From a virus, in IMG/VR virus record IMGVR_UViG_3300044695_002757, positions 1 to 55,423 of that record: a stretch of DNA of 55,423 nucleotides. One strand, given 5' to 3'. A program made the position numbers and the translations under genes. This document shows positions 1 to 55,423 of the stretch, piece by piece. The notes beneath the pieces were generated by a model that was not told the origin of the DNA, did no database searches, and saw only the letters and a list, made by a program, of their open reading frames with translations. The stretch's first letter is position 1. Every line of letters begins with the position of its first letter.

Positions 1-1866
1 GCAGAAATATCGACTCAACAAGTTTCTGATTCTCAAATTACTGAAGTTTATTCAGATGAACGTTTAACTCGTGATAGCGGATGGTATGATCCATTAGCAC
101 AAACATTCTTAGTACAATCTACTGGTGGTTCTTTTATTACCAGCGTTGATATATTCTTTGCAACAAAAGATGTTGGCATTCCAGTAACTATGCAAATTCG
201 CGAAGTCGTAAATGGTTATCCTGGTCAACGTGTATTGCCATTCTCAAGAGTTACAATGACACCAGATAAAATTAACATTGATCCAAATATCGGTTCTCAA
301 CCTACAACATTTAGATTTGAATCTCCTGTCTACTTACAAGACCTTACAGAATACTGTATTGTGTTATTGTCTGATTCAAATAATTATAGAGTTTGGATTG
401 CGCAACTTGGAGAAAAAGCTGTTAATTCAGATCGTTTCATATCTGAACAGCCTTATGCTGGTGTATTGTTTAAATCACAGAACGCCTCTACATGGACAGC
501 GAATCAAGAACAAGATTTGAAGTTTACAATTCGTTCCGCAGTATTTGATATTGCACAATATCCAGTAATTGAATTTAATAATGAACCGCTTCCTCCAATT
601 ATATTAGAAACTGATCCGTTTCAAACAAAAGCCGGAACAGATAAAGTGCGCGTATTTGCTAAAAACCATGCTATGCCAAATAATTCTTCAGTTATCATTT
701 CTAATGTGGCTGCAGGAACATATAACGGTATAGTTACAACATCAACTACTGGACTAAATGGAACATTCACTATTGTAGATAGTGAAGTAGATTCTTTCGT
801 AATTGATCTTGCAAGTAATGCTACTAATAGCGGTTTTGTTGGTGGAGAAAATGTAATTGCCACTGTTAACATTGGATATGATGCAGTAAACTTTATTGCT
901 CAATCACAAGTATTTTCAGAAACTACATTAGCATTTGGTATGACGCCTATTAATGAGTCATATAGTGCAGCTTCCGCAGAAACTTCTTTAATTCCAAATG
1001 TTACTACTTACTTTGATAATAAGAATATTGTAGCTTCTCAGACTAATGAAAACTTATCTGCGCTTTCTGGCAATAAATCATTAGTTGTAACTGCAAGATT
1101 GACATCTGAAAATGAAAATTTATCTCCTGTTATCGATACTTCTAGAATGTCATTAACTACAATCTCCAATAAGATTGACACATACACGTATTCAACTAAA
1201 AATAATGATGATCTAGATTATAAAACAGTATTAACGACAGCTGGAAACAATGTAGCGTATGCCGGAAATACTATTAGTATCACAAATACTGGCACTTTAA
1301 GAAGTGATGCTACGGGTATTGCAGTTGGCAAATATATTGATATAAGCGGTACAGGATCTGGAACTAATAATACCACAGATCCAATATTAGTGACAGCTGT
1401 TGCTTCAGATGGTGCTACAATTACTTGCGACCATACATTTACAACACAATCAGCTACCACCACTACTATTACTTTATTAGATAATTATGTTAGTGAGATT
1501 GCTCCAACGGGTGGTTCTTCTGAATCTAAATATGTTACACGAGTGGTTAACTTAGCAAATTCTTCAACTTTCTTGAAGATTATGTTTGGTGCTAATATTC
1601 CAGCAGTAACTGGTTCAGATATAGAAGTTTATTACAAACTATTACCTGCTGGTTCTACTACTGATATTACTAAATTCAATTTTGTAAAAGCTACTCCTAT
1701 AGCTAATTTAGTTAAAACATCTAATCGCAATACGTTTACTGATGTTGCATATGAATTAGAAAACTTACCTGTGTTCGATGCAGTTGTAATTAAGATTGTG
1801 TTTAAAACTGGTAATTCTGCTCAAGTACCTAGAGTTAAAGATTTAAGGGTGATTGCTTGTGCTTAA
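1..1866 (+). CDS. T4-like virion structural protein, baseplate/tail-fibre associated (3' part)
   Basis: The frame is open from base 1, so the start lies upstream; about 621 C-terminal residues are present and end at TAA 1864-1866. The visible N-terminal part contains DPLAQTFLV, then a jelly-roll-like stretch with VDIFFATKD, VNGYPGQRVLPFSRV and EYCIVLLSDSNNYRVWIA. I associate this signature with very large structural proteins of marine T4-like phages. The rest is Ser/Thr/Asn-rich beta sequence with no catalytic motif, as expected for a virion component. It opens the structural stretch 1-3206, and the next small gene follows about 10 bases later. The exact T4 counterpart is not clear. A virion role is likely; placing it in the baseplate or fibre is inference. 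Confidence 0.6.
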   Translation, partial: AEISTQQVSDSQITEVYSDERLTRDSGWYDPLAQTFLVQSTGGSFITSVDIFFATKDVGIPVTMQIREVVNGYPGQRVLPFSRVTMTPDKINIDPNIGSQPTTFRFESPVYLQDLTEYCIVLLSDSNNYRVWIAQLGEKAVNSDRFISEQPYAGVLFKSQNASTWTANQEQDLKFTIRSAVFDIAQYPVIEFNNEPLPPIILETDPFQTKAGTDKVRVFAKNHAMPNNSSVIISNVAAGTYNGIVTTSTTGLNGTFTIVDSEVDSFVIDLASNATNSGFVGGENVIATVNIGYDAVNFIAQSQVFSETTLAFGMTPINESYSAASAETSLIPNVTTYFDNKNIVASQTNENLSALSGNKSLVVTARLTSENENLSPVIDTSRMSLTTISNKIDTYTYSTKNNDDLDYKTVLTTAGNNVAYAGNTISITNTGTLRSDATGIAVGKYIDISGTGSGTNNTTDPILVTAVASDGATITCDHTFTTQSATTTTITLLDNYVSEIAPTGGSSESKYVTRVVNLANSSTFLKIMFGANIPAVTGSDIEVYYKLLPAGSTTDITKFNFVKATPIANLVKTSNRNTFTDVAYELENLPVFDAVVIKIVFKTGNSAQVPRVKDLRVIACA

Positions 1867-1876
1867 TGAACCTTTG

Positions 1877-2098
1877 ATGAAAGTAGAAAACGAAATAGGA
1901 TTATATCGAGATCCTGTTTCAAAGGTTATCATAAATAAAGATGACATCTCATATAATAAATATTTGCAAAATAGACAAAGATTAATTAATGCGCAACATC
2001 AGGTTGAAAAAAATACTACTGATATCAATGATATCAAAAACGAAGTAAGTGAAATTAAAAGTATGTTAGTTACTATTCTTGCTAACATTAAAAAATAG
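1877..2098 (+). CDS. Small virion-associated protein with C-terminal coiled coil
   Basis: A 73-residue protein if ATG 1877 is used. In-frame TTG 1853 and GTG 1859 are alternatives that would overlap the previous gene, and an AAGGG at 1845-1849 could serve GTG 1859. The N-terminus has GLYRDPVSKVIINKDD, a short motif I associate with small proteins found near tail genes of T4-like marine phages. The C-terminal half has a heptad-like pattern, with hydrophobic residues spaced through NTTDINDIKNEVSEIKSML, so it probably forms a helical oligomer. No enzyme motif is present. A structural or assembly role is inferred from position between two virion genes. Confidence 0.55.
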   Translation: MKVENEIGLYRDPVSKVIINKDDISYNKYLQNRQRLINAQHQVEKNTTDINDIKNEVSEIKSMLVTILANIKK

Positions 2099-2108
2099 AG
2101 AGATATAA

Positions 2109-3206
2109 ATGGCAGCTATTAATGTAAATCTAAGCGACACGTTTAACGAGTGGAGATTAAAAACTAATCAGATCGGTGATTTCGTAGGAGACACCACTGG
2201 TTTATTAACTGATGCAACGGATGTAGTTGCAGCTATTAATGAAGTAAGATCTGCAGCTCCTCTTGATGGTGTTATTTCTACTGATGGCAATGAATTTAAA
2301 GTAAACGTAGATTCAGCAGATACATTTGAACTTGTATTAACAGCAGCTGGTAATTTATCAGTTACTGGTGAAATGACATCAACTAAATTCAATGGTCCTT
2401 TGACAGGTAATGTTACAGGAAACTTAACAGGTGCTGTTACAGGTAATGCATCAACTGCTACAATACTACAAACGGCTCGCACGATCAACGGAGCTTCTTT
2501 TAACGGCTCTGCTAATATAACATTCAATACAGATGCAACTGCAGAAGGTAGTACTAATCTTTATTTCACGAATGAACGTGCTAGATCAGCAATAAGTATT
2601 GCCGCTACAGGCGGTAATATTACATATAACTCAACAAGTGGTGTATTTAGTTTAACTAATGCTAACGTAGTTGCAGCCCTTGGTTATACACCTTGGCATT
2701 CAGGCAATGATGGAGCTGCTTCTGGTTTAGATGCGGATTTATTAGATGGATTTAATTCAGCAACAGCAGCTACTGCAAATACAATTGCATTACGAGATGC
2801 TAGTGGCGATCTCACAGCAACTGTATTTCGTGGTCGCGCAACTTCAGCATCATATGCCGACTTAGCAGAAAAATATACTACTGATAAAGAATATGCAATT
2901 GGTACAGTCATAGTAGTTTCTATGGGTGGAGATTCTGAATGTACTGCATCGTATTCTCCTGGACAAATTGCTGTTGGTGTAGTTTCTGAAAATCCAGCAT
3001 TCTTAATGAATAAAGATGCTGAAGGTCAAGCAATTGCTCTTCGCGGTCGAGTACCAGTTAGAGTAATTGGACCAATTACAAAAGGTCAAACTGTAATTGC
3101 TAGTCTTGATGGCAAAGCAATTTATGGCGTTTTAAATCCTATTGCGATAGCTCTTGAAACAAATCAAGAGTTTAAAGAAAAATTAGTTGAGTGTGTAATA
3201 TTGTAA
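2109..3206 (+). CDS. Tail-fibre-like virion protein
   Basis: A 365-residue protein. The N-terminus (INVNLSDTFNEWRLKTNQIGD) is of the kind that begins fibre or fibritin-like proteins of T4-like marine phages. A Gly/Thr/Asn-rich middle contains a short repeat built on LTGNVTGNLTGAVTGN (about residues 98-113), and then the fibre motif HSGNDGAASGLDADLLDG (about residues 197-214). The C-terminal domain, from about ADLAEKYTTD, is a compact beta domain with GQIAVGVVSENPAFLMN. This resembles the C-terminal head of long tail fibres and peptidase-G2-like fibre ends. No autoprotease residues were confirmed. The gene ends one base before the cupin-like gene of the tailoring block. Confidence 0.65.
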   Translation: MAAINVNLSDTFNEWRLKTNQIGDFVGDTTGLLTDATDVVAAINEVRSAAPLDGVISTDGNEFKVNVDSADTFELVLTAAGNLSVTGEMTSTKFNGPLTGNVTGNLTGAVTGNASTATILQTARTINGASFNGSANITFNTDATAEGSTNLYFTNERARSAISIAATGGNITYNSTSGVFSLTNANVVAALGYTPWHSGNDGAASGLDADLLDGFNSATAATANTIALRDASGDLTATVFRGRATSASYADLAEKYTTDKEYAIGTVIVVSMGGDSECTASYSPGQIAVGVVSENPAFLMNKDAEGQAIALRGRVPVRVIGPITKGQTVIASLDGKAIYGVLNPIAIALETNQEFKEKLVECVIL

Positions 3207-3207
3207 G

Positions 3208-3708
3208 ATGATAAAACTTGATGATGTTGTTGAATTTATTCACAACCCTTTAGCATACGAACAAAAACTAGTTTCATTAATAAACACTAAGGGGGAGCAA
3301 ATCCTCCTTAGTTCTTTTAGCGAGCTATATAATGAAAACTCTACTATTAAAGTAGAAGGCATGGAAAAGTTTTGTGTTAACATATACAATAAGTGCCAAT
3401 ATCTATCTTTGAAATATGATCACAGTGGTCCAATAACGTGTCATGCGTTTATTGCAAAAGATGACGCACCGTCATTCCCACTACACACTGATCCTGATGA
3501 CGTTATAATCTTATGTGTTGAAGGTACTAAAAAGCTTCTCATTAAGAATGAATATATAATACTAGAAGCTGGTGATGATGTCTATATTCCCGCAAATACG
3601 CCACATCAAGCTTTCAATGAAAAAGCTTCATTTACATTGAGTTTTGGTTTAGAAAAATTTCTTAAAGATAAAGCGAAGTTATATAATGAATTGGATGTTC
3701 TACCTTAA
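3208..3708 (+). CDS. Cupin/JmjC-like iron oxygenase candidate
   Basis: A 166-residue protein with one cupin core. FPLHTDPDD supplies H93 and D95, and IPANTPHQAF supplies H133, which gives the 2-His-1-carboxylate triad of JmjC/cupin-type 2OG-Fe(II) oxygenases. GDDVYIPANTPH is the classic second cupin motif. Family members hydroxylate proteins or small molecules using O2 and 2-oxoglutarate. A 2OG-binding Lys or Arg is not assigned, so a non-catalytic metal cupin remains possible. It is the first gene of the overlapping run of tailoring genes, begins one base after the fibre gene, and overlaps the first radical SAM gene by 23 bases, which suggests coupled translation. The substrate is unknown; a phage protein is inferred. 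Confidence 0.6.
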   Translation: MIKLDDVVEFIHNPLAYEQKLVSLINTKGEQILLSSFSELYNENSTIKVEGMEKFCVNIYNKCQYLSLKYDHSGPITCHAFIAKDDAPSFPLHTDPDDVIILCVEGTKKLLIKNEYIILEAGDDVYIPANTPHQAFNEKASFTLSFGLEKFLKDKAKLYNELDVLP

Positions 3709-4744
3709 AACGACAGAGACATGTAATCTTAATTGTCGTCATTGCTTTACAAATGGAATAAATGGACCAAAGATATATTGGGACAAAGACAAAGTAAAAG
3801 ATTGGGTCGACAGATTTATTCAAACAACAAATAAAGATGATACGATCCATTGTGAATTTCACGGCGGTGAACCATTTTTAGTTGATGTTGAAGAAATGAA
3901 AGCAGTGCATAATTACTGCAATACTCTCCATCCTAATATGACTTGGGGAGCAACTACTAATTTAGTTTTTAAATTAAAAGAAGAGCATAAAGACTTTATT
4001 AAAAACGAATTAGGTAATCGCTTAGGAACTTCTTGGGATCCTAAGATTAGATTTGATAATGATAAGCAATTAAAGCTTTGGTTGGATAACCTTAAAGAGT
4101 TATTGGCTCAAGGTACAACTATCAGATTGTTTATCAGTGTCACTAAAGATACTATTGCAATAGAACCAATTTACTTGTTGACTTGGATTAAATCTCTAGG
4201 TGTTCAAGAAGTATCATTTGAAAGATTGACTGGGAATGGAAGTGCTTTAAAGCATCCTGATATATTCCCGTCAAATATAGAACAAGATGCATGGTTTTTA
4301 AAAATGCATGAGCAGTCTATATTATATGAGACTAGAGATTGGTTTGATAATGACTTCTTAGAAACGATTTACTCTAAGTTTGAAACTGGATTTACTAAGG
4401 GCGGCACATTTTGCAGAGATTGCGAAGAAAAGATCTTTACATTAAATGCAGATGGTTCTATTTCAGGTTGTCCTAATTCAGCACCTGAATTTCAGTTTGG
4501 GCATATAAATGACTCAGTCGAAGACCTTATAAATAGTCCTATAAGATTAGAAAATATGGCATGTGAAAAGAGCAGAAATGATTTTTGCTATTCATGTGAA
4601 GTATTTGAACATTGTGGAGGCGACTGTCATCAATTAGCTTGGCAAGATGACATTTGCGCAGCTCCAAAAAGCTTAATGAAATTATTATCAACACAAACAA
4701 AGAAAGTTTGGATGATTAAGGAAGAATATGGCAACACTAGATAA
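3686..4744 (+). CDS. Radical SAM/SPASM peptide-maturase-like enzyme
   Basis: A 352-residue protein. The radical SAM cluster motif CNLNCRHC gives C13, C17 and C20, and FHGGEP (about residues 58-63) is the SAM-binding GGEP motif. The C-terminus is a full SPASM-like domain: C243, C246, C262, C293, and C301-x2-C304-x5-C310-x3-C314 with C324, enough for auxiliary Fe-S clusters. SPASM enzymes typically modify ribosomally made peptides or protein side chains. The gene overlaps the preceding cupin gene by 23 bases and the next gene, which encodes the (CHxS)3-tailed protein, by 17 bases. An alternative start is ATG 3695. The overlap with a Cys-tailed protein makes an enzyme-substrate pair the leading inference. 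Confidence 0.85.
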   Translation: MNWMFYLKTTETCNLNCRHCFTNGINGPKIYWDKDKVKDWVDRFIQTTNKDDTIHCEFHGGEPFLVDVEEMKAVHNYCNTLHPNMTWGATTNLVFKLKEEHKDFIKNELGNRLGTSWDPKIRFDNDKQLKLWLDNLKELLAQGTTIRLFISVTKDTIAIEPIYLLTWIKSLGVQEVSFERLTGNGSALKHPDIFPSNIEQDAWFLKMHEQSILYETRDWFDNDFLETIYSKFETGFTKGGTFCRDCEEKIFTLNADGSISGCPNSAPEFQFGHINDSVEDLINSPIRLENMACEKSRNDFCYSCEVFEHCGGDCHQLAWQDDICAAPKSLMKLLSTQTKKVWMIKEEYGNTR

Positions 4745-5300
4745 TCCCATTAACCCGCAGAATATCGCAAATCGATATTCAGATTACGTAACTGCTGTTG
4801 CTAATGCAGGAATTACTTGGGGCAATAATGCAAAGCCCTTTGAAGAAATGGATGTTAATCAATTTGGCGGAGACACTAGTGGTCGCGCTATTAGTATTAC
4901 AGGCAACAGTATTGGTGAAGTTGGTACTGTAATAACAGCTATAAACATTTACAATACTTTAGTAACTGAAACTGCAACATACACAAATATTAGAAATTTG
5001 CGTGCAATACTAAACGTTGAGGGCGGCGGTGGTAACACTGGTTCACGCCCAAATCCTGGTGTTATATACGATGGCACAGCTGTTGCACATATGAATGCTG
5101 ACTATAGACAAAGTATCGGTACTCCTGATGCTTCAAACGTTTCATCTGGTGATGAAGTTACGAGTGCCAATTTACAACAGTTCTTTACTAACTTAGCAAC
5201 TAGTTATAATACAGCAAGAGGTACTACGACTACTGTTCAAACTAACGTATGTCATGCTTCTTGTCATTCATCATGCCATGGTTCTAGAGGAAGAAGATAA
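4728..5300 (+). CDS. Putative modified virion protein/RiPP-like precursor with (CHxS)3-RGRR tail
   Basis: A 190-residue protein that matches no family I recognise. Residues 1-170 are an ordinary Asn/Thr/Gly-rich sequence with a predicted helical stretch near SANLQQFFTNLATSYNTARG. The last 16 residues are CHAS CHSS CHGS RGRR: three perfect CHxS units with C175, C179 and C183, closed by a basic end. No other Cys is present, so all thiols sit in this tail. It overlaps the upstream SPASM radical SAM gene by 17 bases and is followed two bases later by an unknown gene of the same block. The context suggests a substrate for post-translational modification. Alternatives are a metal-binding tail or a simple structural protein. 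The tail is seen; the modification is inferred. Confidence 0.6.
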   Translation: MATLDNPINPQNIANRYSDYVTAVANAGITWGNNAKPFEEMDVNQFGGDTSGRAISITGNSIGEVGTVITAINIYNTLVTETATYTNIRNLRAILNVEGGGGNTGSRPNPGVIYDGTAVAHMNADYRQSIGTPDASNVSSGDEVTSANLQQFFTNLATSYNTARGTTTTVQTNVCHASCHSSCHGSRGRR

Positions 5301-5302
5301 CA

Positions 5303-6019
5303 ATGAATTTAGTGAATACAATCGTTCCAATATCAATCGAAGATCTAAAAAAATACTTCACAGATAAAAACGTTTACTATATTATAAATTATAAAGATAG
5401 TAAACTAAAGGGTGCTAAGCTACTAACATATCTAAGTAACCTTGATATTCCTTGCAATATTGATTTAGCTAATTTAGATGAAGTTGAAAAATACGAACTA
5501 CTAGATGAATATTTCAAATCGTCTATGATCGTGAATATTCCTTCTCTTGAGTTTTTAGCAATGGATGTATTAAAAGAAGCTAAAGGATTAACTGCTGAGG
5601 TTATTCATCGAGACTTTATTGAATCACATGCAGAAATTTTAGAAACATGGATTACTAAACTTGATAGTCTTACAATTTTTAATATGAGCATTGTTGGTGA
5701 TAGCCATTTCGAAGAGTTCATCAAACAATTCCCTGTATCTGAAGACCAAGATTTAACTGGTGTAAATTTTATTAGTTTATTAAAACACACTGAGTTTTAT
5801 GATTTTTATAAAAAAATTGACAGATCAAAATTAAAATTTTATTCTCATTATTTTAAAGATTATATGTTTAAGGGTAAAAGTCTATTTTCATTCTGGGCTA
5901 ACGACAATAATCCATTATTTTTGTTGACATATGGAATCGCTGAAGGATTAGTAGATCCACAACAATATAATGAGGCTAAAAGACAAACCATAGAGGAATC
6001 AAATGTTACACTTATTTAA
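5303..6019 (+). CDS. Unknown protein of the radical SAM block (A)
   Basis: A 238-residue protein rich in acidic, aromatic and Lys residues, apparently mostly alpha-helical. It has a single Cys, no signal peptide, no membrane segment and no catalytic motif I recognise. It begins two bases after the (CHxS)3 protein gene, and its last 17 bases overlap the next unknown gene. Being locked between the candidate substrate and the second radical SAM enzyme, it could be a substrate-recognition or scaffold partner of the maturases, but nothing in the sequence proves that. Gene reality is supported by the tight fit and the long open frame. Confidence 0.6.
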   Translation: MNLVNTIVPISIEDLKKYFTDKNVYYIINYKDSKLKGAKLLTYLSNLDIPCNIDLANLDEVEKYELLDEYFKSSMIVNIPSLEFLAMDVLKEAKGLTAEVIHRDFIESHAEILETWITKLDSLTIFNMSIVGDSHFEEFIKQFPVSEDQDLTGVNFISLLKHTEFYDFYKKIDRSKLKFYSHYFKDYMFKGKSLFSFWANDNNPLFLLTYGIAEGLVDPQQYNEAKRQTIEESNVTLI

Positions 6020-7097
6020 TAAAACTTATCTAGAATTTGATGATAATATCGAAATCAATTTCGATCGCGTTGTTATTTCGAATCAATATGGAATTCCAAT
6101 GCATCAAGAATTGGATAAAGTTTCTTATGGTGAATTAATTCAATATGGTAAATCATACGATGAAGTTATATCGCCAGACATAATCGGGTTTGTAAAAACA
6201 TTAAAAGAGTTTAGTGATGCGTCCGGTAAAAAGATTATCATATATTGTGATAAAGAAGCATACAAGAAATTCATTGCACAGTGGTTTAAAATACTTTTAC
6301 CATTAGCAGACTATACAACATTTAAAACTATTATAGATCATACCATATACAATCAACGGATAGTTTCTAATACTCAATTATCTTCAGTCTATGCATTAAA
6401 TCAAACTACATTGTGGGAAAGTTTAGATGATTTAGAATCACATTGGTCAACAGTTAATAAACCAACCGATGCTAAAATAGTAGAATTTAAGTCACTTGGT
6501 TTAAATTTATCTTATGAGTTGCTATTAGCAGATTATCTTTCAGGTTCTACTAATTATGAAGTAGAACTTAGAAAGACAATGCATACATTTTTGCGTAGGT
6601 GGTTTAAAGAAGTATTTACTGATAATCGCCAAATGGTATTATTAAATATTGGCAATCATAGATTCCAAACCGCGCTTGGCATAGATGCGTCTACAATTGA
6701 TATTACTAGCGTAGATCCATTAGCAAATATTACACAATTAAGCGCTTATGCTGACGATACAATTTGGGAGCAACAGGGTATTTTTTGTGACTTAGAAGAT
6801 TTAAGTCAACAACAAATCGATGCGTTAACTTCAACTATCATGGACATCTGTGAAAAGTTTGAAGGTATGGAAGTTGATCGTTCTATGTTTTCAATATTTA
6901 ATTATCTGGGTGCAGCATCTAGAAATGAGTTAACTAAGGTTGAGATGGATGAACTATTAGACTTTATTATTGATAAACCATTTGATACCAATTTAGTTCC
7001 ACGCTTCGATTTTCAAAATGTTAACTTTGTATTAATGCTTTATTTCTTACGTCAAAAATATGAAAGTGCCGATTTAAGTAAATTTAAATTGGTATAG
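6003..7097 (+). CDS. Unknown protein of the radical SAM block (B)
   Basis: A 364-residue soluble protein with no recognised domain. The first third (for example KIIIYCDKEAYKKFIAQWF) reads as an alternating alpha/beta fold, and the remainder is helical and acidic. It starts inside the end of the preceding unknown gene (17-base overlap) and stops one base before the second radical SAM gene, so it is very likely translated with them. It has only two Cys (in IIIYCD and GIFCDLED) and no cluster motif, so it is not another Fe-S enzyme. An accessory role, or an enzyme of unfamiliar type, is possible. Confidence 0.6.
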   Translation: MLHLFNKTYLEFDDNIEINFDRVVISNQYGIPMHQELDKVSYGELIQYGKSYDEVISPDIIGFVKTLKEFSDASGKKIIIYCDKEAYKKFIAQWFKILLPLADYTTFKTIIDHTIYNQRIVSNTQLSSVYALNQTTLWESLDDLESHWSTVNKPTDAKIVEFKSLGLNLSYELLLADYLSGSTNYEVELRKTMHTFLRRWFKEVFTDNRQMVLLNIGNHRFQTALGIDASTIDITSVDPLANITQLSAYADDTIWEQQGIFCDLEDLSQQQIDALTSTIMDICEKFEGMEVDRSMFSIFNYLGAASRNELTKVEMDELLDFIIDKPFDTNLVPRFDFQNVNFVLMLYFLRQKYESADLSKFKLV

Positions 7098-7098
7098 C

Positions 7099-8151
7099 AT
7101 GCGTGATTATATCATTGAAAAAAAACGTGATCCAGAACAAGAATATACACTTCATTTATTTGAATATTGTAATTTAAGATGTTCTTTTTGCTGGCAAGAT
7201 CATGATAATACAGTAGGGATTGACTCAGTACTTGAGAAATTAATCCCTATTGAAAAATTCCTAACTACTGAAAAAAGTAGTTCAGTCGTATTTAATGCTA
7301 TGGGTGGAGAAGTATTTGCTCCACAAATATTTGATCAAAAGCTTTTACAAGCATACAAAGATTTATCACTCGGCATCAAGAATTTAGCAATCAAGTATAA
7401 TAAGACTGCTAAAGTTAATTGGGTAACTAATTTAGTTACTAACAAATATGACGAGATTGAAGAATTACTTAAGTATTCAAATGACATCGGTTTAAAAGCG
7501 GAGATCGTAACATCTTATGATCCACGTGGTAGATTTAACATAAACGATTTCGTGCAATTTAAACAAAGTATGGATTACTTTGGCGATAGAGTTACATGCA
7601 TTAGTATGCTATTATCTGCGCCAAATATTGAATACATTCTAAAAGATAAAGATCCGTATTTTAAAAAGCTTTATGATGAAGGCAAATACATCTACTTTGA
7701 TTATTATATGCCTGATGAAACAGCTGAGTCTCAATCACCCACTGATGAGCAAATGCTTAAAGCTTTTAAACATTTTATAGATAATTATCCAAAGGTAGAT
7801 CCTATTCGTGGTTGGATCGAAAATGATTTTAACTATGTTTCGTGCAGAACTAGTAAATTAGTTTTAGCTGATGGAACTATGTGCAATTGCGGCAACTTGG
7901 TTCAAGATGAGAAGTCTATTAAATTTTACTCGAGTAAAATTGAAGCGATGGATAACTCTAGGATTGAAGATAGTTTCCTTGAAAAATATAATTGTGCATC
8001 GTGTGAATATTTAGATCGTTGTGGTATGGGTTGCTTTATGCAACATGATTATAAATTTAGAGAAGAACTTGATGAGTGTGTCTACAAACTTACGCACAGA
8101 TATATCGACGATGTACGACTACGAAGAAGAGCAAAAGCCTCTATCAGTTGA
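7099..8151 (+). CDS. Radical SAM/SPASM-like enzyme 2
   Basis: A 350-residue protein. The radical SAM motif CNLRCSFC supplies C24, C28 and C31, and FNAMGGEVF carries the Gly-Gly-Glu of the SAM-binding loop. The C-terminal part has a separate Cys set: a CxC in GTMCNCGN, then C299-x2-C302-x5-C308-x3-C312 and C327, which is a SPASM/twitch-like auxiliary cluster domain. This layout is typical of enzymes acting on peptides or proteins. The preceding gene ends one base before it, and the following gene starts inside its 3' end. It differs substantially from the other three radical SAM proteins here, so it is not a recent duplicate. Confidence 0.83.
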   Translation: MRDYIIEKKRDPEQEYTLHLFEYCNLRCSFCWQDHDNTVGIDSVLEKLIPIEKFLTTEKSSSVVFNAMGGEVFAPQIFDQKLLQAYKDLSLGIKNLAIKYNKTAKVNWVTNLVTNKYDEIEELLKYSNDIGLKAEIVTSYDPRGRFNINDFVQFKQSMDYFGDRVTCISMLLSAPNIEYILKDKDPYFKKLYDEGKYIYFDYYMPDETAESQSPTDEQMLKAFKHFIDNYPKVDPIRGWIENDFNYVSCRTSKLVLADGTMCNCGNLVQDEKSIKFYSSKIEAMDNSRIEDSFLEKYNCASCEYLDRCGMGCFMQHDYKFREELDECVYKLTHRYIDDVRLRRRAKASIS

Positions 8152-8662
8152 AGTACCTACGCATATTGAAGTTTCTTTAGATACTGTTCCAACCGCACAC
8201 CCATATTTGCCTCGTCTTTGTGCTAGACAAGGTTATGTTTTTATGTGGCATACAACGCGCGATAAAGAACCTGATCTATATGAGTTATCACAAAGTGCAA
8301 AAAATGAAAAGCAATGGTTTACTACTAAAGATCTAAATGGTATTGAATTAGTCTTAGTATTGCTTCACGAATATGATGATGAAGTGATTATTGGGTGTGT
8401 TAAATCTGCAGGTTATTTGGCAAATAAATCTAACGAATATCTACGTGCGCTTTTAAAAGGCGCATGGAAAGATTTAATAGATATATTTGGGCATAAAAAA
8501 ATCATTTGTCCAAGTAGTTCCTATTTAGAACATGTACATTTATGCGTAAATCAAAAAAGAATACCGCATATGCCTTATCATAAGAAACTCATGATTAAAA
8601 ATAAGTTTCGTAAAGTGGGTTACTATTGGATTCGAGATGGACTTAATAATAAAACCAACTGA
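8111..8662 (+). CDS. Unknown protein of the radical SAM block (C)
   Basis: A 183-residue protein if ATG 8111 is used. In-frame upstream starts reach back to 8021 but would sit far inside the radical SAM 2 gene, so 8111 (41-base overlap) is preferred. The sequence is mixed alpha/beta with three Cys and several His (HEYDDEVIIGCVKS, YLEHVHLCVNQ, HMPYH). There is no membrane segment and no recognised motif. A GNAT-like or small recognition fold cannot be excluded but is not shown. It overlaps the third radical SAM gene by 26 bases, so it is coupled to its neighbours on both sides. Confidence 0.55.
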   Translation: MYDYEEEQKPLSVEVPTHIEVSLDTVPTAHPYLPRLCARQGYVFMWHTTRDKEPDLYELSQSAKNEKQWFTTKDLNGIELVLVLLHEYDDEVIIGCVKSAGYLANKSNEYLRALLKGAWKDLIDIFGHKKIICPSSSYLEHVHLCVNQKRIPHMPYHKKLMIKNKFRKVGYYWIRDGLNNKTN

Positions 8663-9665
8663 GAAGTGTAATTTCAAATGCACTTTTTGTTCTAGCACTC
8701 ACATCACAGATGACAAATCTGCTGAATTAGATCTTCAGTACGTATTTGATTTTCTAAAAAGATTCCCAGAAACAAACACAATTATCGTCAATGGCGGTGA
8801 TCCGTTAATGATGGATCCACAATACTATTGGGATATCATTAAACATTTAGATGATATTGATTCGCATGCAACCATATCATTCACTTCAAATCTTTGGCCG
8901 TTTTTAAAAAATCCAAATAAATGGAAAGAATTATTCAATCACCCGCGTATGGGAGTTACTACATCCTTTCAATATGGTGGTGGTAGATTAAAGGGTGACT
9001 TATCTGAATTTACAGAAGAAGACTTTTGGAAAGTATCAGATGCAATGCTTGAACATTGCGGATATCGACCAGACTTTATTTCGGTTATAACTGAAGAGAA
9101 TGCTAAAGACGCTATAAAGAATGTAGAACTTGCTAAGAAAATGGGAGTTGAATGCAAACTTAATTATGCTTTTTCTTCTGGTCCTCCTGTTAAGTTTAAA
9201 GGCATTATCATGGGACAAGAAGGTAAACCGTATATGCTTTCCGACATCTATGAGATATACGTAGAGATTTGGAAGCGTGGATTATCTGATTGGGAATTTA
9301 ATACTAAACAGATGATGAAACGATTAGTCGGTAAAGCAACCTGTTGTCCGCAAAATCGTGATTGCGATTCTGGTATTAGAACCTTACAACCTTCTGGTGA
9401 TTATTATTCATGTGGTGCTTTTGGTGATGATAGAGAATATTCAATCGACTTTAATAAAGAGATGAATGGTCCTAAAATATTGCCAATTAAGCACATCGTC
9501 GAATTACAAACCATGACAGATAGTTGTTATGAATGTCCAATGTTTGAGATTTGTAATGGCTGTAAAAAAACCATTAAAGATCATAAAGCATATAATATAG
9601 CAACTACACACTGCAAGAAAATGAAAACACTTGCGCCTGATATTTTAAAGGCTAATGGATTATGA
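8637..9665 (+). CDS. Radical SAM/SPASM-like enzyme 3
   Basis: A 342-residue protein. CNFKCTFC gives C11, C15 and C18, and IIVNGGDPLMM is the GGxP SAM-binding loop with Asp in place of Glu. The C-terminal auxiliary-cluster region includes CCPQNRDC, a single Cys in YYSCGAFG, then C297-x2-C300-x5-C306-x2-C309 and C326, which fits a SPASM-type domain. Substrate specificity cannot be read from the sequence. The gene overlaps the unknown gene upstream by 26 bases, and its stop overlaps the ATGATG start of the 2OG oxygenase gene, so enzyme and oxygenase are probably made together. Confidence 0.83.
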   Translation: MDLIIKPTEKCNFKCTFCSSTHITDDKSAELDLQYVFDFLKRFPETNTIIVNGGDPLMMDPQYYWDIIKHLDDIDSHATISFTSNLWPFLKNPNKWKELFNHPRMGVTTSFQYGGGRLKGDLSEFTEEDFWKVSDAMLEHCGYRPDFISVITEENAKDAIKNVELAKKMGVECKLNYAFSSGPPVKFKGIIMGQEGKPYMLSDIYEIYVEIWKRGLSDWEFNTKQMMKRLVGKATCCPQNRDCDSGIRTLQPSGDYYSCGAFGDDREYSIDFNKEMNGPKILPIKHIVELQTMTDSCYECPMFEICNGCKKTIKDHKAYNIATTHCKKMKTLAPDILKANGL

Positions 9666-10180
9666 TGGAAAAACAAATACTTGATAAAGGCTATTGCTGC
9701 ATTAGAGATGAAGAAGCTTTTCAGTTTATAGACATTTATTCAGTTAAGTGGTCTGAGCTTGGTGACATACCATTGCAAATGTGTGTACGTACACCAGAAA
9801 CACAAGTAGCACTATTGCAAACTCAAATGTGGCTTGGTGAGAAATATATTCGGCCAATCTTTGGTGATTATACGTGTAATTATGTAGATCTAGTTAATGG
9901 AATGGATGATAATGTATTCGATTGGCATAACGACTATGAAGAGAATAAAGTAAATCTTGGTATCCTATTGTATTTCAGTGATACAGATGAAGAGATCGGA
10001 AGCGGCATCGGGTTTAGACGTCCATTCACAACTGAGTCAACAGGATTCTTTTATCCTAAAGCAGGAGATGTGTGTGTAATTAATCACACCACCAATTTTG
10101 AACATAGAGTAACTAAACAGAAGATTCCATTACAAAGAATCGTAGCTAGCTTCCATTATTATGTTAACGCTCTCAATTAA
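9662..10180 (+). CDS. 2OG-Fe(II) oxygenase, prolyl-hydroxylase-like
   Basis: A 172-residue protein; ATG 9662 and ATG 9665 are both possible. WHNDY gives H89 and D91, NFEHRV gives H148, and R159 in QRIVASFHYY fits the 2-oxoglutarate carboxylate ligand, so the full HxD...H...R set of a double-stranded beta-helix oxygenase is present. LGILLYFSD and GFFYPKAGDVCVIN are the expected core strands. It would hydroxylate a side chain or small molecule using O2, Fe(II) and 2-oxoglutarate. Related oxygenases are common near tail genes of T4-like marine phages. It lies between radical SAM 3 and radical SAM 4 with overlaps on both sides. Confidence 0.75.
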   Translation: MMEKQILDKGYCCIRDEEAFQFIDIYSVKWSELGDIPLQMCVRTPETQVALLQTQMWLGEKYIRPIFGDYTCNYVDLVNGMDDNVFDWHNDYEENKVNLGILLYFSDTDEEIGSGIGFRRPFTTESTGFFYPKAGDVCVINHTTNFEHRVTKQKIPLQRIVASFHYYVNALN

Positions 10181-11075
10181 TCCTTGGTACTATTGCAACT
10201 TTGGATGTGAGTTTTGCTACTTAACTAAGGAGCAACTTGCAGACACTAAGCTACTTTCATTAGACGTGTTGAATGAAAGATTGGCTGAGATAAGCGCACA
10301 AAATCAGATTCAAATGGTAGATCTTTATGGCGGTGAACTTGGTTTATTACCTAAAGACTATTGGAATGATTTACTCGATTTGCTTCATGCATATCATATC
10401 TTTGATATTAATATGATTACTAATCTATCAATGGTGAATGAAATAACGACTGATGAAAGAGTATATGTCTCAGTAAGTTATGACTTCGACGCTAGAGAAG
10501 ATCATGAACGCGTGTGGAGAAACATGGCTTTATTAGAAAGACCATTCTCCATATTGATGTTAGCTTCCCCCGAACTGATTAAAAAAGATGTTGGTGAAAT
10601 GGTCACTATGTTGAACAGCTTAAACAACCTTGTATCAGTTGAGATTAAACCGTACAGTACAAATCAAGCAAATCAATTAGATGTAAACTTTATTCAGTTT
10701 GAAGAATTCGTCAAAATGTGGGTCATAAATACGGATAAGAAGTTTACTCTAACCAATGAATCTCTCTTACAGTCTGTGATTGATAAGCAGCGCAATAGTT
10801 TCTCTGATGACCACGTTTATATAACACCTTCTGGAAAGTATGGAGTTCTTGAGTTTGATTTAAATGATAATGAATTCTTCTTAGAATGCCAAACCCTTGA
10901 TGAATATACTGAGTGGTGTAAGAAAGAAAAGAACAGAGTAACAAAAAACATATTTTGTTCAAATTGCAATCACTTGGGGCATTGTTTATCAGAGCATTTG
11001 AGAGATGTAAAATCAATAGATAACAGTTGTAATGGATTTAAACGCCTGATTGATTGGTATAAGTATGAATTTTAA
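10161..11075 (+). CDS. Radical SAM enzyme 4 with Cys-rich C-terminus
   Basis: A 304-residue protein, the shortest of the four. CNFGCEFC gives C12, C16 and C19, and DLYGGELGLL is the GGE SAM-binding loop. The C-terminus has C266-x2-C269-x5-C275 and C290, a reduced SPASM or twitch-like cluster site. It starts within the 3' end of the 2OG oxygenase gene (20-base overlap) and overlaps the next oxygenase gene by 11 bases. The alternating order of O2-sensitive radical SAM and O2-dependent oxygenase genes is unusual and is kept through this block. Confidence 0.8.
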   Translation: MLTLSINPWYYCNFGCEFCYLTKEQLADTKLLSLDVLNERLAEISAQNQIQMVDLYGGELGLLPKDYWNDLLDLLHAYHIFDINMITNLSMVNEITTDERVYVSVSYDFDAREDHERVWRNMALLERPFSILMLASPELIKKDVGEMVTMLNSLNNLVSVEIKPYSTNQANQLDVNFIQFEEFVKMWVINTDKKFTLTNESLLQSVIDKQRNSFSDDHVYITPSGKYGVLEFDLNDNEFFLECQTLDEYTEWCKKEKNRVTKNIFCSNCNHLGHCLSEHLRDVKSIDNSCNGFKRLIDWYKYEF

Positions 11076-11718
11076 ATTTAATGTGCATGAGTTTTATGAT
11101 AAAGGTTATACTATTGGATTTGTTCCGAATGAACTAACTAAAAAATGCTTCGATATCATTAATAAAACTGATTGGCTAGATGATGGTTATTATCCAAACT
11201 ATGCTAAGTGGTCTGTGTTACCAAATTCACAAAACAGTATTGATGATTATTATGAAGAGATAGTTCGTGGTAGAATGTCTTATGGCAGATCTCCTATCGA
11301 TATAAAAAATCTTGCAAATGAGTTTATTGATTTAGACTTCTTTGAACCAATGAAAGATGTTTTAGTTAAGAAACAACATAAAGAATTTAGATCTATTAGA
11401 AATATTAAGCCATATAGTTTTGGTTTATGGAATGGTCAAGAGAATCTACCTTGGCATAATGATTTTAATGACACTACCGATTTTTTCATTCTAGCGTATT
11501 TCAATGAATATGAAACATGGGATAAATCTTGGGGTGGTCAAATACATATAGGTAAAAAAGGCGAAGATGATAATATTGTTGAGGTTGGTTTCCACTATCC
11601 CATCAGTGCGACCTTCATATGTGTCAATAATAGTAACCCCTTAATGCATCATAAAGTTTCTGCATGTGATCCTATGCGTAATAGATACACATTTGCATTT
11701 AGATATGTAATAGACTGA
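11065..11718 (+). CDS. 2OG-Fe(II) oxygenase-like protein
   Basis: A 217-residue protein from ATG 11065; an in-frame TTG at 11050 is less likely. PWHNDF gives H131 and D133. NPLMHHKV gives H195 or H196, and R207 in NRYTFAFRY fits the 2-oxoglutarate ligand. FFILAYFNE and WGGQIHIG resemble the core strands of prolyl-4-hydroxylase-type enzymes. The N-terminal 110 residues are an extra helical region that may bind substrate. It is not closely similar to the oxygenase at 9662, so the two probably act at different sites. It overlaps radical SAM 4 and is followed one base later by a small unknown gene. Confidence 0.65.
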   Translation: MNFKFNVHEFYDKGYTIGFVPNELTKKCFDIINKTDWLDDGYYPNYAKWSVLPNSQNSIDDYYEEIVRGRMSYGRSPIDIKNLANEFIDLDFFEPMKDVLVKKQHKEFRSIRNIKPYSFGLWNGQENLPWHNDFNDTTDFFILAYFNEYETWDKSWGGQIHIGKKGEDDNIVEVGFHYPISATFICVNNSNPLMHHKVSACDPMRNRYTFAFRYVID

Positions 11719-11719
11719 T

Positions 11720-12121
11720 ATGCAAGACTGGAAAATTAAACAAGAGCTATATCATCGCATGAATCAAATACATTCTGATGATTTAAATGATAAAGAAATT
11801 ATGCTTAGCAATGACATCGTAGATAACGCTATTCGCTATTTTAAAGAAACAAATATTGGTTGGATTTATCCAGCAAAGTCATACATGGTAGGAATCTGCT
11901 ATGCTCGATGGCTATCAGAAGAGTATGGCGGGCATCCTTTGGACTATCTCGAAGATGCAGAATTGTTATATGGTAACGATCCATATTTCGTGCAATATAG
12001 CACCGATCCCGCCTCTTATCATAAGATATTAAATAGTATTGGTGGATGGGAATTTGACCAAATTGGAATGGTTCCAGATGTTAAAGAATATTACAAAGCG
12101 GAGTTTATGATAGATGCTTAA
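11720..12121 (+). CDS. Unknown small protein of the radical SAM block (D)
   Basis: A 133-residue acidic, mostly helical protein with no recognised motif. Distinctive sequence includes GWIYPAKSYMVGICYARWLS and LLYGNDPYFVQY. It begins one base after the preceding oxygenase gene and overlaps the next oxygenase gene by 8 bases. I have an impression of similar short proteins in marine T4-like phages but cannot name a family. An accessory function for the adjacent oxygenases is only an inference from position. Confidence 0.55.
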   Translation: MQDWKIKQELYHRMNQIHSDDLNDKEIMLSNDIVDNAIRYFKETNIGWIYPAKSYMVGICYARWLSEEYGGHPLDYLEDAELLYGNDPYFVQYSTDPASYHKILNSIGGWEFDQIGMVPDVKEYYKAEFMIDA

Positions 12122-12680
12122 TTTGTGGTCAACTCCGTTTTTAATTAAGAAAAGCGACACTGAAATTCGAGAGCGATTCGTGTCTTATCTTTTACAAGAA
12201 TACGACCTTTTTAATCCTCCAAGCGATATCAAAGTAAACATACTTGAGGATAAATCAGAAGAAGTTCAAGAATTTGTCTCTAAGGTTATCAAACCGGCTT
12301 TTGAAGAGTTTTTAAATTCTAGTTTGAACCTCTCCATTTCTGACTGGAAGGGTTACAGTCTAAATGGTTGGATAACTGGATCTGGTCAAGATTACAGTAT
12401 GATACACCATAATCATTCTGGTGCACAGATATCTGCAGTTTTTTACCTACTATCTGAGGATGTAGAAAGGGGTGGTAAAATAGTATTCACAGACCCCCGT
12501 CAGAACGCCAATAGAGGGTATGATCCTAAATTTTCTAAGTGGTTCAGCCCGTTAGAAATTAAAGCAAAAAGCGGAGATATAGTAGTTTTCCCAAGTTATT
12601 TGTATCATTTCGTTACTACATATCAAAGCAATATTCGTATCGCTTTACCTGTAGATTTATTCTTATTCAATAGTTTGTAG
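12114..12680 (+). CDS. Putative 2OG-Fe(II) oxygenase (HxH type)
   Basis: A 188-residue protein. The core reads IHHNHSGAQISAVFYLL, then GGKIVFTDPR, then SGDIVVFPSYLYHFV. It supplies H99 and H101 (HxH rather than the usual HxD), H165 and R175. This pattern matches the small putative oxygenase family (TIGR02466-like) frequent in marine T4-like phages, where the second metal ligand position is His. Catalysis is therefore plausible but less certain than for the HxD proteins here. It is the last gene of the overlapping block; a 55-base gap with a late promoter box separates it from the fibre genes. Confidence 0.65.
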   Translation: MLNLWSTPFLIKKSDTEIRERFVSYLLQEYDLFNPPSDIKVNILEDKSEEVQEFVSKVIKPAFEEFLNSSLNLSISDWKGYSLNGWITGSGQDYSMIHHNHSGAQISAVFYLLSEDVERGGKIVFTDPRQNANRGYDPKFSKWFSPLEIKAKSGDIVVFPSYLYHFVTTYQSNIRIALPVDLFLFNSL

Positions 12681-12691
12681 ACTTTAATTCA

Positions 12692-12699
12692 TATAAATA
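12692..12699 (+). promoter_or_regulatory. T4-type late promoter box
   Basis: A perfect TATAAATA, the T4 late-promoter -10 element read by gp55-type sigma factors, in the 55-base gap before the gene at 12736. Position and orientation fit transcription of the fibre block. A gp55 homologue is encoded in this window. Confidence 0.7.
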
Positions 12700-12735
12700 A
12701 AGCCAGAACAACTCTTTTTTTGGATTTTGCCATAA

Positions 12736-13071
12736 ATGTCTCAGTTAGTTAACCTAGTTATAGATCAAGGCTCAGACTTTGTGGCCACATTGGACATTGA
12801 AGATTCGATTGGTACTCCAATCAATCTTACGCCCTATACAGTTCGTGGCCAGATTAGAAAAACATATACGTCTTCCTCAGCTGTAGTAATTGGCTGTGCA
12901 AAGACTACCAATCAGGGTGAAGTAAAATTGACTTTGACAGCAGTACAAACTAGCGCAATGCGCGACGGTCGTTATGTCTATGATATAGAAATTGTTCATT
13001 CAACACTTGGCACAGTTATCCGAGTTGTTGAAGGGCAAGTAACAGTAACACCAAGAGCAACTAGACCTTAA
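12736..13071 (+). CDS. Small virion protein, BppU-like N-terminal-type beta domain
   Basis: A 111-residue all-beta protein beginning NLVIDQGSDFVATLDIED, with PYTVRGQIRKTY and DGRYVYDIEI. This pattern recurs in small structural proteins of T4-like marine phages and resembles the BppU N-terminal baseplate domain. There is no enzyme motif. It is the first gene after the late promoter box at 12692. A role in the baseplate or fibre attachment is inferred. Confidence 0.6.
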   Translation: MSQLVNLVIDQGSDFVATLDIEDSIGTPINLTPYTVRGQIRKTYTSSSAVVIGCAKTTNQGEVKLTLTAVQTSAMRDGRYVYDIEIVHSTLGTVIRVVEGQVTVTPRATRP

Positions 13072-13081
13072 GGATTTGTAG

Positions 13082-13309
13082 ATGTCTACCGCGTTAAGAT
13101 CAAAGATTAAACTTGACACACCAATTACAGTGCGTACGTTTGCTTTAGGCATTACGTCACTTAATTTATTAGACTTAAATGATATTGATGCTACCGAACT
13201 AGAAGACGGTGCAATGATGATATATGATGCTGATACTGCAAAATTTAAATTAACAGCTACGGTTGATCACCCCAGATCAAAGGTTAAAATCATCGGAGGA
13301 AAGTACTAA
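13082..13309 (+). CDS. Small virion-associated protein
   Basis: A 75-residue protein with NLLDLNDIDATELEDGAMMIYDADTAKF, a short motif often found in fibre proteins (a 'DG-x-x-YD' phrase describing a beta turn). It sits between two structural genes with gaps of 10 and 3 bases. Probably a fibre or baseplate accessory; the family is not named. Confidence 0.5.
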   Translation: MSTALRSKIKLDTPITVRTFALGITSLNLLDLNDIDATELEDGAMMIYDADTAKFKLTATVDHPRSKVKIIGGKY

Positions 13310-13312
13310 GCC

Positions 13313-14698
13313 ATGGCAACTATTATTAAAATCAAAAACTCGGGTTTAAGTGGGTCGCCAAGCACACTTGCAACCGGTGAGTTAGCATACTCATATTTAC
13401 AACAACTACCAATTGAAGGCGTCGTAAGTACCACTGGAGGAGATCGTCTCTATATTGGTACAGGTACAGAAACTGCAGGTGAAGCGAATGATATCGTTCA
13501 TATCGGTGGTAAGTACTTCATGGATATGTTGGACCATGAAAATGGTGTATTAAGCCCAAATTCAGCAATCATAACAGATTCAAATAGTAAAGTTAATCAA
13601 TTAAATATTGATAACCTTCGATTAGATGGTAATACTTTATCTGTTACAGAAACAAATGCTAACTTAAACCTTGAAGCTAACGGTACTGGTACAATTAGCT
13701 TTAATTCTGATGTAGACTTAACTAATATTAACGTTGATACTATATCATCTTCAAGAACTGATGGTAAGATCTTCATTGCACCATCTGGCACTGGCTACTT
13801 ACAAATAACCAGCACAAATGCTGTACGTGTTCCTGTTGGTAATACTGCATCACGCGATGCATCACCTCTCCAAGGTATGTTCCGCTTTAACACGACAACA
13901 AGCGTGTTTGAAGGTTATGACGGCATTGCATGGAATGCTATTGGTTCTCGTTTACAAGATATTGATGGTAACACATATGTTTCTCCAGAAAATTCTCCTG
14001 GTGCAAACAATAATCAATTGCGTATGTTTACAGATGGCCTTGAAAGATTAAGAGTAGACAACGACGGTGCATCAAAATTCTCAGCTGACTTAACAGCAGC
14101 AACGCCAATTGGTACAAAGATTTTAAACAATAAGATCTCTACATTCGGCGCCGATATCCTTTACTTAGATCCATCAACTGGTGGTTCAAATACTGGTTCT
14201 GTTGTTATTGAAGGTAATTTGACAATTAAAGGTACTACAACAACCGTCAATTCTGCATCAGTTCAATCAAATAATCCAACTTTGATTTTAGGTATGCAAT
14301 CTGATTCTGAAGGTACAGAAACTGCACTTACTGCACCAGATGGTTTAGATAAAGGTATGGAATTTAGATGGCACAATGGATCAGCTGCTAAATCAGGTTT
14401 CTTCGGTTATGACACTTCTGCAAATAGATTTACATTTATTGAAGATGCAACTAACACTAGCGATACTTTTTCTGGTACAGCATCAGATGTTCGTTTTGGT
14501 AATGCATTATTAACAGAATTATCATTTTCAACATTTGTTGCTGATTCAATCCCTTGGATTAACGTAGATGGCGATACTGGTTTTATCACAGGTGATGATA
14601 CAAGCATTTACAATGGTGGTGACACAACCGGTCAAATACTACAGATGAATGCATCTGGTTTGCCAGTATTTAAACACATTGACTGTGGTACATATTAA
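13313..14698 (+). CDS. Tail-fibre-like structural protein
   Basis: A 461-residue protein. The N-terminus (IIKIKNSGLSGSPSTLATGELAYSY) is the common 'kxSxxxGxxPxxLxxGELA' opening of phage fibre proteins, followed by DRLYIGTGTE. The remainder is Ser/Thr/Gly/Asn-rich beta sequence with repeating TNANLNLEANGTGT-type strands, and EGYDGIAWNAIG, a fibre motif. The C-terminus has a domain with NNPTLILGMQSD and DKGMEFRWHNGSA that also appears in other marine T4-like fibres. No catalytic residues are seen. It is probably a trimeric fibre or collar appendage. Confidence 0.65.
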   Translation: MATIIKIKNSGLSGSPSTLATGELAYSYLQQLPIEGVVSTTGGDRLYIGTGTETAGEANDIVHIGGKYFMDMLDHENGVLSPNSAIITDSNSKVNQLNIDNLRLDGNTLSVTETNANLNLEANGTGTISFNSDVDLTNINVDTISSSRTDGKIFIAPSGTGYLQITSTNAVRVPVGNTASRDASPLQGMFRFNTTTSVFEGYDGIAWNAIGSRLQDIDGNTYVSPENSPGANNNQLRMFTDGLERLRVDNDGASKFSADLTAATPIGTKILNNKISTFGADILYLDPSTGGSNTGSVVIEGNLTIKGTTTTVNSASVQSNNPTLILGMQSDSEGTETALTAPDGLDKGMEFRWHNGSAAKSGFFGYDTSANRFTFIEDATNTSDTFSGTASDVRFGNALLTELSFSTFVADSIPWINVDGDTGFITGDDTSIYNGGDTTGQILQMNASGLPVFKHIDCGTY

Positions 14699-14718
14699 TT
14701 AAATTATAAGGATATATT

Positions 14719-14916
14719 ATGGCTATTGAAGCGAGTCAAGAATTTGTGAATAAGTTTGTAGAGCGTCAACAAAGAGCAATTGCAGATCTAATGAATAAAG
14801 TTATTTTATTAGAAACACAATTAGCAGTTGCTCAAGATCGTTTAGCAATTTTAGAAGCAGACAAAAAAGAAGATACAACTGAAGAAGATTTTAAACCTTC
14901 AGAAATTAAAGAATAA
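14719..14916 (+). CDS. Small coiled-coil virion-associated protein
   Basis: A 65-residue protein. Residues 5-48 form a clear heptad pattern (FVNKFVERQQRAIADLMNKV and ILLETQLAVAQDRLAIL), followed by an acidic tail. It begins 20 bases after the fibre gene with AAGGATATATTATG, where AAGGA is a likely ribosome binding site. A chaperone or trimerisation role for the neighbouring fibres is inference. Confidence 0.55.
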   Translation: MAIEASQEFVNKFVERQQRAIADLMNKVILLETQLAVAQDRLAILEADKKEDTTEEDFKPSEIKE

Positions 14917-14919
14917 TAA

Positions 14920-15426
14920 ATGGCAAACGGCACAATAGTTCAACTTCGTAGAAGCAATACACAAGATGCTATACCAGATGGTACAGTATTGTATGAAGGC
15001 GAAGTTGCGATTAATACCGTGAATAGAAAGCTTTATACTCGTATTGCTGACGGTGAAGCAGTAGTTGAAGGTATACCGTTTGGTGTATTAGAGTCAAATC
15101 AATCTGTGTGGAATCATGCGACAGAAACATCCGTTACGCTAGATTCTTTTGATATTACATTGCACAAGACAGCAAAGTATTTTATTGAGATACAGAGTAG
15201 TGGCGGATCAGCAACTGCCTATTATCAAGCGATGGAAGTTATTGTTATCCATAATGGTACTGATGCGTTTGTTACTAGATATGGCGTAATAGACACTAAT
15301 GGAGAAATAGCTACTGTCACAGCTGATATTACCAGTGGGAATTTAAGGTTGAGACTTACAAGTACTCCTTTAAGTTCTAACACAAATTATGTAGCTAAAT
15401 TTGTACGCATCATGCAGCAATTATAA
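14920..15426 (+). CDS. Fibre-like structural protein
   Basis: A 168-residue protein. The N-terminal 45 residues (IVQLRRSNTQDAIPDGTVLYEGEVAINTVNRKLYTR) are the 'GE-x-AINT-x-RKLY' module that begins many phage fibre proteins. The C-terminal part is a compact beta domain resembling a fibre head. It is shorter than a normal fibre, so it may be a tip or adaptor. It starts three bases after the small coiled-coil gene. Confidence 0.6.
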   Translation: MANGTIVQLRRSNTQDAIPDGTVLYEGEVAINTVNRKLYTRIADGEAVVEGIPFGVLESNQSVWNHATETSVTLDSFDITLHKTAKYFIEIQSSGGSATAYYQAMEVIVIHNGTDAFVTRYGVIDTNGEIATVTADITSGNLRLRLTSTPLSSNTNYVAKFVRIMQQL

Positions 15427-15436
15427 ATAGAACAAT

Positions 15437-15700
15437 ATGGCAACAACTAATAAAGCATTCGTAGTAAAAGACGATCTAATAGTCGATAACTCTATTGGTC
15501 GCCAGTTGGTGATCCCACATGGAACGGGTTTCGAAAGACCAGCTTCTCCATTAAAGGGTGCCATACGCTATAGTGATGATTCCGAAGTATGTGAAATATA
15601 CAACGGTGATGAATGGCAAAACGTTGCACAAGTTGGTGAATCAGTAACGCAATCTGGTGCAGAAGAAATCGCACTAGTTCAATCTATTATTTTTGGATAA
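15437..15700 (+). CDS. Small virion-associated protein
   Basis: An 87-residue protein containing RPASPLKGAIRYSDDSEVCEIYNGDEW, the 'G-x-x-RY-x-x-x-x-x-x-E-x-YNG-x-x-W' phrase common to fibre proteins. Only this one module is present, so the gene looks like a detached fibre segment. It starts 10 bases after the preceding stop; a TATAAATA lies at 15422-15429 but is too close to be its promoter. Confidence 0.5.
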   Translation: MATTNKAFVVKDDLIVDNSIGRQLVIPHGTGFERPASPLKGAIRYSDDSEVCEIYNGDEWQNVAQVGESVTQSGAEEIALVQSIIFG

Positions 15701-15703
15701 GAT

Positions 15704-16045
15704 ATGGCATCAGTTAGTAATATTACAAATAAAGTAATAAAAAATTTAGGTAGAACTGAAGAGACACTTGTAACTACGACTAGTGCACAAAAAGCTGCAT
15801 GCGTAGGATTAAGTCTTGCAAATATTACTAATACAGTTGTTAAAGCTTCAATATTCGTAACAGATGCTAGTTCTATTAAAGGCTATTATATAAAAGATTT
15901 AGAAATAGCTCCGCAAAGTAGTGCTAGAATTATTAACGGTGGAGAAAAATTGCTTTTAGCTCCTACTGACTCAGTAAGCATAGTATGTGATACAACCGAT
16001 GGACTAGATGCTATATTTAGTTTAGTTGTTATAACATACTCATAA
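15704..16045 (+). CDS. Small virion-associated protein
   Basis: A 113-residue all-beta protein with NTVVKASIFVTDASS, YYIKDLEIAPQSSARII and PTDSVSIVCDTTDGLDAIFSL. This strand pattern suggests a jelly-roll or Ig-like decoration domain. No family is recognised. It lies three bases downstream of the previous gene within the fibre block. Confidence 0.5.
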   Translation: MASVSNITNKVIKNLGRTEETLVTTTSAQKAACVGLSLANITNTVVKASIFVTDASSIKGYYIKDLEIAPQSSARIINGGEKLLLAPTDSVSIVCDTTDGLDAIFSLVVITYS

Positions 16046-16053
16046 AGGTTAAT

Positions 16054-16839
16054 ATGACTACTCCATATATCTTAGGTAAATCTGTAGCGGAATTTAATGA
16101 ACCGTCAACTACTTTTTTATATGCGCTTAGACGTACTGAAGACGGTGATTTGTATCTATTAAAAGTTAATGAAAATGACAAATCAAATGTGAATTTATTT
16201 GGTGAAACTATCCCATCTCAATTTGCTGACTATGCATTAGGTGATGATTTTTTTGAAGGTAGGGGCGAAGACCACGTATTAGATTATACAACTACTGATG
16301 TTAAATATGAACAATGGAAATTTGTAAATAGCGAACAAACGTATTACATTGATTCTGATGGTTATTTTACATTAGATACTTCTAATTTACAGTTGTCAGA
16401 AATAGAAGATATTCAAATTCCAGCTGGTCATCAACAATCATTTACAATATCAGGCGAAAATTATAACGTCAATCTATTTACTAAATTGATTGAAATGGGA
16501 TGGAATGGATTATCTCAAGTTGCGCTTACAATTAATGGTAATATTGGTTCTACGCATCCTAGAAAAGCAGCATTAACGATTGATAAGCCATTTAAGAACG
16601 GGTTGACTATCATAAATAATGGTAATATTATAGGTTGTAATGGTAATTTAGAAAATGATCCAGTTACTAATAGAAATTTTGGTATAGCTATAAGTGTAGA
16701 GGTTACTGTTACACAATTTACAAACAATGGACTTGTCAAAGCCGGCGTATTTAATTCACAATATGCTAATACATTCAGAGGTAAAAGTAATATTACTACT
16801 TGGATAAACAACGGCACATGGACAGGCTATGACGATTAA
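16054..16839 (+). CDS. Structural protein of the fibre block
   Basis: A 261-residue protein with an N-terminal domain (residues 1-110; FLYALRRTEDGDLYLLKVNEND) and a C-terminal Asn-rich beta region (INNGNIIGCNGN, WINNGTWTGYDD) that reads like beta-helix or beta-prism strands. Similar Asn-Gly rungs occur in phage receptor-binding tips. No catalytic motif is seen. It ends 34 bases before the largest fibre gene. Confidence 0.55.
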   Translation: MTTPYILGKSVAEFNEPSTTFLYALRRTEDGDLYLLKVNENDKSNVNLFGETIPSQFADYALGDDFFEGRGEDHVLDYTTTDVKYEQWKFVNSEQTYYIDSDGYFTLDTSNLQLSEIEDIQIPAGHQQSFTISGENYNVNLFTKLIEMGWNGLSQVALTINGNIGSTHPRKAALTIDKPFKNGLTIINNGNIIGCNGNLENDPVTNRNFGIAISVEVTVTQFTNNGLVKAGVFNSQYANTFRGKSNITTWINNGTWTGYDD

Positions 16840-16873
16840 TAAGCATTTAATTGCAATTCAAAGGAAATAACAA

Positions 16874-19800
16874 ATGGCAGAGTTTAAATTAGGTAGACTT
16901 AAATTTGTATGGAAAGGTGCATGGACAGCGTCTGCTACATATGTAAAAGATGACATCGTAAGACATGGTGGAAAATCTTATGTGTGTGTGCAAGGACACG
17001 TTGCTGGCGGTACCTTATATTCGGACGATGCCAAATGGCAATTGATGAATGACGGTTTTTCATGGAAAAACGTATACACTGTAGCAACATATTATAAAGT
17101 AAATGATATCGTAGCATACGGTGGTTCAACATACATTTGTACAACAGCACATACAGCAGCTGGTGGCGGAATATTAAATCCAAGTTATTGGGATATATTC
17201 GCTAAAGGCGTTGAAGTAGAAGAATCTTGGGATTCAGCTGTTGATTACCAAATTGGCGATGTTGTTTCATATGGCGGTTATACTTATTACGCATTAGAAG
17301 CAAATGATGACGTTGTACCTACTTCAGATGTTACTGTTTGGAGACCTTTCGTTGAAGGTCTAAATAATCGTGGAAATTGGGTTGCATCAGGTTCTGGTGT
17401 ATTACCATATAGAACTGGTGATTTAGTTCGCTTTGGTGGTAATCAATATTTAAATATTGCAGACTCTACAACACAAAATCCGTATAATGCTAGTTATTGG
17501 GAATTATTTAGTCAAGGTTTTGCTTGGCTAGGAAACTGGACTAGCGGAGTTGCTTATAAATTAAACGAAGCTATTAAGTTTAGCGGATCAACATATATTT
17601 GTATTCAAGCACATACTGCTAGCGGAGCAAATGATCCTGGTGCTGATACAGTTAATGCTTATTGGAATACATTAGCTGACGGTGCTGCTGCATCAGTTGT
17701 GACTACACAAGGTGATACAGTTTATCGTGATGCTAGTGGCGCTGCACGTCTTCCAATCGGAACATTAGGTGCTTCACACACAGATCATGATGGATCTACT
17801 CATCAAATTCAACCAATCTTAGTAGTTAATCCAGCTGGTACAGAACCAGAATGGAGCGATGATGCTCATATTGGCGTAGAAACAATTCACGTTCAAGATC
17901 ATGTCATTATTGGTGAGACTGCTGGTACTAGTGCTTCAGCTACTGTTTTCATAGGTGAAGATGCACAACTTTATTTAACAGACGATCATCAATCTGTAGG
18001 TTATGTTGGTTTGACAGATACAAAGTTCTTAGCTGTATCAGATGTTGATGCATTCGCACAAATGTCGCTAAAGAATATTAATTCCGGTCCTGCAGCATCA
18101 ACTGATTTAATTTGTTACACCGATGATGGTGATAATGATTCAGGTTGGATGGATATGGGTATCACATCTTCTGGATTTGATATTACGTCTGGTTACGGTA
18201 TTACTGGTGTTCATGATGGTTATATTTTCTTGAATGCTCCAGTTGGTTCAACTGGTTTTGGTAATTTAGTAATCGCAACTGGCGATAATGGTACTGAAAA
18301 AGATATCGTATTCGTTACAGGTGGTTTTGACCCTACGACTAATACAGATGCTGAAAAGATGCGTATCATCGGCGAAAGTCGTAACGGTGCTGTATTTACT
18401 GGTGCAATCGTAGATAACATATTAACAATTTCTGCAATTGCAAGTGGAACAATCGTATTCGATGGCACAAAAACAATTACAGGTACTGGTATAGTCAACG
18501 GAACAACTATTTCTGCACAACTTACTGGAACTGCTGGTTCAACTGGAACATACACAGTAGATCAAAGACAAACTGTTACATCAACTACAATTACACAACA
18601 ATTAGAACCAGCAGGTGTTGCGGTTTATATCAATACAGCTTCATACAATCCATTTACTGGTGCATTAAGAGTAGCTGGTGGTCTTGGTGTTGAAGGTAAT
18701 ATCAATTTAAATGGTGAAATCCAAGCTTACGGCGGTGCAATTTATCAAGGTCGTGATGGCGAAATCACAGCTAAACAGCTTACACAAGATGATACAGTAT
18801 ATCCAGGTTATATTGGTTTAACAAATGCTTCTGCAGTGTTTACTGGTCATGCTGATGATTTCGTACAAGTATCTTTAAAGAACTTTAATAGCGGTACAGG
18901 TGCTTCAACAGACATGATCGTGTATGCATCCAATGGTGATAATGAATCAGGTTGGATGGATATGGGTATCACCTCTGAAAACTATAATGATGCAACGTTT
19001 ACTGTTACTGGTCCATCGACTGGTTACATATTCATGTCAGCGCCAGTGGGATCATTATCTTCTGGCAATATGTTGGTTGGTACTGATGAAACTGGAACAC
19101 AAAATGATATCGTATTCTTCACTAATGGCTTTGATGCTGGTAATGAAAAATTACGTATCATTGGTGAAGCTCGTGCAGGTCACGCAGAAGGTGTAGAGAT
19201 CTATGCAAATACTGAAGCTACTAGTGTAACTACTGGTGCTTTACGAATTGATGGTGGTGCTGGTATTCAAGGTAACTTGTATGTTGGCGGTAACGTTAAT
19301 ATTACAGGTGCAATTTCTATCGGTGGTGCTGGTTCATCACTAGAAACTTCAACACTTGCAGTTTCAGATCCTATGATTAGAATGGGTACTGGTAACTCAA
19401 CAGATACAGTCGACTTAGGTTTCTATGGAATCTATAGTTCACAATCAACTACTATCGACGTTGTTGGTGGTATCAATGCATCAACGACTACTATTACTGT
19501 AGTAAGCACAGCTGCATTTGGTGATACTGGTCATTTATATATCGGTAGTGAAGAAATAACATACACAGGTAAAACAAGTACAACATTTACTGGATGTACT
19601 CGTGGCGTAAATGGTACAACAGCTGCTATTGCAGCAAATGGTACAACGGTTTATGAACCGAACTTTGCTGGTCTTGTGCGCGATGCTTCAGATGGTGCAT
19701 TTAAATTATTTAGTGGTTTAGATGACCTTGCTCCTTTATCGACCGTACCATTTAGTGGAACTGGATTAGTGTATGCACCATTGTTTACTGGTGCAATAAC

Positions 19801-20359
19801 TTCTGCTGGAATAACTTCTAGCGGAGACATCGCTGTTAATGGCGGAGATATTACAACTACAGCAACTGGTACAGTAACATTATTCAATACAAATGCTACA
19901 ACAGTAAACGCCTTTGGAGCAGCCACTACAGTTAGTCTTGGTAGTTCTACTGGTACTACAACGATTAATAATAGTTTAACAGTTAATGGTATCACGTCAG
20001 TTGAATCGATTGTTGAGGTACTGGATTCTAAGACTGCTGCAACTGGTACAGTAACACACGATTTCGCTGTTACTGACGTATTCTACCATTCTAGCATTAG
20101 TGCAAGCTTTACAGCTAATATTACGAACGTACCTACAACCGCTGGAAGAATTATGTCCGTTACATTAGTTCTAGCACAAGGTGGTACTGGATACTTACCT
20201 ACAGCTGTACAGATCGATGGTGCATCACAAACTATTAGATGGGCGGGTAACACACAACCTACACCTCAAGCAAACAAGACAGACGTTGTTGTATTCACAT
20301 TGATTAGAACTGGCGCTGGTGCTTGGGTTGTTTTAGGTCAAATGTCTTCATACGGTTAA
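16874..20359 (+). CDS. Long tail fibre/adhesin with five carbohydrate-binding-like repeats
   Basis: A 1161-residue protein. Residues about 8-273 hold five tandem modules of about 50 residues on the plan W-x(5-9)-Y-x3-D-x-V-x-(Y/H/F)-GG-x-x-Y-x-C/A...YW, close to the chitin-binding CBM5/12 fold. The middle contains a duplicated domain (about residues 375-500 and 645-766), each copy with STD(L/M)I, SGWMDMGITS, GYIF and NDIVF-type motifs. The C-terminal half is a Gly/Ser/Thr-rich fibre shaft with SSLETSTLAVSDPMIRMG, and a compact end domain. This is the expected layout of a host-surface adhesin. Glycan binding is inferred from the modules. An AAAGGAAATAACA leader gives a good ribosome binding site. 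Confidence 0.7.
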   Translation: MAEFKLGRLKFVWKGAWTASATYVKDDIVRHGGKSYVCVQGHVAGGTLYSDDAKWQLMNDGFSWKNVYTVATYYKVNDIVAYGGSTYICTTAHTAAGGGILNPSYWDIFAKGVEVEESWDSAVDYQIGDVVSYGGYTYYALEANDDVVPTSDVTVWRPFVEGLNNRGNWVASGSGVLPYRTGDLVRFGGNQYLNIADSTTQNPYNASYWELFSQGFAWLGNWTSGVAYKLNEAIKFSGSTYICIQAHTASGANDPGADTVNAYWNTLADGAAASVVTTQGDTVYRDASGAARLPIGTLGASHTDHDGSTHQIQPILVVNPAGTEPEWSDDAHIGVETIHVQDHVIIGETAGTSASATVFIGEDAQLYLTDDHQSVGYVGLTDTKFLAVSDVDAFAQMSLKNINSGPAASTDLICYTDDGDNDSGWMDMGITSSGFDITSGYGITGVHDGYIFLNAPVGSTGFGNLVIATGDNGTEKDIVFVTGGFDPTTNTDAEKMRIIGESRNGAVFTGAIVDNILTISAIASGTIVFDGTKTITGTGIVNGTTISAQLTGTAGSTGTYTVDQRQTVTSTTITQQLEPAGVAVYINTASYNPFTGALRVAGGLGVEGNINLNGEIQAYGGAIYQGRDGEITAKQLTQDDTVYPGYIGLTNASAVFTGHADDFVQVSLKNFNSGTGASTDMIVYASNGDNESGWMDMGITSENYNDATFTVTGPSTGYIFMSAPVGSLSSGNMLVGTDETGTQNDIVFFTNGFDAGNEKLRIIGEARAGHAEGVEIYANTEATSVTTGALRIDGGAGIQGNLYVGGNVNITGAISIGGAGSSLETSTLAVSDPMIRMGTGNSTDTVDLGFYGIYSSQSTTIDVVGGINASTTTITVVSTAAFGDTGHLYIGSEEITYTGKTSTTFTGCTRGVNGTTAAIAANGTTVYEPNFAGLVRDASDGAFKLFSGLDDLAPLSTVPFSGTGLVYAPLFTGAITSAGITSSGDIAVNGGDITTTATGTVTLFNTNATTVNAFGAATTVSLGSSTGTTTINNSLTVNGITSVESIVEVLDSKTAATGTVTHDFAVTDVFYHSSISASFTANITNVPTTAGRIMSVTLVLAQGGTGYLPTAVQIDGASQTIRWAGNTQPTPQANKTDVVVFTLIRTGAGAWVVLGQMSSYG
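16895..17692 (+). repeat. Five tandem CBM5/12-like coding repeats
   Basis: Five degenerate repeats of about 150-165 bases inside the long fibre gene. Landmarks in protein are GAWTASATYVKDDIVRHGG, NVYTVATYYKVNDIVAYGG, ESWDSAVDYQIGDVVSYGG, VLPYRTGDLVRFGG and NWTSGVAYKLNEAIKFSG. The copies have diverged, so this is old protein-level repetition rather than recent DNA duplication. Confidence 0.75.
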
Positions 20360-20376
20360 TCCGAAAGGTAGTTTAA

Positions 20377-21642
20377 ATGCCAGCATTCGGATCATCATCT
20401 GGAAGTAATAATAATACGGGAAGGGGTGGTTTCCACCCCGGCGTAGGACCACAAGATACATCATCATCAGCTGCATCAGGATCTATAGGCACATCCACAG
20501 TTAGCGGTGCTGGAGATACGATAGCGAATACTACATCGAGTAGTGTTTCTGGTCAGCGTGTTACTCTAGATCCATTTCACACTGGTCCTATAACATATTC
20601 TGTCTCTGCAGGTTCTCTCCCTCCAGGTTTTTCTTTAAATGCTTCTACCGGAGTAATCAGCGGAACATATACCGTATCAGGTATTAATACAGACGGACAA
20701 GTTTATTCATTTACTATTCGAGCTAGTGATAATTCTCCAGGTGCAAAATCAACCTCAGACAGAAGTTATACAGTAACACTATCAGTACCATGGTTATATC
20801 GTCAAATCATCACAACATTGTATATGGTTGGTGGGTATAAAGATGCTACTGCATGGTCTAATGGTAATAGATTCCCAAGATCTACTGAAACATGTACTAA
20901 CTTAGGTAATGGTTGTATTGACAACTATAATTATAAATCTGGTATGTGTAGCGATAATAACGGTTATATATTCGGCGCAGGCGGTGGCCACGCAGTTGAT
21001 TTAAACGCTACGTCAAAATTTAGTATAAGAACAGAAGTTAAGGCATCAAATCCAGGAGGTCCTGGATTTGCTGCTTCAGATACAGGTACAGCATTTGCAC
21101 CAGATCGCAATAGATCATATACTACTGGTGACGGTGTAAGTAATATGTTTAGGTTTACTGCATCGACTGAAGCATATGCTACGCTTGGTGGTGGACAAGG
21201 CGGACATGCTTGTTCCATTTCTGGAGAAAACAAAGGCATATATTGGGGTGATGCTAATAGATCAATTAACTTCTCTACTGAAGCCCAAGCAACAATTAGT
21301 ATGGCAGCTGGAGCACATGGTCAACAAAAAGGCTTATCAGCAAAAACTGGATTTGGTTATGGTGGCAATGAAGGTTCATATGCTGGAGGTTTCAACTATA
21401 GAAAAACTAATATTACGAATGAAACATATGGTACAATAGCTAAACCATGGGGTAATTGCGGTGAAGAAAACCACGGCATGTCACAAGATCGTGGTTATAT
21501 GATTGGACAATATGACGATAGTATCGGACAAAACAATAGATGTGGTCGTATAATATATGCAACTGATGCTGGTGCTCAATTAGCAACAACAGTACAAGGC
21601 AACGCTGGAGCTTCTTCTGGCCATTGCTTCTGGAGAGATTAA
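20377..21642 (+). CDS. Adhesin-like virion protein with Ig-like domain and kelch-like propeller (copy 1)
   Basis: A 421-residue protein. A Gly/Ser/Asn-rich N-terminus carries GRGGFHPG. Residues about 60-135 are a He_PIG Ig-like domain (SVSAGSLPPGFSLNASTGVI). Residues about 145-410 hold six kelch-like units (for example YMVGGYKDATAWSN, GYIFGAGGGHAVD, KGIYWGDANRS, GFGYGGNEGSYAGG) consistent with a beta-propeller. The last residues are ASSGHCFWRD. This end could be the strand that closes the propeller or a functional tail. The next gene is a tandem paralogue 3 bases downstream. It is probably a receptor-binding component. Motifs are seen; receptor binding is inferred. Confidence 0.65.
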   Translation: MPAFGSSSGSNNNTGRGGFHPGVGPQDTSSSAASGSIGTSTVSGAGDTIANTTSSSVSGQRVTLDPFHTGPITYSVSAGSLPPGFSLNASTGVISGTYTVSGINTDGQVYSFTIRASDNSPGAKSTSDRSYTVTLSVPWLYRQIITTLYMVGGYKDATAWSNGNRFPRSTETCTNLGNGCIDNYNYKSGMCSDNNGYIFGAGGGHAVDLNATSKFSIRTEVKASNPGGPGFAASDTGTAFAPDRNRSYTTGDGVSNMFRFTASTEAYATLGGGQGGHACSISGENKGIYWGDANRSINFSTEAQATISMAAGAHGQQKGLSAKTGFGYGGNEGSYAGGFNYRKTNITNETYGTIAKPWGNCGEENHGMSQDRGYMIGQYDDSIGQNNRCGRIIYATDAGAQLATTVQGNAGASSGHCFWRD

Positions 21643-21645
21643 TAA

Positions 21646-22899
21646 ATGGCATTTTACGGAACTAAAGGCGGAAATAATAGAAACAGTGGTCGTGGTGGAT
21701 TCCATCCTGGAGCTATCAATGATACTTCTTTATCTGCACCTGCTGGTTCGCTAGGCACTTCTACTGTAAACGGTGCTGGTGATACTATTGCTAATACTGG
21801 TTCTACATCAGTTTCTGGTCAAAGACAAGTATTCGATCCTTGGCACAATGGAATTACATATTCTATCACATCAGGTTCTTTACCCCCAGGTTTTACATTA
21901 AACTCATCGACTGGTCAAATTACTGGTGCATATTCTGCATCTGGTGTTAACACTGATGGGTTGGTGTATAACTTTACTGTTCGAGCCAGTGATAACTCAC
22001 CCGGTGCAAAGACAACATCTGATCGTTCATATAGTGTAACTCTTTCAGTGCCTTGGTTATATCGACAAATTATTACGACTATATACATGGCGGGCGGATA
22101 TAAAGATTCGACTTTATGGTCTAACGTAAACAGATTCCCAAGATCTACTGAGACATGTACTAACTTAGGTGATGGTTTAATTGATAATTACCATTACAAA
22201 TCTGGTATGTGCGACGAAAATCGTGGCCACGTTTGGAATGGTAATAGTACTACTACATTCAATATGCGAACAGAATCCAAAGTAAACGGAGTAGGTGCAC
22301 CTGGTTATGCTTGTACAAATACAGGTACAACATTCGCGCCTGACCGCAATAGATCATTTACAACCGGTGAAGGCGTAGGTAATTGTTTTAGATTTACAGG
22401 AAGTACAAATGCATTTTCTACTCTTGGAGGCGGCAATGGCGGACATGCGGCTGGGGTTTCAGGGGAAAACAAAGGTATTTGGTGGTGTGGAACACCTACT
22501 AATGCAGGTATAAGTATCAACTTTAGTACAGAAGCACAAGCTACTATAAGTATGTATGGTGGAGCCCATGGCCAACAAAAAGGTATGCCAGCTAAAACTG
22601 GATTTGGTTATGGCGGCAACGAAGGTACGTATGCTGGTGGTTTTAATTATAGAAAAATTAACATTACGAATGAAACATATAGTACAACGCCTAAAATGTG
22701 GGGTAACTGTGGTGAAGAAAATTACGGCATGTCACAAGATCGTGGTTACATGTTAGGCCAATATGATGATTCTGCTGGAGTTGGTCAAAATAATAGATGT
22801 GGTAGACACATTTATGCAACAGACAGCGGAGCACAATTAAGCACTACTGTACAAGGACATGGTGGAGCTTCCTCAGGACATTGTTTCTGGAGAGATTAA
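21646..22899 (+). CDS. Adhesin-like virion protein with Ig-like domain and kelch-like propeller (copy 2)
   Basis: A 417-residue paralogue of the previous gene. It keeps GRGGFHPG, the Ig-like module (SITSGSLPPGFTLNSSTGQI), the propeller units (ENKGIWWCGTPT, GFGYGGNEGTYAGGFNYR, DRGYMLGQYDDSAG) and the end ASSGHCFWRD. Divergence is greatest in loops, for example HVWNGNSTTTFN against IFGAGGGHAVDLN, as expected if the copies bind different receptors or form a heteromer. The two genes lie 3 bases apart. An intact tandem pair is unusual and suggests selection to keep both. Confidence 0.65.
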   Translation: MAFYGTKGGNNRNSGRGGFHPGAINDTSLSAPAGSLGTSTVNGAGDTIANTGSTSVSGQRQVFDPWHNGITYSITSGSLPPGFTLNSSTGQITGAYSASGVNTDGLVYNFTVRASDNSPGAKTTSDRSYSVTLSVPWLYRQIITTIYMAGGYKDSTLWSNVNRFPRSTETCTNLGDGLIDNYHYKSGMCDENRGHVWNGNSTTTFNMRTESKVNGVGAPGYACTNTGTTFAPDRNRSFTTGEGVGNCFRFTGSTNAFSTLGGGNGGHAAGVSGENKGIWWCGTPTNAGISINFSTEAQATISMYGGAHGQQKGMPAKTGFGYGGNEGTYAGGFNYRKINITNETYSTTPKMWGNCGEENYGMSQDRGYMLGQYDDSAGVGQNNRCGRHIYATDSGAQLSTTVQGHGGASSGHCFWRD

Positions 22900-22941
22900 T
22901 AAATAGTAATAGCTAAATAATTTTTTTGTTAAAGGTAAAAA

Positions 22942-23856
22942 ATGACTGATATCGTAGAGTATGGAAAATACAAGTATGAAAATCACTTTCCTAAAAAGAA
23001 GATTTCAACTGATGTTTCTTTGATCCCTAAAAAATCCCAAGAATTAATAGAGTTTTCATATAACAACTATTGGAGTACTCCAAAGTTTAAGTTAAAGTGG
23101 TTTGTGGGTCAAGCCGAACATACCCCATTCCATATCATCCGTCAATATCTTCTTGAACTTCGTGCACGTGAAGACTCTTTAGAGTTACAAGAATATGAGT
23201 TGAAAAAGATCGAGATTGAATTAAAGATGGCAATCAGAGATCGCGATGAGGCAACTGATGAATTAGTTAGAGAAATGCTAGATTTAGAAGTAAATAAAAA
23301 AACTAATGGTGTTGCTTCAACTCGCACTAGAGTCAAAGATCTTTATATTGAAAGGCAATTCTTCTTAGAACTAGTCGAAGAATTTTTAAACGGTCCACAC
23401 GGCAAAACCCCAGATGGTAGGCCATTGACCGCTGTGTTAGGCACCGAAGAAGAAGAGTTATACGAAAAAGAATATTGGACAGTTCGTTTAGCACGTCAAG
23501 CAGCTATGGATTTGTGTGCTTATGGTCGTATCGGCTCTGGCAACTTAGATGCTATCATGCAACTTGGGGCCGAACAAAGAGAAGAAACTCTTGCTCTTGC
23601 ACATACAGTTAACTTAGCTGTAGAACAACAACAAACTACATTGCGTCAAGAGGCTGCGAAGTCTTTACAACTTACTAATGATGGCAAGATGCAATATATT
23701 GGTTCATTGAATCCAGAACTTATTAATAATGCAATTAATGCAGACTTAGAACTTATGAAAGCTGCAAGTGCTAAATTAAATTTAGATAATAAAAATTCAA
23801 ATGAGCCTCCTCCTCCAACTTTGCCAAAAGAATTCAATGAAATTTATAACGTTTGA
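22942..23856 (+). CDS. Conserved T4-like phage protein of unknown function
   Basis: A 304-residue soluble protein, highly helical and charged. Residues about 80-140 look like a coiled coil (LELQEYELKKIEIELKMAIR). A Gln/Thr-rich segment (VNLAVEQQQTTLRQEAAK) and a Pro-rich C-terminus with EPPPPTLP follow. I associate this type of sequence with conserved hypothetical proteins near structural genes of marine T4-like phages but cannot name a family. It follows the second propeller gene by 42 bases, with AAAGGTAAAAAATG as start region. Confidence 0.55.
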   Translation: MTDIVEYGKYKYENHFPKKKISTDVSLIPKKSQELIEFSYNNYWSTPKFKLKWFVGQAEHTPFHIIRQYLLELRAREDSLELQEYELKKIEIELKMAIRDRDEATDELVREMLDLEVNKKTNGVASTRTRVKDLYIERQFFLELVEEFLNGPHGKTPDGRPLTAVLGTEEEELYEKEYWTVRLARQAAMDLCAYGRIGSGNLDAIMQLGAEQREETLALAHTVNLAVEQQQTTLRQEAAKSLQLTNDGKMQYIGSLNPELINNAINADLELMKAASAKLNLDNKNSNEPPPPTLPKEFNEIYNV

Positions 23857-24553
23857 GAAAAGTGAATATGAAATAGGTCTATTGAGACAATTCAAACATA
23901 GACCTTTAACTAGTTTTTGGACATATGATGTGTATCAAATTGAAGAAGATACACATCTTTTTCCAAAAGAATTACAAGATATTTTAGTTGTAATCCCTGA
24001 AAATATTGCTAGAGCTTCTATCTTTTCACACATAGATTTGAATCAACGTAATACTATGAATGTGAAGGTAGAACAGTTTGCATTCGAATGGGTAAAAGAT
24101 TCTCTTGATATACCAAAAAGTAAGAAGTTAAATCCAAGAGACAAATTCACTTATACTATAACAGAACAAGACGAAAAAGATTCTGTTGAATTTATTAAAA
24201 CTGTATTATTGGATTATTTGCAAAAGCATTACAATTCTCTTTCTGACGGCAACAAAATAAGATATAATAAAAAGATTAATGGCATTAAAACTGCCATACA
24301 AGAATGTAAAACTAATTATGATTGTCATGTAATAATGCACAATCATTTTAATTATCCGCTATTAGTAGTAAAAGATAAACTTGGAACTTCTTTACCTGGT
24401 GCTAGATGGAATTTATCAACACCGTCTAAGAAAACTGAAGTTTCGCATTTCACTCCAGAAATGCTTGATACTGGACCTACTATAGATAATATTAGTCCAA
24501 CAGTATTTGAACTAAAATGGGAAATTGGTGAACCAGTATTAGTTAATCTGTAG
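23837..24553 (+). CDS. Unknown protein ahead of the second tailoring block
   Basis: A 239-residue protein from ATG 23837; in-frame upstream starts reach 23801 but overlap more of the previous gene. It is soluble and mixed alpha/beta, with no recognised motif. The C-terminal region contains NYDCHVIMHNHFNYPLLVV and TVFELKWEIGEPVLVNL. It overlaps the preceding gene by 20 bases and ends 19 bases before the U32-methyltransferase fusion. Any link to the tailoring enzymes is inference from position. Confidence 0.5.
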   Translation: MKFITFEKSEYEIGLLRQFKHRPLTSFWTYDVYQIEEDTHLFPKELQDILVVIPENIARASIFSHIDLNQRNTMNVKVEQFAFEWVKDSLDIPKSKKLNPRDKFTYTITEQDEKDSVEFIKTVLLDYLQKHYNSLSDGNKIRYNKKINGIKTAIQECKTNYDCHVIMHNHFNYPLLVVKDKLGTSLPGARWNLSTPSKKTEVSHFTPEMLDTGPTIDNISPTVFELKWEIGEPVLVNL

Positions 24554-24572
24554 CAATATATAATTTTATAGG

Positions 24573-26255
24573 ATGAGTATAGTGACTCCCAAAAAAATCT
24601 TCAGTATTCCAATCAATCCTAAACTTTCACAAGAAGAGTTTACGGCATTTTATCATTGGCTAGATCAGTACAAAGACTGGATTGCTGATGTGTACTTTAC
24701 ATCTAGAATAAACCCGTTCAATCAAGATGCGATGGGCGACGTCATCATGTTTAATCAAGATAAGGTTAACCTTATCGAGACAGCATTAAACATTCAAAAA
24801 TATCTTGGAATTAAAGCATCTGCAACCTTTAATAATATCCAAGTAGCTCCAACGCAAACAAATTTAGATACTTTTATTGTCAACTTTAAACCGTTGTACG
24901 ATGCAGGTATTCGTGTTGCAACTATCCCGCATACACATTGGATGGCTACTGGCCAAATTAAAGCTGCATTCCCAGAGTTATTTGTTAAAAATACCATACT
25001 AAGAAACGTAAGAAGACCTGCTGAAGTAGTAGCACTAGCCAAAGAAGGTTTTGATTATATTAACTTAGATCGTGATCTAATGCGTGATAGAGATGCTTTA
25101 GTTAGACTACAAGAAGCTAAGAAGTGGATTAAAGTAAACTTAGGTAAAGACATTCAATATAGTCTATTGGCTAATGAAGGTTGCTTAGGTGAGTGCCATA
25201 TGATGGATGAACACTTTGAATATAATAATACTCGTGGAGAAAAAGATCCATCTTACTTTAATTCTCCAATAAGTCGTATAAGTTGCCCAAAATGGGACGT
25301 TGAAGATCCAGCAGTTTATTTAAAGACCGCGAACTTTGCTCCGTGGAAAGCAGATTGGGATGAATACTTAGATTTGGGTATTGATGTGTTTAAGATGCAT
25401 GGAAGAGAAAGCATTGCCAGGTTGGGTGAGACCATGCGTAAAGTAGAAAGATACGTAGCAAATGAAGAAATATTAGATGATAATTTTGAAGACTTTATTA
25501 ATAAGGCTCAACTTACTGGTAAACCTATTAATATTTGGCGCGATAAGATTAAAAATTGCAAATTTGATTGTTGGGAATGTCAATACTGCGATAAGATTGA
25601 AGAGAAAAAAGACGAGTATGATTATACGTCTCTAACTAAACACGTCGTAGATTCTATTGCAAAGAGTGGTATTCCAAAGGTTAACATTAATATCAGTGGC
25701 TTAACTAGTTCGCGGGTTCAAACATTATTAAATGCACTAGCTTCAAAGTGTGGTTCCTATCTAGAGGTTGGATCTTATTTGGGTGCAACTGCAGCTGCAG
25801 TACTATATAAGAACCCCATTAAAGCATATTTTATTGATAGATGGGAACAACAAATTCAACCTGCTAATGATAACTTTCAAACGGAAGCTAATGATTATGA
25901 CACCTTTCTTTTGAATATTACCCCGTATGTAGATAAATCTGATGTAAAGATCTTTAGAGAAGACATGTTGAATGTTAACTTGAATGAAATAGATTCTAAA
26001 GTTGATATGTTCATGTATGATGGTCCACATGATGCTAAATCTACGAGTGATGCAATTAAATACTATTGGCCAGTCTTAGCTAATGAAGCTATCTTAATTT
26101 TTGATGATGCAAATTGGGAGACAGTTATTCAAGGAGTTAGAGACGGATTGAATGAAGTCGATGCTAAAGTAATCTATGAAAAGATGATATTGAATTCTGA
26201 AGAGAATCCACGAGAATGGTGGAATGGTTTATATATTTTGGTGATTAAAAAATGA
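24573..26255 (+). CDS. U32-like Fe-S TIM-barrel protein fused to a class I methyltransferase
   Basis: A 560-residue two-part protein. Residues about 1-340 resemble the U32 family (UbiU/UbiV/TrhP-like), with LLANEGCLGECHMMDE (C204, C208), C238, and a Cys cluster NCKFDCWECQYC (C329, C333, C336, C339) that could hold a [4Fe-4S] centre. U32 proteins include O2-independent hydroxylases. Residues about 365-560 are a Rossmann-like methyltransferase: LEVGSYLGATAA (397-408) is the SAM-binding motif I, FIDRW is motif II, and MFMYDGPHD and ILIFDDANW fit the TylF-like group. The fusion is unfamiliar to me. Its stop overlaps the halogenase start by 4 bases. The N-terminal assignment is less certain than the methyltransferase. 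Confidence 0.6.
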   Translation: MSIVTPKKIFSIPINPKLSQEEFTAFYHWLDQYKDWIADVYFTSRINPFNQDAMGDVIMFNQDKVNLIETALNIQKYLGIKASATFNNIQVAPTQTNLDTFIVNFKPLYDAGIRVATIPHTHWMATGQIKAAFPELFVKNTILRNVRRPAEVVALAKEGFDYINLDRDLMRDRDALVRLQEAKKWIKVNLGKDIQYSLLANEGCLGECHMMDEHFEYNNTRGEKDPSYFNSPISRISCPKWDVEDPAVYLKTANFAPWKADWDEYLDLGIDVFKMHGRESIARLGETMRKVERYVANEEILDDNFEDFINKAQLTGKPINIWRDKIKNCKFDCWECQYCDKIEEKKDEYDYTSLTKHVVDSIAKSGIPKVNINISGLTSSRVQTLLNALASKCGSYLEVGSYLGATAAAVLYKNPIKAYFIDRWEQQIQPANDNFQTEANDYDTFLLNITPYVDKSDVKIFREDMLNVNLNEIDSKVDMFMYDGPHDAKSTSDAIKYYWPVLANEAILIFDDANWETVIQGVRDGLNEVDAKVIYEKMILNSEENPREWWNGLYILVIKK

Positions 26256-27781
26256 TTAAGAAGATAAAAAATATTGTTATATTTGGTGGAGGAACAAGCG
26301 GTTGGTTAACAGCAGCTTATATGACAAACCGTTTAAACTTTCCATGTAATATCACATTGATAGAAAGTAAATCACTTGGACCTATTGGAGTTGGTGAAGG
26401 TACACAACCATTTACTTCTAGATTTTTACATGATGCGGGTTTAGAACCAAAGCAGTGGATGAAACCAGCGCAAGCTGCATTTAAATACGGCGTATTATTA
26501 TCTGGTTGGAATAAAGAACCATACTTTGTAGATAATGATTTCGTTGAAAACCATATCATGGGTCCAAACTTATATGCACACGACTATTTTATTCATAAAA
26601 CAAATGAAGAGTGGGTAAAATGGCAACCGGCTTATAGATTAGCTATGGCAAATAAAAGCCCTAAGCTTGGTGGTTATGATCATTCCATGTCTCTTCGAGA
26701 CTTTAAAGACTGGGGTGCGGTGCACTTTTCAGCATTTGATATATTAGATACTATCCACGATTTAATTAAAGATCGAATTACACATTTCGACACTAAGATT
26801 ACAGAGATAAAATCTAATGATGAAGGTATCGAATACTTATTAGATGAACAAGGTAGAAAACATACAGCCGATCTTTTTATTGATTGCACGGGCTTTGAAG
26901 CCAAGTTAATCAATAAAGAATTAAAAGTGCCTTTTATTGATATCTCTAGTATTCTTCCATGCGATAGTGCAGTTGCTATGCCTACACAATTTAAAAATCC
27001 GCAAGAAGAATGCCATCCATATACTAAAGCAACCACTATGACGGCTGGTTGGAGATGGACAATCCCAACATTCAAACAGATTGGCAATGGTTATGTGTAT
27101 TCATCTAAACATATTTCAGCTGAAGATGCTGAAAAAGAACTAAGAGATTCTATCGGCGAATATGATGCTAAAGCTCGTCATTTAAAAATGAGATGCGGAG
27201 CTTCTGAGAAGGTAGCACATAAGAATGTTATTGCAGTTGGATTATCTGCTGGGTTTGTAGAGCCTTTAGAAGCAACTGGTATTACATTCACTACTAAGAT
27301 CGTTGAAGCACTAACTAATGGGTTAAACCATCATAGCGGTATTTGGAATGATAATCTAATGAATGCATTTAATGCTGCATACATTAATATGGTAGTTGAA
27401 ATCATTGCGTTTGTTTGGGCTCACTATCATTATAGTGACAGGGATGATACTCCTTTCTGGCAAGAAATCAGAAACCAAAAAATAGAAGATGCGCCGCAGT
27501 ATATCCAAGAAATGTTTAATCACTTCTATCCTACACTACATCGTAGATTTTATATAGACGATAAGACCTCTGGTTTCCATAGTGGTCATTGGTTTAGTAT
27601 GTTACATGCCAATAGAGTGTATGATAACATTGAAAAACCTAAACTATCAGAAGAAGAGATGAAGTATGCTGAATACTATATTAAGTCAAAAACTGATGAG
27701 ATAGATAATGCTATAGAATATTTCCCAAATCATTATGAATTTTTGAAGGATTGGTATGAGAGAACCAGTAACGCTATTTAG
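26252..27781 (+). CDS. Flavin-dependent tryptophan-halogenase-type enzyme
   Basis: A 509-residue protein, normal length for the family. GGGTSGW (12-18) is the FAD-binding loop. K78 in AAFKYG matches the catalytic lysine that carries the halogenating species in PrnA/RebH. WRWTIP (267-272) is the WxWxIP halogenase signature, which excludes ordinary monooxygenases. GLSAGFVEPLEATGI (330-344) is the conserved flavin and substrate region with a Glu near the active site. Such enzymes use FADH2, O2 and Cl- or Br- to halogenate indoles, phenols or peptide residues. No flavin reductase gene is seen here, so the host would supply FADH2. The gene is translationally linked to its neighbours on both sides. 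Confidence 0.85.
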   Translation: MIKKIKNIVIFGGGTSGWLTAAYMTNRLNFPCNITLIESKSLGPIGVGEGTQPFTSRFLHDAGLEPKQWMKPAQAAFKYGVLLSGWNKEPYFVDNDFVENHIMGPNLYAHDYFIHKTNEEWVKWQPAYRLAMANKSPKLGGYDHSMSLRDFKDWGAVHFSAFDILDTIHDLIKDRITHFDTKITEIKSNDEGIEYLLDEQGRKHTADLFIDCTGFEAKLINKELKVPFIDISSILPCDSAVAMPTQFKNPQEECHPYTKATTMTAGWRWTIPTFKQIGNGYVYSSKHISAEDAEKELRDSIGEYDAKARHLKMRCGASEKVAHKNVIAVGLSAGFVEPLEATGITFTTKIVEALTNGLNHHSGIWNDNLMNAFNAAYINMVVEIIAFVWAHYHYSDRDDTPFWQEIRNQKIEDAPQYIQEMFNHFYPTLHRRFYIDDKTSGFHSGHWFSMLHANRVYDNIEKPKLSEEEMKYAEYYIKSKTDEIDNAIEYFPNHYEFLKDWYERTSNAI

Positions 27782-28364
27782 AGCTGACTTATTTAGTTAT
27801 GCAAACATAGGTACACCAGAGCAGAGGCAAGAGTTAATCGACAGATTGTTAGCTCTTAAAGCTTCTGGTGCTAGGGATATTAATGAATTAACTAATAACG
27901 AAGGTTGTTGGAGATATTCTTTTCCAGTGACAGATTGTGAATGGTTAAATAACGCATTAAGCGTTATAATGAATGACGCATTTACATATTATGCAAATCA
28001 ACCCGGTAGTAGAATCAGAACACCAACTGAAGAAAACAAAATAAAACTTGGGAGTTGGTGTAATATTAATGAGAAATATGCTAGGAATGTTTATCATGCA
28101 CACAAAAGTTCTATATTCTCATGTGTATATTATTTACAGGCCACAGACACTGGTAGATTAATCCTTACCAATCCTGCTAATGTATTAAATGATTGTAGTG
28201 ATTTTGCTCCGTACACTAGAGACTTTTTCTTTCTCCCCAAAGATGGTGATTTAATCCTTTGGCCTTCATGGATTCCGCATGAAGTAGAACCCAATATGTC
28301 AGATAGACAACGAATTAATATAGTATTTGATATTGATGTGCCTTTCATATATGAACCAAAGTGA
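27756..28364 (+). CDS. Putative 2OG-Fe(II) oxygenase (HxH type)
   Basis: A 202-residue protein. VYHAHKSSIFSCVYYLQ supplies H114 and H116, GRLILTNPAN is the core strand, and WPSWIPHEVEPN supplies H175, with R186 as a possible 2-oxoglutarate ligand. It has the same layout as the protein at 12114 and fits the TIGR02466-like small oxygenases of marine phages. It starts inside the halogenase gene (26-base overlap) and overlaps the next oxygenase gene by 14 bases. Activity is likely but the HxH ligand set leaves doubt. Confidence 0.6.
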   Translation: MREPVTLFRADLFSYANIGTPEQRQELIDRLLALKASGARDINELTNNEGCWRYSFPVTDCEWLNNALSVIMNDAFTYYANQPGSRIRTPTEENKIKLGSWCNINEKYARNVYHAHKSSIFSCVYYLQATDTGRLILTNPANVLNDCSDFAPYTRDFFFLPKDGDLILWPSWIPHEVEPNMSDRQRINIVFDIDVPFIYEPK

Positions 28365-28845
28365 GATATTATTTCCTGTTGAAATATTTTTTGGAAAAAT
28401 AACATTAGATGATCGTATAATATACGATTTTAAAAAATGGTTAGAGATCCAAAAGCTATTAGAAGACGATATCAGCGCTATAAGCACAACAATGAATGGC
28501 TGGCAGTATGCATTCAAACAACACGATATTCAACCAGAATGGCATAAAAATATAGTATCACAAATTGATACTGACTTCTATATAAAAGAAAAAAGTAGTT
28601 GGGTGGTTGACTATGATGTCGGTGGATATCAAGATCCGCATATTCATAAAAGTAGTAAAGGCACTACTATAATTAATATTGTTGGCAGCGGGGATTTATT
28701 ATTATATGATACTCGACCAACTGGTGGATTTGAAGTAAAGACTTTAAATCCTGGGGATTGGATATATATTCCAGGTTGGTTGATGCATTCTAGTCGACCA
28801 TGCAAAGAAAAACGAAGTATATTAGTGATTGATTATAAAAAATGA
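28351..28845 (+). CDS. Small putative 2OG-Fe(II) oxygenase or metal cupin
   Basis: A 164-residue protein from ATG 28351; in-frame ATG 28327 is less likely. DPHIHKSSKGTTIIN gives H97 and H99, GDLLLYDTRP is the core strand, and NPGDWIYIPGWLMHSS gives H146, with R149 or R155 as possible 2-oxoglutarate contact. It resembles the neighbouring oxygenase in plan but not closely in sequence. It overlaps the genes on both sides, so this oxygenase pair is probably translated together with the halogenase. Confidence 0.6.
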   Translation: MNQSEILFPVEIFFGKITLDDRIIYDFKKWLEIQKLLEDDISAISTTMNGWQYAFKQHDIQPEWHKNIVSQIDTDFYIKEKSSWVVDYDVGGYQDPHIHKSSKGTTIINIVGSGDLLLYDTRPTGGFEVKTLNPGDWIYIPGWLMHSSRPCKEKRSILVIDYKK

Positions 28846-29615
28846 AGATTGAATTTTTTTCTAGTATTGAAGGTGTTGCAGAATCTACTCCTATTTTAGA
28901 AGCTAAAGATTTCCAACAGGCGTGGTTTTCAGAATCTCGTGATGATTATATTAAGCGTTTAAATGAAGCCAATGGTGGAACTATTGCTCATGCATATAGA
29001 TGTCCAGGTATATTTGATTTATATAAAAATGGATTTTTCCTAACAGCATGGTGTGACATAATAATTGAAACTAATGGAGATCCAAATTATTATAAATGGA
29101 CTTTGCCTAATGCTACTCTTGCAGAATTATTAGATAAGGCTGAAGATGCTCCTATCGTACAAGATCATTCTTTTAATGGAGTAGCTAAACATATACCTAT
29201 TCCTCCAAATACATTACGATCTATCATAAAAATTAATACACCTTGGCATATAATTGCTCCTAAAGGTGTTAAATTTATGATGCTTCCAATTCCATATTCT
29301 GATGACTTTACATTTACACAATCTACAGGAATATTAGATCCATCAATATCAGACAATATTAATATACAACTTTATTGGCATAAATTAAATGGTTCACATA
29401 TTATAAAAGCTGGTACACCTTTAGCATATCTAATACCAATAACAGAGAAAAAATATAAATTTATCTGCAGAGATAAAAATGCTTATGATGATTTGTGGTT
29501 GAAGAAAAAGAAGTTTTTATGGAATTTCACATTTACACTTAAGCGCTCTCAAATAAAACAAAGTTATGTGAAGCATAATGAATCGAAGTGCCCTTTTCAT
29601 AGGTGGTTTAAATAA
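28842..29615 (+). CDS. Unknown protein of the halogenase block
   Basis: A 257-residue soluble protein. Recognisable sequence is RCPGIFDLYKNGFFLTAWCD, then TPWHIIAPKGVKFMMLPIPY and AGTPLAYLIPI, a beta-rich core that repeats the theme 'hydrophobic strand-Pro-turn'. I have seen similar proteins in marine phages beside oxygenase genes but cannot name the function. The start overlaps the preceding stop (ATGA), and the stop overlaps the start of the membrane protein gene. It could be an accessory to the oxygenases; this is inference. Confidence 0.5.
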   Translation: MKIEFFSSIEGVAESTPILEAKDFQQAWFSESRDDYIKRLNEANGGTIAHAYRCPGIFDLYKNGFFLTAWCDIIIETNGDPNYYKWTLPNATLAELLDKAEDAPIVQDHSFNGVAKHIPIPPNTLRSIIKINTPWHIIAPKGVKFMMLPIPYSDDFTFTQSTGILDPSISDNINIQLYWHKLNGSHIIKAGTPLAYLIPITEKKYKFICRDKNAYDDLWLKKKKFLWNFTFTLKRSQIKQSYVKHNESKCPFHRWFK

Positions 29616-29965
29616 TGACAATTTATCAAACATTAATCGCATGTTTTATAACGTGCGTTTTACTTTTTATAGTTTATAGACACACTGGGTTTATAGCTAT
29701 AAAAGACTGCTATGCGATGTGGTTCACTAGAAAGTATTGGACCAATTATAACATAGTAGAGGCTCTTAGTTGGGCCACAAAGGCGATCATCATCGTCCCA
29801 GGTTTAATCTTTGGGATTCAAATTTGGTGGTTATATTTCTTAACGTTATTGACAAGTCTTACATTGATTTGGGCAAGCAATAAGAAACTATTACCTACCT
29901 TAGTTGCATTCAATAGTCTTTGGACTTGGATTAGCGTGATGGTCATTGTTAAAAACTTAGTTTAA
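29615..29965 (+). CDS. Small multi-pass membrane protein
   Basis: A 116-residue hydrophobic protein with three or four membrane segments: about residues 5-22, 45-62, 64-84 and 92-113. There is no signal peptide cleavage site and no recognised family. It overlaps the preceding gene by one base and ends 10 bases before the larger membrane protein gene, so the two are probably made together and may form one inner-membrane complex. Confidence 0.55.
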   Translation: MTIYQTLIACFITCVLLFIVYRHTGFIAIKDCYAMWFTRKYWTNYNIVEALSWATKAIIIVPGLIFGIQIWWLYFLTLLTSLTLIWASNKKLLPTLVAFNSLWTWISVMVIVKNLV

Positions 29966-29975
29966 GAGGTGAATT

Positions 29976-31016
29976 ATGGACTTCGTCCTAAATGTTCTAT
30001 TAAAGAACATATCATACCTCTGGATGATATTCTTCATCATGATCACTGCTGGACTAGCAAAAGAGCATCAACTCTTCGCCCCAGCTTTCGCATATGTAAG
30101 AAACACATTCAGAAGTAATAAGTTTGTTGTTGTACTCTTGAGCGCGATTGGTGGTGTATTACCAATTGAAGGTAGAGTTACTGTGTCTGCAGGTTTGCTT
30201 GATACAGTAGCACCTAAAGATGGACCTGGCCGACAAAAATTAGGCATCGTTGATTATCTAGCGACGCATCACTATTATTTGTGGTCTCCGATAGAAAAGA
30301 CAGTTATCTTGCCTATCGCAGCATTTGGTTTGTCTTATACAGCATGGTTAGGCCTTATCGCGCCTCTATTGGTTGTTAGTTTGGCATTCATTACTTGGTA
30401 TATTTGGTATCAAGTACACGAAGATCAAATTGCAATCGCCCCAGGAAATTTTAAATTATCAGCCGTCTTACGCAATGTTATTCCTATGTTTATAGCCATT
30501 GGCTTTTACATTTATAACTCTGAATGGATGATTGGTTGTTTTGGTTTCTTGACTTTATATTATATGTTAATTACCCAAGAATGGAACTTTAAGAAGTTAT
30601 TAAATTATATTCGATGGGACGTGTTATTAGTAGTTGGCGCAGTTATCATATTAGGTAACTATATGAAATCTCATGGCGGCGATTTTGAAGCACTAATAAA
30701 AGGAAGTGGATTAGATCCTACAACTTTTGTTGGTATGCTGATGATTAGCGCTATTGGTTTTATAGCCAGTTTTTTAATGGGTAGTAGTGGCAAGTTTGTA
30801 GCAATAGCTGTATTAATGGCTCAAGTTTTTGGAATTGAGTATTTCTTATGGTTCTTTGCAGTAGACTTTACAGCATACCTATTAAGTCCAACTCATAAAT
30901 GCGTAATGGTAGGTCATAAGTATTTTGATACACCATTAACGACATATTATAAAGCATTAGGCACATGGGGTGGTTTACTTTTAGTAACTGCTGGAGTAAT
31001 CACGTTCGTGTTATAA
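29976..31016 (+). CDS. Multi-pass inner-membrane protein, DUF401/transporter-like
   Basis: A 346-residue integral membrane protein with about eight to ten hydrophobic segments. A conserved-looking loop (GGVLPIEGRVTVSAGLL, about residues 59-75) and a near-C-terminal AYLLSPTHKCVMVGHKYF fit the DUF401 family within the ion-transporter superfamily. Substrate is unknown. A strong ribosome binding site AGAGGT lies 5 bases before the ATG. It is followed by a hairpin and then the TonB-dependent receptor gene, so an envelope role such as uptake is suggested by context. Confidence 0.55.
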   Translation: MDFVLNVLLKNISYLWMIFFIMITAGLAKEHQLFAPAFAYVRNTFRSNKFVVVLLSAIGGVLPIEGRVTVSAGLLDTVAPKDGPGRQKLGIVDYLATHHYYLWSPIEKTVILPIAAFGLSYTAWLGLIAPLLVVSLAFITWYIWYQVHEDQIAIAPGNFKLSAVLRNVIPMFIAIGFYIYNSEWMIGCFGFLTLYYMLITQEWNFKKLLNYIRWDVLLVVGAVIILGNYMKSHGGDFEALIKGSGLDPTTFVGMLMISAIGFIASFLMGSSGKFVAIAVLMAQVFGIEYFLWFFAVDFTAYLLSPTHKCVMVGHKYFDTPLTTYYKALGTWGGLLLVTAGVITFVL

Positions 31017-31031
31017 AAAATAGAGTGTTAC

Positions 31032-31057
31032 AGAGGGGTTGATTCGACAACCCCTCT
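31032..31057 (+). terminator. Hairpin between membrane protein and receptor genes
   Basis: A 10-bp perfect stem, AGAGGGGTTG pairing with CAACCCCTCT, with a 6-base loop. Only a short T-poor tail follows, so it is a weak terminator or an mRNA-processing or stabilising hairpin ahead of the receptor gene. Confidence 0.55.
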
Positions 31058-31078
31058 TATCAAACAACAGGGGAATAA

Positions 31079-32833
31079 ATGAAAAAGATAATTTTCATGG
31101 CTACTATAGCCATTTTTGGTCATGCGCATGCGAAAGATGAAATAACTACATTAAATCCAGTAACAGTAACAGCAACAGGCTATACAAATTATCAGGTCCA
31201 ACGACAAGAAAGACCAGATGTTTATAATCAATCAGCACATATCCAAGAAACTGCACCTGGATTGAAGAGTCCATATATTGGTGCATTTACTGGAAATCAA
31301 GTATCGCAAACTATCGACGGCATTAAATTTAGTAATAGTTTATTCCGCACCGGTCCAAATCAATATTATAGTTGGATTCCAGATTCTTTTGTACAAGAAA
31401 TATCTGTATCAGATGGCGGCAATATAGGTGGTACTATCAATCGTAAGTTAGGGATTGCTCCTACACACCTTGGAGCGTCATATAATAGTTCTTTAGGGTT
31501 TACTGAAACTGCTTCTTATAAAGAAGGTAAGTTTGGTTTTGCTTTAAGTAATATAGATTTTGGCAACGTGAAAACTGCTGATGGTAGAATTCCAAACTCT
31601 TCATATAACCAACAAGCCGCTATGTTTCAAGCAGATTGGTCAGATACTCAAAAGACTACATTTATGATGACACATAGTGGTGATCTAAATCGTACTGATA
31701 AATGGAATGGTGGTATTCGTTCTACTGGAATTCAAGCTCCTGCGGTATATACTTGGGACTTACAGCAATATACGTTATTAAAGCACCAAGCTACATATGA
31801 TAATTTTAATCTTGCAGCAGCATATCAAAAATATGAAGAAAAGATTACTGATGGTACAAAACCAATTCATTCAAATGTTGATTCATATTCGATTAATGGT
31901 GAATACTTCTTAAAAAATGGATTCAGTTTATATTCTACAAACAATGTAGAACAAATCATGTATGATAACGGTGTTGCTGTTAGTTCTTCAAATCCTATTA
32001 AGGTTGATAAGGATACTTGGGGAACGTATAAACAAGGCGTTCGTTGGTATGGTGATGTTGGACCGTTAGATGTTATTGCTTCAGTTGGTTACAAAGAGGT
32101 TAAAGCAGGAAATACTCGCTTTGATAATCCAGAAGGTTCATTGATTGTTGGTAAGAACGGATATTTTGCATCGTATGATAGAAGTACTAATACTCCTTCT
32201 TATTTTAGTTTAAGACAATCAATTACTTCAGGCAGAGGTGAACAGTTAGCTAATTCTGGTTTAAAGGAAGAATACGCTGATACATTTCGTTTAGGTTATA
32301 AAACAAATGGGTTATACTTTGATGTTTATAAAAAGCATCTAAGTGATGCCATTCAAACTAGGACTGTTAGCACAAGTCCTTATGTGTATCAACCATATAA
32401 CGGCGGAACCATAGATGTATATGGTAGCACATTTGGTTATAAAAATAAATCTGTCATGAATAGTAAGTGGGGAATTGATACAAGATTAGAATATGCTTAT
32501 GGTGAAAGTAATCCTCCAACAGGGGTAACACAGCCGACAAACAAGACAACACCGTTTATGGCTTATGCCAAAATAAATTATGATAAAACTTGGATTGAGT
32601 ATATGGGGCAATCAAAACAAAATCGATTGTCAACTGATGACTTAGCTGATGTTCGCGTATATGGCAATAATGGTGGTTATAATATATTCAATATTGGCTA
32701 CACTGATAATTATAAGCAATTTCAATATACTGCTGCTTTAGTAAATATATTTGATGATGATGGCAGAGTTTTGGGTTCTTCTGTTGATGTGTCAAAAAGA
32801 GGTGTATTTGTTTCTGGCAAATATAGCTTTTAA
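31079..32833 (+). CDS. TonB-dependent outer-membrane receptor
   Basis: A 584-residue protein. Residues 1-18 are a Sec signal peptide with AHA before the likely cleavage site. NPVTVTATG (about 25-33) is a TonB box. Residues about 50-125 form the plug (SQTIDGIKFSN, VQEISVSDGGNIGGTINR). The remainder is barrel sequence with alternating strands, ending in the terminal Phe (GVFVSGKYSF). It is somewhat short for the family. Host versions import siderophores, B12, sugars or metals. In a phage it could supply a nutrient, or block or mimic the phage receptor. A GGGGA ribosome binding site lies at about 31070 and a terminator follows. Probable acquisition from a host is inferred. Confidence 0.85.
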   Translation: MKKIIFMATIAIFGHAHAKDEITTLNPVTVTATGYTNYQVQRQERPDVYNQSAHIQETAPGLKSPYIGAFTGNQVSQTIDGIKFSNSLFRTGPNQYYSWIPDSFVQEISVSDGGNIGGTINRKLGIAPTHLGASYNSSLGFTETASYKEGKFGFALSNIDFGNVKTADGRIPNSSYNQQAAMFQADWSDTQKTTFMMTHSGDLNRTDKWNGGIRSTGIQAPAVYTWDLQQYTLLKHQATYDNFNLAAAYQKYEEKITDGTKPIHSNVDSYSINGEYFLKNGFSLYSTNNVEQIMYDNGVAVSSSNPIKVDKDTWGTYKQGVRWYGDVGPLDVIASVGYKEVKAGNTRFDNPEGSLIVGKNGYFASYDRSTNTPSYFSLRQSITSGRGEQLANSGLKEEYADTFRLGYKTNGLYFDVYKKHLSDAIQTRTVSTSPYVYQPYNGGTIDVYGSTFGYKNKSVMNSKWGIDTRLEYAYGESNPPTGVTQPTNKTTPFMAYAKINYDKTWIEYMGQSKQNRLSTDDLADVRVYGNNGGYNIFNIGYTDNYKQFQYTAALVNIFDDDGRVLGSSVDVSKRGVFVSGKYSF

Positions 32834-32851
32834 TAGCATTTAATATTTAAT

Positions 32852-32874
32852 AAAGGCCTCGAAAGAGGCCTTTT
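32852..32874 (+). terminator. Rho-independent terminator after the receptor gene
   Basis: AAAGGCCTC, GAAA loop, GAGGCCTTTT: a 9-bp stem with a GNRA tetraloop and a T tract, 19 bases after the receptor stop codon. It isolates the receptor transcript from the late promoter and Dps gene that follow. Confidence 0.85.
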
Positions 32875-32889
32875 CAGTATCCATACTTT

Positions 32890-32897
32890 TATAAATA
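32890..32897 (+). promoter_or_regulatory. T4-type late promoter box
   Basis: Perfect TATAAATA, 25 bases before the Dps-like gene and just after a terminator, so it is well placed to start the neck and packaging transcript. Confidence 0.8.
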
Positions 32898-32922
32898 GAT
32901 TAGTCTAATAAGGAAAATTACT

Positions 32923-33360
32923 ATGGATCAACTTGTAGAACAACTGCGCAAGGTCTTAACTTCTAATTTTGCGTTATATTTAAAAACCCATATGTTCCAT
33001 TGGAATGTAGAGGGAGAAAACTTTTCAGAATATCATGACTTCTTTGCTGGCGTTTACACAGACTTATTTGCACAATCAGATGTATTAGCTGAATTCATTC
33101 GCCAATTGGGTGAAAAAGCACCTGGATCTTTAACAGTGTATGCAGTGCAAAGCTTAATCAAAGATGAAGAAGATTTCCCAGATGCTATGACAATGTTTGA
33201 AAAACTTCAAGCAGATACTCAAGCCATGATATCTTTATACCAAGGTTTATATGATATTGCTGAAAGCGCACGTGAACATCAAATTTCAAATTATGCAGCA
33301 GAACGTTTAGCTGCACATAAAAAAACCGCATGGATGGTTCGTTCCATCCTAAAAAAATAA
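32923..33360 (+). CDS. dps: Dps-like ferritin family protein
   Basis: A 145-residue four-helix protein. THMFHWNVEGENFSEYHDFF followed by DVLAEFIRQLGEKAPGS is the Dps ferroxidase signature with His, Asp and Glu ligands. Host Dps proteins form dodecamers that oxidise and store iron and protect DNA from peroxide. T4-like marine phages sometimes encode a copy. An AAGGAAAATTACT leader supplies the ribosome binding site. It is the first gene after the late promoter at 32890 and lies 10 bases before gp13, so it would be made late with the head and neck proteins. It could protect packaged DNA or cell iron balance. Confidence 0.8.
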   Translation: MDQLVEQLRKVLTSNFALYLKTHMFHWNVEGENFSEYHDFFAGVYTDLFAQSDVLAEFIRQLGEKAPGSLTVYAVQSLIKDEEDFPDAMTMFEKLQADTQAMISLYQGLYDIAESAREHQISNYAAERLAAHKKTAWMVRSILKK

Positions 33361-33370
33361 GAGAAATTAA

Positions 33371-34108
33371 ATGGCAACCCCAACCAATAGAGCAGAATTA
33401 AAAGAATATTGCCTTAGAGCATTGGGTCAGCCAGTGCTTGAAATCAATATTGACGAAGATCAGTTAGATGATCGTATTGATGAAGCACTTCAAAAATATT
33501 ATGATTACCATTATGACGCACAACGAAGAGTTTATATTCCACACCAAGTTAGTGAAATTGATATAGCTAATGGATATATGACTCTTAGCGATGACGTAGT
33601 ATCAGTTACTCGTATATTACCATTGACTTCTGCATGGTCAGGCATGAATATGTTTAATATGAAATATCAAATGTATCTAAATGACTTTTATGCATTATAT
33701 AGAGCAGACTCAATGCAATACTTTGTTGAGATGCAACAGTATCTTTCAACACTAGATGCTTTATTGAATGGTGTTCAAACAGTACAATATCAAAGACACG
33801 GAAATAGATTATATATTGAAACTAAGTGGAGTGAGAAGATTCAAGCTGGACAATATATCATGGTTGAAGCATACGGAAGAGTAATAAGCGATGAGATTTG
33901 GAATGATTTTTGGTTAAAAAGATATTCTACTGCATTAATACAATTTCAGTGGGGTGCAAACTTAGCTAAGTTCGATGGTATGCAATTACCTGGTGGCGTT
34001 ACAATTAATGCCCGTCAATATATCGATGATGCTGAGAATGATATTAGACTATTAGAAGAAGAACTACGTAATACACACGAGTTACCTGTTGACTTTTTCT
34101 GTGGATAA
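33371..34108 (+). CDS. 13: Neck protein gp13
   Basis: A 245-residue protein. The N-terminus (AELKEYCLRALGQPVLEINI, then DRIDEALQKYYDYHYDA) is the gp13 signature of T4-like phages. gp13 forms the head-completion ring below the portal, with gp14, and is needed for tail joining. Its position directly before gp14 matches the T4 order. It lies 10 bases after the Dps-like gene in the same transcript. Confidence 0.85.
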   Translation: MATPTNRAELKEYCLRALGQPVLEINIDEDQLDDRIDEALQKYYDYHYDAQRRVYIPHQVSEIDIANGYMTLSDDVVSVTRILPLTSAWSGMNMFNMKYQMYLNDFYALYRADSMQYFVEMQQYLSTLDALLNGVQTVQYQRHGNRLYIETKWSEKIQAGQYIMVEAYGRVISDEIWNDFWLKRYSTALIQFQWGANLAKFDGMQLPGGVTINARQYIDDAENDIRLLEEELRNTHELPVDFFCG

Positions 34109-34112
34109 TTAA

Positions 34113-35150
34113 ATGCCAACCAATGTCTACTTTAATCCGGGGGTCATGTCAGAGCAAAGGCTCTATGAGGACATGATCGAAGAGTCTCTAAGAATTTACG
34201 GACAAGACATCTATTATATTCCTAGAAATCTTAAAAACTTAGATAACGTAATGAATGATGCTATAGCATCTGAATTCAATCAAGCTTACTTCATTGAAAT
34301 GTATATCGACGAAGGTGGATATACCGGTGAAGGCACTATCATGTCTAAGTTCGGTTTAGAAATACGAGATCAAGCGACATTCGTTGTATCACGTAGAAGA
34401 TGGGAAAACTTTATTGGTCGAGAAAATACTACCATGATCGGTGGTCGTCCGAATGAAGGAGATTTATTATACATCCCGCTTTCTGGCACGTTTATGGAAA
34501 TCAAATTCGTTGAACACGAAGCTGCGTTCTATCAATTAGCCAACATTTTCGTATATGAATTGCATTGCGAAACATTCGAATATTCTGGAGAGAAGTTCAA
34601 TACTGGTTATGATATTATTGATGGTATTGAAAATGTATATGCAGCATCTCAAACATTAAACTTGGGTTCTGGTAATAGTATACCATTTATTCAAAATGAA
34701 GAGGTACAACAGTTCTTAGGATATGACACTGATAATAAACCAATCTTTGTATATGGAAACTTAGCTTCTGTTGATTTTGCTGGTGGTGTGGCTGCAGCTA
34801 TTACAGTAAATCAAATAAGATCTACTGATAAAAAACCAAGATACTTCCAAGAATCTGGTATTGGTGATGCAGCTGTTGAGAGAAGATTGATTGGTATGAC
34901 ATCTGGTGCTACATTTTTAATTACTACCGCCGGTAGTAGTCTTGAATTGCCGAATGATCCAAATGCACAGAATGAAGATTTTGAAAATTTTGGAGATACG
35001 ATACTTGATTTCTCAGAAACAAATCCATTTGGAGAACCAGGTGGAACATATGAACAACTTACATTATCGAATTATGAACCTTCAGCAATTTCACTAGATA
35101 ACAACATCTTACGATTTGACGAAAATACTGCAACGTGGGATGCAAGATAA
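34113..35150 (+). CDS. 14: Neck protein gp14
   Basis: A 345-residue protein. NVYFNPGVMSEQRLYEDMIEE and RNLKNLDNVMNDAIASEFNQAYFIEMYI are characteristic of gp14 of T4-like phages. It is longer than T4 gp14, with an acidic, Asn-rich C-terminal extension from about residue 200, as in marine relatives. It completes the neck with gp13. It starts 4 bases after gp13. Confidence 0.85.
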   Translation: MPTNVYFNPGVMSEQRLYEDMIEESLRIYGQDIYYIPRNLKNLDNVMNDAIASEFNQAYFIEMYIDEGGYTGEGTIMSKFGLEIRDQATFVVSRRRWENFIGRENTTMIGGRPNEGDLLYIPLSGTFMEIKFVEHEAAFYQLANIFVYELHCETFEYSGEKFNTGYDIIDGIENVYAASQTLNLGSGNSIPFIQNEEVQQFLGYDTDNKPIFVYGNLASVDFAGGVAAAITVNQIRSTDKKPRYFQESGIGDAAVERRLIGMTSGATFLITTAGSSLELPNDPNAQNEDFENFGDTILDFSETNPFGEPGGTYEQLTLSNYEPSAISLDNNILRFDENTATWDAR

Positions 35151-35171
35151 CAGAATTTAATAGGAAAAATC

Positions 35172-37241
35172 ATGGCAAAACAAATACTTAACGTAGGCAC
35201 AAATAATAATGATAAAACCGGCGATACACTTCGTGCTGGTGGATTAAAGATAAAAGCCAATTTCGATGAAATTTATGCAGCTTTAGCATCTAATGGTGTC
35301 AATATCTCAGGTGGTAATGTATTAAAAACTGGTGATTATCAAGACTTATCTAATAAACCTGTTTTTGCCACTGTAGCGACAACCGGAGATTTCTATGATT
35401 TAACTGATAGACCAGATCTTGGTATCTTCGTTGGTGCACCCGCAAATGATATGGGTTCAGATGGCCACGTAGCTGGCAATATGGCTTTTGATAATAATTT
35501 TCTTTATGTTTGTAAAGATGATTATGTACAACAAGATCAATTTACTGGATTTGCCGGTGTAACAGATACCGCAGGAACTGTTGTTTATACTTTAGTTGCT
35601 GCTAGTGCTTCAACTGGTACTACAGTAACACTTATTAAAAACCTTAGTTTACATATTCCACAAGTTGGATGGGAAATTAGTAATGGAACAATTACTCGTA
35701 GTATAACTGCTGTAAATTTATCTGGAGATAATATTATATTAACTTTAGATGGAGCATTTCCAGCATCGTCGAGTGCTGCGTATAGCATAATCTATAATGT
35801 AGATGCGGGTCAACACGCGCTTCTCGTTAATTGGAATGCAACTACATACCAAGATTTAATGGATCAATATGTTGTTGATGAAAAACCAGCAAAATTGTTT
35901 ATTAGTGCTGATGGATATGGACGAGTTGTCAACGACCTAATATTAAATTCAACTACTCAAAAATTATATATTGTCTATACAGCTGGTAGTGCAATTGGTG
36001 CATTTACTGGATTGACTTTTAGATTTAATCAACCGTCAATTTGGGAATCAATTCCATGGACAACTGTATACGGTGAAGGTGCAAGTGGCGGTGGTTCTAC
36101 TGGTGATTGGACTTGGCCTACAGAAGGTGGCGGAACACAAGCATTACTTGGCGGTGAATCTGGTTCTTATATTGATGGTCAATCTCCAGGCGGTTTGTTG
36201 ATTCACAACGATAATATTGTTACGTTGCAAGCCGGTGACAAAGGTTTATCTTACGATGATACTGGTGTTTTACAATTTCAAGAAGGTAGTACTATAGGTG
36301 AAACACCTACTACGTTAGTTCTAACTCCTCCAACAGCACTGACTGGTCAAGGTTTAGTTATTAGAACTACTGTAGGTGGTGGTTTATCTACTATTGATAC
36401 ATTTACTCCTGGTTCACCCGTGACAATAACATTTACTGATAATGGATCGCATCTCAGTACGGGTGGATATGTAGACGACTCAGAAAGCAATACTTGGGCT
36501 TATACAATTACAGGAATTTCTGAAGCAGATTTAGGTAGTCCACTAACCGGATCATTCTTAGCAGAAGATTGGAATATTAATCAAAACGTTATAACTTTCA
36601 ATATTCCTGCTGAGAGTGAAGGTACTGGATTTACAATCACACTAGATAAAATAATTACTGATCCTCCTTATTATCTTGAAGGTATTACTGGTATAAATGA
36701 AGATGGTCGCATTTACCTCGAGGTTGGTGAGGTTACAACTACTGAAGTAAGTCACGTACACTTAACTACTGCTGATCCAACCACGGTTGATTTATATCTA
36801 GGCGACGATAATCAATATGTTAAGATTGAAAAAGATGGAGGCGATGTTGTTATTGGTACTGACACAAATACTCATCGTTGGAGATTTGATACCAATGGTG
36901 CATTAACATTCCCAGATGCATCTGTACAAACTACTGGTATACCTCAAGGTCAACAGTTATTTTTAATGGATGGGACTAATACTGTCGGCACTCACCTTAG
37001 CGATGTAAATTTCAGCCTATTATTGGCAACTCCAGCTGTAGGGTATATGGGAAATGATACACACATAATAACACTTGCAGATGGAGCTCCAGGTCAAAGA
37101 TTAGTCGTTGTAAATAACGCTTCATTGTGTAATCTTGAAATTATACCACACACTGTTCTAGCCGGAGGTAGAGCAGAGTTTGTATACACTAGCGGCACCT
37201 TTGGTGATGGTTGGACCCCATTATATGGTACAGCAATCTAA
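35172..37241 (+). CDS. Fibre-like virion structural protein inserted between gp14 and gp15
   Basis: A 689-residue protein. The N-terminus (LNVGTNNNDKTGDTLRAGG, then KIKANFDEIYAAL) is the opening common to structural proteins of T4-like marine phages. Short Tyr-Asp-Leu units (GDYQDLSNKPVF, GDFYDLTDRPDL) follow, and then long beta-rich, Gly/Ser/Thr-rich segments with EGGGTQALLGGESGSYIDG. The C-terminal end resembles a fibre tip (GAPGQRLVVVNNASLCNLEI). T4 has no gene at this position. A fibritin/whisker or neck-fibre role is inferred. The stop overlaps the gp15 start (TAATG). Confidence 0.65.
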   Translation: MAKQILNVGTNNNDKTGDTLRAGGLKIKANFDEIYAALASNGVNISGGNVLKTGDYQDLSNKPVFATVATTGDFYDLTDRPDLGIFVGAPANDMGSDGHVAGNMAFDNNFLYVCKDDYVQQDQFTGFAGVTDTAGTVVYTLVAASASTGTTVTLIKNLSLHIPQVGWEISNGTITRSITAVNLSGDNIILTLDGAFPASSSAAYSIIYNVDAGQHALLVNWNATTYQDLMDQYVVDEKPAKLFISADGYGRVVNDLILNSTTQKLYIVYTAGSAIGAFTGLTFRFNQPSIWESIPWTTVYGEGASGGGSTGDWTWPTEGGGTQALLGGESGSYIDGQSPGGLLIHNDNIVTLQAGDKGLSYDDTGVLQFQEGSTIGETPTTLVLTPPTALTGQGLVIRTTVGGGLSTIDTFTPGSPVTITFTDNGSHLSTGGYVDDSESNTWAYTITGISEADLGSPLTGSFLAEDWNINQNVITFNIPAESEGTGFTITLDKIITDPPYYLEGITGINEDGRIYLEVGEVTTTEVSHVHLTTADPTTVDLYLGDDNQYVKIEKDGGDVVIGTDTNTHRWRFDTNGALTFPDASVQTTGIPQGQQLFLMDGTNTVGTHLSDVNFSLLLATPAVGYMGNDTHIITLADGAPGQRLVVVNNASLCNLEIIPHTVLAGGRAEFVYTSGTFGDGWTPLYGTAI

Positions 37242-38017
37242 TGTTCGGTCAATACTTTTATAATCAACATCTGCGTAAGAGCGTAGCTATCTTTGGTACG
37301 CTTTTCAACAATATTACGACTGTTAAGCGTGATCAGATGGGTAATGTGTTAAGCACTGTTAAAGTACCATTAGCATATGGTCCAAAACAAAAGTTCTTAG
37401 CACGTCTAAAGGAAGAACCGGATCTATTGGCTCCTGAAGTTGCTCTTCGTTTACCGCGTATGTCGTTTGAAATAACTTCTGTTGCATATGATACTGCTGC
37501 TAAAGTTAACAGGAATATAAAGTTACAAACTCCTTCTATTCACGGCGTTAATACAATTTACACAGCTGCGCCTTATAATTTATCAGTACAGTTAAACATT
37601 ATTGGCAAAACGCAAGATGAGGTTTTGCAAATTACTGAACAGATTTTACCATATTTTAATCCAGAATATATAGTTACAGTAAGAGAAATACCAGAGATTG
37701 ATTTAGTTAGAGATGTACCTATTACTCTACAATCTGTAACTATGAGTGATGATTACGAAGGTGAGTTTGAACAACGTAGATCATTAATTTACACATTAGA
37801 TTTTAATATGAAAATTGCGTTTTATGGGCCAATACAAAAAGATATTGGTGTTATTAAAGACTCTACTGTTAATATTAGAAATAAAACTACTATGAAAAAG
37901 ATATCTACTATAAACGATCAAGTTTCTCCATTGAATGTTGGACCTAGTGATCCACATACTATTGTTGAAACAATTATTAATTATGACCAAGACTTCGGTT
38001 TTGTCGACAGTGAGTGA
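37241..38017 (+). CDS. 15: Tail terminator/sheath stabiliser gp15
   Basis: A 259-residue protein from ATG 37241, which overlaps the preceding stop; an upstream in-frame start at 37211 is less likely. FGQYFYNQHLRKSVAIFGTLFNNI and RLPRMSFEITSVAYD are typical of gp15. It caps the tail and attaches to the neck. Position between gp14 and gp16 agrees with T4. Confidence 0.85.
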   Translation: MFGQYFYNQHLRKSVAIFGTLFNNITTVKRDQMGNVLSTVKVPLAYGPKQKFLARLKEEPDLLAPEVALRLPRMSFEITSVAYDTAAKVNRNIKLQTPSIHGVNTIYTAAPYNLSVQLNIIGKTQDEVLQITEQILPYFNPEYIVTVREIPEIDLVRDVPITLQSVTMSDDYEGEFEQRRSLIYTLDFNMKIAFYGPIQKDIGVIKDSTVNIRNKTTMKKISTINDQVSPLNVGPSDPHTIVETIINYDQDFGFVDSE

Positions 38018-38022
38018 ACAAT

Positions 38023-38481
38023 ATGAAAAGTATAGATACTAATGAAAGCAAAAAAGAGAAGATAGTAAAAGCCCTTAGTAAGAATATGCCGATATCGGCA
38101 CCATTGGAATCTTCGCCACCAGTCGACGACCTGCAGGTTGACTATGATGTGTCGAGAGAGACATATAAAGAGCTTATTGATAAGGGTAACGTAGCTATCG
38201 ATCTTATGATGGAACTTGCAAAAGATTCGCAACATCCTCGCGCTTTCGAAGTATTAGCAGGTTTATTAAAAACACAAGCTGATAATACTGATAAGCTTGC
38301 TGATCTCCAGAAAAAGCTTCAAAACCTTCGCAATGGGCCGAAGGCTAAATCTACTCCCGAACAAATAACCAATAATAATGTATTTGTAGGATCTACAACA
38401 GACCTACAACGTTTTATTCTTGATCAACAAAAGAATAATAATGCCGTGATCGATGTCAACACTAACACACTTAACCAATAA
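38023..38481 (+). CDS. 16: Terminase small subunit gp16
   Basis: A 152-residue protein from ATG 38023; GTG 38014 would add three residues and overlap the gp15 stop. The central helical region (DYDVSRETYKELIDKGNVAI, then HPRAFEVLAGLLKTQ) matches gp16 of T4-like phages, which recognises DNA and stimulates gp17. It ends with an Asn-rich tail that overlaps the gp17 start by 29 bases. Confidence 0.85.
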   Translation: MKSIDTNESKKEKIVKALSKNMPISAPLESSPPVDDLQVDYDVSRETYKELIDKGNVAIDLMMELAKDSQHPRAFEVLAGLLKTQADNTDKLADLQKKLQNLRNGPKAKSTPEQITNNNVFVGSTTDLQRFILDQQKNNNAVIDVNTNTLNQ

Positions 38482-40102
38482 CGAGTACGGATATCTAGGG
38501 AATCCTCTCGTTAAGCGGGATGGTGTTCAACAAACTTTTTCCCAAGACGAACTACAAGAATACATTCGCTGTATGAATGATGCTTCGTACTTTGCAAATA
38601 AGTACATTAAGATCATTAACCTTGATGAAGGTTTAGTTCCGTTTAGTCTATATCCATATCAGCAAAAAATGTTTGAGCATTTTAATGACAATCGTTTTTC
38701 TGTTGTATTGGCATGTCGACAATCTGGCAAATCTATTTCATCTGTCGTATATCTTCTTTGGTATGCGATATTTAAACCAGAACAAACAATTGCCATTTTA
38801 GCAAATAAAGGTTCTACATCGCAAGAAATGCTAGGACGTGTTACACTTGCATTAGAAAATTTACCTTTCTTCTTGCAACCTGGTTGTAAAACGCTAAATA
38901 AAAAATCTATAGAGTTCTCAAATAACTCTAGAATTGTTGCAGCTGCAACATCTGGTAACTCTATTCGTGGTATGTCAGTCAATCTACTGTTCCTTGATGA
39001 GTTCGCGTTTGTTGAGAATGATGGTACATTCTATACATCTACATATCCTGTAATTACTTCGGGTAAAACTACTCGCGTTATTATTACATCAACTGCTAAT
39101 GGTTTGGGAAATACTTTCCATAAATTATGGGAAGGTGCAGTACAAGGCACAAATGATTTTAAATCGTTTAGAGTTGATTGGTGGGATGTTCCTGGAAGAG
39201 ATGATGAATGGAAACGTCAGACTGTTGCTAATACCTCTGAGCTTCAATTTGACCAAGAGTTTGGGAATAATTTCCATGGTACAGGCAACACACTAATCAA
39301 TGCTAATGCTTTATTGTCTTTAAAATCTAAAGAACCTTTATATTCGATGAATAGCGTTAACGTGTATGAAGTTCCAGTGAAAAAAGACAAAGAAGATGCA
39401 GAATCTAAAGATCATAATTATATTGTACTAGTAGATGTAGCAAAAGGCAGAGGACAAGATTATTCAACATTTAATATTATAGATGTAAGCACTAATCCAT
39501 TCAGACAAGTTTGTACGTATAGAGATAACAATATTTCCCCACTATTGTTTCCAGATGTGATTTATAAATATGCTAACATGTATAATAAAGCATTAGTTGT
39601 TATAGAAAACAATGATGCTGGTCAAGTAGTATGTAATGGTTTATTTTATGATTTAGAATATGAGAACACATATACTTCTAATGGTGTTAAAGCTGATGCC
39701 ATCGGTGTTTATATGGATAAAAGAACTAAGAAAATTGGTTGTTCACATATTAAAGATTTGGTTGAGCAGAAAAAGATAGAGATTGTTGATGCAGAAACCA
39801 TAGTTGAGATGTCGACTTTTGTTTCAAGAGGTCAGTCATATGAAGCTATGACTGGAATGCACGATGACTTGATGATGAACTTAGTAATGTTTGGCTGGTT
39901 TGCAGCGACTCCAATGTTTGCGGAGTCTATCGATAGCGGTATGAGAGAATATATCTACTCACAGCAGATGAAGCAAATAGAGGATGAAGTACTGCCATTT
40001 GGGTTTAATGATGACGGCAGAGAAGAACAAAACCCCACTCACATAGATAACGAAGGACAAGTTTGGCGAGAATTTAATTGGCCAGAAGATCCACAACCAT
40101 GA
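38453..40102 (+). CDS. 17: Terminase large subunit gp17
   Basis: A 549-residue DNA-packaging motor. The ATPase has a Walker A-like CRQSGKS (88-94) and Walker B LLFLDEFAF with D182 and E183. The RNase H-like nuclease has D328 (VDVAKGRGQDYS), E385 (VIENND) and D471/D472 (MHDDLMM). It packages DNA through the portal and cuts concatemers. It overlaps gp16, and its stop overlaps the start of the next gene (ATGA). No intein or frameshift is seen. Confidence 0.93.
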   Translation: MSTLTHLTNNEYGYLGNPLVKRDGVQQTFSQDELQEYIRCMNDASYFANKYIKIINLDEGLVPFSLYPYQQKMFEHFNDNRFSVVLACRQSGKSISSVVYLLWYAIFKPEQTIAILANKGSTSQEMLGRVTLALENLPFFLQPGCKTLNKKSIEFSNNSRIVAAATSGNSIRGMSVNLLFLDEFAFVENDGTFYTSTYPVITSGKTTRVIITSTANGLGNTFHKLWEGAVQGTNDFKSFRVDWWDVPGRDDEWKRQTVANTSELQFDQEFGNNFHGTGNTLINANALLSLKSKEPLYSMNSVNVYEVPVKKDKEDAESKDHNYIVLVDVAKGRGQDYSTFNIIDVSTNPFRQVCTYRDNNISPLLFPDVIYKYANMYNKALVVIENNDAGQVVCNGLFYDLEYENTYTSNGVKADAIGVYMDKRTKKIGCSHIKDLVEQKKIEIVDAETIVEMSTFVSRGQSYEAMTGMHDDLMMNLVMFGWFAATPMFAESIDSGMREYIYSQQMKQIEDEVLPFGFNDDGREEQNPTHIDNEGQVWREFNWPEDPQP

Positions 40103-41118
40103 ATTTCACATTGATACTATTCGCATCGGCATTTGCTATATCTTCTGTCGCTGCGTATTATTCTGTAGCAGGATTAGTTGCTATATTTTCTGGCGAACCG
40201 ATTGCAGCTATTATAATGGGTATAGCTTTAGAAATAGCTAAACTTGTTGCTGCTTCATGGATATATCGTAATTGGCAAACCACTGCTAGATTACTTAAAT
40301 ATTATTTCACTATCGCAGTATTAATACTTTCATTGATAACTTCAATGGGTATTTTTGGTTATCTGTCTAAATCACACTTAGAACATAGTGTTGTTTCTGG
40401 TGGAGTATCATCACAAGTACAAATATTAGATGATAAGATTTCAACTGAAAAAGAAAATATAACCACAGCAAGGAAAGCTTTAAAACAATTAGATGAATCA
40501 GTAGACCAAACGATGGCTAGATCTACTGATGAAAAAGGTGCAGAAAGAGCTGCAGCTTTAAGACGTTCACAACAAAAAGAACGTCGTACCATTTTAGCCT
40601 CGATTGATGATTCACAAAAGACAATTGAAAAACTTAATGTAGAGAAGGCACCTATTGCTGGTGATCTGAGAAAGATCGAAGCAGAAGTTGGCCCGATAAA
40701 ATACGTTGCTGAGTTGATCTATGATGATTCGTCAGTTGAGGTTATTGATAAGGCAGTTAGATTAATTATTATATTAATTATCTGCGTATTTGATCCACTA
40801 GCTATTTTACTGTTGATAGCTGCAAATATGGAAATGAGGAAGGGTGCTCCTCGTGCAAGTACCACAACAGAACAGAAAGAGGAAAATATCGTGCAAAAAC
40901 GACCCTCTGGAACATCGAGAACTTTACCAATAAAACCTAAAAAACCAAGTCTTCCAAAAAGGACAAAGATAAGGCCTACGGTACCAAAAAAGAAACCGAA
41001 ACCAGTTCCTAAAAAACCGCCGAGTAGAAAACCAAAGAAGAGCACTGTTAGTGCTACACCTGGATTAGATGATGTTATTACGATTAAAAAAAGTACGGTA
41101 TATCGTTTCGATGGTTAG
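40099..41118 (+). CDS. Membrane protein with coiled coil and Lys/Pro-rich tail
   Basis: A 339-residue protein from ATG 40099, which overlaps the gp17 stop. Three N-terminal membrane segments (about 3-35, 40-53 and 65-90) are followed by a long coiled coil (about 105-205), another membrane segment (about 222-242), and a very basic tail with repeated PKKPS, PKKKPK and KKPPSRKPKK. I know similar proteins at this location in T4-like marine phages but not their function. The tail could bind nucleic acid at the membrane. The location between packaging and sheath genes is conserved in my recollection. Confidence 0.65.
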   Translation: MNFTLILFASAFAISSVAAYYSVAGLVAIFSGEPIAAIIMGIALEIAKLVAASWIYRNWQTTARLLKYYFTIAVLILSLITSMGIFGYLSKSHLEHSVVSGGVSSQVQILDDKISTEKENITTARKALKQLDESVDQTMARSTDEKGAERAAALRRSQQKERRTILASIDDSQKTIEKLNVEKAPIAGDLRKIEAEVGPIKYVAELIYDDSSVEVIDKAVRLIIILIICVFDPLAILLLIAANMEMRKGAPRASTTTEQKEENIVQKRPSGTSRTLPIKPKKPSLPKRTKIRPTVPKKKPKPVPKKPPSRKPKKSTVSATPGLDDVITIKKSTVYRFDG

Positions 41119-41130
41119 AAATCCAGAAGT

Positions 41131-41138
41131 TATAAATA
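41131..41138 (+). promoter_or_regulatory. T4-type late promoter box
   Basis: Perfect TATAAATA in the 102-base gap before the tail sheath gene, in the correct orientation. The gap holds nothing else that I recognise apart from the ribosome binding site GAGGTAGAG just before the ATG. Confidence 0.75.
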
Positions 41139-41220
41139 TATGGTAGAAGTGATAATTCTTATTATGGCACATATTATGCTCTCAACAATCCATATTAACT
41201 TAAAATCGAGGTAGAGAAAA

Positions 41221-42912
41221 ATGGCTTTTCAAGTTTCTCCTGGCGTACAAGTACGCGAAATCGATCTTACTAACGTTGTACCTGCAGTCTCTACTTCAAT
41301 TGGAGCTACTGTAATTACAGCCTTAAAAGGTCCGATAGAGGAGATTATAACCATTACTTCAGAGAAAGATTTAGCAGATACGTTCGGTGTGCCAACAGAT
41401 GACACAGCTCCGTATTTCTTTAATGCTGCAGCTTTTCTAAAGTACGGTAATAATCTTAAGGTGGTCCGTGTCGCTGGTACTGGTGCATTAAATGCAACAG
41501 CTGGTACATCAAGTGCAGGCACTGGACTTTTAATCAAAAATAAAGATCACTACGAAACCAATTACGAAAACGGCTCAGCGACTCAAGGTTGTTTTGCTGC
41601 CCGTGATGCTGGTGATCTAGGTAATTCAATCTCAGTTGAATTTGTAACTAATTCTGCAGGATATGCGGCATGGACAGATTGGAAAGATCAATTCGATAGT
41701 GCTCCAGGTACATCTGATTATGCAACATCTAAAGGTGGTAGTGCAGACGAAATGCATATCATTGTATACGATAGAACAGGTTATATTAGCGGCGTTGCTG
41801 GTACAATACTAGAAAAATTCGAATATGTATCACAAGCTCGTGATGCTAAAAAATTCGACGGTACATCAAATTATTATAAAGAAGTTGTCAACGCGACATC
41901 AAAATATATTTGGTGGTTAGATCATTTATCTACATTAACAAAAGCTGGTTCAATTGCTTCAGAAAGCTTTGTAACTGTCGACACAGTATACACTAAAGAT
42001 CTCGCTGGTGGTGAAGACGGTTCTGCAGTTGATGAAGGTGATATCGATGATGGCTTCCAAGTATTCAATGATGCAGAAACTATTGATGTCAATTTATTGA
42101 TTGGTGCACCAACTCTTGCTTCCACAGCAGGCGAAACTCAAGCAGCTAACTTAATTGCAATTGCAGAAAATCGTAAAGATTTAATCGCATTTGTCTCTCC
42201 TCCAATCAGTGCAACGGCAGCATCAACATCGCAAAAAGCAGATGTTATTGACTTCGTTGACACACTAACATCAACGTCTTATGCAGTTGTAGATTCTTCA
42301 GCTTTGAAAATTTACGATAAGTATAACGACGTATATCGCTGGATTCCAGCTGCTGGTCATATGGCCGGTCTTTGTGCTAATACAGACGAAGTTGCAGATG
42401 CTTGGTTCTCACCAGGTGGCTTCACTCGTGGTCAATTATTAGGCGTAACAAAGATTGCTTTTAATCCTAAGAAAGCTGAACGCGATGATTTATACAAAAG
42501 ACGTGTAAATCCAATCGTTTCTTTCCCAGGTGAAGGCACAGTATTATTTGGCGATAAGACTCTTCTAAGTAAACCTTCTGCATTCGATCGTATTAATGTA
42601 CGTCGTTTGTTTATCATCTTAGAAAAAGCTATCTCAACAGCTGCTAAATATCAGTTGTTCGAGCTTAATGACGAATTCACTCGTGCTATGTTCCGTAACA
42701 TGACAGAACCTTTCCTTAGGGAAATTCAAGGTCGTCGTGGTATTACAGACTTTAAAGTAGTTTGTGACGAGACAAACAACACTGGTCAGATCATCGACAG
42801 CAATCAGTTTGTTGCAGATATCTACATCAAGCCAGCACGTTCTATTAACTTTATTACTCTGAACTTCATCGCTACTCGTACCGGCGTTGACTTTGCAGAA
42901 ATCGGAGGTTAA
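41221..42912 (+). CDS. 18: Tail sheath protein gp18
   Basis: A 563-residue protein. The N-terminal SPGVQVREIDLTNVVPAVST and the C-terminal RRLFIILEKAISTAAKYQLF and PARSINFITLNFIATRTGVDF are standard tail-sheath motifs of T4-like phages. It is the contractile outer tail. It is shorter than T4 gp18, in the variable outer domain. It starts 83 bases after a late promoter box and ends 2 bases before gp19. Confidence 0.92.
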   Translation: MAFQVSPGVQVREIDLTNVVPAVSTSIGATVITALKGPIEEIITITSEKDLADTFGVPTDDTAPYFFNAAAFLKYGNNLKVVRVAGTGALNATAGTSSAGTGLLIKNKDHYETNYENGSATQGCFAARDAGDLGNSISVEFVTNSAGYAAWTDWKDQFDSAPGTSDYATSKGGSADEMHIIVYDRTGYISGVAGTILEKFEYVSQARDAKKFDGTSNYYKEVVNATSKYIWWLDHLSTLTKAGSIASESFVTVDTVYTKDLAGGEDGSAVDEGDIDDGFQVFNDAETIDVNLLIGAPTLASTAGETQAANLIAIAENRKDLIAFVSPPISATAASTSQKADVIDFVDTLTSTSYAVVDSSALKIYDKYNDVYRWIPAAGHMAGLCANTDEVADAWFSPGGFTRGQLLGVTKIAFNPKKAERDDLYKRRVNPIVSFPGEGTVLFGDKTLLSKPSAFDRINVRRLFIILEKAISTAAKYQLFELNDEFTRAMFRNMTEPFLREIQGRRGITDFKVVCDETNNTGQIIDSNQFVADIYIKPARSINFITLNFIATRTGVDFAEIGG

Positions 42913-42914
42913 TC

Positions 42915-43442
42915 ATGGCTATTTTAGGCGTAGATGATTTTAAATCAAAACTAGTTGGTGGCGGTGCCCGTCCCAATCTGTTCAAAGCAACTGTTAACTT
43001 TCCAGCTTATGCTGGAGGTGAAGTTGAATTGACAAGCTTTATGATTAAAGCTGCTCAATTACCAGCATCAGTTGTTGGCACAGTATTGGTTCCTTTCCGC
43101 GGTCGTCAACTAAAAATTGCCGGAGATCGTACATTCGATCCATGGACAATTACAGTAATTAATGATACCGACTTTAAAGTGCGTAATGCATTTGAACGTT
43201 GGATGAACGGCATTAATCAACATCGTAACAATACAGGTTTAACAAATCCTATTGATTACCAAGCTGATTTGCAAGTTGCTCAATTAGATAAAGCAGGAAA
43301 TGAAGTGAAAGTGTATAACTTCCGCTCTACATTCCCTACAGCTGTATCTGCAATTGAATTATCATATGATTCAGTAGACATGATTGAAGAATTCCAAGTA
43401 GAACTTCAAGTTCAATATTGGGAATCTGATACAACGTCTTAA
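42915..43442 (+). CDS. 19: Tail tube protein gp19
   Basis: A 175-residue protein. The sequence FKSKLVGGGARPNLFKATVNF, then LPASVVGTVLVPFRGRQLKI and FDPWTITVINDTDFKVRNAFERW, is the gp19 pattern. It forms the inner tube through which DNA passes. It directly follows gp18, and a hairpin is found between it and gp20. Confidence 0.92.
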   Translation: MAILGVDDFKSKLVGGGARPNLFKATVNFPAYAGGEVELTSFMIKAAQLPASVVGTVLVPFRGRQLKIAGDRTFDPWTITVINDTDFKVRNAFERWMNGINQHRNNTGLTNPIDYQADLQVAQLDKAGNEVKVYNFRSTFPTAVSAIELSYDSVDMIEEFQVELQVQYWESDTTS

Positions 43443-43462
43443 TTAAACGTTGGTAAATAGAA

Positions 43463-43482
43463 GGAGAGGGGAAACTCTCTCC
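43463..43482 (+). terminator. Hairpin after gp19
   Basis: GGAGAG pairs with CTCTCC around an 8-base loop, 20 bases after the gp19 stop. No strong T tract follows. It is either a weak terminator or a structure that limits read-through into gp20. Confidence 0.4.
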
Positions 43483-43511
43483 CTCACTTTGTTATTATAA
43501 AGGCATAAAAA

Positions 43512-45110
43512 ATGGAATTATTCGGCTTCGAAATATCACGTAAAAAGCAAGAAGAAGAACAAGCGAAGAAACAATCGTTTGTTGCACCTGACATGGACGA
43601 TGGCGCTACCGTTGTTTCTGAGGGTGGATATTATGGTCAATACGTAGATATCGAGGGCACTAAGGCTAAAGATGATTCGGACTTAATTAAAAAGTACCGC
43701 GAGATCTCTCTTTATCCTGAGTGTGATGCTGCCATCACTGATATCGTTAATGAAGCTATTGTAGCTGATGACGATATTCAACCTGTTGATATTATTACTG
43801 ATGATATTAAATATCCAGATACAATTAAAAAATTAATTAAACAAGAATTTGATACTGTAATTAAATTATTAAAGTTTAATTTTCAAGCACATGACATATT
43901 CCGTAAATGGTATGTTGATGGTAGAATATACTATCATATGATTATTGACGAGAAAAATCCTAAAGCTGGTATTTTAGAATTGCGTCCAATCGATTCTATT
44001 AAAATTCGTAAAGTTCGTTCAGTTATTGAAGAAAAAGATAAAGCTACTGGTGCGAAGATGGTAAAAGGTTTTAATGAATTTTACATTTATAATGATTCAT
44101 TGATGGGCAATTATGCAAATCCGGGTGGATTCGGTGGACCTCGAACACAAGGTCTTAAGATTTCTAAAGACTCGATTGTTCATGTTCCATCAGGTTTAAT
44201 CGATAGCACTTCTAAAAAAATGCTTTCATATCTTTATAAAGCATTAAAACCAGTAAATCAATTACGTATGATGGAAGATTCATTAGTAATCTATCGTATG
44301 GCTCGTGCACCAGAACGTCGTATATTTTATATCGATGTAGGTAATTTGCCTAAAGGTAAAGCTGAAGCATATCTTCGCGATATTATGGCAAGATATAAAA
44401 ACAAAATTGTTTATGATGCTACTACTGGTGAGATTAGAGATGATCGTAAACACATGGCTATGTTGGAAGATTTTTGGTTACCACGTCGTGAAGGCGGTAA
44501 AGGTACTGAGATCTCTACATTACCAGGTGGTGAAAACCTTGGTCAAATCGAAGATATCATTTATTTCCAAAAGAAATTATATCGTTCTTTAAATGTACCA
44601 ATGTCTCGCATGGAGACAGACACTGGTTTCTCACTTGGTCGTTCTAACGAGATATCAAGAGATGAACTGAAATTTAATAAGTTTGTAAGCAGACTGCGTA
44701 AGAAATTTGCAGATGTATTTTTACAAGTCTTAAGGTCACAATTGATCTTAAAAGGTGTTATCTCAAGAGAAGATTGGGACGGCATCAAAGAAGATTTAAT
44801 AATCGACTTTAAGAAAGATAACTATTTTGCAGAACTCAAAGCTAGTGAGATCTTAAGAGAGCGTATGCAAACATTAGCATTGGTTGATCCTTTTGCTGGA
44901 AAATACTATTCACAGATGTGGATTCGTAAACATATCCTTCAACAATCTGATCAAGATATTGAAGAAATGGATATGCAAATGGAGCAAGAACCTCCATCGC
45001 AGCAAGAACTAATGATGATGCAACAACAGCAAGCTGAAGCGCCTGCTGAACCAACCCCTGATCAACCTGCTAATCCTTTATTAGCTTCTGATCAGAATTC
45101 GAACGCGTGA
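43512..45110 (+). CDS. 20: Portal protein gp20
   Basis: A 532-residue protein. The sequences DSDLIKKYREISLYPECDAAI, DIVNEAIVADDDI and MARAPERRIFYIDVGNLPKGKAE are highly diagnostic of T4-like gp20, as is METDTGFSLGRSNEISRDELKF. It forms the dodecameric head vertex ring. The C-terminal tail is Gln/Met-rich, as in relatives. It lies 70 bases after gp19. Confidence 0.93.
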   Translation: MELFGFEISRKKQEEEQAKKQSFVAPDMDDGATVVSEGGYYGQYVDIEGTKAKDDSDLIKKYREISLYPECDAAITDIVNEAIVADDDIQPVDIITDDIKYPDTIKKLIKQEFDTVIKLLKFNFQAHDIFRKWYVDGRIYYHMIIDEKNPKAGILELRPIDSIKIRKVRSVIEEKDKATGAKMVKGFNEFYIYNDSLMGNYANPGGFGGPRTQGLKISKDSIVHVPSGLIDSTSKKMLSYLYKALKPVNQLRMMEDSLVIYRMARAPERRIFYIDVGNLPKGKAEAYLRDIMARYKNKIVYDATTGEIRDDRKHMAMLEDFWLPRREGGKGTEISTLPGGENLGQIEDIIYFQKKLYRSLNVPMSRMETDTGFSLGRSNEISRDELKFNKFVSRLRKKFADVFLQVLRSQLILKGVISREDWDGIKEDLIIDFKKDNYFAELKASEILRERMQTLALVDPFAGKYYSQMWIRKHILQQSDQDIEEMDMQMEQEPPSQQELMMMQQQQAEAPAEPTPDQPANPLLASDQNSNA

Positions 45111-45123
45111 AAGCGCAATATTT

Positions 45124-45131
45124 TATAAATA
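45124..45131 (+). promoter_or_regulatory. T4-type late promoter box
   Basis: Perfect TATAAATA in the 39-base gap between gp20 and the prohead core genes, 18 bases before the next ATG. It fits high expression of the core and capsid genes. Confidence 0.75.
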
Positions 45132-45149
45132 TATTGAAAGAAGGCAATA

Positions 45150-45404
45150 ATGAGTGAATTAGCAACTGATTTGTTAGACGCTATCGCATCTAGTAACCAA
45201 GAAGAAATGCGTGCTAGATTTGATAATGTAATGAATAATAAAATTAATGATGCCCTTCAAGCTAGGAAGATAGAGCTTGCCCAAAGCATTTATGGCGAGG
45301 TGCAAGCAAGTGCTGAACAAGAAGAAGCTCTTCCAATTGATGATGCTGAAGTTGAAAAACAAACCGAAACGGTAGCATCTGAAGATGGAACTAAAGAAGC
45401 TTAA
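45150..45404 (+). CDS. 67: Prohead core protein, gp67-like
   Basis: An 84-residue protein with helical ATDLLDAIASSNQEEMRARFDN and INDALQARKIELAQSIYGE, then a highly acidic tail (EVEKQTETVASEDGTKEA). Size, acidity and location between gp20 and gp21 match T4 gp67, an internal core component cleaved by gp21. The symbol rests mainly on position and composition. It overlaps the next gene by 20 bases. Confidence 0.65.
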   Translation: MSELATDLLDAIASSNQEEMRARFDNVMNNKINDALQARKIELAQSIYGEVQASAEQEEALPIDDAEVEKQTETVASEDGTKEA

Positions 45405-45585
45405 AGACATTCGTGAAAGCGGAAAGATTTTATTAAGTCTTCCCGCTGGCACAGATAAAGTCGAGGTCAAAGAGACTCTCGGCGTATATTACATTTATAT
45501 AAACGACTTAAAAGTGGAAACTTTTAGGACTAAAGAAACAGCTTTAGAAGTTGCTAACGAAGCAGCTCAAGCTTTAGGGACATAA
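45385..45585 (+). CDS. Prohead core protein, gp68 position
   Basis: A 66-residue protein with KDIRESGKILLSLPAGTD and VYYIYINDLKVETFRTKETALEVA. It is much shorter than T4 gp68 but occupies the gp68 position between gp67 and gp21. Prohead core role is inferred from position; sequence alone does not prove it. Confidence 0.55.
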   Translation: MELKKLKDIRESGKILLSLPAGTDKVEVKETLGVYYIYINDLKVETFRTKETALEVANEAAQALGT

Positions 45586-45587
45586 GA

Positions 45588-46235
45588 ATGAAATTAATTA
45601 CAGAACAAATTGATTCAGACATTCAGGTTATAACTGAAGCTAAACAAAACGGATCTAAAGACTTCTTCATTGAAGGTATCTTTATGATGGCTGATTCGAA
45701 AAATCGTAATGGTCGTGTGTATGAATCCAAGATTTTAAAACCTGCTGTTGAAAAATATATTCAAGAGCAAGTTAAACAAGGTAGAGCTGTTGGAGAACTT
45801 AACCATCCAGATGGTCCAACAATTAACCTTGATAAAGTTTCTCACCTAATTACAGACCTTCGTTTTGAAGGTAATAATGTAATAGGTAAGGCAAAAATCC
45901 TAAACACTCCTATGGGTCAAATCGTAAAAGGTTTGCTCGAAGGTGGTGTAAAATTAGGAGTATCATCTCGTGGTATGGGTAGTCTTGAGGAAAGAAACGG
46001 TCAAAACTATGTGAAAGATGATTTTCACTTAGCTACCGTTGATATCGTTCAAGATCCATCTGCGCCCGCTGCTTTCGTTAACGGAATCATGGAAGGCGTA
46101 GAATGGATTGTTGAAAACGGTATTTTCAAACCTCAAGAAATTGAAAAGATTGAGACTGAAATTAAGAGAACACCAAAGGCTCAGCTTGCTGAAGCTCAAG
46201 TACGTGTTTTTCAATATTTCCTCTCTAAACTTTAA
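45588..46235 (+). CDS. 21: Prohead protease gp21
   Basis: A 215-residue protein, the same length as T4 gp21. LNHPDGPTIN gives the catalytic H73 and GVSSRGMGS gives the catalytic Ser (S126 or S127), as in herpes-type assembly proteases. It cleaves scaffold, core and capsid proteins and then itself. It is placed between the core genes and gp22. Confidence 0.9.
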   Translation: MKLITEQIDSDIQVITEAKQNGSKDFFIEGIFMMADSKNRNGRVYESKILKPAVEKYIQEQVKQGRAVGELNHPDGPTINLDKVSHLITDLRFEGNNVIGKAKILNTPMGQIVKGLLEGGVKLGVSSRGMGSLEERNGQNYVKDDFHLATVDIVQDPSAPAAFVNGIMEGVEWIVENGIFKPQEIEKIETEIKRTPKAQLAEAQVRVFQYFLSKL

Positions 46236-46253
46236 CACTAAGGAGTGATTTGA

Positions 46254-47327
46254 ATGTCACAACAAGATCTTAATAAAGGTCAATTAGACGACGTAAAGCT
46301 TAGTGATGAACAACTCGTTGAAGTTTCTGAGGAACTAGCTGAAGATGCAGCAGCAACTGTAGCCGCAAAGGGAGACGCTAAGTCTGCCAAATACGGTCAA
46401 GATGCTGATTTCCAAGACGACAAGGCTAAAACCCTTGCTGATCTAGGAGCTACTAAGACAGCTGAAGCCCCTAAAACTAAATCGGGTATCATCGCTGCAA
46501 CAGTTGAAAAATTGTCTAGCTTGAAAAAAGAAGATCTTCAAGTTATCTACGGTAAACTTTTCTCTGAAGAGTCTACTAACGAAGTTAAAGAAGCGGTAGT
46601 TGAAATCGATGTAACAGAAGACCTAAAAGCTCTTACTGAAGCTGATGTCAACTTATCTGAAGAATTCAAAGAGAAATCTGCGGTTCTTTTCCAAACTGCT
46701 TTAACATCTCGTGTAACTGTAGAAAAAAATAAACTTGAAGAGCAGTATCAATCTAACTTAGACGAAGCTGTAGAAGGCATTCGTTCAGAACTCGTTGAGA
46801 AAATCGATGGTTACCTGAACTATGTCGTAGAACAGTGGATGGAAGAAAATGAACTTGCTGTTGAAACCGGCCTCCGTGCTGAGATCGCAGAAAGTTTTAT
46901 CGACTCTCTAAAAACTGTATTCGTTGAACACTACATTGATGTTCCAGAAGGTAAAGTCGATCTAGTCGACGGTTTAGCAGAACAAGTTGAAGAACTTGAA
47001 GGTCAATTACAAGCTCACACTGAAAAAGCTGTTGCGCTTGCACAAAAAGTTGAAGAACTTTCCCGTGAAAAAATTGTCCGTGAAGCTACTGAAGGTATGA
47101 TCGCGACAGAAGCTGAAAAGCTTAAGTCACTCATTGAAAGTATTGACTTTGATGACGCTGAATCTTTCACTAAGAAAGTTATCATCGTTAAAGAAGCACA
47201 CTTCAAGGGTACATCACCTACTATAACAATCAGTGAAGAAACAGACGAACAACCTGCAGAACAAACTACTGCTTCTCCACGTATGGCAGCTTATATGAGC
47301 GCTATATCCCGTACCACTAAAAAATAA
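46254..47327 (+). CDS. 22: Prohead scaffold protein gp22
   Basis: A 357-residue acidic, helical protein with EQYQSNLDEAVEGIRSELVEK and DGYLNYVVEQWMEENELAVE, a diagnostic segment of T4-like gp22. It forms the internal scaffold that is degraded during maturation. The N-terminal third is longer than in T4. A good ribosome binding site AAGGAGTG lies before the ATG. Confidence 0.88.
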   Translation: MSQQDLNKGQLDDVKLSDEQLVEVSEELAEDAAATVAAKGDAKSAKYGQDADFQDDKAKTLADLGATKTAEAPKTKSGIIAATVEKLSSLKKEDLQVIYGKLFSEESTNEVKEAVVEIDVTEDLKALTEADVNLSEEFKEKSAVLFQTALTSRVTVEKNKLEEQYQSNLDEAVEGIRSELVEKIDGYLNYVVEQWMEENELAVETGLRAEIAESFIDSLKTVFVEHYIDVPEGKVDLVDGLAEQVEELEGQLQAHTEKAVALAQKVEELSREKIVREATEGMIATEAEKLKSLIESIDFDDAESFTKKVIIVKEAHFKGTSPTITISEETDEQPAEQTTASPRMAAYMSAISRTTKK

Positions 47328-47341
47328 AGAGGAAACATAAA

Positions 47342-48730
47342 ATGTTTTTAGCTGAACAAGCACAACAAAAATGGGCTGAAGTCCTAGATCACGCAGATCT
47401 TCCAGCGATTAAAGACCCATACAAACGCGCAGTTACTGCCGTTATTTTAGAAAACCAAGAGAAGGCACTTGCTGAAGAGCGTGCACAATCTTCTTACGGT
47501 TCATTAAACGAAGCTGCTCCAACAAACGCAACTGGTGCAAGCATTTCAAACTTTGATCCAATCTTAATCAGTTTGGTTCGTCGTTCAATGCCTAACCTTA
47601 TCGCTTATGATATTGCTGGCGTTCAACCAATGTCCGGTCCTACTGGCTTAATCTTCGCGATGAAGTCACGTTACACATCACAAAGCGGTACAGAAGCACT
47701 TTACAACGAAGCTGATACAGATTTCTCATCATCATCATTCTCAGGTAGCACAGCTACTAACAAGAATGGTACACACGGTGGTACATCTGATGGTCTTCCA
47801 GGTACAGACACAACAGTTAACACTGGTGGTTCTGCTACTGCTGGTACATCTGCTGCTGATACAATCGCTGACAACTTTGGTGTTGGTGGTGGTATGACTA
47901 CAGCTGAGTCAGAAGCTTTAGGTGATTCTTCAACTAATTCTTTCGCTCAAATGGCATTCAGTATTGAAAAAGCAACAGTGACTGCAAAGACACGTGCTTT
48001 AAAAGCTGAATACACAATGGAATTAGCACAAGACTTAAAAGCAGTTCATGGTCTTGACGCTGAAACAGAATTAGCGAACATCCTTTCAGCTGAAATTTTA
48101 GCTGAAATCAATCGCGAAGTTATTCGTACAATCAACGTTAAAGCAAAATTAGGTGCTCAAACAGCTAATTGCACAAGCGCTGGTACATTTAACTTAGTAA
48201 CTGATGCTGATGGTCGTTGGTCAGTTGAAAAATTCAAAGGTCTTTTAGTTCAAATCGATCGCGAAGCTAATCAGATTGCCAAAGATACTCGTAGAGGTAA
48301 AGGCAATTTCATCGTTTGTTCATCAGACGTTGCAACAGCTTTAGCAGCTTCTGGCATGTTGGTATACAATCCAGCTATGTCAGTTGATTTAGCAGTTGAC
48401 GATACTGGCAATACATTTGCTGGTGTATTAAATGGCAAAATCAAAGTGTACATCGATCCATATGCTACACAAGACTACGTAACTGTTGGTTACCGTGGTA
48501 CAAACCCATATGACGCTGGTTTATTCTACGCTCCATATGTACCACTCACAATGGTTCGTGCTGTTGATCAAGGTTCTTTCCAACCTAAGATCGGTTTCAA
48601 AACACGTTACGGTATGATCGCTAACCCATTCTCTAATCCTGGTTCAGCACCAGTTAGTGATACTGGTTTAAATCGTACTAACTGTTATTTCCGTATTTTC
48701 AGAGTAACAGGTCTTTTAGACAACGCTTAA
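47342..48730 (+). CDS. 23: Major capsid protein gp23
   Basis: A 462-residue protein. ISNFDPILISLVRRSMPNLI, AYDIAGVQPMSGPTGLIFAM, and FYAPYVPLTMVRAVDQ, with FQPKIGFKTRYGM, are textbook gp23 sequence. The N-terminal 60 or so residues are the prohead propeptide removed by gp21, with a likely cleavage near the Glu-rich/SYGSLNEA segment. It starts 14 bases after gp22 and is followed by a strong terminator. Confidence 0.95.
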   Translation: MFLAEQAQQKWAEVLDHADLPAIKDPYKRAVTAVILENQEKALAEERAQSSYGSLNEAAPTNATGASISNFDPILISLVRRSMPNLIAYDIAGVQPMSGPTGLIFAMKSRYTSQSGTEALYNEADTDFSSSSFSGSTATNKNGTHGGTSDGLPGTDTTVNTGGSATAGTSAADTIADNFGVGGGMTTAESEALGDSSTNSFAQMAFSIEKATVTAKTRALKAEYTMELAQDLKAVHGLDAETELANILSAEILAEINREVIRTINVKAKLGAQTANCTSAGTFNLVTDADGRWSVEKFKGLLVQIDREANQIAKDTRRGKGNFIVCSSDVATALAASGMLVYNPAMSVDLAVDDTGNTFAGVLNGKIKVYIDPYATQDYVTVGYRGTNPYDAGLFYAPYVPLTMVRAVDQGSFQPKIGFKTRYGMIANPFSNPGSAPVSDTGLNRTNCYFRIFRVTGLLDNA

Positions 48731-48770
48731 ATCTATACAAGCTTAGAATTACAATAAGTATAGAACTCTA

Positions 48771-48798
48771 AGAGGGAACTTCGGTTCCCTCTTTTTTT
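48771..48798 (+). terminator. Rho-independent terminator after gp23
   Basis: A perfect 9-bp stem, AGAGGGAAC and GTTCCCTCT, with a TTCG tetraloop and a run of Ts, 40 bases after the gp23 stop. It is a classic strong terminator for the head gene transcript. Confidence 0.93.
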
Positions 48799-48810
48799 GT
48801 CTGGGATTGA

Positions 48811-48818
48811 TATAAATA
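48811..48818 (+). promoter_or_regulatory. T4-type late promoter box
   Basis: Perfect TATAAATA between the gp23 terminator and the tail-tube-like gene, 26 bases before its ATG. Confidence 0.78.
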
Positions 48819-48844
48819 GATAATATTGTGGAGATATATTAAAA

Positions 48845-49348
48845 ATGGCAAATAAAAATTACGATATAGGCGTTGAACCGGGGTTAGTAACAGCAAATAA
48901 AAATCCATTAGTTGCATCAGATGGATTTAGATTCGTATTTGCTCGAGCGCCAAACGTTCAATACTTTGCACAGAGTATTAGTATCCCTTCTGTAACTGTT
49001 TCAGAAGTTGCAATTCCTCGTGGACAACAAACTGCATTTGTACCAGGAGATCATATTCAATATGATCCTTTAACTATTACGATGTTGGTTTCTGAAGATA
49101 TGAATAACTTCCAAGAAATCTATGATTGGTTAAATCGCAGTATTAATATGGCTAAGTATGAAGATAAATTTGATGATTTGACAATTTATGTTTTAACAAG
49201 CAAAAATAATCCTAACAAGAAAATATTTTTCCGTAATGTATTTCCAACCAGTATAGGGAATATTTCGTTTTCAGTACAAGAAGCAGATGTTGTTTATGGT
49301 ACTGTAGATGTCACTTTCCGCTACGACTATTTCACGTTCGAAAATTAA
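48845..49348 (+). CDS. Tail-tube-like virion protein
   Basis: A 167-residue protein with VQYFAQSISIPSVTVSEVAI, HIQYDPLTITMLVSEDMNNF and IYDWLNRSI, the fold pattern of gp19-type tube proteins. In T4-like marine phages the gene after gp23 is often labelled gp3 (tail completion); this protein is of similar size, but its sequence looks more like a tube-family member. A tail tube end or initiator component is likely. It has its own late promoter box. Confidence 0.65.
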   Translation: MANKNYDIGVEPGLVTANKNPLVASDGFRFVFARAPNVQYFAQSISIPSVTVSEVAIPRGQQTAFVPGDHIQYDPLTITMLVSEDMNNFQEIYDWLNRSINMAKYEDKFDDLTIYVLTSKNNPNKKIFFRNVFPTSIGNISFSVQEADVVYGTVDVTFRYDYFTFEN

Positions 49349-49351
49349 CTG

Positions 49352-49380
49352 TTTACTTTTCCTTAAATATGTGGTATAAT
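49352..49380 (+). promoter_or_regulatory. Sigma-70-type promoter ahead of uvsY
   Basis: TTTACT (-35) and TATAAT (-10, 49375-49380) are separated by exactly 17 bases, with a TGTGG lead-in to the -10. It lies 32 bases before uvsY. A host-RNA-polymerase early or middle promoter fits recombination genes. Confidence 0.75.
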
Positions 49381-49411
49381 AGGGTATAAAACATAACCCT
49401 AAGGTTTTAAC

Positions 49412-49861
49412 ATGCTGACACTTGAACAAATATTAGATAATTGGAAAGTCGATTGCCAGATCGATGATATTGAATTGGATAAGTCTTCTAAAGATACTCC
49501 TAAATTACATGCGAAATATGTAGAACTTCTTTCACTAGCTAAACTTCAAAAACATCGTAAAGAAATGGAGTTTAAAAAACTGTTGAAAGATAAATTCATG
49601 TGGTATAATGGCAAAATGGATAAAGCTACAATGGATGACAAAGGTTGGGATTATGATCCATTCGATGGACTAAGTAAACCCATGAAAAGCGATATGGATT
49701 ATTTTTATGAAAGCGATGATCAAGTTCAAACACTTCAATTACAAATTGAATACTGGAAAACAGTAGTAGATACATTATCTGATATAGTTTCTAATATTAC
49801 ATGGCGTCATCAGACGATCGGTAATATGATTAAGTGGAGACAGTTTACATCCGGTGTATAA
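49412..49861 (+). CDS. uvsY: Recombination mediator UvsY
   Basis: A 149-residue protein slightly longer than T4 UvsY (137). It has the same layout: an N-terminal ID-x-x-x-L-x-K..KLHAKYVELLSLAK, the WYNGK segment, and DDQVQTLQLQIEYWKTVVDTLSD followed by a basic helix ending IKWRQFTSGV. It loads UvsX recombinase on single-stranded DNA. The stop overlaps the uvsW start (TAATG). Confidence 0.85.
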   Translation: MLTLEQILDNWKVDCQIDDIELDKSSKDTPKLHAKYVELLSLAKLQKHRKEMEFKKLLKDKFMWYNGKMDKATMDDKGWDYDPFDGLSKPMKSDMDYFYESDDQVQTLQLQIEYWKTVVDTLSDIVSNITWRHQTIGNMIKWRQFTSGV

Positions 49862-51339
49862 TGGATAAGATAGTAATTAGCAAAATTAATGATGTGCACT
49901 TGAAAGTTGAGTGCGATGGTGGTGTTAAACAAGAATTAGCAGACTATTTTACATTCTATGTTCCTGGCTATAAATTCATGCCAGCGTTTAAGAATAAAAT
50001 ATGGGATGGAAAGATTAGACTATATGATCTACGATCTAAAACTCTGTATGTAGGTCTATTAAATTATATTATTAAATTTGCTGAAGAACGTGGATATGAA
50101 GTCGAAGTTAACGTTCCAAATCAAATAACTAAAGTCAACGAAGAAGATTTACAAACTTTCGTCAATAAATTTCTAAAGCTTCCATTTGAACCGCGCGATT
50201 ATCAATATCAAGCCGCTGTTTATGGACTAAGAAACAAACGTGCACTACTCGTATCACCTACCGCATCTGGTAAATCTTTAATAATTTATATTATCATACG
50301 CTTTTATTTAAGTGTATTAAAGCAACAACGGTTATTACTAATCGTTCCAACTACTAGTTTAGTTGAACAAATGAGATCTGACTTTTTGACGTATGCACAA
50401 AATGATGATTCATTTGACGAATCTATGATCCATACAATTTATAGCGGAAAAGAAAAAGATACATCTGCTCAGATTGTTATTACTACATGGCAATCTGTAT
50501 ATAAGTTACCTAAAGAATGGTTTGAATCTTTTAGAATGGTTATCGGCGACGAAGCCCATACATTCCAAGCAAAATCATTATCATCTATTATGGAGAAATT
50601 AATAGATTGCCCATATCGTTTTGGTTTAACTGGAACTTTAGACGGTACATTAACCCATAAATTAGTTTTAGAAGGTTTATTTGGTACTGTATATCAAGTA
50701 ACTACTACTAAAGCTTTGATGGATTCAGATCAACTTGCAAAATTAGACATTAAGTGTTTAGTGATGAAATATTCTGACGAAGAATGCAAGTTAATTAAAG
50801 ATAAAACTTATGCAGAGGAAATCGATTTTATCATTGCTCATCAAAAGAGAAATAATTTTATTAAAAACTTAACGCTAGATCAAGAAGGTAATACGCTAGT
50901 ATTGTTTAATCGTGTTGATAAACATGGCAAACCTTTATTTAAATTGATTAGAGATAATGCCGTAGAAAGTAGAAAAGTATTTTACGTATCTGGAGAAACT
51001 GATGTCGCTGATAGAGAAACAGTTCGTGCTATAACAGAGAAAGAAAAAAATGCTATTATCGTAGCATCATTAGGAACGTTCTCAACAGGCATCAATATTA
51101 AGAATTTGCATAATATTATATTTGCATCTCCTTCTAAATCACAGATTAAAGTATTGCAATCAATTGGCCGAGGTTTAAGAAAAGCTGATGATGGCAGAGA
51201 TACAACTTTATATGATATATCCGATGACTTACATTGGAAGACTAAAAAGAATTTTACGCTTATCCATGCTGGAATTCGGATTCAAATATATAGTAAAGAA
51301 CAGTTCAATTATAAGATCCACGAGGTCAAACTAACATGA
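49861..51339 (+). CDS. uvsW: Helicase UvsW
   Basis: A 492-residue SF2 helicase from ATG 49861; an upstream in-frame start at 49834 is less likely. SPTASGKS (132-139) is Walker A, GDEAHTF is the DEAH box, FGLTGTLDGT is motif III, and QSIGRGLRKADDGRD is motif VI. UvsW unwinds branched DNA and R-loops and turns off origin replication. The N-terminal 110 residues form the usual UvsW DNA-binding domain. It overlaps uvsY and the next gene. Confidence 0.9.
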   Translation: MDKIVISKINDVHLKVECDGGVKQELADYFTFYVPGYKFMPAFKNKIWDGKIRLYDLRSKTLYVGLLNYIIKFAEERGYEVEVNVPNQITKVNEEDLQTFVNKFLKLPFEPRDYQYQAAVYGLRNKRALLVSPTASGKSLIIYIIIRFYLSVLKQQRLLLIVPTTSLVEQMRSDFLTYAQNDDSFDESMIHTIYSGKEKDTSAQIVITTWQSVYKLPKEWFESFRMVIGDEAHTFQAKSLSSIMEKLIDCPYRFGLTGTLDGTLTHKLVLEGLFGTVYQVTTTKALMDSDQLAKLDIKCLVMKYSDEECKLIKDKTYAEEIDFIIAHQKRNNFIKNLTLDQEGNTLVLFNRVDKHGKPLFKLIRDNAVESRKVFYVSGETDVADRETVRAITEKEKNAIIVASLGTFSTGINIKNLHNIIFASPSKSQIKVLQSIGRGLRKADDGRDTTLYDISDDLHWKTKKNFTLIHAGIRIQIYSKEQFNYKIHEVKLT

Positions 51340-51740
51340 TTAGTAGAGATATAAGACAGCTTAAACTAATGAATGGCGAAGAAATCCTAACTGAAGTTAT
51401 TGGTGAGGATCGCGAAGAAGTGTTGATTAGAGCACCATTAAAGGTTTATAGAGAGCGTATAGAAATGGGAACGGTTGCTAGAGAAGCAAATTTGTTTACG
51501 CCTTGGATGGGATTTTGTGATGAAGAAGAACACATCATTGCTAAGTCTAACATAGTCGCTATGGGTCTTGTCAATGATGCTGTTGCAATGTATTATACTA
51601 AGATGATGATTAATGTGGAGCATGATTCAATGACTCCTATCTTAGATGCATCTCAAGCTAAAATACCTGAAGTAGCTCATAGCAGAACAGCTTTCCAGAT
51701 CTTAGAAGAGGATGATGATACACCGCCAACGTATCACTAA
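51336..51740 (+). CDS. Small Sm-like conserved T4-like phage protein
   Basis: A 134-residue protein. RQLKLMNGEEILTEVIGED and EVLIRAPLKVYRERI resemble the first strands of an Sm/LSm-type barrel, and a short helical acidic tail ends EEDDDTPPTYH. Similar small proteins occur between uvsW and gene 55 in T4-like marine phages; the function is not known to me. RNA binding is possible but inferred. The start overlaps the uvsW stop by 4 bases. Confidence 0.6.
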   Translation: MISRDIRQLKLMNGEEILTEVIGEDREEVLIRAPLKVYRERIEMGTVAREANLFTPWMGFCDEEEHIIAKSNIVAMGLVNDAVAMYYTKMMINVEHDSMTPILDASQAKIPEVAHSRTAFQILEEDDDTPPTYH

Positions 51741-51896
51741 TCTTATACCTGCTGGCCCTGGGGGTAGATATATTATACACTGTAAATAGTCTGTTGTACA
51801 TAGGCCCCCCGAAAATATATTTTTAAATAAGATGTACATTTTGTTATTTTTATGGTATAATACCAACATGTGTCCCATTAATTGGAGTGAATGAAG
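51741..51896 (+). other. Intergenic segment with GC-rich patches before gene 55
   Basis: The longest gene-free stretch in the window (156 bases). It holds two GC patches, GGCCCTGGGGG (51754-51764) and GGCCCCCC (51813-51820), that can pair as a short stem over a long AT-rich loop. An AT-rich run follows, then the gene 55 promoter. It could hold an RNA element or an upstream terminator. No tRNA or ORF of convincing quality is seen. Confidence 0.4.
51833..51861 (+). promoter_or_regulatory. Sigma-70-type promoter ahead of gene 55
   Basis: TGTACA (-35, four of six consensus bases) and TATAAT (-10, 51856-51861) with a 17-base spacer and TATGG lead-in. The GGTATAAT core is shared with the uvsY promoter, which suggests a common early or middle class. 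GGAG at 51884 then serves gene 55. Confidence 0.7.
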
Positions 51897-52514
51897 ATGT
51901 CTGAAATAAAGGCTCGTCCGCATTATGTGGATAATAAAAAATTCGGCTTAGCGTTAGTCGACTATGCAGCAGCAGTCAACGAAGCAAAAGCCAACGGAAC
52001 TACAATTCCTGTAGTACCTAATTACATAGCTGAATGTTTTTTAAAAATTGCAGAAGGTTTATCTCACAAGGTAAACTTTATTAGATACACGTATCGTGAA
52101 GAGATGGTGATGGATGCAGTAGAGAATTGTTTACGAGCGATTACCAACTATAATCCAAATGCCGTAACTAGAACTGGTACACAAAACGCATTCTCATACT
52201 TTACTCAAATTTGCTTTTTTGCATTCTTAAGACGTATTGAAAAAGAGAAAAAACAACAAGACATCAAATTTAAGTTTATTGAACAAGCTGGCATCGAAGA
52301 TTTCATTGCTCAAGTTGAAGGAGATGATACACACGGCGAGCAAGCATTCATTGACTCTTTAAGAGAACGTATTGGTCGAATCAAAGAAAAAGACTCACAA
52401 ATTAAAGAGTATGCAAAAAAAGAAAAGAAAAACAAATCATTAGAACTATTCATGACTGATTCAATGGTCGATGAATTAGAATCTTTTATTGCTGAAAACA
52501 CTGAGGCTGTTTAA
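51897..52514 (+). CDS. 55: Late-transcription sigma factor gp55
   Basis: A 205-residue protein from ATG 51897, which lies 9 bases after GGAG; ATG 51891 is only 3 bases away. VVPNYIAECFLKIAEGLSHK, FIRYTYREEMVMDAVENCLR and NAFSYFTQICFFAFLRRIEKEKKQ are typical gp55. It directs host RNA polymerase to TATAAATA late promoters, five well-placed examples of which lie in this window. It has its own sigma-70-type promoter. Confidence 0.92.
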   Translation: MSEIKARPHYVDNKKFGLALVDYAAAVNEAKANGTTIPVVPNYIAECFLKIAEGLSHKVNFIRYTYREEMVMDAVENCLRAITNYNPNAVTRTGTQNAFSYFTQICFFAFLRRIEKEKKQQDIKFKFIEQAGIEDFIAQVEGDDTHGEQAFIDSLRERIGRIKEKDSQIKEYAKKEKKNKSLELFMTDSMVDELESFIAENTEAV

Positions 52515-53576
52515 TTGAAGATCGCTATATTAAATGACACCCATTGTGGTGCTCGCAACTCATCTGATATTTTCATGGATTACCAAGAAAAATTCTACAC
52601 AGATGTGTTTTTCCCATACCTACTAGAAAATAAAATTCACAAGATTATACATCTTGGAGATTATTACGAGCACCGAAAGTATGTTAACTTTAAAGCGCTC
52701 GAACATAATCGCCGCATTTTCCTAGATAGATTGCGAGAATACAATATTACTATGGATATTATTCCAGGTAATCATGACGTGTTTTATAAAAATACAAATG
52801 AACTATGTTCTCTCAAAGAACTTATGGGTCATTATATGGATTGCATTAAGATCTATATGGATAATGTAGTAGTTGAATATGATGGTTTGAAAATAGCTTT
52901 GATTCCTTGGATCAATGCAGAAAATTATGCTGATACTATGGAATTCATCAAGACATGTACAGCAAATATTGTGGGAGGTCACTTTGAATTCTCTGGTTTT
53001 GAAATGTATAAAGGTATTCCAAATCCCCATGGAATGGAAACGAAAGAGTTTACTCGTTTTGAAATGGTGTTGTCTGGTCACTTTCACACTAAGTCTAGTA
53101 GGGATAATGTTCATTATCTTGGTTCCCAAATGGAGTTTACTTGGGGCGATTGTGATGATCCTAAATATTTTCATGTGCTTGATACTAATACGAGAGAAAT
53201 AACACCTGTTCGTAATCCACATACACTTCATACAAAACTAGTGTACAACGACGAAAAAACAGATTATAATACTGTAGACGTATCTCATATGGATCATCAG
53301 TTCGTTAAAGTCGTCGTAGAACGAAAGCAAGATTTTTTTGGCTTTGATAGACTCATTGATCGGATTACACAACGACCAATTCACGAACTTAAGATTGCAG
53401 AATCTTTTACAGAATATTTAGGTGAAAATGTCGAAGACGAAGAGATCAAACTAGATGATACGCAAGTTTTATTAGATTCATATGTCGATGCTGTAGAGAC
53501 TGAAGCTAATAAAGATAAATTAAAAACTCTATTGCGTGGTTTGTATGTTGAAGCGCAAACTACGGAAACGGTATAA
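52515..53576 (+). CDS. 47: Recombination nuclease subunit gp47
   Basis: A 353-residue metallophosphoesterase (Mre11/SbcD-like). NDTHCGAR (D8, H10), HLGDYYEHR, PGNHD and the later GHFHT carry the metal ligands. The start must be TTG 52515, because the DTH motif lies only 7 residues downstream and no upstream ATG is in frame. GAGG at 52503 is a suitable ribosome binding site. With gp46 it resects DNA ends for recombination-dependent replication. Confidence 0.92.
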   Translation: MKIAILNDTHCGARNSSDIFMDYQEKFYTDVFFPYLLENKIHKIIHLGDYYEHRKYVNFKALEHNRRIFLDRLREYNITMDIIPGNHDVFYKNTNELCSLKELMGHYMDCIKIYMDNVVVEYDGLKIALIPWINAENYADTMEFIKTCTANIVGGHFEFSGFEMYKGIPNPHGMETKEFTRFEMVLSGHFHTKSSRDNVHYLGSQMEFTWGDCDDPKYFHVLDTNTREITPVRNPHTLHTKLVYNDEKTDYNTVDVSHMDHQFVKVVVERKQDFFGFDRLIDRITQRPIHELKIAESFTEYLGENVEDEEIKLDDTQVLLDSYVDAVETEANKDKLKTLLRGLYVEAQTTETV

Positions 53577-55292
53577 ATGGCAGCAATTATTTTTAAGACA
53601 GTACGCTGGAAAAACTTCTTAAGTACTGGTGATAAATTTACAGAGATTCAATTAGATCGTAATGATAGTACCTTAATCATAGGTCAAAATGGTGCAGGCA
53701 AATCTACATTATTAGATGCCTTATCATTCGGTTTATTTGGTAAACCATTTAGAAATATTTTAAAACCCCAATTAGTAAATTCAATTAATAATAAAGCGGC
53801 AGTTGTAGAAGTTGAATTCTCAGTTGGTGCTGCTGAATTTAAGATTGTGCGAGGCATCAAACCAAACACATTTGAGATATATCAAAATAATAATTTAATT
53901 AATCAAGAAGCAAACTCACGAGACTATCAAGCATTCTTAGAGCAGAATGTATTAAAATTAAATCACAAATCATTCCATCAAGTAGTAGTAATTGGATCTG
54001 CGTCATTCACTCCTTTTATGCAATTACCTCCAGGTCAGCGGAGAACAATCATAGAAGAATTGCTTGATATCCAAGTTTTTTCTAGAATGAATCAAATTCT
54101 AAAAGAAAAAATAGCAAGAACTAAGGAACAAATAAATGATGTCAACAATCAACTCGAAATTATATCGGAAAAAGTCAGACTTCAAAATAAGTACATTACT
54201 GATGTCGAATCACTTGCAAAGGATCAAGTTCGAGATAAGCAGAAAGCCATCACGGACAATCAGACAGCAATCAAGAATTTACAATCCAAAAATGCTGAGC
54301 TATCCGAGAAACTTGCAGAACTGGTTACTAAACAAAAATCCCTCAAATCGATTGAGACCAAGAAAAATAAACTCTTATCATTTGGTGATAAGTTTAGCAC
54401 TACCATTAAGAGCTTACAAGAAAACAGAACTTTCTTTGTGGAATCAACTGCGTGCCCTACATGTTCTCAAGAAATATCTGCCGATACACGGCAAGAGCAT
54501 GTGCATAAGTGCGATAGCAAGATCAGGGAAGTTGATAAGCATATTGAGGAATTAGAAGAAGAACTCATGCTTATTGAAGCCGAAGAAATGATTTTGTTGG
54601 AAGAAGTAGAATCATTTCAAAATGCTCAAATGGACATAGTAGGAAATAATGCATCTATCACAGCATTGCAAAATCAAATAGACAAATTCGAATCTGAGGT
54701 TGTAAAAATTGTTGGAACTGAAGGAGATGTTGGAGCTGCAATTGCAGATCTAAAAGCTTTGCAAATTGAAAAAGAATCTCTAGCAGAATTAAAGCTATCA
54801 CATATAGATGGCCAAAATTATAATATGATAGCAAGTGAAATGCTTAAAGATACTGGAATTAAGACTAAGATTGTTAGACAATACTTACCAGTTATCAATA
54901 AGCTTGTTAATCAATATCTACAGATCTTAGACTTCTTTGTATTGTTTAATCTAGATGAATCTTTTAATGAGACTATTAAATCTAGATATCGTGATGAGTT
55001 TACATATGCTAGTTTCTCAGAGGGTGAGAAGCAACGTATTGACTTAAGTCTTTTATTTACTTGGCGACAAATCGCTAAAATGAAAAACTCAGCTAATACA
55101 AACCTATTGATTTTAGATGAAACATTTGATTCATCATTAGACACAGATGGTATTGATAATCTTATGAAGATACTTGACTCTGTACAAGATACTAATGTGT
55201 TTGTTATCTCCCACAAAGGAGATGTATTGGATTCTAAATTTAGAAATAAAATTGAATTTGTTAAAGAAAGAAATTTTTCAAGGATTAAATAA
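53577..55292 (+). CDS. 46: Recombination nuclease subunit gp46
   Basis: A 571-residue SMC-like ATPase (Rad50/SbcC-like). GQNGAGKST (36-44) is Walker A. A central coiled coil is broken by the zinc hook CPTC (C293, C296). The signature SFSEGEKQRIDLSL and Walker B LLILDETFDSSLD follow. It pairs with gp47. The last base of its stop is the first base of the next start (TAATG). Confidence 0.93.
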   Translation: MAAIIFKTVRWKNFLSTGDKFTEIQLDRNDSTLIIGQNGAGKSTLLDALSFGLFGKPFRNILKPQLVNSINNKAAVVEVEFSVGAAEFKIVRGIKPNTFEIYQNNNLINQEANSRDYQAFLEQNVLKLNHKSFHQVVVIGSASFTPFMQLPPGQRRTIIEELLDIQVFSRMNQILKEKIARTKEQINDVNNQLEIISEKVRLQNKYITDVESLAKDQVRDKQKAITDNQTAIKNLQSKNAELSEKLAELVTKQKSLKSIETKKNKLLSFGDKFSTTIKSLQENRTFFVESTACPTCSQEISADTRQEHVHKCDSKIREVDKHIEELEEELMLIEAEEMILLEEVESFQNAQMDIVGNNASITALQNQIDKFESEVVKIVGTEGDVGAAIADLKALQIEKESLAELKLSHIDGQNYNMIASEMLKDTGIKTKIVRQYLPVINKLVNQYLQILDFFVLFNLDESFNETIKSRYRDEFTYASFSEGEKQRIDLSLLFTWRQIAKMKNSANTNLLILDETFDSSLDTDGIDNLMKILDSVQDTNVFVISHKGDVLDSKFRNKIEFVKERNFSRIK

Positions 55293-55423
55293 TGGAATTA
55301 ATTTACAAGCTTATACCGTATGATGATCCGCTTTTAACTAAGCGACTAGAATATAGTGAAATAGAAGATATGCCAAAATTTGCTGGCATGATGGTCAATG
55401 CATGTAAGTTTTTTAAAGGCATT
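55292..55423 (+). CDS. Probable peptide deformylase (5' part, truncated by window end)
   Basis: Only 44 residues are visible. YKLIPYDDPLLTKRLEYSEI and KFAGMMVNACKFFKGI match the N-terminus of peptide deformylases ('PDP-x-L...', then the helix before the 'G(I/V)GLAA-x-Q' motif). T4-like marine phages often carry one, which removes N-formyl groups and may aid translation of host photosystem or other proteins. The catalytic motifs lie beyond the window, so activity is not shown. The start overlaps the gp46 stop. Confidence 0.65.
   Translation, partial: MELIYKLIPYDDPLLTKRLEYSEIEDMPKFAGMMVNACKFFKGI

Follow-up and report, generated by a model that had tools for sequence, protein, structure and literature searches.

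The locus raises the question of why a dense set of radical SAM enzymes and iron oxygenases lies among virion genes, and on which substrate these enzymes act. In the window (the whole stretch of DNA that was analysed, 55,423 nt), positions 3208-12680 hold 13 tightly packed genes amid T4-like genes for the sheath, tube, portal, protease, scaffold, major head protein, and terminase (Table 1). The block encodes four radical SAM enzymes, one JmjC-like cupin, three 2OG-oxygenase-like proteins, four conserved unknowns, and one tagged protein. Nine of the 12 junctions overlap and the other three are gaps of 1-2 nt. The original prediction had described this block, its largely overlapping frames, and its T4 virion setting, and the main elements are found where it had placed them. 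It had listed five unknowns, but only four are counted here (starting at 5303, 6003, 8072, and 11720). For hyp133, the ATG at 8072 is a more probable start than the GTG at 8021.

Table 1. Coordinates of the cassette genes, the tag, and the adjoining fibre gene in the window.
Feature	Length	Position	Strand	Matches and remarks
Tail-fibre-like protein	365 aa	2109..3206	+	PHROG tail-fibre matches; weak PF11962 Peptidase_G2, E 0.0017
Cupin/JmjC_2-like Fe(II) oxygenase	166 aa	3208..3708	+	PF08007; HxD...H intact
rSAM_A, radical SAM/SPASM enzyme	352 aa	3686..4744	+	phrog_1802 E 6e-73; probable dedicated tail maturase
Tail protein	190 aa	4728..5300	+	Folded N-domain and invariant C-terminal tag; proposed substrate/virion component
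Tag CHASCHSSCHGSRGRR	16 residues	5250..5297	+	Directly before stop codon; proposed modification site
p20767	238 aa	5303..6019	+	phrog_20767 E 2e-84; candidate adaptor/chaperone
hypX	364 aa	6003..7097	+	Present in 47/49 cassettes
rSAM_B	350 aa	7099..8151	+	phrog_1802 E 2e-52; 7 conserved auxiliary Cys
hyp133	196 aa	8072..8662	+	Present in 25/49 cassettes
rSAM_C	342 aa	8637..9665	+	phrog_1802 E 7e-61; 8 conserved auxiliary Cys
ox1, 2OG-Fe(II) oxygenase-like	172 aa	9662..10180	+	PF13640 E 0.0018, below cut-off; HxD...H...R
rSAM_D	304 aa	10161..11075	+	phrog_1802 E 2e-46; 4 auxiliary Cys, at most one extra cluster
ox3, 2OG-oxygenase-like	217 aa	11065..11718	+	PF13661 only E 0.07; HxD...H pattern
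p20737	133 aa	11720..12121	+	phrog_20737 E 3e-51; present in 43/49 cassettes
ox2, 2OG-Fe(II) oxygenase	188 aa	12114..12680	+	PF13759 E 2e-12; phrog_81 E 1e-23

A fixed tag on variable proteins

The product of the ‘Cys-tailed’ gene, 4728-5300, has CHASCHSSCHGSRGRR as its final 16 residues. This tag follows the consensus CHxSCHx[SNA]CHx[SNA]R[GSA]RR-COOH and is carried by 167 distinct proteins, in all of which (167/167) the end falls exactly 16 residues after the first Cys. Ten of the 16 positions, i.e., three Cys, three His, the first Ser, and three Arg, are invariant in a set for which the search pattern preset some residues, and the loci collected from rSAM_A first agree with the resulting tag. 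The mean column identity over the whole alignment is 22%, as against this invariance; the N-terminal domains are often unrelated and form groups without detectable similarity to one another, all bearing the constant tag. Synonymous codons vary freely in the tag across relatives and therefore selection acts on the peptide. The window holds a single match to the tag, with 0 expected.

The N-domain of the tail protein is predicted to be a well-folded domain of 170 residues (AF2 pLDDT 88 for the protein), and its fold is common to gp170, the tagged homologue of phage Atu_ph07. Sequence and fold searches of the PDB found no solved structural relative. A tblastn search with the whole protein found nothing among deposited phages, the N-domain having diverged too far and the tag offering too little length; its relatives were reached instead through synteny and a DNA pattern. 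A second architecture consists of paired tagged proteins of ~128 aa, for which no relation to the main N-domain was detected. A cytochrome-c-like reading of CxxxCH was dropped, as heme-attachment genes are missing and the phage product is cytoplasmic.

Radical SAM enzymes, oxygenases, and conserved unknowns

The CxxxCxxC motif is kept in every homologue of the four radical SAM enzymes (rSAM_A 108/108, rSAM_B 88/88, rSAM_C 75/75, and rSAM_D 69/69), and the eight auxiliary Cys of rSAM_A are kept in 107-108 of 108. Against the SPASM model TIGR04085, rSAM_A scores 32.5 bits, above the cut-off of 27, and rSAM_B and rSAM_C score 21-23 bits, below the cut-off, yet they possess 7-8 conserved auxiliary Cys. 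rSAM_D has no TIGR04085 match and only four conserved auxiliary Cys, and is therefore not a full SPASM enzyme. Hence, the four SPASM enzymes of the original prediction stand as four radical SAM enzymes, three of them (A-C) with 7-8 auxiliary Cys and one, rSAM_A, passing the SPASM model by score.

The cupin matches PF08007 JmjC_2 at 37.6 bits (cut-off 22), with HxD...H kept in 100/100 homologues. Known JmjC_2 oxygenases of the RoxA/MINA/NO66 kind hydroxylate Arg or His in proteins; the cassette cupin differs from them in being short and phage-encoded, with a single cupin core beside rSAM_A. The match of ox2 to PF13759 reaches 47.6 bits (cut-off 27). The catalytic residues of ox1 are H 61/61, D 60/61, H 61/61, and R 58/58 in its homologues. 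In ox3 an HND...H is seen in the sequence, and the final His is kept in 14/14 homologues. One cupin and three 2OG-like genes had been foreseen, and they are recovered with PF08007, PF13759, a weak PF13640 match, and a very weak match for 11065-11718.

The model of p20767 has an AF2 pLDDT of 92, and sequence and fold searches gave no convincing PDB match. No family match was found for hypX in profile searches, and a PDB sequence search gave nothing usable.

Linkage across phages and bacteria

A search with rSAM_A, independent of the tag, yielded 356 relatives, and the best 80, with at least 61% identity to the window, were examined. Among these, the tagged gene lies directly downstream of rSAM_A in all 75 phage loci with enough flank (75/75). 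In 49 distinct cassettes, the cupin, rSAM_A, rSAM_B, rSAM_C, and p20767 are present in 49/49, and rSAM_D in 47/49. The block is not a chance assembly, because its gene order recurs in 49 distinct cassettes and its catalytic residues are near-invariant. The original prediction had pointed to co-occurrence of these genes as a check, and both the pairing of tag with rSAM_A and the recurring cassettes provide it. In ten phage records of 222-490 kb, CHxxCHxxCH occurs exactly once per record, at the cassette, and each record has 4-6 phrog_1802 matches, nearly all within the cassette.

Cassettes are also borne on Bdellovibrionota chromosomes, where they adjoin S74 fibre proteins; two of the flanking S74 proteins have prepilin motifs. 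Nearly all bacterial tag matches placed exactly at the C-terminus occur with radical SAM genes, and those elsewhere in a reading frame occur with none; most matches away from a C-terminus look like chance hits in repeat-rich sequence or in the wrong frame. Four to nine radical SAM enzymes and several iron oxygenases accompany the tag. The constant set is the cupin, rSAM A-D, and the tagged protein. Two additions are lineage-specific. The FLC6/SURPRISE13 cassettes enclose a pair of dihydrofolate reductase genes, which one author group assigned to pyrimidine synthesis (PMC11898562), and a tryptophan halogenase is encoded in the window and adjoins rSAM_D in one relative.

Fibre neighbourhood

A homologous fibre C-terminal domain is found immediately upstream of the cassette in 71/76 loci. 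In Atu_ph07, mass spectrometry defines a virion-protein cluster, given as ‘CDS 170-215’ in the relevant passage of PMC6102473. The tagged homologue gp170 is the first gene of that range, and gp171 and gp172 (rSAM_A and the cupin) likewise fall inside it; the presence of gp170 in virions, as read from the cluster boundary, is partly shown. In pelagimyophages, radical SAM cassettes are likewise reported from a tail-fibre island, the ‘host recognition cluster’, where they are among the variable parts; the passages of PMC7029224 on them name no substrate or system. The mosaic adhesive trimer (MAT) fibres of Bdellovibrio are S74-terminated predator fibres (PMC10769870), and S74 proteins likewise flank the bacterial cassettes. 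However, these flanking proteins are smaller, two have the prepilin motifs, and radical SAM enzymes are absent from the MAT account. Bacterial ‘VWNAVWND’ proteins of ~200 aa resembled the phage fibre C-terminal domain, but comparing the profiles gave a weak result (E 0.01, probability <5%) and therefore no homology is claimed.

Comparison with known maturation systems

The His-Xaa-Ser system (HxsA/B/C/D) also places radical SAM proteins, two in that case, beside a repeat protein. In contrast to its His-Xaa-Ser repeats, the tag here has three CHxS repeats and an RxRR end, and the system is phage-borne with cupin and 2OG enzymes. The scores do not support membership (rSAM_A against HxsB, 25.7 versus 370 bits; rSAM_C against HxsC, 28.0 versus 267.9), and among the matches listed for the tail protein and for those unknowns that were part of the ten proteins scanned, none was to HxsA or HxsD at E ≤1. 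Of the named enzymes, rSAM_A and rSAM_C score best as relatives of the ranthipeptide maturase PapB, the sulfatase-maturase, and the dynobactin enzyme DynA, at 35-56 bits versus cut-offs of 340-450. These are likewise radical SAM/SPASM enzymes, with a peptide or protein as substrate. Membership of the PapB family was rejected at 55.6 versus 340 bits. The tag lacks Trp as well as the Asp/Glu that PapB-type links would use, and the cassette, unlike those systems, joins four radical SAM enzymes with oxygenases. The Cys-rich repeat tail is reminiscent of FibroRumin-type RiPPs; TIGR04135, the only NCBIfam match of the tail protein, has a cut-off of 45 bits and scores 13.7.

Proposed maturation system and its alternatives

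The cassette is likely to mature, in a RiPP-like manner, the C-terminal tail of a protein of the virion or the attachment apparatus. Two features are RiPP-like: the presumed substrate gene is encoded beside the maturases at 75/75 rSAM_A loci, and a short conserved core (10/16 tag positions invariant) stands on a variable remainder. Counting against this reading, the enzymes score far under the curated cut-offs of known peptide maturases, and family profile searches found no peptidase, exporter, or recognised RRE domain. The phage protein-modification system of the original prediction, expressed with virion genes, gains strong support from comparative genomics, which singles out the product of 4728-5300 as the putative substrate (tag in 167 proteins, 75/75 linkage), and modification of the tag by the cassette enzymes is highly likely.

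Recognition of the tag would fall to rSAM_A, encoded beside the substrate, and may rely on the invariant RxRR end; p20767, hypX, and p20737 could serve as adaptors or chaperones. rSAM A-D, the cupin, and the 2OG oxygenases would then modify the three CHxS repeats in several ways, most likely by forming Cys thioethers and/or, at the His-x-Ser spacing, His-to-C-beta links, together with hydroxylation of His, Arg, or Ser; any one bond type is, by itself, less likely than not. The product would be a rigid, possibly metal-binding end. The modified protein would join the virion beside the tail-fibre module, its end meeting the host envelope, and action of this end at the point of host contact is slightly favoured.

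The same layout, with a substrate gene by radical SAM/SPASM maturases and a short repeated C-terminal core, is that of a RiPP cluster, and the tag might be cleaved off and released during infection as an antimicrobial or superinfection-exclusion peptide, with the N-domain only a leader or carrier. This is unlikely, as family profile searches found no peptidase or transporter in the cassette (four genes of which are unknowns), the N-domain is modelled as a well-folded domain rather than a short leader, gp170 borders the virion cluster given in PMC6102473, and fibre genes adjoin the cassette.

Alternatively, the tag may be the unmodified, metal-binding end of a virion protein, the enzymes acting elsewhere, e.g., on the fibre, whose gene they also adjoin, or on a host protein. 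Cys3His3 is a plausible set of metal ligands, and in known spike tips Fe or Zn is coordinated by His and Cys. Yet the linkage of tag to rSAM_A is strictly one-to-one in phages and bacteria, and Ser, Arg, and the placement exactly at the C-terminus are fixed as firmly as Cys and His, which makes this reading quite improbable. Auxiliary metabolism, in the form of a small-molecule or nucleotide pathway that uses the tagged protein as its carrier or scaffold, could accommodate the dihydrofolate reductase pair with its pyrimidine assignment and the halogenase; such extras are, however, lineage-specific, and the constant set includes no conserved scaffold-forming or nucleotide enzyme, so that it is very improbable indeed.

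Meaning for phages and predatory bacteria

A set of about a dozen genes, present in many large phages and a few predatory bacteria, thus very probably remodels the Cys-His-Ser-Arg tail of a neighbouring particle protein. Searches of an open-access collection of 5.4 million papers brought up neither a published description of this cassette system nor a virion protein matured by radical SAM enzymes, and to our knowledge no such virion protein has been reported. There is about an even chance that the system represents an unrecognised class, in which a multiply cross-linked C-terminal end is built by radical SAM enzymes on the attack apparatus of bacterial killers and acts at the contact with the Gram-negative envelope, the tag and cassette being common to T4-like, phiKZ-like, and Rak2-like large phages and Bdellovibrionota.

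Cultured phages with a tagged protein include Atu_ph07 (gp170), DT01 (QTH80265.1), and FLC6 (BCM95108.1), and the key claim could be tested on their purified virions. A near-fixed 16-residue tag and its enzymes stay linked in unrelated large phages and also in predatory bacteria. If the proposed maturation is true, it would be a new, undescribed route for maturing the parts that viruses use against bacteria, would give new peptide chemistry a substrate and a set of enzymes that are defined, would suggest a new chemistry by which the host is attached to or entered, and would be one device common to phages and predatory bacteria.

Organization of the cassette

The cassette consists of 13 plus-strand genes in the order cupin, rSAM_A, tail protein, p20767, hypX, rSAM_B, hyp133, rSAM_C, ox1, rSAM_D, ox3, p20737 and ox2, with nine of the 12 junctions overlapping and the remaining three gapped by 1-2 nt. 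T4-like morphogenesis genes (sheath, tube, portal, protease, scaffold, major head protein, and terminase) make up the remainder of the window, which bears out the original prediction of a gene block set inside T4 virion genes. The unknowns predicted there are present (p20767, hypX, hyp133, p20737) but number four, not five, and the four supposed SPASM enzymes (rSAM_A-D) are all radical SAM proteins, of which rSAM_D lacks the full SPASM Cys set. All four match phrog_1802 (E 6e-73 to 2e-46). Among the oxygenase-like proteins, the cupin passed the PF08007 JmjC_2 cut-off and ox2 that of PF13759, while family matches were weak for ox1, which retains HxD...H...R, and very weak for ox3. A halogenase and an oxygenase gene also lie in the virion cluster of the window (see table), and a halogenase follows rSAM_D in another locus (L262).

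Coordinates of the cassette and associated features
Feature	Location	Strand	Remarks
Cassette	window 3208-12680	+	13 genes
Tail protein ('Cys-tailed' gene)	window 4728-5300	+	C-terminal end VCHASCHSSCHGSRGRR
Halogenase, directly followed by oxygenase	window 26252-28364		flavin-dependent tryptophan halogenase (PF04820, E 4e-96); 2OG-Fe(II) oxygenase (PF13759, E 6e-17)
Tail protein	L121:7817-8515		CH motif repeated several times at its end (HSSCHSNVVCHSSCHDSCHSNVVCHSSCHDSCHSARGRR)
Atu_ph07 rSAM_D	L006:18138-19055 (NC_042013.1 116009-116914)		annotated solely as truncated hypothetical protein gp164
Dihydrofolate-reductase-like gene pair	L005:18406-19583; L009:18319-19532		inside Chiangmaivirus phage cassettes
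B12-binding-type radical SAM protein	L255:3629-5311; L256:13568-15280; L259:4866-6743		bacterial cassettes; PF02310 below cut-off, PF04055
~100-127 aa protein	L254:14431; L256:9211; L259:9038; L261:7222		near each of four bacterial cassettes

A conserved tag linked to rSAM_A

Five deposited jumbo phage genomes (SURPRISE13, FLC6, Atu_ph07, Phosso, and DT01) have, directly after rSAM_A, a gene that encodes a different body with the same end as the tail protein, e.g. DFCHSSCHASCHNSRSRR; this C-terminal stretch of 16 residues is termed the tag. Its DNA pattern matched at least 119 stretches in IMG/VR, and rSAM genes were present in 121 of the 126 tag-bearing loci listed, several of the five exceptions being short or truncated stretches. 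Because the DNA pattern had part of the tag preset, a reverse search was started from an rSAM_A alignment, which found 356 relatives; among the best 80, the tag was encoded downstream of rSAM_A in all 75 loci with sufficient flank, usually by the next gene, with a distance of about 1 kb in a few loci. In each of ten phage records of 222-490 kb, a single CHxxCHxxCH was found, located at the cassette; phrog_1802 matches numbered four to six per record and lay almost entirely within the cassette.

A stop codon directly follows the tag in all 167 distinct proteins, and 10 of the 16 positions are without any variation. The others are restricted, with x mostly small, S/N/A ending repeats two and three, and G/S/A between the Arg residues. 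The Cys, His, Ser, and Arg codons interchange freely and therefore selection acts on the peptide, not on the DNA.

The bodies split into groups without BLAST similarity to each other. In profile comparison, some bacterial groups were linked to the main phage one (E about 1e-5 to 1e-6 for a single comparison, probability 83-90%), but neither the FLC6 form nor the paired ~128-aa form showed such a link. The body in the window is predicted to be a compact 170-residue domain (pLDDT 88) that resembles Atu_ph07 gp170 in a viral model library (E 4e-6) and had no match in a PDB search. Its fold is common to three Myoviridae sp. ctijX18 proteins of 500-660 aa (BFVD A0A8S5USJ8, A0A8S5USJ7, A0A8S5USV2). 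A second architecture (L114, L069, L054, and about 20 more loci) has two tandem ~128-aa tagged proteins, with rSAM_A-D plus several extra paralogues (rSAM_E) and up to nine radical SAM genes per stretch.

Enzyme set and proposed modification

Among 49 distinct cassettes with full flanks, gene order is nearly constant; the cupin, rSAM_A, rSAM_B, rSAM_C, and p20767 occur in all 49, rSAM_D and hypX each in 47, and p20737 in 43. CxxxCxxC is present in every homologue of rSAM_A (108), rSAM_B (88), rSAM_C (75), and rSAM_D (69), with eight, seven, eight, and four conserved auxiliary Cys, respectively. Likewise, the cupin catalytic triad is intact in 100/100 homologues, and nearly all ox1 homologues keep the HxD/H/R set. 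For Atu_ph07 rSAM_D, the six-frame match reaches further upstream than the gp164 annotation and includes the N-terminal part.

The known products of SPASM enzymes include Cys thioethers, three-residue cyclophane links have the i to i+2 spacing seen in His-x-Ser, and JmjC_2 relatives hydroxylate His or Arg. We think that the rSAM enzymes and oxygenases act one after another on the tag, whose three CHxS repeats may gain modifications of such kinds; rSAM_A would come first, since its gene almost always adjoins that of the tail protein, the proposed substrate. The nearest named models of rSAM_A and rSAM_C, all far below cut-off, are the peptide/protein maturases PapB, sulfatase maturase, and DynA, and the best solved relatives of rSAM_A by sequence are radical SAM proteins, anaerobic sulfatase maturase among them. 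Alternatively, the cassette enzymes may serve a small-molecule pathway, or the tag may be released as a peptide or form an unmodified metal site.

Genomic place in phages

In 71/76 phage loci, the gene immediately upstream of the cassette encodes a fibre protein whose C-terminal domain is conserved. Mass spectrometry of Atu_ph07 particles placed most virion proteins in gene clusters, one of them CDS 170-215 (PMC6102473). Since gene numbers match between that study and the record (gp198 portal, gp204 prohead core) and the tagged protein is gp170, we infer from the published bounds that gp170 marks the edge of this cluster. A pelagimyophage study independently assigns rSAM cassettes to a 'host recognition cluster' (PMC7029224).

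Single cassette genes appear in phage papers as 'radical SAM' or 'Fe-S oxidoreductase' (PMC8066314, PMC5468394, PMC8541153, PMC11898562); no description of the tag, its rSAM linkage, or a virion-maturation role was found in open-access papers. That rSAM maturases can be encoded next to a substrate bearing a short core is already known in principle; a conserved phage system of such maturases with a virion-type substrate would be new.

Cassettes in bacteria

The exact C-terminal tag was found in about a dozen contigs among 85,000 genomes, nearly all with the cassette, and in 6/369 genomes searched within the phylum of the Halobacteriovoraceae genome. Some of the dozen are themselves phage-like contigs inside MAGs. 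On three long contigs (382, 228, and 78 kb), the neighbouring genes are ordinary cellular ones, for example, 3-hydroxyacyl-CoA dehydrogenase on the 382-kb contig. The named carriers are Halobacteriovoraceae, Bdellovibrionaceae, and Bacteriovoracaceae MAGs. The B12-binding-type radical SAM protein of bacterial cassettes was not seen in phage cassettes. The ~100-127 aa protein, which in most cases has a Tat-like twin-Arg start, is possibly linked to export.

Peptidase_S74 fibre proteins adjoin four bacterial cassettes; in two of these proteins, a prepilin N-methylation motif scored over cut-off. S74-terminated surface fibres are known from the predator Bdellovibrio (PMC10769870). On the sole basis that contact with the Gram-negative envelope is common to phage and predator, the tagged protein is proposed to have a role at this contact in both alike.
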